Shown here: positions 1-25,681 of the stretch, piece by piece
Position numbering within the stretch: the stretch's first letter is position 1
Layout of the letters: every line of letters begins with the position of its first letter
Virus record (IMG/VR): IMGVR_UViG_3300042731_003538
Span: 1-25,681 of that record
DNA from: a virus
Reading direction: 5' to 3' (one strand)
DNA: 25,681 nucleotides
The notes under the pieces: generated by a model
The model's database searches: none
The model's input: the letters and a program-made list of their open reading frames with translations, nothing else
Told to the model about the DNA's origin: nothing
Program-made: the position numbers and the translations under genes

Positions 1-162
1 AAGATGCAAATAAAATACCTGAGGTATTGGATATTAATGAGATCTGGTAACTATTGGCAATGGTATCGTAAACTAAGAAAGCAAGGTTACAGTCGTTTTA
101 GTTGTCTTTGCTGGGCTTGGTATAATAGCCGTCATTATGATATAGATGGAATGTATAAATGA
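1..162 (+). CDS. Small aromatic-rich hypothetical protein, possibly 5'-truncated
   Basis: Reading frame 1 is open from the window edge to a TGA at 160-162. The first ATG is at 4, giving 52 residues; a second ATG is at 37, and the true start may lie upstream of the window. The product is basic and rich in Trp and Tyr, with a segment FSCLCWAWYNSRH. No family was recognised. Its stop overlaps the next ATG (ATGA at 159-162), the coupling used by many neighbouring genes, which supports a real gene. It could also be the tail of a longer protein. Confidence 0.4.
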   Translation, partial: KMQIKYLRYWILMRSGNYWQWYRKLRKQGYSRFSCLCWAWYNSRHYDIDGMYK

Positions 163-593
163 GTAAACTAACTATTAAACAAGAAATGTCTGCAATTGAT
201 AGAAAAAATCGCAAATGGTATGACAGCCTAACAGAAGACGAAAAGAAGCAAGTAAGTCCTTGGCTACTTATGCGTTATGTTAGCAGTGTTAAGCACGATA
301 TTAAAGCATTTGAAGAACATTATTTAGAGTTTACAAATGAACTAGTTAACACACATTTCAATACACTAAGACATCATCCACAACTACAATTGCAGTTAAT
401 GCAAGTTATTGGATTGGGCAAAGAACAATTCCATCCTTGGATTGCTCCTGGTAAACGTGGAAAGATGGACAAAAACTTTAACTTTTTTGCAGAGAAATTT
501 CCTCATATGAATGATGACGAAATAAATATTATTTTGAGTCAGTATACAGATAAAGAAATTAAATCACTAAAAGAGGAATACGAAGGTAAATGA
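159..593 (+). CDS. 62: Probable sliding-clamp loader small subunit (T4 gp62-like)
   Basis: Predicted 144-residue soluble protein. In T4, gp62 joins a gp44 tetramer to load the gp45 clamp for DNA polymerase. The match is by pattern: an alpha-helical N-terminal half, then 'HHPQLQLQLMQVIGLGKEQFH' split around residues 72-92 and a basic 'WIAPGKRGK' near 94-102. T4 gp62 has a similar 'PRGKRYGKW' segment in the same relative place. It is shorter than T4 gp62 (187 residues). Neither gp44 nor gp43 is in the window, though gp44 could lie just upstream. It overlaps the genes on both sides by 4 nt. The assignment is an inference from weak similarity; existence of the gene is firm. Confidence 0.6.
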   Translation: MSKLTIKQEMSAIDRKNRKWYDSLTEDEKKQVSPWLLMRYVSSVKHDIKAFEEHYLEFTNELVNTHFNTLRHHPQLQLQLMQVIGLGKEQFHPWIAPGKRGKMDKNFNFFAEKFPHMNDDEINIILSQYTDKEIKSLKEEYEGK

Positions 594-1435
594 AAGATCA
601 CGCCTATATCTATAGCTACGAAGGAATGACTGCTAGTATATTGGGATGGATTCTACAACAGTCCCCCAGCTACTCTACTGAATATTTTTGCTATAGTCCA
701 CATAACATTGCACGTGATGGAAGCATTTTAACCACAGTACCTAAATTTTTACCAAATAGTGATCCCTGGGATAATCACAGTGATGACGATTTTGACTGGA
801 GTCATGAATACATTGCATGTATTGAAAAAAATAATCAAGATTTTGATTGGTTAAATGGTTTTGTTAAAACCTTTCCTGGTAGGGGAATATTTGGTTTAAG
901 CTATGGAGCATATATGAAAAAATCAGTCTGGAGAAATCCAGACGTCAATGTTATACTAAGTCAAGGAGAAACAGAGGAAAGCAGAGACAGATATAGACGT
1001 CTTTTTATTAATGCATATTGGAACAGAGAGTTTGATATGGAAGAACTAATTGAAGGCATTGATATGCATGTACACGATCACAAAGACAGTGATCCTGAAT
1101 ACAAAGCTGCCCTACTAAAAAAAATGGCACCTGCATTTAAACTATTAGAAGAACAAGGCTTTGTTAGATTTTGGCAATGTCAAATGGTTTACCATCATGA
1201 CTGGGAAGAATTTCCACTAGAAACAAAAGAAAATCTTAAAGAACTAGAATACCTTTATGATGATGAGATTGGTAATTACCAAAATATGTTTACCAATGAT
1301 AGTTCAGTTATACAAGTTGATATGTTTAACTTACATATTCCAGAACTATGCAATATCCTGGATATAGAACATCATCCTGGAATGGACAGTGCCTATAATG
1401 AATTTTTGGAGTACTGTGATGAATTCCAAATCTAA
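590..1435 (+). CDS. Unknown 281-residue protein, first of a tandem paralogous pair
   Basis: The product is soluble and acidic, with many Trp, Tyr and His. No catalytic motif of a known family was recognised with confidence. It is clearly related to the next gene: shared blocks in the same order are GW(I/V)LQQSPS, SDPWD, a block FGL(S/N)xGA, DHV(H/F)DHK(D/N)S, VRFWQ and CNILDI. The C-terminal pattern (CNILDI followed by a helix ending FLEYCDEF) loosely resembles the end of some phage sulfotransferase-like proteins, but no PAPS-binding loop is visible. The start at 590 overlaps the upstream stop and has GAAGG just upstream. It sits inside a replication-gene cluster, suggesting an inserted accessory cassette. 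Confidence 0.85.
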   Translation: MKDHAYIYSYEGMTASILGWILQQSPSYSTEYFCYSPHNIARDGSILTTVPKFLPNSDPWDNHSDDDFDWSHEYIACIEKNNQDFDWLNGFVKTFPGRGIFGLSYGAYMKKSVWRNPDVNVILSQGETEESRDRYRRLFINAYWNREFDMEELIEGIDMHVHDHKDSDPEYKAALLKKMAPAFKLLEEQGFVRFWQCQMVYHHDWEEFPLETKENLKELEYLYDDEIGNYQNMFTNDSSVIQVDMFNLHIPELCNILDIEHHPGMDSAYNEFLEYCDEFQI

Positions 1436-2264
1436 ACATATACAATTATACAGTGATGTTGGACCATTAACTTCTGCTATTGGCTGGGTATTACAACAAA
1501 GTCCAAGTATTGACTTAAAATGGTTTAGAAAAAATACTACAAGCCCACAACAGTATAATAAAGACGTATTTAGTGATCCCTGGGACTCACGTATTGCAGT
1601 TCATCAAAAATCTGCAATCAAACAAAAATATTGTGAGATAGTTGAAATAAGCGAAAACCCTTGGACTATGGGAGACTTAGATGATTGGGTAGCGGAGTCA
1701 TTGCCATTACGTGCAGTTTTTGGGCTTAATCACGGTGCTTGGCGAAAGACTGCCTATTGGAACAATCCACATGTGCAAAATGTTTATTTTGAAACAACTG
1801 ATATAGTTGTTGACGCTTTCTTTAATATGTATTGTCAGAGACCGTATCGTAATATAAAACAAGTGGTAGATTCAATTGAAGACCATGTATTTGATCACAA
1901 AAACAGTAATCAAATTTATAAACAAAAACTGTATGAACTAATTCTTCCCAAAGCAGAGCAAATATTTGCCAATGGTGAAATTGTAAGATTTTGGCAATTA
2001 CAACACACATATCATTTGGATTCTAATTATTTTCCTATGCCTGACGAACAACAGAAAATACAAAAAAAATATCGTGATGAATATAAAGAAGTACCAACAG
2101 TTAATCAAAATTTTGTGGTGTTCACAAATCCACATATTGTATATGATCCACTAAACATGGATTTAAAAAATGTTTGCAATATTTTAGATATAGTGTATAG
2201 TGAACGTATGGAACGTGAGTATCAACAAGTACGTGAGTTTTATTTTAATGCAGCACAAGTGTGA
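1419..2264 (+). CDS. Unknown 281-residue protein, second of a tandem paralogous pair
   Basis: Paralogue of the preceding gene and exactly the same length when started at the ATG at 1419. That start is preferred over the in-frame GTG at 1389 because GGAG lies at 1408-1411 with good spacing, and because the N-terminus then aligns with its sister (HIQLYSDVGPLTSAIGWVLQ against HAYIYSYEGMTASILGWILQ). Shared blocks run the whole length, so this is a full-gene duplication followed by strong divergence, not a recent repeat. The function is unknown. It overlaps the upstream gene by 17 nt and its sister is presumably co-expressed. Conserved Trp, His and Asp residues could form a shared active site, but this is speculation. 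Confidence 0.85.
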   Translation: MNSKSKHIQLYSDVGPLTSAIGWVLQQSPSIDLKWFRKNTTSPQQYNKDVFSDPWDSRIAVHQKSAIKQKYCEIVEISENPWTMGDLDDWVAESLPLRAVFGLNHGAWRKTAYWNNPHVQNVYFETTDIVVDAFFNMYCQRPYRNIKQVVDSIEDHVFDHKNSNQIYKQKLYELILPKAEQIFANGEIVRFWQLQHTYHLDSNYFPMPDEQQKIQKKYRDEYKEVPTVNQNFVVFTNPHIVYDPLNMDLKNVCNILDIVYSERMEREYQQVREFYFNAAQV

Positions 2265-2913
2265 ATATTGTAATAAAAGTTTTACTAGAGAAAGCACTCT
2301 AGCAGCTCATACTTGCGAGCGTAAACGAAGATATTTACAGGAAAAAGATCAAGATGTGCAAATAGGATTTCGTGCATATCAGTTATTTTATAGAATCGGT
2401 ACCAACAGCAAAAAAGAAAAGTCGTATGATGATTTTGCTAAAAGCAAATATTATAGTGCGTTTGTAAAGTTTGGAAAATACATTGTTGATCTTAAAATTG
2501 ATGACGCAGAAGGCTATGTACGTTGGCTACTTAAAAAGAGTATTAAGTTAGACAAGTGGACAAGTGATCAAAATTTTGCAAAGTGGAATAAAGAACGCCT
2601 TAAAAAAGAAAGTGCAGATCGTGCTGTTGAAAGAACTGTAATCTTTATGATTCAATGGGCAATGACTATTGATAAAAACTGGAGTGATTACTGGACAGAT
2701 GCAAGTACAAACGATATTGTGTTTCATATATGTGCAGGAAGAATTAGTCCTTGGGTAATATACAGTAGTAAAGAAGCACAACGTATGCTAGATAGAATGA
2801 ATAGCGAGCAACTAAACTTAATTATTGATTACATTGATCCTGTTTACTGGCAACGCAAAATGAAAACACACAAGCCTGACTTTGATTGGGTAGAAGGAGT
2901 ATTAAATCCATGA
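2248..2913 (+). CDS. C2HC zinc-finger protein of T4-like phages, function unknown
   Basis: 221 residues from the ATG at 2248. The frame is open from 2200, but the ATG at 2248 puts the zinc finger at the very N-terminus as expected. Finger ligands are C5-x2-C8-x12-H21-x-C23, followed by a basic stretch CERKRRY. The remaining ~190 residues are mostly helical and charged, with RISPWVIYSS near residue 170. I recall similar zinc-finger proteins in marine T4-like phages, of unknown function. A nucleic-acid or replisome-binding role is inferred from the finger and from the neighbours (gp62-like upstream, DnaE-like downstream). It overlaps the upstream gene by 17 nt. Confidence 0.8.
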   Translation: MQHKCEYCNKSFTRESTLAAHTCERKRRYLQEKDQDVQIGFRAYQLFYRIGTNSKKEKSYDDFAKSKYYSAFVKFGKYIVDLKIDDAEGYVRWLLKKSIKLDKWTSDQNFAKWNKERLKKESADRAVERTVIFMIQWAMTIDKNWSDYWTDASTNDIVFHICAGRISPWVIYSSKEAQRMLDRMNSEQLNLIIDYIDPVYWQRKMKTHKPDFDWVEGVLNP

Positions 2914-3491
2914 TTACTACAACTGATATTGACATTGATATTGCAAACAGAAATAAGTTGTTGCGACTCATTCGCAACACGCCTGCAATGATTGATGACA
3001 AGGCAAAAAAGAAAAAACACAACACTGGTGTTTACTTTCATGAAGTGCCTGAAGATCCATTCACTGGTTTGTGTACAGTTGATCACAAAGAAGCAGAGCA
3101 ACAGGGATTTTTTAAAATTGATGTTCTTAATGTTAGTTTGTATGATGGTATTGAAACACAAGCGGAGTTAGATCAATTGTTGCAAACAGAGCCCATGTGG
3201 GAACTGTTAGAACATGAAGAAATTGTAAAGCAATGTTTCCATATACACAACCACTATGAAATTGTAAAACAAATGCGTCCGCAAAGTGTTGAACAACTTG
3301 CGGCAGTTTTGGGTATTATACGTCCAGCAAAACGCTATTTGCTAGGTAAAGACTGGAATACTGTGATGCGTGAAGTTTGGATTAAGCCTGACAGTGATGA
3401 GGGATACTTTTTTAAAAAAGCACATGCTCATGCATATGCACTGGCTATTGTTGTACAATTGAATAAAATTGTTAAAGATTCTTCTTCATAA
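2910..3491 (+). CDS. Miniature DNA polymerase III alpha (DnaE/C-family)-like protein
   Basis: 193 residues from ATG 2910, preceded by AAGGAG at about 2893-2898. The order of motifs follows the palm and fingers of bacterial DnaE. T-DIDID at 6-10 matches the palm PDFDVDF (catalytic D401/D403 of E. coli). KHNTGV at 36-41 matches GKHAGGV. FFKIDVLNV at 67-75 matches VKFDFLGL (catalytic D555 equals D71 here). CFHIHNHYEIVKQMRP at 109-124 matches VFQLESRGMKDLIKRLQP. AAVLGIIRPAKR at 131-142 matches ALVALFRPGPL. FKKAHAHAYAL at 168-178 matches FNKSHSAAYAL. All three catalytic Asp are kept, although the family is usually over 1,000 residues. PHP, OB and tau-binding regions are absent. Whether it polymerises DNA is unknown; it may instead be a regulatory or binding remnant. 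Confidence 0.8.
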   Translation: MITTTDIDIDIANRNKLLRLIRNTPAMIDDKAKKKKHNTGVYFHEVPEDPFTGLCTVDHKEAEQQGFFKIDVLNVSLYDGIETQAELDQLLQTEPMWELLEHEEIVKQCFHIHNHYEIVKQMRPQSVEQLAAVLGIIRPAKRYLLGKDWNTVMREVWIKPDSDEGYFFKKAHAHAYALAIVVQLNKIVKDSSS

Positions 3492-3843
3492 GATTAATAC
3501 TGCGTCTTTTAATTCTCTTGGTAATACTGTTACTGAGTTTCACTTCAGGCCCTGCTACTATTTCCATTTGTTTAACATTAAAACTTTGTATACAATACTG
3601 AAATTGCCATTTTCCTATAAGTGCTATATTGATAGGCAAACGCCTGTTGGTTTCCCACCACCAGGTATCACCGAGTTCTAAGAATCGGATTTTTTCCTCT
3701 TTCTCTACTATTCTATCAAAAACATACATACTGGCAATTTGTGTATCAATATTCTGGATAATTCCTAGATATTCATTGCCAGCATAGCTGATTACAGTTA
3801 AAAAGGGATATTGTTCTAATAATTGTTCATACTTTGAATTCAT
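3472..3843 (-). CDS. Conserved-looking phage protein of unknown function, only minus-strand gene
   Basis: 123 residues read leftwards from ATG at 3843 to a stop at 3472. Its end overlaps the convergent mini-DnaE gene by 20 nt. The core contains FLELGDTWWWETNRRLPINI and a segment FQYCIQSFNVKQ, then a basic tail (KRIKRRS) at residues ~108-114. I recall proteins of this pattern in other marine T4-like phages, without a known function. No transmembrane segment or signal peptide is visible. The plus-strand frame over the same bases (3469-3681) has no such features and is taken as a shadow. The gene would need its own promoter; a late-promoter-like TAAATACT lies just upstream on the minus strand. 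Confidence 0.8.
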   Translation of the reverse strand: MNSKYEQLLEQYPFLTVISYAGNEYLGIIQNIDTQIASMYVFDRIVEKEEKIRFLELGDTWWWETNRRLPINIALIGKWQFQYCIQSFNVKQMEIVAGPEVKLSNSITKRIKRRSINLMKKNL

Positions 3844-3880
3844 TACACGAGTATTTAGTAAGGTGTTTTTTGCGTGATTT

Positions 3881-3890
3881 GATAAATACT
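3881..3890 (+). promoter_or_regulatory. T4-like late promoter (GATAAATACT)
   Basis: GATAAATACT matches the T4 late -10 element TATAAATA except at its first base. It lies 17 nt before the ATG of the structural gene at 3907, with the ribosome-binding site AGGAG in between. It is one of five plus-strand copies of the same motif placed before late-type genes in this window. Confidence 0.75.
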
Positions 3891-3906
3891 TATATAGGAG
3901 ATTTTC

Positions 3907-4734
3907 ATGAGTAACTATAGTTCAAGCTACAATATTAACCAAGCAGGCGACATTTACGCCATTGATACAAAAACAAATCGCAGTGAATTAAGCAAGTACA
4001 CAAGTTCACGTGCTACAACTATTAATGCTCCTGTAAATTACAGAAAGCTGATGCTTTTTCGTGGTTACGATAATGAATTCTTCTTTTTTGTAAAATCACA
4101 AAACGGTAAAGTTTTTGATCTACGTGGCATGAGAATTACAGCAAGTATTATCAATCGTCATAATATGAATAAAGTTCTTAGTGAAGATTGTCAGGTAATG
4201 GACTACGAAACAGGATTAATCAAGTTGGTAGTTCGCTCTAACAAAATTAGTACTCTTGAAAACGGTGATGTTGATGTTGTATTAAGTTATACAGATCAAA
4301 ATGGCTTAACAAAACCATTGTTTAGTGACTTAAATATGCGTCCAGCATTTACAGCTGAGTGTACTGACAAAGCAGGTTACATTCCACTAAACACACAGGT
4401 ATTTGAAAACTTCCTGGAAAACAACGGAATTTTTTATACTGGTGCAATGCAAGGACCTGCGTATTACGAAAAACCAAATGGACTTATTACTATTGGTGTA
4501 TATGCTACAAACTTTACAGGTGACTTTTTTATGCAAGGTACAACTAGTCCACAGCCAGCAGACGATGACTGGTTTAATGTAGAACTTGGTGTACAATATT
4601 ACTACCATAACTTTATTGGGTTTACTGGTATTGAGCCTTTTAGTTTCCAGAGTAATCTAAAGCACCTACGTGGTAAGTATATTCCTTCAGCAAATAACAC
4701 AGGAACAGTTGACAAAATCGTAGTTCGTGTGTAA
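3907..4734 (+). CDS. Probable virion structural protein (tail/baseplate type)
   Basis: 275 residues starting after TATAGGAG. The protein is beta-rich, polar and without signal peptide or membrane segment. Residues ~45-150 (FRGYDNEFFFFVKSQNGKVF to GDVDVVLSYTDQNG) resemble the immunoglobulin-like N-terminal domain of phage baseplate/upper-fibre proteins. The C-terminal third contains TNFTGDFFMQGT and DWFNVELG and ends in a short beta hairpin-like VDKIVVRV. A late promoter directly upstream supports a virion role. The exact structural position is not recognisable. Confidence 0.7.
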   Translation: MSNYSSSYNINQAGDIYAIDTKTNRSELSKYTSSRATTINAPVNYRKLMLFRGYDNEFFFFVKSQNGKVFDLRGMRITASIINRHNMNKVLSEDCQVMDYETGLIKLVVRSNKISTLENGDVDVVLSYTDQNGLTKPLFSDLNMRPAFTAECTDKAGYIPLNTQVFENFLENNGIFYTGAMQGPAYYEKPNGLITIGVYATNFTGDFFMQGTTSPQPADDDWFNVELGVQYYYHNFIGFTGIEPFSFQSNLKHLRGKYIPSANNTGTVDKIVVRV

Positions 4735-4737
4735 TAT
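4709..4737 (+). promoter_or_regulatory. Sigma70-like promoter of the primase gene, predicted leaderless start
   Basis: TTGACA at 4709-4714, a 17-nt spacer and TAATAT at 4732-4737. Six nucleotides then separate the -10 box from the primase ATG at 4744, so +1 is expected at the A of the ATG. No Shine-Dalgarno sequence is present before this ATG. The -35 box lies inside the end of the upstream coding sequence, so a chance match is possible. Confidence 0.6.
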
Positions 4738-4743
4738 ATATAC

Positions 4744-5754
4744 ATGGCTTTGATTATTGACTACGTACGAACTCTGGTTCCAGTAAATTGGCGCAGTACG
4801 CCCAGTGGGTGGACACACGGAAATTGTCCTATGTGTGTAGTTAATGGTGAAAGCCGTCCTGATACAAAAGGACGAGGCGGTTTTAATTTCCAAGACGAAA
4901 AGTTTCAATACAATTGTTTTAACTGTGGATACACAACAGGTTGGAGCCCAGGTAAAAAACTTAGCTTTCGTTTACGCAAACTTCTTGTACAATTTGGTGC
5001 TGATGAAAGTGATGTTCAACGACTACAACTTGAACTGATGCGTGAAGATGAAATGGCCGCTATATTATACAAGCAAACACAACGTAATAAGCCGGTTGTG
5101 ATTGACTGGCCAACAATGAACTTGCCGGAAGGAGCAAAGCCATTGTGTGATTATACACACCCTGATGGTAAGTTCATTGAATTGGCTAATTACTTACACG
5201 AACGTGGTTTTGATATACAAGATCCAAGATTTATGTACACTACAGAAAAAATGCCTGCACGTATGCACAATAGATTTATTATTCCGTTTACATACAAAGG
5301 CAATACTGTAGGCTATACTGCTCGTTGGATTGGAAATCCTCCTGCTGATATGCCCAAGTACTATAATAAACAACCTCCCAAAAACTTTTTGTATGGATTA
5401 GACAGACAGCAAGATAAAAAAACAGTTATTTTAACTGAAGGTATATTGGACGCTATTGTAACTGATGGTATTGCTATTGGCAGTAACAATATCAATGACG
5501 ACCAAGCAAATATTGTTGACAGTTTGAATGCAAATGTTATACTGTTACCAGATGCAGACAGTGCAGGTTTACGTGCAGTTAATACAGCTATTGAACGTGG
5601 ATGGAGTGTGAGCTTTCCAGAATGGGAAGATTGCAAAGACGCAGCAGATGCACAGATTAAATATGGCAGACTGTTTACCGTCAACAGTATATTGGAAAGT
5701 GCTATTACTGGAGAAACAAAAATACGTGTAATGGCAAAAAGGTATTGTAAATGA
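4744..5754 (+). CDS. 61: DNA primase (T4 gp61-like, zinc finger plus TOPRIM)
   Basis: 336 residues. The enzyme synthesises RNA primers for the lagging strand in complex with the replicative helicase. An N-terminal zinc ribbon is formed by C28-P-M-C31 and C58-F-N-C61. The TOPRIM core has E232-G-I-L-D236 and the metal-binding LLPD270-A-D272-SAG. A basic RNA-polymerase linker region, RFIIPFTYKGNTVGYTARW, lies at 177-195 and is typical of DnaG/gp61-type primases. Length agrees with T4 gp61 (342 residues). It precedes the helicase gene, with a methyltransferase and an SGNH gene inserted between them, and overlaps the next gene by 4 nt. Translation is probably leaderless given the promoter placement. 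Confidence 0.93.
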   Translation: MALIIDYVRTLVPVNWRSTPSGWTHGNCPMCVVNGESRPDTKGRGGFNFQDEKFQYNCFNCGYTTGWSPGKKLSFRLRKLLVQFGADESDVQRLQLELMREDEMAAILYKQTQRNKPVVIDWPTMNLPEGAKPLCDYTHPDGKFIELANYLHERGFDIQDPRFMYTTEKMPARMHNRFIIPFTYKGNTVGYTARWIGNPPADMPKYYNKQPPKNFLYGLDRQQDKKTVILTEGILDAIVTDGIAIGSNNINDDQANIVDSLNANVILLPDADSAGLRAVNTAIERGWSVSFPEWEDCKDAADAQIKYGRLFTVNSILESAITGETKIRVMAKRYCK

Positions 5755-6512
5755 TAGAAAAATTTAAAGAACAAAGATTAGCTGATAGAGGGTTTTATCC
5801 ATTTTACGAAACTCTACTCAACCACATAAACAGCATGTTTATGGTAAATCGTGTTATGGAAATTGGTGTAGGTGGTGGATTTAAAATAACTAAATGGGCA
5901 CAAATTTTCCCCAATGCTGGTGTAGTAGGACTTGACGATTTTGATATATGGATGGATGAAAACAGCGAAAAGTTCAAGGATTATCCCAGAGACGAAGTTG
6001 ATGATGCACTGAAATTTTATCGAACAATTTATGAGCTCTGCAACAAAAATGCAGCTTATTGGGCGGACGTGTGGCAAAACATTACACTTCACAGAGATAT
6101 TGACGGATATTGTCCTTCAGCAGTAAACATTGTAATGAAAGAAGATGATAGATTATTTGATATAATAGTTGATGACGGAGCCTGTGAATCATTGTTTAAT
6201 CGTCATGTATGGGATGTATGGAAAGATAGCCTACAAACACACGGTATTTTTGTAAATGAAACACCCAGTGGAAACGGAACACCATCATACATGTCAATGA
6301 CAAAAGCTGAACATATGGAAATTTTTAATTTTTTAGCTGAAGAATATGGCCAAGTTGTATTTGGTTTTAGACAATATGCAAACTTGGAACACGAGGACAA
6401 AAACATGTCACACAGTAACTATTTGTCTATTAGATGCCATGATTATAGATTATACATGCCAGTGATTGAAAAGTTTAAACATTGCATTATTGCAGGAGAA
6501 CAAAACTTATGA
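5751..6512 (+). CDS. Class I SAM-dependent methyltransferase-like protein
   Basis: 253 residues. The Rossmann motif I is VMEIGVGGGF (residues 35-44, E37-x-G-x-G-x-G), with the acidic end of strand 2 at GLDDFD (60-65) and motif FDIIVDDGA at 136-144. The DDG pattern resembles sugar O-methyltransferases of macrolide pathways and capsule-type methyltransferases (IVDDGSH in those families), so a small molecule or glycan substrate is more likely than DNA. No DPPY/NPPY motif of DNA base methylases is present. It overlaps the primase stop and the next gene's start, so it is translationally coupled. The substrate is unknown. Confidence 0.8.
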   Translation: MIEKFKEQRLADRGFYPFYETLLNHINSMFMVNRVMEIGVGGGFKITKWAQIFPNAGVVGLDDFDIWMDENSEKFKDYPRDEVDDALKFYRTIYELCNKNAAYWADVWQNITLHRDIDGYCPSAVNIVMKEDDRLFDIIVDDGACESLFNRHVWDVWKDSLQTHGIFVNETPSGNGTPSYMSMTKAEHMEIFNFLAEEYGQVVFGFRQYANLEHEDKNMSHSNYLSIRCHDYRLYMPVIEKFKHCIIAGEQNL

Positions 6513-7297
6513 GTGCTAAACGTGCATTAATTGTTGGAACAAGTCACAGTCAAGGAACTTGTCATAATAATAATGCTCCAAGCATATCAGTACTACCAGG
6601 ACGTTGGCATGACTACTTAAAAACAGACCATGATTACGAGGTTGTAAATATAAGTCGTGCAAACTGTACAACACAACAACAGTTATTAGCAGTTCTAGGT
6701 TATTTTGCAGATAATCCAGACGAAAAATTTGATTTGTGCATAGTAGAAGGAAGAAATTTAGAAGCTACCGTTAGTCAGCCAATACCTGAGGCCAAAAATT
6801 ACTTTACTAATATACAAGGAACAAATGTTGAAAATCAATACTATTTTTGGCTAGATGATTTCCACAGAAAAACTGATGGTAAAAAATATATACAACACAT
6901 AGGCGTAATGAATGCTTATGATGAAACACGAATGCCTGATTATATGCCTTACTATGTTGATTATACATACAGCTATCAACATGCAATTGATACTTGGAGT
7001 TGTAATTTGGCTTTGTGTGAATTTTTAAATAGATATTGCAATGTTGTACGTTGGCATACACATAGTATAAGTAAATCTATAGATAATCCAGATTTAGATA
7101 TACATAAAATAGGATGGGCATTAATGGAACCCTATTGTGAAAATTTTGGTGCTATGCATTACATTGGCTTTTTACCAGAAACAAATGGACTTTTTAAAAA
7201 ACCTGAAGATTATTGTGATTGTGGGCATTTTAATGAAAAAGGTCATCGTAAATTATGGTATAATGTGTTATACCCAATGTATAAAGAATATGTTTAA
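6509..7297 (+). CDS. SGNH/GDSL-type hydrolase-like protein (paralogue of the gene at 12176)
   Basis: 262 residues from ATG 6509, chosen over an in-frame alternative at 6482 because CAGGAGAA precedes it. Block I is ALIVGTSHSQG with the candidate nucleophile S12. The C-terminal block is D237-C-G-H240-FNEKGH, the D-x-x-H dyad of SGNH hydrolases followed by the usual NxxGH stretch. Middle blocks (Gly and Asn oxyanion residues) are less clear. SGNH enzymes deacylate or deacetylate esters, often on surface sugars. A second, diverged member lies at 12176-12901. The adjacent methyltransferase suggests a small surface- or metabolite-modifying cassette set between primase and helicase. No secretion signal is visible. 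Confidence 0.72.
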   Translation: MSAKRALIVGTSHSQGTCHNNNAPSISVLPGRWHDYLKTDHDYEVVNISRANCTTQQQLLAVLGYFADNPDEKFDLCIVEGRNLEATVSQPIPEAKNYFTNIQGTNVENQYYFWLDDFHRKTDGKKYIQHIGVMNAYDETRMPDYMPYYVDYTYSYQHAIDTWSCNLALCEFLNRYCNVVRWHTHSISKSIDNPDLDIHKIGWALMEPYCENFGAMHYIGFLPETNGLFKKPEDYCDCGHFNEKGHRKLWYNVLYPMYKEYV

Positions 7298-7306
7298 GGA
7301 AAAGAT

Positions 7307-8710
7307 ATGAGTGAACAAAAAGAATACACACAAGAATTACAAAAACTGTTTATTGAGTTTTTAGCACAAGACAAAGATTTGTTTGTGAGAATAAATGGTA
7401 TCTTGGATAGTGAATTTTTTGACAGAAGTTTGCGTAAAACTGTAAACTTTATTCAAGAGCATGCTGCAAACTATGGAGCCCAGCCTACACTAGAACAAAT
7501 TCGTGCAACAACTGGGCTTGAGTTGCAAGGCTTGGGAGACAGTGTTGATGCTAGACACAAGGACTGGTTTATTGATGAGTTTGAACAGTTTTGTAAACAC
7601 AAAGCATTGGAACGTGCTATCCTTAAAAGTGCAGACTTGTTGGAAAAAGGTGAGTTTGGTAGTGTAGAGAAAATGGTTAAAGACGCAGTACAGCTTGGAC
7701 TTGCAAAACATATGGGCACAGATTATTGGGAATCGCCTGCAGAGCGTATTGAACGAGTACGTAATCAGCGTGGAGGTACAAGCACAGGCTGGCGTGATAT
7801 TGATGCAAAACTATATGGAGGCTTTAATCGCGGAGAGCTAAACATTTTTGCAGCGGCAAGTGGAGGCGGTAAGAGTTTGTTTTTGCAAAACTTGGCACTA
7901 AATTGGAGTTTAGCTGGACACAATGTACTATATGTAAGTTTGGAACTTAGTGAAGAACTATGTAGTATGCGACTTGACAGTATGTTAACTGGACTTAACA
8001 CAAAGCAAGTGTTTAAAAATGTAGACGATGTTGACTTAAAAGTACGTATGTTGGGCAAAAAAGCAGGCAGTTTGCAAATTGTACAATTGCCCAATGGTAT
8101 TACATGTAATGACTTAACAAGCTATATGCGTGAGTATGAAGTTAAAACTGGAATTAAAGTAGATTGTATGTTGTTGGATTACTTGGACTTGATGATGCCA
8201 GCACAACGCAAAGTGCCTCCCAGTGACTTGTTTATTAAAGACAAGTTTGTAAGTGAAGAATTGCGTAACTTTGCTATTGAGCATGATTTGTTGTTTGCAA
8301 CAGCATCGCAGTTGAATCGTAGTGCAGTTGAAGAAATTGAATTTGACCACAGTCATATTAGTGGTGGTATTAGTAAAGTACAAACTGCTGACAACTTGAT
8401 TGGTATTTTTACAAGTCAGGCAATGCGTGAGCGTGGTAGATATCAAATACAGTTTATGAAAACACGTAGTAGTAGTGGTGTTGGCAGCAAGGTAGACTTG
8501 GAATTTGACAGAGATGGATTGCGTATTAGTGATTTAGATGATGATGCAACTGACGGAGGTGCTGATGATGCTGTGGTAAGCAGCATTTATGACAAACTTA
8601 AAAAGAAAAGCGAACTAAGTCCTGGAAAGAATGTGGCTGAAAATGCAGTTGTTGAACGGGCAGTTGACAACACTGACAAATTAAGAAGTATATTAAAAAA
8701 GCAAGATTAG
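7307..8710 (+). CDS. 41: Replicative DNA helicase (T4 gp41-like, DnaB/RecA fold)
   Basis: 467 residues, close to T4 gp41 (475). The hexameric 5'-3' helicase unwinds the fork and works with the primase. Residues 1-135 form a helical N-terminal domain. The RecA core has Walker A ASGGGKS at 184-190, the catalytic Glu in SLELSEE (E213), Walker B DCMLLDYLDLM at 286-296, and a conserved ATASQLNRS sensor segment near 330. Asp/Lys-rich low-complexity sequence fills the last ~70 residues, a usual place for partner contacts. TAAGGAAAAG before the ATG serves as ribosome-binding site. Confidence 0.95.
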   Translation: MSEQKEYTQELQKLFIEFLAQDKDLFVRINGILDSEFFDRSLRKTVNFIQEHAANYGAQPTLEQIRATTGLELQGLGDSVDARHKDWFIDEFEQFCKHKALERAILKSADLLEKGEFGSVEKMVKDAVQLGLAKHMGTDYWESPAERIERVRNQRGGTSTGWRDIDAKLYGGFNRGELNIFAAASGGGKSLFLQNLALNWSLAGHNVLYVSLELSEELCSMRLDSMLTGLNTKQVFKNVDDVDLKVRMLGKKAGSLQIVQLPNGITCNDLTSYMREYEVKTGIKVDCMLLDYLDLMMPAQRKVPPSDLFIKDKFVSEELRNFAIEHDLLFATASQLNRSAVEEIEFDHSHISGGISKVQTADNLIGIFTSQAMRERGRYQIQFMKTRSSSGVGSKVDLEFDRDGLRISDLDDDATDGGADDAVVSSIYDKLKKKSELSPGKNVAENAVVERAVDNTDKLRSILKKQD

Positions 8711-8720
8711 CATAAATACT
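8711..8720 (+). promoter_or_regulatory. T4-like late promoter (CATAAATACT)
   Basis: CATAAATACT begins immediately after the helicase stop codon and lies 26 nt before the ATG at 8746, with ACGGAGTC as ribosome-binding site between. It shares nine of ten bases with the copies at 3881 and 11529 and is identical to the one at 14241. Confidence 0.75.
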
Positions 8721-8745
8721 ATTAATAATAACGGAGTCTTATAAT

Positions 8746-8994
8746 ATGAAAAAGAGAACTAAATCTCTATTAGAAGAAATTAATAGTATTAGACCGGCTA
8801 AAGACAGCAATCAGTTGTTGGAAAGCCGCGGTTCAAATGCTATTAGTGGTATTATTAATCTATTAGAAATGATTGATGACAGCTATGACTCTGAAACAGC
8901 GCAGGATTTAACAAAAAGAGTCATGCTTAGTATTAAAAACCGTGACCAAGATAGATTTATGCGAGGAATTAAAAAACTGAGAAGCAAAAAGTGA
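8746..8994 (+). CDS. Small basic helical protein, late-expressed, unknown
   Basis: 82 residues, rich in Lys, Arg, Asp and Ser, predicted mostly helical, with no membrane segment. It begins MKKRTKSLLEEI and ends in a basic KKLRSKK. No family was recognised; I have an impression of similar proteins in other T4-like marine phages. A late promoter and a clear GGAG site precede it. Its TGA overlaps the GTG start of the next gene, so the two are probably coupled. Confidence 0.75.
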   Translation: MKKRTKSLLEEINSIRPAKDSNQLLESRGSNAISGIINLLEMIDDSYDSETAQDLTKRVMLSIKNRDQDRFMRGIKKLRSKK

Positions 8995-10187
8995 AAATTA
9001 AAGATATTATAGGCGGCACAAAAAAGCGCAGACATAGAGATCCAAGGAAGCGTAGATTAAAACAACGCAGCCTTTTTTCTATCAGTGGTAGTGAACTAAA
9101 TGAATCAAAAGGTCGTGACATCAATCACATTGAAGACCTACTGTTATTTTATGGTAAAGAAGGCGGTCAACGTGCTATTAATGCACTACGCAGTCTTGAA
9201 AACTCTCCAGGTGAAACTACTATCAAGTGGGATGGATCACCAGCAGTTATTTTTGGTCGCAATGAACAAGGTGAATTTGTATTAACTGATAAAAGCGGTT
9301 TTGGTGCCAAAGGATATGACGGCAAAGTAACAAGTCCTCAAGAACTGGAAAAAATGTTTTTGTCACGTAAACTAAAAGACCCAAGTAAAGCACAGGAACG
9401 CAAAGACTTTGCAGCACGTATGGCTAGTTTATGGGGAGCATTTGAAAATGCAACACCACAAGACTTCCGTGGATACATTCACGGTGACTTAATGTATAGT
9501 GAAACACCAGCAACAAAAGACGGCAAGCTGGTATTTCAACCAAATACAACAATGTATGCAGTAAATCCAAGAAGTGATATTGGACAAAAAATTGCAAACT
9601 CAAGTGTTGGTGTTGTTGTACATGTACAAATTGATTTAGAAGGCAACAAATCTAAACCAGATACAACTAATTTTCAAGCAGGAGAACTACTAATACTTCC
9701 TCCTGTTAGTCCAAATGCAGCACCTGAAGTTGCAAAATACAGCAAGCAACTACAACAGTTAGAACAATCAATATCATCAAAAAGCACAGGTATTGAAACA
9801 TTAATTAATCCTCCTGCTGAATTAAAAATGTCAGACTTTCAAAACATGTTGTACACATATGTAAACAACACAGTTAAGACTGGAGAAAAACCAGGCGCAG
9901 GTTTTCTAAACTGGGTAGTTGAAAATGATAAAATCAGCGGTGTTAAAAAGCAGCGTGTGGTTGATTGGGTGCAACAAAACAAGCAAGGCTTTAAAGACTT
10001 ATGGGATATCTTTAACGCTATCAGTAACATCAAAGACAATATGGTTACACATTTAGATGACCAACCAGCAGACATTGAAGCCTACACAGGAGGACAACGT
10101 GGTGGTGAAGGATATGTTGTTGGTAAAGATATGAAGCTGGTAAAGCGTAGCGGATTTACAGCGGCAAACTTTTCGAGGGAAAGATAA
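8991..10187 (+). CDS. Nucleotidyltransferase/ligase-superfamily-like protein (KxDG motif)
   Basis: 398 residues from a GTG at 8991 overlapping the upstream stop. Motif I of covalent nucleotidyltransferases is seen as TTIK79-W-D-G82-SPAV. GEFVLTDKSGFGAKGYDG at 94-111 occupies the usual place downstream of the lysine. YIHGDLM (162-168) resembles motif III (DGEL), GEGYVVG (372-378) resembles motif IV, and MKLVKR (381-386) resembles motif V (KxK). About 200 residues lie between motifs III and IV, longer than in most ligases and with a Gln-rich helical part near 250-265. The N-terminus is strongly basic (KKRRHRDPRKRR). Such enzymes (DNA or RNA ligases) form a lysyl-AMP. A related uncharacterised phage family is possible. 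Activity is inferred from motifs only. Confidence 0.65.
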   Translation: MKIKDIIGGTKKRRHRDPRKRRLKQRSLFSISGSELNESKGRDINHIEDLLLFYGKEGGQRAINALRSLENSPGETTIKWDGSPAVIFGRNEQGEFVLTDKSGFGAKGYDGKVTSPQELEKMFLSRKLKDPSKAQERKDFAARMASLWGAFENATPQDFRGYIHGDLMYSETPATKDGKLVFQPNTTMYAVNPRSDIGQKIANSSVGVVVHVQIDLEGNKSKPDTTNFQAGELLILPPVSPNAAPEVAKYSKQLQQLEQSISSKSTGIETLINPPAELKMSDFQNMLYTYVNNTVKTGEKPGAGFLNWVVENDKISGVKKQRVVDWVQQNKQGFKDLWDIFNAISNIKDNMVTHLDDQPADIEAYTGGQRGGEGYVVGKDMKLVKRSGFTAANFSRER

Positions 10188-10384
10188 TGTTAAGCAAACA
10201 ATGTAAATTACATTTAGAGGAAGCAAACATGACACGTTGGCAGCATTTTAAGCATGCAATGTGGGTTTCATGGCAGCTGGAAAAAGCAGCATATGCAGTA
10301 TTTTTACATGCATTTGCTCCACGCTGGTTTAAAACTTATGCAACAGATCAATGTAAGCGAGTTTTAGAGGAATCAAAAAAATGA
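10187..10384 (+). CDS. Small DUF6356-like protein
   Basis: 65 residues. The pattern HLEEANMTRWQHFKHAMWVS followed by AFAPRWFKTYATD resembles small bacterial and phage proteins I recall as the DUF6356 family, of unknown function: a helical hydrophobic hairpin rich in Trp and His that may lie at a membrane. It starts at TAATG overlapping the upstream stop and overlaps the next ATG by 4 nt, so it belongs to the same translational unit. Family assignment is from memory and moderate. Confidence 0.65.
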   Translation: MLSKQCKLHLEEANMTRWQHFKHAMWVSWQLEKAAYAVFLHAFAPRWFKTYATDQCKRVLEESKK

Positions 10385-11136
10385 CTGACAAGTATACGGC
10401 AGCTGAATGGGCATTGTTGGAAGGCGGACATGAATTTGAGCCAGAGAAAAAAGGTTTGAGCTTTATGCAAGAGCTTGGCGAAGCACGTATGTTTAAAACA
10501 CGTGACCAGATTCAAAAGCAAGGCAGTCAAAAACTTACAAATCATTTATTTGCTAATTTGTTAAGTCTTTATGTGATGAGTCAAGACTACAATTATGCAC
10601 CAGTTGCAGCACAGTATGCAAGAAAAACAACAGCAATGGGAAGTTTTAACAGACCAAGTCCAAGCGGAACAGACTTATTTCAAACAGTACACAGCTTAAA
10701 AAGACCAGAATATTTCAAAGGTAATGCTAAAGATGATATTCAAATGTCTAATATCAATGTTAATGATGCACAAATTAAAAGATTCCTAAACAAAATTAAA
10801 AGCGGTAAAGTAAGCGCAAACGAAGCAGCACCGTTTTTTATGAAAATGGAAAGAGATCTAAAAATTGACGATCCAAAATTACGTGCTACTAGAAGATTGG
10901 CAACTGACTGGGATAGACTAAACACAGCACAGCGTCAACTTGCAGGCAACCACTTGAATAAATATTTTAGAACACAAGCAAACCGCAGTGATATGATGCC
11001 ACTATTTGGGCAGTTTGCAAAAGATAACAACCTAAACATTGGCCCAAGTAGAAGTAAACAAATTGCAAAACAAGTTGCACGTAAAGGCGCAGCGTTTGCA
11101 GCAGGATATATGATCGGTAAAAATTTAGAAGTTTAA
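10381..11136 (+). CDS. Unknown 251-residue protein in late unit
   Basis: The sequence is basic and mainly helical. The C-terminus contains a short alanine/glycine stretch (KGAAFAAGYMIGK, residues ~233-245) that could be a weak membrane-interacting helix. A repeated charged-helix character at 130-200 (DAQIKRFLNKIKSGKVSANE) suggests a packing or assembly protein. No family was recognised. It lies between the DUF6356-like gene and an unknown gene, with stop/start overlaps on both sides, and is read from the late promoter at 8711. A virion or assembly role is plausible only from context. Confidence 0.75.
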   Translation: MTDKYTAAEWALLEGGHEFEPEKKGLSFMQELGEARMFKTRDQIQKQGSQKLTNHLFANLLSLYVMSQDYNYAPVAAQYARKTTAMGSFNRPSPSGTDLFQTVHSLKRPEYFKGNAKDDIQMSNINVNDAQIKRFLNKIKSGKVSANEAAPFFMKMERDLKIDDPKLRATRRLATDWDRLNTAQRQLAGNHLNKYFRTQANRSDMMPLFGQFAKDNNLNIGPSRSKQIAKQVARKGAAFAAGYMIGKNLEV

Positions 11137-11525
11137 TGAAACCACAACGTTATGAAATTCACACGTTGGTAGATATAACTAATACACAAGATAATAACCC
11201 CAAAGGCAACAGTGTAAGTTATCGCCAAATGCAAAATTTGAATACCATACTCCAAGTACTGGGTATAAGAGCACAACCACTTCATCCGCAAGTGGTTAAA
11301 AATTCTACAACTGAATATTTCAGCAATCAAGATAGTTGGACACTCAGTTTTAGTTGTGATATAACAGACGCTTGGTCCAACGGAGACAACAAGACATATT
11401 TTATACAGTCTGACATACACAATACACCAGTGTTTACAGACTTAGATGAAACTGCAACTTTACTGCCAGCGTGTTTTGTTACCACTGGTGACAACATTAA
11501 CACGTATATAATGTTTTTGGACTAA
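11136..11525 (+). CDS. Unknown 129-residue protein, conserved-looking in T4-like phages
   Basis: The beginning RYEIHTLVDITNTQDN and the stretch QMQNLNTILQVLGIRAQP look familiar from marine T4-like phage genomes, where no function is assigned. The rest is beta-rich, with WTLSFSCDITDAW and a C-terminal NTYIMFLD. No signal peptide or membrane segment. It starts at TAATG overlap with the preceding stop and ends four bases before a late promoter, so it closes the transcription unit that starts at 8711. Confidence 0.75.
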   Translation: MKPQRYEIHTLVDITNTQDNNPKGNSVSYRQMQNLNTILQVLGIRAQPLHPQVVKNSTTEYFSNQDSWTLSFSCDITDAWSNGDNKTYFIQSDIHNTPVFTDLDETATLLPACFVTTGDNINTYIMFLD

Positions 11526-11528
11526 AAC

Positions 11529-11538
11529 GATAAATACT
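11529..11538 (+). promoter_or_regulatory. T4-like late promoter (GATAAATACT)
   Basis: GATAAATACT lies 59 nt before the ATG at 11598, the longest leader of the late units seen here. The leader contains a small inverted repeat TCTCTAAGAGA (around 11571-11581) before AAGG, the likely ribosome-binding site. Confidence 0.75.
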
Positions 11539-11597
11539 AATACTAGCGAAGACGTTAGTGTGAAAATCAGCTCTCTAAGAGACTAAGGTACTAAAAA

Positions 11598-11882
11598 ATG
11601 GCAATGCAACAGTCAAGACTAGAGCGTGAAAATCTGGAAGCACACGTAGATTTATGTGCAGAAAGGTATCGCGTATTGGAAGAAAAATTTAATAGACTTG
11701 AATCGAAAGTAGATGGCATTGCAGACTCAATGCAAAAATTAACTGAAAAGCAGGCTACAGACAAAGCAGCAGGAAACAAATTGGTTATTGGCGCAGCGGC
11801 GACAGTTATTGCCGGTTTACTTTCAACTATAGTACTATTGTTACTAAACTTACAAAATGTAACACCATTAGTAGGACAATAA
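11598..11882 (+). CDS. Coiled-coil protein with one C-terminal membrane helix (XhlA/holin-like candidate)
   Basis: 94 residues. Residues 5-58 form a charged heptad-like helix (RLERENLEAHVDLCAERYRV and on to LESKVDGI), and residues ~62-85 form one hydrophobic segment (LVIGAAATVIAGLLSTIVLL), followed by a short polar tail. This layout matches haemolysin XhlA-type and some phage holin-associated proteins, which sit in the inner membrane and help in lysis. The late promoter and neighbouring basic protein fit a late role. It could instead be a virion or membrane protein with no lytic part. No endolysin is adjacent. Confidence 0.65.
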   Translation: MAMQQSRLERENLEAHVDLCAERYRVLEEKFNRLESKVDGIADSMQKLTEKQATDKAAGNKLVIGAAATVIAGLLSTIVLLLLNLQNVTPLVGQ

Positions 11883-11885
11883 AAA

Positions 11886-12176
11886 ATGAAGTTTTTGAGC
11901 GAAGCATATAATACAGTAGTAACAGAAGCAAAGGTAGTTTTTGCAAAGCGTGGAAACGCTGTGACAAAAAAGTTTCGTTGCACTGTTGGTAAACGTAAAG
12001 GTCGTGTAGTAAGCAGCCCACAACAATGTGTTGCACCTATTGATCTTAAAAAACGTTTTGTTATGAAACGCACGAAAGCCTCAAAAGGGTCTCGTATGAT
12101 TAAAAAAGCACAACGTACTAAGAAAACAAGTGCAGCAAGTAAAATTGTAGCACGTTTAAATAAATCACGTAGATAA
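11886..12176 (+). CDS. Small very basic two-cysteine protein, nucleic-acid binding or virion-internal candidate
   Basis: 96 residues with roughly a third Lys or Arg. The core is KKFRCTVGKRKGRVVSSPQQ (residues 28-47) with C32 and C48 as a possible half zinc site or disulfide, followed by DLKKRFVMKRTKASKG. I recall related proteins in marine T4-like phages with the FRCT-GKRKGRVVS core; their function is not known to me. The charge and late promoter suggest DNA packing inside the head or RNA binding. Its stop overlaps the next ATG (TAATG). Confidence 0.75.
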   Translation: MKFLSEAYNTVVTEAKVVFAKRGNAVTKKFRCTVGKRKGRVVSSPQQCVAPIDLKKRFVMKRTKASKGSRMIKKAQRTKKTSAASKIVARLNKSRR

Positions 12177-12901
12177 TGTCAAAAATCCTTATTCTTGGGA
12201 CCAGTCATGCAGACGGGCAGTGCCGTCGTCCACCACAAACTCATCTTGATAGAAAAGACATCTGGTGCCATCATTTAGCAAAAAAATTTAATTGTGACTA
12301 TGACTTGGCAGCAATTGGGGGAACAGAAAACTGGCAACTTACACAAGAATTAATATCTAGAAAAGATCAACAATATAAATTTATTTTAGCAGAAGTTAGA
12401 TTATCTAGTTTTCTTATGCCTATGCCATATGATGAAATACAAGATGAATTAATAGAAGAACTATCAATAGATAACATACAAGGCGTTATAGGAAATGCTA
12501 TTCGTTATCAAGAACAAGCAAAAAAGTTTAAAAATAGTCAAGCAGTAAACACATTATTTGATGCATATCAAATATACCACAGTAGTGTAACAAGTTATTA
12601 TAGAAGTGTTACAGAAATAAACACAATGTATAATATTGCAAAGTTAATGAACACTGATTTTTACTGGACAGTGTTTAGTGAAACAACTGTAAATCAAGAT
12701 AATCCAGTAAATCAACAATTTAAAAAAGTAACTAATGAAAAATTTAAAGAATTATTTAATAAACGAGTGCCTAGACAAAGTATAAAAGATAAACTTGGTG
12801 TAGGTTGGAACGATAGTAGTTGTGAATGTGGACACTTTGATGAAACTCATCAAGAGCAAATTGCAGAGCTTTTGTATAAATACATAAAAGAACAAGGATA
12901 A
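12176..12901 (+). CDS. SGNH-like protein, second copy, with altered catalytic dyad
   Basis: 241 residues. Block I ILILGTSHADGQ gives candidate nucleophile S10, and the C-terminal block is SCE217-C-G-H220-FDETH. It matches the gene at 6509 at both ends (GTSH, and C-(D/E)-CGHF-(N/D)-E), but the D of the D-x-x-H dyad is Glu here. The middle is much diverged and Lys/Gln-rich. It might be a weak enzyme, one with a different substrate, or a binding protein. It sits between the basic protein and a low-complexity gene in a late-type transcription unit, unlike its sister in the replication block. Confidence 0.7.
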   Translation: MSKILILGTSHADGQCRRPPQTHLDRKDIWCHHLAKKFNCDYDLAAIGGTENWQLTQELISRKDQQYKFILAEVRLSSFLMPMPYDEIQDELIEELSIDNIQGVIGNAIRYQEQAKKFKNSQAVNTLFDAYQIYHSSVTSYYRSVTEINTMYNIAKLMNTDFYWTVFSETTVNQDNPVNQQFKKVTNEKFKELFNKRVPRQSIKDKLGVGWNDSSCECGHFDETHQEQIAELLYKYIKEQG

Positions 12902-12907
12902 ATCGTT

Positions 12908-13387
12908 ATGGATATTAAAGATGATTCAATAGTTGACAGTGTGATAGAATATGCTAATATGAAATTCGGTGTTGAACTTAGTGCTGACAACGTAAGCAAA
13001 CAACTAAAACAATTTTCACTGGGTAAAACATTAGATATCATTGATGCAATCAAGCATAATGATGATGAATTATTTTTAGACTACATTGACATCAGTGTTG
13101 AAGAAGCATACGGTACAGCAGGAACTGCTACAGCAAGTGCAGCTACAACGAGAAAACAAAATACATTAGCTAATCAGCAAATGAGAAGAGATCGTATTGC
13201 AAGTGCTCAACGTGGCGGCGGCGGAGAAAGATCAGTTGCTGGTGGGAATAAAGCAGCAACAGGTTCTCCAGCACCAAAAGACGATGACAGAGAAGAACGT
13301 GCAGCAAATAGCGCAGCAAGTGCAAGCAACAAAAGCGAAATAGATAGATTAAAAGACTTAGTAATGAAGGTCGCAAATAGAAAATGA
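12908..13387 (+). CDS. Unknown protein with Ala/Gly-rich low-complexity linker
   Basis: 159 residues. A helical N-terminal domain (residues 1-65, with KQLKQFSLGKTLDIIDAIKH and an acidic patch) is followed by a disordered Ala/Thr/Gly/Arg-rich linker (70-140, including QRGGGGERSVAGG) and a short C-terminal helix DRLKDLVMKV. No family was recognised. Such an arrangement is common in phage assembly or scaffold-associated proteins, but that is only an inference. It is coupled to the next gene by a 4-nt overlap. Confidence 0.72.
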   Translation: MDIKDDSIVDSVIEYANMKFGVELSADNVSKQLKQFSLGKTLDIIDAIKHNDDELFLDYIDISVEEAYGTAGTATASAATTRKQNTLANQQMRRDRIASAQRGGGGERSVAGGNKAATGSPAPKDDDREERAANSAASASNKSEIDRLKDLVMKVANRK

Positions 13388-13611
13388 AACTCGTAGAAAC
13401 ACCAGGCGGAATTAGTGTAATCTTGTCTAATAGAGAGTACAAGATGTGGGAAAGCCTGTGTGAAGAAAAATGTAAAAGCGATTTAACTGAGAGAGAATTA
13501 TACCTTGCACAGTCAATGTGCAGCAAAGGTGTAGTAAAGCGTATAACCAGAGAAGGTAAAACGTATTTTAGTCGTATCAAGAGTAGTCTTGACGAATGCG
13601 GTAGTCATTAA
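13384..13611 (+). CDS. Small unknown protein, possible winged-helix-like fold
   Basis: 75 residues. The pattern SNREYKMWESL, then a helical ELYLAQSMCSKGVVKR, then the beta-like REGKTYFSRI at the C-terminus resembles small winged-helix domains seen in several phage hypothetical proteins. No DNA-binding residues are certain. It starts at ATGA overlap with the upstream stop and precedes an AAAGGAG ribosome-binding site for the next gene. Confidence 0.7.
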   Translation: MKLVETPGGISVILSNREYKMWESLCEEKCKSDLTERELYLAQSMCSKGVVKRITREGKTYFSRIKSSLDECGSH

Positions 13612-13623
13612 AGGAGCCAAACA

Positions 13624-14226
13624 ATGCCATCAGCAGAAGAAACACGTGCAATGCAGGAAATTATGGACAAGCTGAATAATGCAACTTCAGCAAAGCCATC
13701 AAAAACAAGCCAATCACAAACACAACAAGTTACTGGTAATGTAAGTCCTGATGCACAGGAAATGTATAACATTTTACATAAACTTCAAAATGCAACTGAG
13801 GAAGGTGCTAAACAATTGGTAAAAGAAAGCAGTGGTCCTGATCCTATTATTATCCAGGATAAAGAACAAGCTGGTTTTGGTTTTGGTGATTTAAATGTTG
13901 TAATGCGTAAAGCAAGCGTATACGGATATAAAAAAACATTTTACACAGTAATGGAAGGTGACGAAATTGTTGCTGAGGACCTTGCACTATTTGAAAGTGC
14001 AATGGGTATTATTAAAAATGTACTGGGTAAAAATGAACATTCTAAAACAACTCGTATTATTGATTTAGATGAACAATATGGTATTCGTTTTGACGAAGCA
14101 GCACAACACAAAGCACGTGCAAAGACACTGACTGAAAGCGTGAAACAAGACGTTCAAATGGCAAAACACAGTGTAGCCGTTGATAAAATGCGTAATATAA
14201 AGGCGCAAATCAAGAAACTTATCTAA
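13624..14226 (+). CDS. Unknown 200-residue protein, assembly candidate
   Basis: Clear AAAGGAG site before the ATG. Residues 1-75 are Gln/Ser/Thr-rich and probably disordered. Residues 80-150 form a compact domain with FGFGDLNVVMRKASVYGYKK and EDLALFESAMGIIKNVLG; the tail (150-200) is a charged helix. A similar domain, with its EDLALFESA segment, seems familiar in other marine T4-like phages without assigned function. Genes on both sides are late-type. Virion or prohead assembly is a possibility. Confidence 0.72.
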   Translation: MPSAEETRAMQEIMDKLNNATSAKPSKTSQSQTQQVTGNVSPDAQEMYNILHKLQNATEEGAKQLVKESSGPDPIIIQDKEQAGFGFGDLNVVMRKASVYGYKKTFYTVMEGDEIVAEDLALFESAMGIIKNVLGKNEHSKTTRIIDLDEQYGIRFDEAAQHKARAKTLTESVKQDVQMAKHSVAVDKMRNIKAQIKKLI

Positions 14227-14240
14227 AATCCTCCTTTTTG

Positions 14241-14250
14241 CATAAATACT
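14241..14250 (+). promoter_or_regulatory. T4-like late promoter (CATAAATACT)
   Basis: CATAAATACT lies 32 nt before the ATG at 14282, in the short gap after the stop at 14226. A GCGAGG ribosome-binding site follows at about 14268-14273. The sequence is identical to the copy at 8711. Confidence 0.78.
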
Positions 14251-14281
14251 ATATACAGTAAATAATAGCGAGGTTTTATTC

Positions 14282-15064
14282 ATGAATTTATTAGATTTAC
14301 AAGAGAATGCGTTTGCAAAAGTGCAAAAAGCATTAAAAGAGTCTTTTGCCGTTGATGTAGATTTCACAGCGCCAAAAGCAAAACTAGAAGCAATGTACCA
14401 GGCTACAGAAAAGCGTATTACAAAGTTACGTGAAAGCGGTACAGATCAAACATCAAAAGATTACCAAAAACTAATGCTTATTGCTGAAGGTCTGAGACTA
14501 GCAGCATCACAAGCAGTTGAGGAAGAAACAGTGGAAGTAAAAGAGTCAGCAGATTTAGATCAGGCAGAGGTACTACTAGCAGCAAAGCAACTAGCAGATG
14601 ACCTACAAAAAATGGCAGAAAACTTAGCAAGCATGCAAGTTGAAGATCTAATGAGCATTACAAATGCAATGAAGGAAGAAGTAGGCGTAGCAGAAGCAGA
14701 AGCATTTAATGCATCAGCAGAAGCAGCTATTGCAAGTGCATTAGAAGCAGTAAAAGCAGCTAATGAAGGTGTTAACAACGCAGTCCTAACAGCACAAGGC
14801 CAAGCACCAACAGACATGGAAACACCAGTAGACATGGGTGGTGATGACGACATGGGCGACATGGATATTGATGTTGACATGGAAGAGCCAGCAGCAGATG
14901 ATTTTGAAGGTGCAGACGCAGCAGATGCATCATTTGATGATACTGGTAGAGAAATGAAAGAAGATGCATACATTACAGCAATGCGTATGGTAAAAGAAGC
15001 GCAGAGCGAAGGAAAGGTAAGTGCAGCGGTTTTAAAACAAGCATTTGCTGAACTTAAAAAGTAA
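14282..15064 (+). CDS. Acidic Ala-rich scaffold-like protein
   Basis: 260 residues, very acidic and alanine-rich, with no membrane segment. Residues 1-100 are helical with a basic/acidic mix; 80-160 are an Ala/Glu helix (AEAEAFNASAEAAIASALEA); 180-220 hold an Asp/Met-rich repeat-like tract (MGGDDDMGDMDIDVDMEEP); the last 30 residues form a helix ending in FAELKK. Extended acidic helices plus a disordered acidic tract are usual for phage prohead core or internal proteins, and a strong late promoter precedes it. No capsid gene is in the window, so the role is inferred from composition and timing only. Confidence 0.75.
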   Translation: MNLLDLQENAFAKVQKALKESFAVDVDFTAPKAKLEAMYQATEKRITKLRESGTDQTSKDYQKLMLIAEGLRLAASQAVEEETVEVKESADLDQAEVLLAAKQLADDLQKMAENLASMQVEDLMSITNAMKEEVGVAEAEAFNASAEAAIASALEAVKAANEGVNNAVLTAQGQAPTDMETPVDMGGDDDMGDMDIDVDMEEPAADDFEGADAADASFDDTGREMKEDAYITAMRMVKEAQSEGKVSAAVLKQAFAELKK

Positions 15065-15411
15065 TGAAAATTGTTGACATCATATATAATTCTCTACATG
15101 AGGATCAAGACCAGATTAAGTCTGCCATTATTGACATACTAACAGTAATGACAGGTGAAGGTGTTGATTCGATGAGTTTAGATGTGATTCAACGCAGCTT
15201 GGGATCGCAGGGTATTGACGTTGACGAACATGCACTTTTTGATATTTGTAGTAACCTCGCAATAGTACGTAATATCAAAGACGGAATTGTTTATTTTAAT
15301 TCAGATAGTGACCAAAGTCAGTATCAAGATACTCCTGCTGATCCGCAAAAACAAGATAAAAAAATTGATACACTAGCTAGGAAGCAAGTTAAAAAAGAGT
15401 TAGACAAATGA
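15064..15411 (+). CDS. Unknown 115-residue protein
   Basis: Residues 1-80 form an apparently compact alpha/beta fold with KSAIIDILTVMTGEG and a beta-like KDGIVYFNSD, a pattern reminiscent of small winged-helix or DNA-binding domains. The last 35 residues are polar and Gln/Lys-rich (QKQDKKID). It starts on the upstream TAATG and overlaps the next ATG by 4 nt. No family was recognised. Confidence 0.68.
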   Translation: MKIVDIIYNSLHEDQDQIKSAIIDILTVMTGEGVDSMSLDVIQRSLGSQGIDVDEHALFDICSNLAIVRNIKDGIVYFNSDSDQSQYQDTPADPQKQDKKIDTLARKQVKKELDK

Positions 15412-16019
15412 TTGTAGGACTAAACGCAACACAAGCACGTGCAAAAGCAAACCAAGACTTGGTAATTTACAATGAGTCATATGTGATTATGAATGAAATT
15501 ATAACCGCAAGTGCAGCAGGTGTTTATGAAATTACTGTCAGTGATAAATCAACAATGACTGATGCTACTCCTACAGTTACTAAAAAAGGCACAGTACAAA
15601 ATCCAGTTATTGCTCCAGGCGTAACACTAATCGTTAATGGTTCAACTATTACTCTTGGTACAACTGGTACAACACTTAATGCAGTGGTTGCTGATATTAA
15701 TGACGCAGGTGTTGCAGGTGTTGTTGCAAGTAAAGAAGATGGATATCTTGTGCTAAGTATCACAATGTCACAAAGTGATTGGACATACAGCATTGGTGCT
15801 GGTACTGCAAACGCAACTCTTGGGTTAACTGAAGAAGTAAACACAGGAACAGCAACAGGCAAGTCATATTATGAAGTTTGGCAAGGTTCAGTAACTGATA
15901 GAGCAAAACAGCAACAAATGGACGAAATTATTCGTTACTTTGAAAACTTAGGCTACAAAATTCAAAGACGTAGCAACACCGTGAGTAGCAAAACATTTGA
16001 TTGGTATGTCTTCTGGTAA
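15408..16019 (+). CDS. Probable virion/tail structural protein with beta-sandwich repeats
   Basis: 203 residues. The central part is beta-rich and Thr/Val/Gly-rich (ITLGTTGTTLNAVVADINDA) like flagellin, hook and phage tail proteins. N- and C-terminal helices flank it (ATQARAKANQDLVIYNES and RAKQQQMDEIIRYFENLGYK). It ends FDWYVFW, a terminal pattern I have seen in virion proteins of related phages. No secretion signal. Upstream genes are late-type, so tail or baseplate function is likely. The exact location in the virion cannot be said. Confidence 0.7.
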   Translation: MIVGLNATQARAKANQDLVIYNESYVIMNEIITASAAGVYEITVSDKSTMTDATPTVTKKGTVQNPVIAPGVTLIVNGSTITLGTTGTTLNAVVADINDAGVAGVVASKEDGYLVLSITMSQSDWTYSIGAGTANATLGLTEEVNTGTATGKSYYEVWQGSVTDRAKQQQMDEIIRYFENLGYKIQRRSNTVSSKTFDWYVFW

Positions 16020-16045
16020 ATTTTATATTTTAAACCAAGAACTTA

Positions 16046-16073
16046 TTGACATTCTTGGATAATATTATATACT
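16046..16073 (+). promoter_or_regulatory. Sigma70-like promoter of the exonuclease gene, predicted leaderless start
   Basis: TTGACA at 16046-16051, a 16-nt spacer and TATACT at 16068-16073, lying in the 60-nt gap before the gene. Six nucleotides separate the -10 box from the ATG at 16080, so the predicted +1 coincides with the A of the ATG, as at the primase gene. There is no Shine-Dalgarno sequence before the ATG. Confidence 0.72.
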
Positions 16074-16079
16074 TTACAT

Positions 16080-16751
16080 ATGACAAATGTAACTTCCCCT
16101 TTTCCATATCAGGAATTAAAACGCAAAAGTATTGGCGGAAAACGTCTATACGAAAATCCCTGGGGCGATCCTGTTCCCAGTGTAACTACTATCCTTGACA
16201 AAACTAAACCTGCTGAAAAGCGGGCAGCTCTTGCGAACTGGAAAAAACGTGTAGGAGAAAAAGAAGCAGCACGTATTACCCGTGAAGCAGCTGACACTGG
16301 CACATACATGCATGCTATACTAGAGCATTGGGTGCTTAATCAAGTTTACGAAGGACAAACAAGTCAGCAAAGTAAACTCATGGCTGAAACAGTCATTAAA
16401 AACATTGAGCCAGATTTAGATGAAGTATGGGGTAGTGAAGTTAATTTATGTATGCCACAGCTTTATGCTGGTACTACTGACTTGGTTGGTGTTTGGAAAG
16501 GCAAGCCAACTATCATGGACTTTAAACAAACCAACAAGCCTAAAAAGCGTGAATGGATTGACGACTACTTTATGCAAGGTGCAGCTTATGCACTAGCACA
16601 TAATGAACTATATGAAACCAAAATTGAAAACATTGCTATCTTTATGTGCAGTAGAGATTGTCAGTGGCAGTTATTTGAAGTAGAAGCTGAAGAATTTACT
16701 GACTGGGAAACACGTTGGGCCTTGCGAGTAGGCGAATTTTACGGCGTATAA
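16080..16751 (+). CDS. RecB/Cas4-type PD-(D/E)XK exonuclease
   Basis: 223 residues. Visible nuclease motifs are the GTYMHAILE helix (H78), E120 in GSEVNL, TD134-LVGVWKG, the D147-F-K149 catalytic strand (IMDFKQ), and Q166-G-A-A-Y170, the QxxxY motif of the RecB/lambda-type subgroup. Proteins like this in cyanophages and other T4-like phages are annotated as exonucleases, with a role in DNA recombination or host DNA degradation. No iron-sulfur cysteines of Cas4 are present, so it is not a Cas4. It has its own promoter and sits between late structural genes, which suggests early expression. Confidence 0.88.
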   Translation: MTNVTSPFPYQELKRKSIGGKRLYENPWGDPVPSVTTILDKTKPAEKRAALANWKKRVGEKEAARITREAADTGTYMHAILEHWVLNQVYEGQTSQQSKLMAETVIKNIEPDLDEVWGSEVNLCMPQLYAGTTDLVGVWKGKPTIMDFKQTNKPKKREWIDDYFMQGAAYALAHNELYETKIENIAIFMCSRDCQWQLFEVEAEEFTDWETRWALRVGEFYGV

Positions 16752-16752
16752 G

Positions 16753-16762
16753 CATAAATACA
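16753..16762 (+). promoter_or_regulatory. T4-like late promoter (CATAAATACA)
   Basis: CATAAATACA lies just after the exonuclease stop and 31 nt before the ATG at 16793. It matches the other late motifs except for A instead of T at the last base. A CGGACGG tract follows as a possible ribosome-binding site. Confidence 0.72.
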
Positions 16763-16792
16763 ATATATGTAGAAAACGGACGGTAAACTAAC

Positions 16793-17500
16793 ATGGCAGA
16801 TATTACAGCAAAAATTACAGTAAGACAAGGTGCGATTGCACAACTACCAAGACTAAGTCCTGGTGAGTTTGGTATGGCAACTGATGTAAACAGACTTTTT
16901 ATTGGTAGTAAAGTACACACTGCAACTGGTGATGGCTCAACTACTGAATTTACATTTGGTGTTGATTTAGATAAAGTAGCAGAAGATCAAGCCTATAATC
17001 TTTACTATATTGATATTGACGGAAACGATCAAACATATAATAGTGATTATACAGTAGACAATTTTAAAGTAACATTTACAACAGCACCAGCAAATGGTGC
17101 AGTAATTACTTTCACTTATAATAGTGAAGTTATGCTAACTACACCACCTGAAGGTATTATTGACGTTCCTGTTGATGTAGAAGTATCGTCAGGCGCATTA
17201 ACTAACCAACCGTTTCCAAGCATTACTATCGACCCTGCCAGATTTGGCAGTGCCAAGATTAGATATAGTCTTGTGAGTGCAAATCATCGCCGTAACGGAG
17301 TTTTAGATATTGCATTAGATAGTGATGTAAATAATATTACTATAAACGACAATTACACACAAAATACTGGTAGTACATTAGATCATGAATTTGGAAAATC
17401 TATTGTTAACAGTCAATTTGTTCTAACAGTTACTACTACTGAAACCCAGCCAGTACGTATGACATGGGTTGAAGATCATTTTGCAGTAGCTACTGTCTAA
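16793..17500 (+). CDS. Probable tail-fibre/virion structural protein
   Basis: 235 residues, beta-rich and Thr/Asn/Asp-rich. The N-terminal stretch RQGAIAQLPRLSPGEFGMAT followed by VNRLFIG (~residues 11-41) is the short motif at the start of many phage tail fibres and receptor-binding proteins (Mtd N-terminal type). Next come TEFTFGVDLD and VTFTTAPANGAVITFTYN, a repeated beta-sandwich common in virion appendages. It is preceded by a late promoter. No signal peptide. Which appendage it belongs to cannot be seen; its modest length suggests an accessory or neck/tail component rather than a complete fibre. Confidence 0.75.
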   Translation: MADITAKITVRQGAIAQLPRLSPGEFGMATDVNRLFIGSKVHTATGDGSTTEFTFGVDLDKVAEDQAYNLYYIDIDGNDQTYNSDYTVDNFKVTFTTAPANGAVITFTYNSEVMLTTPPEGIIDVPVDVEVSSGALTNQPFPSITIDPARFGSAKIRYSLVSANHRRNGVLDIALDSDVNNITINDNYTQNTGSTLDHEFGKSIVNSQFVLTVTTTETQPVRMTWVEDHFAVATV

Positions 17501-17501
17501 A

Positions 17502-17936
17502 ATGGAAAACTTCTGGTTACGTCCCCCCGCCCAAAGACTGAAAGATTGGAGGCAATTTCGTAAACATCTATCTGAGTTGGATGATGACGATATAGTTCTT
17601 GAAGAATTAGTTGAATGGTGGAAAACTGTTCCAATTAGCACACGTGTAATTGATCCATACGATAGTAAACATTGGCCAGACCCTTGGGAACTGTTATACA
17701 ATGATGAATATGATGAAAACGTAATAGCACTGGGCATGTGTTATACACTTGCATTAATAGATTGGCCTTGTACATTACAACTAATACAGTGTAATGAAAA
17801 AAATGAAATAAAACTTGTTTTAGTAGTTGACGACATTTATGTTCTAAACTATACTTACAATAAGATACAACCAGTAGCCAATATTAGCCACTGCGAAATC
17901 CTACATAGTTGGGAAAGCAGTGAGTTAACAGATTAG
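17502..17936 (+). CDS. Conserved-looking phage protein of unknown function
   Basis: 144 residues, strongly Trp-rich and acidic. The beginning FWLRPPAQRLKDWRQFRKHL and the segment HWPDPWELLYNDEYDE followed by ALGMCYTLAL recall proteins seen in other marine T4-like phages, without known function. A C-terminal beta part (KLVLVVDDIYVLNYTY) follows. It starts one base after the stop of the structural gene and is probably read from the late promoter at 16753. It may be a regulatory or assembly protein; the sequence gives no clear hint. Confidence 0.75.
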   Translation: MENFWLRPPAQRLKDWRQFRKHLSELDDDDIVLEELVEWWKTVPISTRVIDPYDSKHWPDPWELLYNDEYDENVIALGMCYTLALIDWPCTLQLIQCNEKNEIKLVLVVDDIYVLNYTYNKIQPVANISHCEILHSWESSELTD

Positions 17937-17955
17937 TTATACGAAAAAATATATT
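17925..17955 (+). promoter_or_regulatory. Possible weak sigma70-like promoter of nrdA
   Basis: TTAACA at 17925-17930 and TATATT at 17950-17955 are separated by 19 nt, longer than ideal. The -35 box lies inside the end of the preceding gene. It is listed because it would place the start site inside the adjacent dyad and 34 nt before the nrdA ATG. Confidence 0.3.
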
Positions 17956-17971
17956 GGTAAATAAATTTACC
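17956..17971 (+). promoter_or_regulatory. Perfect inverted repeat upstream of nrdA, operator candidate
   Basis: GGTAAAT at 17956-17962 and its exact reverse complement ATTTACC at 17965-17971 are separated by AA. The dyad lies 24 nt before the nrdA ATG, at or beside the probable transcription start. It could bind a dimeric regulator or be a small hairpin. In an AT-rich genome such a repeat can arise by chance. Confidence 0.4.
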
Positions 17972-17995
17972 GTTGATGAAAAAGAGAGAATAATA

Positions 17996-20293
17996 ATGAA
18001 TAAAGAGATAACTGTACTAAAGAGGGATGGATCAAGAGAGCCATTAGATTTAGAAAAAATGCACAAGGTGGTAATGCATGCATGTGAAGGTATTTCAGCT
18101 GTTAGTGCTAGTGAAGTAGAGTTAAAATCTCATATTCAATTTTATGACGGAATTACAAGCGAAGAGATTCAAGAAACATTAATTAAAGCAGCGGCTGATT
18201 TAATCAGTGACGAGGCACCAAATTATCAATGGGTAGCAGGACGTCTTATTAATTATCATTTGCGTAAAATGGTATACGGCGAGATCAATCCTCCTCATTT
18301 ATCTGAAATCGCTCGCAAAAATGTGGATCTAGGATATTACGACGAAAGTTTTTTTTCTGTTTATAGTGATGAAGAAATTGATAAACTAAACAGCTTTATT
18401 AAACATGAACGTGATGACAACATTGCTTATGTGGGTATGGAACAATTCCGTGGCAAGTACTTAACACAAAACCGTGTAACAGGACAGGTATTTGAAACAC
18501 CACAAGTTGCATATATGATGATTGCAGCAACACTTTTCCAAAACTATCCAGCTGAAACAAGATTACGTTATGCAAAAGACTTTTACGATGCAGCAAGTAA
18601 TTTTGACATCAGCTTACCAACACCTATCATGGCAGGTGTACGTAGTCCACAACGACAGTTTAGTAGTTGTGTTCTTATTGAAACAGGCGATAGTTTGGAC
18701 AGTATTAACGCAACATCAAGTGCAGTAGTAAAATATGTTTCACAAAAAGCAGGCATTGGTATTGGTGCAGGTAGTATCCGTGCTATTGGTTCTCCTGTGC
18801 GTAATGGTGACACAAGTCATACTGGTGTTATTCCTTTTTATAAAATGTTCCAGAGTGCAGTTAAGTCATGTAGCCAAGGCGGTGTGCGTGGCGGAGCAGC
18901 AACTCTACACTATCCTATTTGGCACTACGAGGTTGAAGATCTACTAGTTCTTAAAAACAACAAAGGTACAGAAGATAATCGTGTACGTCACTTGGACTAC
19001 AGTGTGCAGTTTAACAAACTAATGTATGAACGTCTACTAAGTGGTGGCAACATTACACTATTTTCTCCAAGTGATGTTCCAGGACTATACGAAGCATTCT
19101 TTAATGATCAAGACGAGTTTGCACGTTTGTATGAAACAGCAGAACGTAATACACGACTACGTAAAAAGTCTATTCCAGCTATTCAACTTTTTTCGTCATT
19201 TATGGAGGAGCGTAAGAATACAGGTCGTGTATATCTACAAAACGTTGACCATGCAAATACACACAGCTCATTTGATGAAAAAGTAGCACCTATCCATCAG
19301 TCAAACTTATGTCAGGAAATTGACCTACCAACAAAACCACTAGATAGTATTTTTGATGATCAAGGTGAGATTTCACTATGTACACTAGCAGCTATTAACT
19401 GGGGTAACATTAAAGCCCCTGGTGATTTTGAACGTGTTTGTGACTTGGCAGTACGTGCGTTAGATGAAGTATTGGATTATCAGCAGTACCCAGTGTTAGC
19501 AGCAGAACTAAGCACAATGAAAAGACGTCCACTAGGTGTTGGTATTATCAACTTTGCATATTGGATGGCTAAAAATGACAGTACATATCAAAATCCAAAC
19601 TTGGAATTAATTGACGAATATGCAGAGGCTTGGAGTTATTATCTAATTAAAGCAAGTGCAAACTTGGCAGTTGAAAAAGGAAATATCGAAGGCGTATGCG
19701 AAACAAAATATGGTATGGGTATTACACCCAATCAAACATACAAAAAAGATGTAGATGAACTTGTTCCACATCAAGAGCGTCAAGATTGGCAAGGACTACG
19801 TGAACAACTACGTAAAACAGGTATCCGCAACTCAACATTGATGGCTCTAATGCCAGCAGAAACAAGCGCACAGATTTCAAATAGCACAAACGGTATTGAA
19901 CCGCCACGTGCCTATATCAGTGTAAAGCAATCAAAGCATGGTGTACTAAAGCAAGTTGTACCAGGTATCCACAAGCTAAAAAGCAAATATGATTTGCTAT
20001 GGGATCAAAAATCTCCTGAAGGATATATTAAAATTTGTGCAATACTACAAAAGTATATTGACCAGGGTATCAGTGTAAACACAAGCTACAATCCACAGTT
20101 CTACGAAGATGAAAAGATTCCAATGAGTGTAATGATTCAACACTTGCTGATGTTCTACAAATATGGTGGCAAGCAACTTTATTATTTTAACACATACGAT
20201 GGCCAAGGAGAACTAGACGTATCTAAACTGACAGAAGAACCACTTGCTATTGGTGAAGATGACGACGGTGCATGTGATAGTTGCGTAATTTAA
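17996..20293 (+). CDS. nrdA: Class I ribonucleotide reductase large (alpha) subunit
   Basis: 765 residues from ATG 17996. The frame extends upstream to a TTG at 17954, but GAGAG before the ATG and the family's usual N-terminus favour 17996. It reduces ribonucleoside diphosphates to deoxy forms for phage DNA synthesis, together with NrdB. An ATP-cone domain occupies about residues 3-90. The active-site Cys lies in FSSCVLIETGDS (~residue 223), followed by KAGIGIGAGSIRAIGS and VKSCSQGGVRGGA (allosteric and substrate loops), SNLCQEIDLP and LCTLAAINWGN (radical Cys region), and the C-terminal redox pair DSCVI with C-x2-C. Length agrees with E. coli NrdA (761). It is separated from nrdB by an unknown gene. 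Confidence 0.96.
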   Translation: MNKEITVLKRDGSREPLDLEKMHKVVMHACEGISAVSASEVELKSHIQFYDGITSEEIQETLIKAAADLISDEAPNYQWVAGRLINYHLRKMVYGEINPPHLSEIARKNVDLGYYDESFFSVYSDEEIDKLNSFIKHERDDNIAYVGMEQFRGKYLTQNRVTGQVFETPQVAYMMIAATLFQNYPAETRLRYAKDFYDAASNFDISLPTPIMAGVRSPQRQFSSCVLIETGDSLDSINATSSAVVKYVSQKAGIGIGAGSIRAIGSPVRNGDTSHTGVIPFYKMFQSAVKSCSQGGVRGGAATLHYPIWHYEVEDLLVLKNNKGTEDNRVRHLDYSVQFNKLMYERLLSGGNITLFSPSDVPGLYEAFFNDQDEFARLYETAERNTRLRKKSIPAIQLFSSFMEERKNTGRVYLQNVDHANTHSSFDEKVAPIHQSNLCQEIDLPTKPLDSIFDDQGEISLCTLAAINWGNIKAPGDFERVCDLAVRALDEVLDYQQYPVLAAELSTMKRRPLGVGIINFAYWMAKNDSTYQNPNLELIDEYAEAWSYYLIKASANLAVEKGNIEGVCETKYGMGITPNQTYKKDVDELVPHQERQDWQGLREQLRKTGIRNSTLMALMPAETSAQISNSTNGIEPPRAYISVKQSKHGVLKQVVPGIHKLKSKYDLLWDQKSPEGYIKICAILQKYIDQGISVNTSYNPQFYEDEKIPMSVMIQHLLMFYKYGGKQLYYFNTYDGQGELDVSKLTEEPLAIGEDDDGACDSCVI

Positions 20294-20875
20294 ATGAATA
20301 TATGGAAAGAAATTTGCGATAACAGACATCGTTACGTTTGTACATATCGTGACTTTCCAAATTATGGACTAGCATATGCTAAAACTTGTGAAGACGATGT
20401 TCCAGAAGATGGAATATATCAACAGCACGGTAATGCAAACTTTTGGTTTGATCGCTATGATGTTAAGGTAAGTTGTAAACATGACTACACGGCATACATA
20501 GACTTTACAGAGAAGTTGTGTTTTACACACAGCTTTCCAAGTAGACACTGTACACTTCACATTAGTAATCAGTTTTCGGATTATTGGTCTGGTTATGATT
20601 TATTTGACATAGACTATCACTATACTATACTAGATAATTTTTTAACATCACTACATCCAGATAGTTATTGTTTTGTACAGCTACACACTAAAGCAATGAC
20701 GGACGATGTAACACGTTTTCAAAAGAGTACAGACTTTTATAAAGAATACTTGCCAAAATTTAACAATGTGTTGGAGTTTAAAATTGCACAGGAAGTACAC
20801 CAGATTACTGACAATGATCCAACAACAAATGTATCGGACAATGAGTTTAACTTAGTTGAATATTGGAAACGATAA
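20294..20875 (+). CDS. Unknown protein wedged between nrdA and nrdB
   Basis: 193 residues, starting at the ATG directly after the nrdA stop. The product is soluble, Tyr/His/Asp-rich and contains at least six Cys (for example in KVSCKHDY, EKLCFTHSF and SRHCTLHIS), which could bind a metal or respond to redox. No family was recognised. Position suggests co-transcription with nrdA, but nrdB has its own promoter downstream. It might be an nrd-related regulator or an inserted accessory gene. Codon use and composition look like those of its neighbours. Confidence 0.75.
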   Translation: MNIWKEICDNRHRYVCTYRDFPNYGLAYAKTCEDDVPEDGIYQQHGNANFWFDRYDVKVSCKHDYTAYIDFTEKLCFTHSFPSRHCTLHISNQFSDYWSGYDLFDIDYHYTILDNFLTSLHPDSYCFVQLHTKAMTDDVTRFQKSTDFYKEYLPKFNNVLEFKIAQEVHQITDNDPTTNVSDNEFNLVEYWKR

Positions 20876-20884
20876 ATGGAAAGA

Positions 20885-20913
20885 TTGACTTTTGTCATAT
20901 GTTAATGTATAAC
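20885..20913 (+). promoter_or_regulatory. Sigma70-like promoter of nrdB
   Basis: TTGACT at 20885-20890, a 17-nt spacer and TATAAC at 20908-20913, in the 124-nt gap before nrdB. The predicted start near 20920 gives an 80-nt leader containing a palindrome and a long stem-loop. AAAGGA at 20986-20991 is the likely ribosome-binding site. Confidence 0.65.
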
Positions 20914-20930
20914 CATATAAAGATAACTAC

Positions 20931-20973
20931 TGATACGTATCAAAAAGGAACGATTAACTGTTCTTTTGATACG
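20931..20973 (+). promoter_or_regulatory. Palindrome plus 15-bp stem-loop in nrdB leader
   Basis: TGATACGTATCA at 20931-20942 is a perfect 12-bp palindrome. Bases 20935-20950 can also pair with 20959-20973, forming a 15-bp stem with one bulged G and an 8-nt loop (GATTAACT). The half-site TGATACGT recurs at 20966. No U-tract follows, so it is unlike a terminator, and the ribosome-binding site stays free. It may be an operator just downstream of the start site or an RNA stability or protein-binding element. Confidence 0.6.
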
Positions 20974-20999
20974 TTATATGAACAGCAAAGGAAAAATTT

Positions 21000-22130
21000 A
21001 TGAGTGTTTTTAATGCCCAAAACAAGGCGGATCACACTAGAGCATTGGCTTTCTTAGATCCAACAGGCGGCGTAACAATCCAGCGTTATGACATGCTAAA
21101 ATATAAACAATTCGATAAGCTAACAGACAAGCAGCTGGGTTTCTTCTGGCGTCCAGAAGAAGTAGACGTAACAAAAGACAGTAGTGATTTTAAAAATCTA
21201 ACTGATCACGAAAAGCATATTTTTACGAGTAATCTTAAGAGACAGATTCTTCTTGATAGTGTGCAAGGTCGTGCGCCAACTGAGGCATTTGCTCCACTGG
21301 TAAGTATTCCAGAACTAGAAGCATGGATTCAAACTTGGACATTCAGTGAAACAATTCACTCACGTAGTTATACACATATCATTCGTAACGTATACGCAAA
21401 CCCTAGCATTGTGTTTGACGAAATGATGGATATTGAAGAAATTTTAGATTGTGCAGATGACATTTCAAAGAACTATGACGAACTGATTGAAATGGCAGGT
21501 TATTACAACCTATTAGGTGAAGGCACACATACAGTAAACGGTAAAAAAGTTACAGTTGATTTATATGAAATCAAGAAGTCGCTTTACAAAACACTAATGA
21601 GTGTAAACATTCTTGAGGGTGTTCGTTTTTACGTTTCGTTTGCTTGTAGTTGGGCATTTGCAGAACTTAAGAAGATGGAAGGTAATGCTAAGATTATCAA
21701 ACTAATCGCACGTGATGAAAACTTACACTTGGCTTCAACACAAACATTGCTAAAATTACTTCCAAAAGACGATCCAGATTATATTAAAATTGCTCAAGAG
21801 ACAGAAGCGGAATGTATTAAAATGTTTGTTGATGCAGTAGAACAAGAGAAGGCTTGGGCTGAGTATCTATTCAAAGATGGTTCAATGATTGGCTTGAACA
21901 CAGAACTACTGGGTGATTATATTGAATGGATTTGTACAAAAAGAATGACTGCGGTAGGACTACCATCACCTTACAAAACACCGCAAGCAAACCCACTACC
22001 TTGGACACAAAAATGGATCTCAGGTGCGGAGGTACAAGTTGCTCCACAGGAGACAGAGATTTCAAGTTATGTTATTGGTGGTGTTAAACAAGACGTATCC
22101 GAAGATACATTTAAAGGATTTAGTTTATGA
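21000..22130 (+). CDS. nrdB: Class I ribonucleotide reductase small (beta) subunit
   Basis: 376 residues, the E. coli NrdB length. It holds the diiron site and tyrosyl radical for NrdA. By pattern, iron ligands are D86 (LLDSVQGR), E117 and H120 (FSETIHSRSY), E206 (NILEGVRF), E240 and H243 (ARDENLHL). The radical Tyr is Y124 in SRSYTHI, so this is the class Ia-type, Tyr-radical enzyme. The C-terminus (TFKGFSL) is a short tail that docks in NrdA. AAAGGA precedes the ATG. No intron interrupts it, unlike T4 nrdB. It overlaps the glutaredoxin start by 4 nt. Confidence 0.96.
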   Translation: MSVFNAQNKADHTRALAFLDPTGGVTIQRYDMLKYKQFDKLTDKQLGFFWRPEEVDVTKDSSDFKNLTDHEKHIFTSNLKRQILLDSVQGRAPTEAFAPLVSIPELEAWIQTWTFSETIHSRSYTHIIRNVYANPSIVFDEMMDIEEILDCADDISKNYDELIEMAGYYNLLGEGTHTVNGKKVTVDLYEIKKSLYKTLMSVNILEGVRFYVSFACSWAFAELKKMEGNAKIIKLIARDENLHLASTQTLLKLLPKDDPDYIKIAQETEAECIKMFVDAVEQEKAWAEYLFKDGSMIGLNTELLGDYIEWICTKRMTAVGLPSPYKTPQANPLPWTQKWISGAEVQVAPQETEISSYVIGGVKQDVSEDTFKGFSL

Positions 22131-22381
22131 TTATTATTTTTGGAAAGCCAGCATGTCCTTCATGCACAAAGGCAAAACAATTATGTGAAATGCGTAATTA
22201 TGATTATGAATATAAAGAACTAGGTAAAGACTTTGAGCGTGAGTATATTCTTGACGAGTTTCCAGGTGCAAGAACATTTCCACAAATTGTGGTAAACGGT
22301 CAAAAAGTAGGTGGCTACGAACAGTTTACAAAGTATATTGAAGACACTGCTTTTAACGGAACAGGTCATACAATCTCATGA
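22127..22381 (+). CDS. nrdC: Glutaredoxin (phage NrdC-like)
   Basis: 84 residues. The active-site motif is FGKPACPSCTKAK (C10-P-S-C13), followed by the typical cis-Pro loop TFPQIVVNG and a glycine turn GGYEQF. It probably re-reduces ribonucleotide reductase, fitting its place directly after nrdB and translational coupling by overlap (ATGA at 22127-22130). A dithiol CxxC makes it a redox-competent glutaredoxin. T4 names its own redoxin NrdC; the symbol is used here by role. Confidence 0.92.
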   Translation: MIIIFGKPACPSCTKAKQLCEMRNYDYEYKELGKDFEREYILDEFPGARTFPQIVVNGQKVGGYEQFTKYIEDTAFNGTGHTIS

Positions 22382-22671
22382 TTATTGAAAAACCATTCGA
22401 AACAGGTGACGTTATTAGCGTCAAACTAACAAGCGGCGAAGAAATGGTTTGTCGCTTGGATAAAAAAGGTCAAGGATCAATTACAGTTAAAAAACCAATG
22501 ATGCTAGTAGCAGGCCCAGATGGCGGAATGGGACTAGCACCTTTTATGTTTACAGTTGATCCTAACGGACAATTTAAAATTCAACTTGAAAATATTATTT
22601 GTACAGTTAGAACTGCAAAAGATGCAGCTGACATGTACTTACAAGCAACAACAGGAATTGTAACAGCGTAA
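22378..22671 (+). CDS. Small beta-barrel-like (Sm-fold-like) protein, unknown role
   Basis: 97 residues. The pattern SVKLTSGEEMVCRLDKK and ITVKKPMMLVAGP looks like an Sm/Hfq-type five-strand barrel (a strand, a G-E turn, a second strand with hydrophobic face). Similar proteins seem to be conserved in marine T4-like phages, function unknown to me. It starts within the ATGA overlap of glutaredoxin and ends on the start of the PAAR gene, so it is in the same unit. RNA binding or virion function are both possible. Confidence 0.72.
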   Translation: MIIEKPFETGDVISVKLTSGEEMVCRLDKKGQGSITVKKPMMLVAGPDGGMGLAPFMFTVDPNGQFKIQLENIICTVRTAKDAADMYLQATTGIVTA

Positions 22672-22979
22672 TGGCACGTGGTGTAGCAAGAGTAGGTGAC
22701 AGAACTCACGGCACTTGTTATGGACACATTACTCCATTGAGTATTGGCGGAACTATAACCAGTGGCAGCGGTAAAGTTATTACCAACGGCAAACGTACAG
22801 CTCGTATTGGTGATACAGTTACAGCAGATTGCGGTCATACTGGCACGATTGTAAGCGGTAGTGGAAAAGATATTGCTGACAATGGTGCTAAACCTGTTGC
22901 TAGATTAAATGACAAAGTTAGTGGCACGTATGTTGCTACTATTATTACTGCCAGCGATGACGTTATTGCTGACGAGTAA
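22671..22979 (+). CDS. PAAR-domain spike-tip protein
   Basis: 102 residues, nearly all PAAR. Glycine-turn beta repeats carry VGDRTHGTCYGHI (residues 8-20) and IGDTVTADCGHTG (46-58), with H13/C16 and C54/H56 as likely zinc ligands, and further repeats such as ITSGSGKVITNGKR and IVSGSGKDIADNG. PAAR proteins form the sharp tip of the cell-puncturing spike (gp5.4 of T4). Length fits. It lies with the nrdB/glutaredoxin unit rather than beside gp5, which is not in this window. Whether it is expressed early or late cannot be told; no late motif directly precedes it. Confidence 0.9.
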   Translation: MARGVARVGDRTHGTCYGHITPLSIGGTITSGSGKVITNGKRTARIGDTVTADCGHTGTIVSGSGKDIADNGAKPVARLNDKVSGTYVATIITASDDVIADE

Positions 22980-23008
22980 AAAACTTTAAAAAAAGTAAAA
23001 CATTTTGC

Positions 23009-23037
23009 TTGACATTAGTAACTTTACCATGTAGTAT
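23009..23037 (+). promoter_or_regulatory. Sigma70-like promoter upstream of the gene at 23072
   Basis: TTGACA at 23009-23014, a 17-nt spacer and TAGTAT at 23032-23037, in the 92-nt intergenic gap. The predicted start near 23044 gives a leader of about 28 nt. A short AAAGT/ACTTT inverted repeat at 22983-22997 upstream is too weak to call a terminator. Confidence 0.6.
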
Positions 23038-23071
23038 AAATTTATATGTTAATAAAACAAATGGTGAATAA

Positions 23072-23359
23072 ATGCGAGCCCAATTATATGAAGACGGCGT
23101 AAAAAGAATCAACGCCAAAATTGAAATACCTATGACTCACGGAGATGTCAGTGACTATGTTTTATGTGCAGTTGCATGTGAACAAGTAACACTGGACGAG
23201 GTACAACAACTTAACAAGCGTGAACTTTTGCGTGTTGCAAAAGATGAGATCTACTCACATGGCGCACAGTATCCTAGAATTAAAGCTAGCGAAGTTGATA
23301 ACGATACAAATGTTATTGTGCGTAATTATGTAAAAAGAATGTTTCCAGAGCTAGACTAA
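23072..23359 (+). CDS. Unknown 95-residue protein
   Basis: Soluble alpha/beta protein with helical DEVQQLNKRELLRVAKDEIY and C-terminal NYVKRMFPELD. No family was recognised, although the pattern looks like proteins conserved in T4-like phages. It has its own sigma70-like promoter, so it is probably early. It is followed one base later by a TTG-start gene. Confidence 0.75.
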   Translation: MRAQLYEDGVKRINAKIEIPMTHGDVSDYVLCAVACEQVTLDEVQQLNKRELLRVAKDEIYSHGAQYPRIKASEVDNDTNVIVRNYVKRMFPELD

Positions 23360-23360
23360 G

Positions 23361-24128
23361 TTGAAAAAATTAATCATTTATATTTGTCCAGGACATCAAT
23401 GTAGTGAATTTGTGCCGTGGTTGATTAACCATAGCTCAGATATGAGTCACAATCAAACAGATGAATTTCCAGTAGATTGGACTGAATACGACAGTAGTTA
23501 TGGTATTGGTTGGGAACCAATGGAGTCACAATGGACATTCAATGGTCAGCCTGATGTTAGGATTAATTATAAAAAACAAGCTAGAATGAGTTCAGAGTTT
23601 CCAGTTAACTGGATGACACAGTATATGGAAACTGTAGACTTTCAAACAGCGTGTGTATTTTTTAATTTAAGCAACCCGGACATATATCAAAAATGGACAA
23701 GTGACTGTCGTGAATGGTTTGCTAAAAATCACAGTGATGTACAACTTGTTTTTGTTGGCCATGTTATGTATCTTGAAACACTCAAGCATCCAAGCCGCTA
23801 TAGCATTAAAGAAGGCTACATATTGGATACAACAGAATATAATTTATCAAGAGAAAATCTTTCCGGTCACAAGCAAAATTTTCAAATATGGTTAAAAACT
23901 AAACAGCAAGCACGTGGTACTAATTTGTATGAAGTTTACAAACAGAGTAAATTTGATTACGTTTTTAATTTAAGTGAATTGGAACATCTTGATGGATGTC
24001 GCCAAGCAATAGGAAAGCTAGTAAGCGTTCCTGATAATTTAGAAGAACTTTTCAATCGTTATATGGAATTAAACAAGCCTGACACTGAGCTTGATGAACT
24101 TTTATTTAAAATAATGCTTGACAAGTAA
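23361..24128 (+). CDS. Unknown protein, possible sulfotransferase-like fold
   Basis: 255 residues from a TTG start at 23361 that follows the preceding stop by one base; the first in-frame ATG would cut 27 residues. The N-terminus KKLIIYICPGHQCSEFVPWL has a hydrophobic strand plus loop, and the C-terminus (LEELFNRYMELNK) is a helix of the type ending phage sulfotransferase-like proteins. No P-loop is certain. It recalls the paralogue pair at 590-2264 only in general layout (similar length, N-terminal strand, C-terminal helix, Trp-rich core). Its end contains the -35 box of the next promoter. Function unknown. Confidence 0.72.
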   Translation: MKKLIIYICPGHQCSEFVPWLINHSSDMSHNQTDEFPVDWTEYDSSYGIGWEPMESQWTFNGQPDVRINYKKQARMSSEFPVNWMTQYMETVDFQTACVFFNLSNPDIYQKWTSDCREWFAKNHSDVQLVFVGHVMYLETLKHPSRYSIKEGYILDTTEYNLSRENLSGHKQNFQIWLKTKQQARGTNLYEVYKQSKFDYVFNLSELEHLDGCRQAIGKLVSVPDNLEELFNRYMELNKPDTELDELLFKIMLDK

Positions 24129-24146
24129 GACGTTTTACTGTATAGT
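24118..24146 (+). promoter_or_regulatory. Sigma70-like promoter before the secreted glycine-zipper gene
   Basis: TTGACA at 24118-24123, 17 nt, and TATAGT at 24141-24146: the best consensus match in the window. The -35 box overlaps the end of the preceding gene. The predicted start near 24153 gives a ~23-nt leader with TAGGAG as ribosome-binding site. Confidence 0.72.
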
Positions 24147-24175
24147 AATATATGTAATTTAGTTAGGAGACTAAA

Positions 24176-24814
24176 ATGAAAAAGACATTAACAACAATTT
24201 TTGGTTTAGCAATGCTAGCAACAACTGCACATGCACATGAAGTTACTTCATACAAGCGTGTATGTGATAATGTTGAAACACCAATTTACGGTGAGAGAAC
24301 AGTAACTACACAAGGCGGTGATGCTGGTGAAGGTGCTCTTGCTGGTATGATTATTGGTGGTATCCTTGGTAAAGGAGTTAGCGGCAATGACAAAGGTGCA
24401 GCCGCTGGTGCAGTTATTGGTGGCATTATTGGTGCTGATAAAGCACAAAAAGGTGGTACACGAACAGAGCGTTACATCACAGGTTACAAAACAGAACGTG
24501 TTTGTAATAACGTAGCAGTTTCGCAATCACATACACATGCAAATGTTGTTCCTGTTGGCAAAGCAGGTCCAATTGAAACTATCTACCGTATCACTACTAA
24601 CACCCCAGGCAAAAAAACATGCACATGGGAAGACGAATATAAAGCAGGACACGGTTGGGTAGAAGTACAAGTGTGCCGTAAAACATCAACTGTAAAATAC
24701 AAGTACGAGTTGGTGGTACGAATAAATGGAAAGTTGTATAGAGATACAACATTTAACTCTAACCTACAGGTTGGAGACTGGTGGAAACTAACAAAAACAG
24801 CAACCTTTAACTAA
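24176..24814 (+). CDS. Exported glycine-zipper envelope protein
   Basis: 212 residues. A clear signal peptide (MKKTLTTIFGLAMLATTAHA, cleavage after AHA-20) directs export. A glycine-zipper segment occupies residues ~50-88 (GALAGMIIGGILGKG and GAAAGAVIGGIIG), like the 17-kDa surface antigen or glycine-zipper 2TM proteins of bacterial envelopes. Two similar Cys-containing blocks (KRVCDNVE, ERVCNNVA) flank it, and two more Cys (CTWEDEY, VQVCRKT) follow. Such proteins act in the outer membrane or periplasm. In a phage it may alter the host envelope, exclude other phages or help lysis; these are guesses. No lipobox. Confidence 0.85.
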   Translation: MKKTLTTIFGLAMLATTAHAHEVTSYKRVCDNVETPIYGERTVTTQGGDAGEGALAGMIIGGILGKGVSGNDKGAAAGAVIGGIIGADKAQKGGTRTERYITGYKTERVCNNVAVSQSHTHANVVPVGKAGPIETIYRITTNTPGKKTCTWEDEYKAGHGWVEVQVCRKTSTVKYKYELVVRINGKLYRDTTFNSNLQVGDWWKLTKTATFN

Positions 24815-24824
24815 TAGGTGATAT

Positions 24825-25681
24825 ATGTTAAAGCACATTCTTTCCGCACTATTGGTAGTAGCAGCAACATCTGCTACTGCCAATGTAGATACTAGTCCAC
24901 GTCCAAAGTTGAGACCTGACAATATAGGCGTTAACAATCGTGTAAGCCAAGTTGATTACAGCAAACAATGGAATTTTAATTATAGTGAATTCATTTACAC
25001 TGATTATACAAAATACCAACAACTAAATCAAAAATACTGGACTGGTACTTATGAAGTAGATCGTCATCGTCAGTATGTTGAGCATTATAATAACGATAAC
25101 TGTACTGATCATTTACTAACAGAAAAAAGCATGAATGGTTGGCAAGGTCGTGCAAATTATCAAAGTAATGACAAAACATATCAATGTGTACGATTACTAG
25201 CAAAAATGGCTAGAACAGAATTTAGCCATTGGGATCGGGGAGAATGGAACCAGTTGTTGTTTGACACAATGATTCCACATTGGTTAGACAACAATGCGTT
25301 TGTTATGAAAAACTATCGTGATGATCATGGGTATCAGGAAAACATTCCTTTTGACAACTTGAGATATGATATTTTTTACAACTACTATACACTAGCACAG
25401 TGGTATGGTACTGATGTTGAAACAGACCGCCGCATGCTAACTTGGTGGGAGAACCAAGAGCGTAGTCATACACATGCAGTATGGAGCAAAAATGCTCACA
25501 AATGTTTTAAGCCCAGTAAAACTGTAGATCAAAGTCAGTTTTATCCAGCTAACAGAAAAAATCAAGGCACTGGACTATGTCAAAACGGTGCAGCAAAGTA
25601 TGCCTGGATGTTAACACTAACTGGACTATATCACAAAAACAGCGACTATATTAATGAAGCTGTATGGGTAGTAGATAACAT
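24825..25681 (+). CDS. Exported protein, possible alpha/alpha-barrel polysaccharide lyase or hydrolase (3' truncated by window)
   Basis: Open from ATG 24825 to the window edge, 285 residues visible, end missing. The first ~19 residues (MLKHILSALLVVAATSATA) form a signal peptide. The rest is very Trp/Tyr/Asn-rich with helices: WNQLLFDTMIPHW, NLRYDIFYNYYTLAQWYG, ETDRRMLTWWENQE, NGAAKYAWMLTLTGLYHKN. The repeated helical pattern with aromatic grooves is reminiscent of alginate-lyase-type and other (alpha/alpha) toroid enzymes that bind polysaccharide. I could not identify catalytic residues, so the enzyme call is tentative. It follows the glycine-zipper gene by 10 nt and is probably co-expressed. 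Confidence 0.8.
   Translation, partial: MLKHILSALLVVAATSATANVDTSPRPKLRPDNIGVNNRVSQVDYSKQWNFNYSEFIYTDYTKYQQLNQKYWTGTYEVDRHRQYVEHYNNDNCTDHLLTEKSMNGWQGRANYQSNDKTYQCVRLLAKMARTEFSHWDRGEWNQLLFDTMIPHWLDNNAFVMKNYRDDHGYQENIPFDNLRYDIFYNYYTLAQWYGTDVETDRRMLTWWENQERSHTHAVWSKNAHKCFKPSKTVDQSQFYPANRKNQGTGLCQNGAAKYAWMLTLTGLYHKNSDYINEAVWVVDN

Follow-up and report, generated by a model that had tools for sequence, protein, structure and literature searches.

A Sigma70-Type Promoter Fused to the Start Codon Predicts Leaderless mRNAs for a Small Set of Phage Replication and Recombination Genes

Introduction

Does the DNA primase gene of the virus record IMGVR_UViG_3300042731_003538 yield an mRNA that begins at its own start codon, and, if so, is this a chance alignment or a strategy of the phage? 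A preliminary description of this 25.7-kb record (the whole stretch analyzed, hereafter the window) had read a promoter so close to the primase ATG that the A of the ATG would be the first transcribed base, and had suggested a phage strategy for early genes. The clade to which the window belongs consists of marine relatives of the PA5oct/121Q-type jumbo phages. To our knowledge, leaderless genes have been described in phages either as single instances or in Thermus. We propose, with a probability of about 0.8, that a near-consensus sigma70-type promoter fused to the start codon gives a leaderless mRNA, the +1 position being predicted.

Results

The primase locus comprises the following features:

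3907..4734, + strand, virion structural gene upstream of the primase, 275 aa; its last codons hold the primase −35
4709..4714, + strand, primase promoter −35, TTGACA, within codons GTT GAC AAA (V-D-K)
4715..4731, + strand, promoter spacer, 17 nt
4732..4737, + strand, promoter −10, TAATAT, overlapping the TAA stop of the upstream gene
4738..4743, + strand, discriminator, 6 nt; the predicted +1 is the next base, the A of ATG 4744 (standard −10 geometry)
4744..5754, + strand, DNA primase gene, predicted leaderless, 336 aa

The gene starting at 4744 encodes a phage DNA primase (PHROG 47, E 2.6e-30; Toprim); downstream of it lies a gene for a DnaB-like helicase. TTGACA-N17-TAATAT ends at 4737 with the ATG at 4744, exactly as had been described; in the standard geometry, transcription starts seven bases after the −10. 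TAATAT begins with the TAA stop of the structural gene, and because this stop shares the primase reading frame, ATG 4744 is the first possible standard start, with none further upstream. Elsewhere in the window, the neighboring genes at 590–1435 and 1389–2264 look like paralogues, and the former has no PHROG or Pfam match.

Judged on the window alone, the primase promoter is not above chance: sigma70-like sites are not in excess there (44 versus 51.4 ± 6.7 in shuffled sequence). A better-scoring site (11/12) at 5516–5543, inside the primase gene, was set aside, as it is not conserved in relatives. Significance comes instead from the relatives, through a fixed geometry at the genes for primase, exonuclease, and a UvsW-like helicase together with a genome-wide excess of promoters at d = 6, where d is the distance from the promoter −10 to the ATG. 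The hexamers are of sigma70 type (TTGACA and a TATAAT-like box 16–18 nt apart) and not of the T4-like late type, a TATAAATA motif without a −35, since no ATAAATA lies upstream of the primase or the exonuclease gene. A late-promoter reading of TAATATATATAC was likewise dropped, as this sequence is not kept in relatives and contains no ATAAATA.

Whether the hexamer pair and the 6-nt gap persist in related phages had been named as the check on the leaderless reading, and they do. Among 30 primase loci from viral contigs, all relatives with at least 59% identity and available upstream DNA retain TTGACA, the 17-nt spacer, TAnnnT, and the 6-nt gap, the combination of spacer 17 and gap 6 recurring in 14/14 distinct upstreams. 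A distant primase clade (L023–L030, 42–48% identity) keeps the promoter with a −10-to-ATG gap of 9 nt. The fixed hexamer bases carry 1.2–2.5 bits each; the spacer positions are near random, mostly below 0.3 bits.

The exonuclease gene of the window, cited in the preliminary description for the same 6-nt geometry, does have it, behind a spacer of 16 nt:

16046..16051, + strand, exonuclease promoter −35, TTGACA, followed by a 16-nt spacer
16068..16073, + strand, exonuclease promoter −10, TATACT, 6 nt 5′ of ATG 16080
16080..16751, + strand, PD-(D/E)XK exonuclease gene, predicted leaderless, 223 aa

Comparison of 80 exonuclease loci (45 distinct upstream sequences) places TTGAC 34–36 nt from the ATG in 42/45 distinct upstreams and TAGACA at the same place in the other 3, and loci whose upstream sequence has diverged retain the promoter-ATG module. 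The UvsW-like helicase (483 aa), which is absent from the window, carries the module in 24 of 39 loci and in all 13 of the distinct upstream sequences counted. The absence of a Shine-Dalgarno (SD) sequence, noted beforehand for the primase ATG, is borne out in the window and extends to all three genes (0/72 distinct upstream sequences). One UvsW-like clade (L212–L216, L227) is leadered, with GGAG; around position 1000, these loci carry this SD yet lack an ATG at the homologous start, and translation there seems to begin at ATT or another rare codon.

To place these genes in a genomic context, we scanned eight long relatives and the window (~1.02 Mb) for TTGACW-N16-18-TAnnnT and recorded how far each match lay from the first ATG in a called gene; because genes were called by a simple longest-ORF method, the counts are approximate. 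The distances are bimodal, with 24 promoters at d = 6 (30 at d = 5–7), few at 8–22, and 70 at 23–40. Sixty permuted −35 motifs gave a mean of 0.25 at d = 6, one permutation reaching 10. An SD sequence precedes 0/35 starts at d = 0–8 versus 63/83 at d = 23–60, against baselines of 45% for all ATG genes longer than 100 aa and 5% for internal ATGs. The d = 6 peak exists for ATG only, with none for GTG, TTG, or CTG, which fits an AUG-dependent route. A weight matrix trained on the three core genes (score cut-off 10) returned 30 near-start genes, none with an SD, where 0.6 false positives are expected; ~30 of 1376 called genes have a near-start sigma70-type promoter. Further members of this set are genes for a dNMP kinase, a 5′-deoxyribonucleotidase, and a methyltransferase-like protein, and in G003 a gp46-like SbcC subunit (at 8 nt) and a gp55-like late sigma factor (at 7 nt). 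The marks of leaderless genes are therefore present in sequence: a −10 ending ~6 nt 5′ of the start, no SD, and a preference for AUG. That the arrangement is a phage strategy rather than chance is upheld by the relatives; its attribution to early genes at large is not, since the gene set is small and the majority of consensus promoters have a leader with an SD, leaderlessness marking a subset. The existence of a small, clade-wide class of putatively leaderless replication and recombination genes, as distinct from early genes in general, is well supported.

The scan also brought up features of other kinds. About 21 sigma70-type promoters carry the palindrome AAGAC(G/A)TCTT exactly in the −35/−10 spacer (L120–L128 in G005, e.g., 12494, 13267, 50131, 55050, 55820, and 57433; also in G001, G002, G006, G007, and G008), and many of them have a common leader (TATATGTAAGTTAA...AAAGGAG); the palindrome probably serves a phage repressor as its operator over a leadered regulon. 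In L122 (G005 42695–42731), the spacer of a near-start promoter consists of a perfect hairpin, CACGGGC-TTCG-GCCCGTG, which may be an upstream terminator that has merged with the promoter. Unusually for a phage contig, G007 (L134 12118–13797) encodes a 560-aa CHASE2 and adenylate/guanylate cyclase protein, possibly either host-derived or a contig error.

The predicted +1 could be off by 1–3 nt, and initiation windows do span several bases. A reading in which transcription starts 2–5 nt off the ATG, and the resulting very short leader is used by another SD-independent route such as an unstructured A/U-rich start, would also accommodate the distant primases with their 9-nt gap. The sharp mode at exactly 6, the A in the +1 position, and the paucity of promoters at 8–22 nt nevertheless fit a start at the AUG best, and we consider this alternative unlikely.

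Isolate phages bear on a second alternative. The order structural gene, primase, helicase is common to PA5oct, 121Q, and RaK2 and similar in Vibrio phage 2.275.O. In PA5oct, the primase reads TTGACA-N17-TATAAT-6-GTG and the exonuclease TTGACA-N17-TATAAT-7-ATG; Cassandra and MIJ3 are identical to PA5oct at the primase site, and the primase of Salicola phage SCTP-2 reads TTGACA-N16-TAGCAT-6-ATG. The GTG of PA5oct is the one exception seen to the AUG preference, and under the leaderless reading it would need a leaderless GUG. The annotated primase starts of both phages look wrong: in PA5oct (L174 1429), the GTG directly follows the promoter at 6 nt from the −10, and SCTP-2 gene 154 (L182 1522) is annotated 32 codons too late. 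The primase regions of 121Q, RaK2, and Vibrio phage 2.275.O share the window's order of structural gene, primase, and DnaB helicase but differ in that the TATAAT-like box lies further upstream and the primases are leadered, with SD-like purine runs. The whole-phage distance histogram of 121Q has the leadered mode only, without a near peak, and in an overall rather than gene-by-gene scan, pattern matches in 121Q, RaK2, Atu_ph07, and Phosso look like background. Given these leadered primases and the leadered UvsW clade, leaderlessness is not essential for function.

Nearly all primase relatives have 9 nt between the upstream stop and the ATG, as would suit a real promoter combined with translational coupling, in which ribosomes reinitiating after the upstream TAA would make the primase from longer mRNAs. 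This gap, however, follows from the stop being built into the −10, and the exonuclease, UvsW-like, and PA5oct primase genes keep the geometry with the upstream stop 12–167 nt (or ~35 nt) away. The factor common to all loci is the promoter, not the stop. In PA5oct, the promoter follows the upstream stop and lies outside the upstream ORF with the gap kept, which indicates that promoter and start moved together; coupling is accordingly an improbable account of primase translation.

Finally, the −35 lies within codons of the structural gene, whose C-terminal peptide GT(V/L/I)DK is conserved. The Asp codon inside TTGACA is GAC in 23/23 aligned upstream genes and the Lys codon AAA in 23/23, while other fully conserved Asp columns of the same gene use GAC in 10/23 and 8/23; replacement of Val by Leu or Ile leaves the final TT of the codon intact (NTT). 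Since synonymous sites are frozen only at the −35, and since the geometry recurs in unrelated sequence at the exonuclease and UvsW genes, the upstream protein alone does not explain the conservation, and the view that there is no promoter, TTGACA being kept for Val-Asp-Lys and the spacing set by a fixed gene junction, is largely refuted and highly improbable.

The near-start genes also differ from leadered ones in their surroundings. ATAAATA motifs lie mostly 10–50 nt 5′ of gene starts. A late motif occurs in the upstream run of 13/31 leaderless versus 7/72 leadered genes (Fisher p 3e-4); for the gene that follows, the counts are 10/31 versus 2/72 (p 8e-5). Both p-values are too small, because the counts include orthologues and so overstate independence. 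In the window, the late-type motif is found on the gene before the primase (ATAAATA, 25 nt 5′ of the ATG of the 3907 virion gene) and on gene 16793, the next after the exonuclease. Primase, exonuclease, and dNMP kinase genes sit within blocks of late structural genes. The UvsW-like gene lies outside late clusters, so insulation from late transcription cannot be the sole reason for the arrangement, and compactness or another feature of leaderless mRNAs must also count.

Discussion

We propose that host RNA polymerase would bind TTGACA-N17-TAnnnT and begin transcription at the A of the start codon, and that the resulting leaderless mRNA would then be read by the host's route for 5′-terminal AUGs. 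In most relatives, the module would serve the genes for primase, exonuclease, and the UvsW-like helicase, joined in some by dNMP kinase and others; fusion of the module to the start would also let promoter and preceding gene share sequence at that gene's end. The consensus form of the hexamers points to the sigma70-type enzyme of the host, and hence to pre-late expression. Since the genes lie in late blocks and lack an SD, they may be translated only from their own early 5′-AUG messages, the SD-less early genes staying untranslated on late polycistronic read-through mRNA. We put forward only tentatively that the missing SD silences them there. It is similarly a possibility, and a rather doubtful one, that the leaderless start acts as a temporal filter in which position at the mRNA end, not promoter shut-off, times protein synthesis.

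Several known systems resemble this arrangement in part. The lambda cI message made from pRM is an established leaderless case (Shean and Gottesman 1992, cited in PMC12340547); there, too, the promoter adjoins an AUG without an SD and the mRNA begins at the AUG (a prediction in our case), but cI is one repressor gene whose promoter is activated, whereas here several replication genes have near-consensus −35 and −10 elements across a clade. Thermus phage phiYS40 has leaderless middle and late mRNAs, according to Sevostyanova (2007), whose work PMC3594737 describes. It resembles the phages analyzed here, for which such transcripts are predicted from sequence, in having many leaderless transcripts split by gene class; however, most middle and late genes of phiYS40 are leaderless, in a Thermus host, whereas here the class comprises few replication genes with host-type consensus promoters, and the late motifs stand at leadered distances from their genes. 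In Deinococcus-Thermus, genes with a "−10 region adjacent to ORF" are common and leaderless (PMC12340547), with the −10 likewise adjoining the start codon; that pattern spans a bacterial phylum, whereas the present one belongs to a phage clade and includes a strict TTGACA. In a literature search covering mainly open-access papers, we found no conserved leaderless replication-gene set reported for this phage group, no transcription start map of PA5oct, and no leaderless early phage genes.

The promoter-start geometry also provides a simple criterion by which start codons can be corrected, as in the PA5oct primase and SCTP-2 gene 154. If the leaderless reading is true, these phages would offer a clean natural setting in which to ask what maintains leaderless translation, and would allow a test of whether leaderless starts separate early from late expression in shared operons. 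The arrangement could explain how early genes run from inside late-gene blocks.
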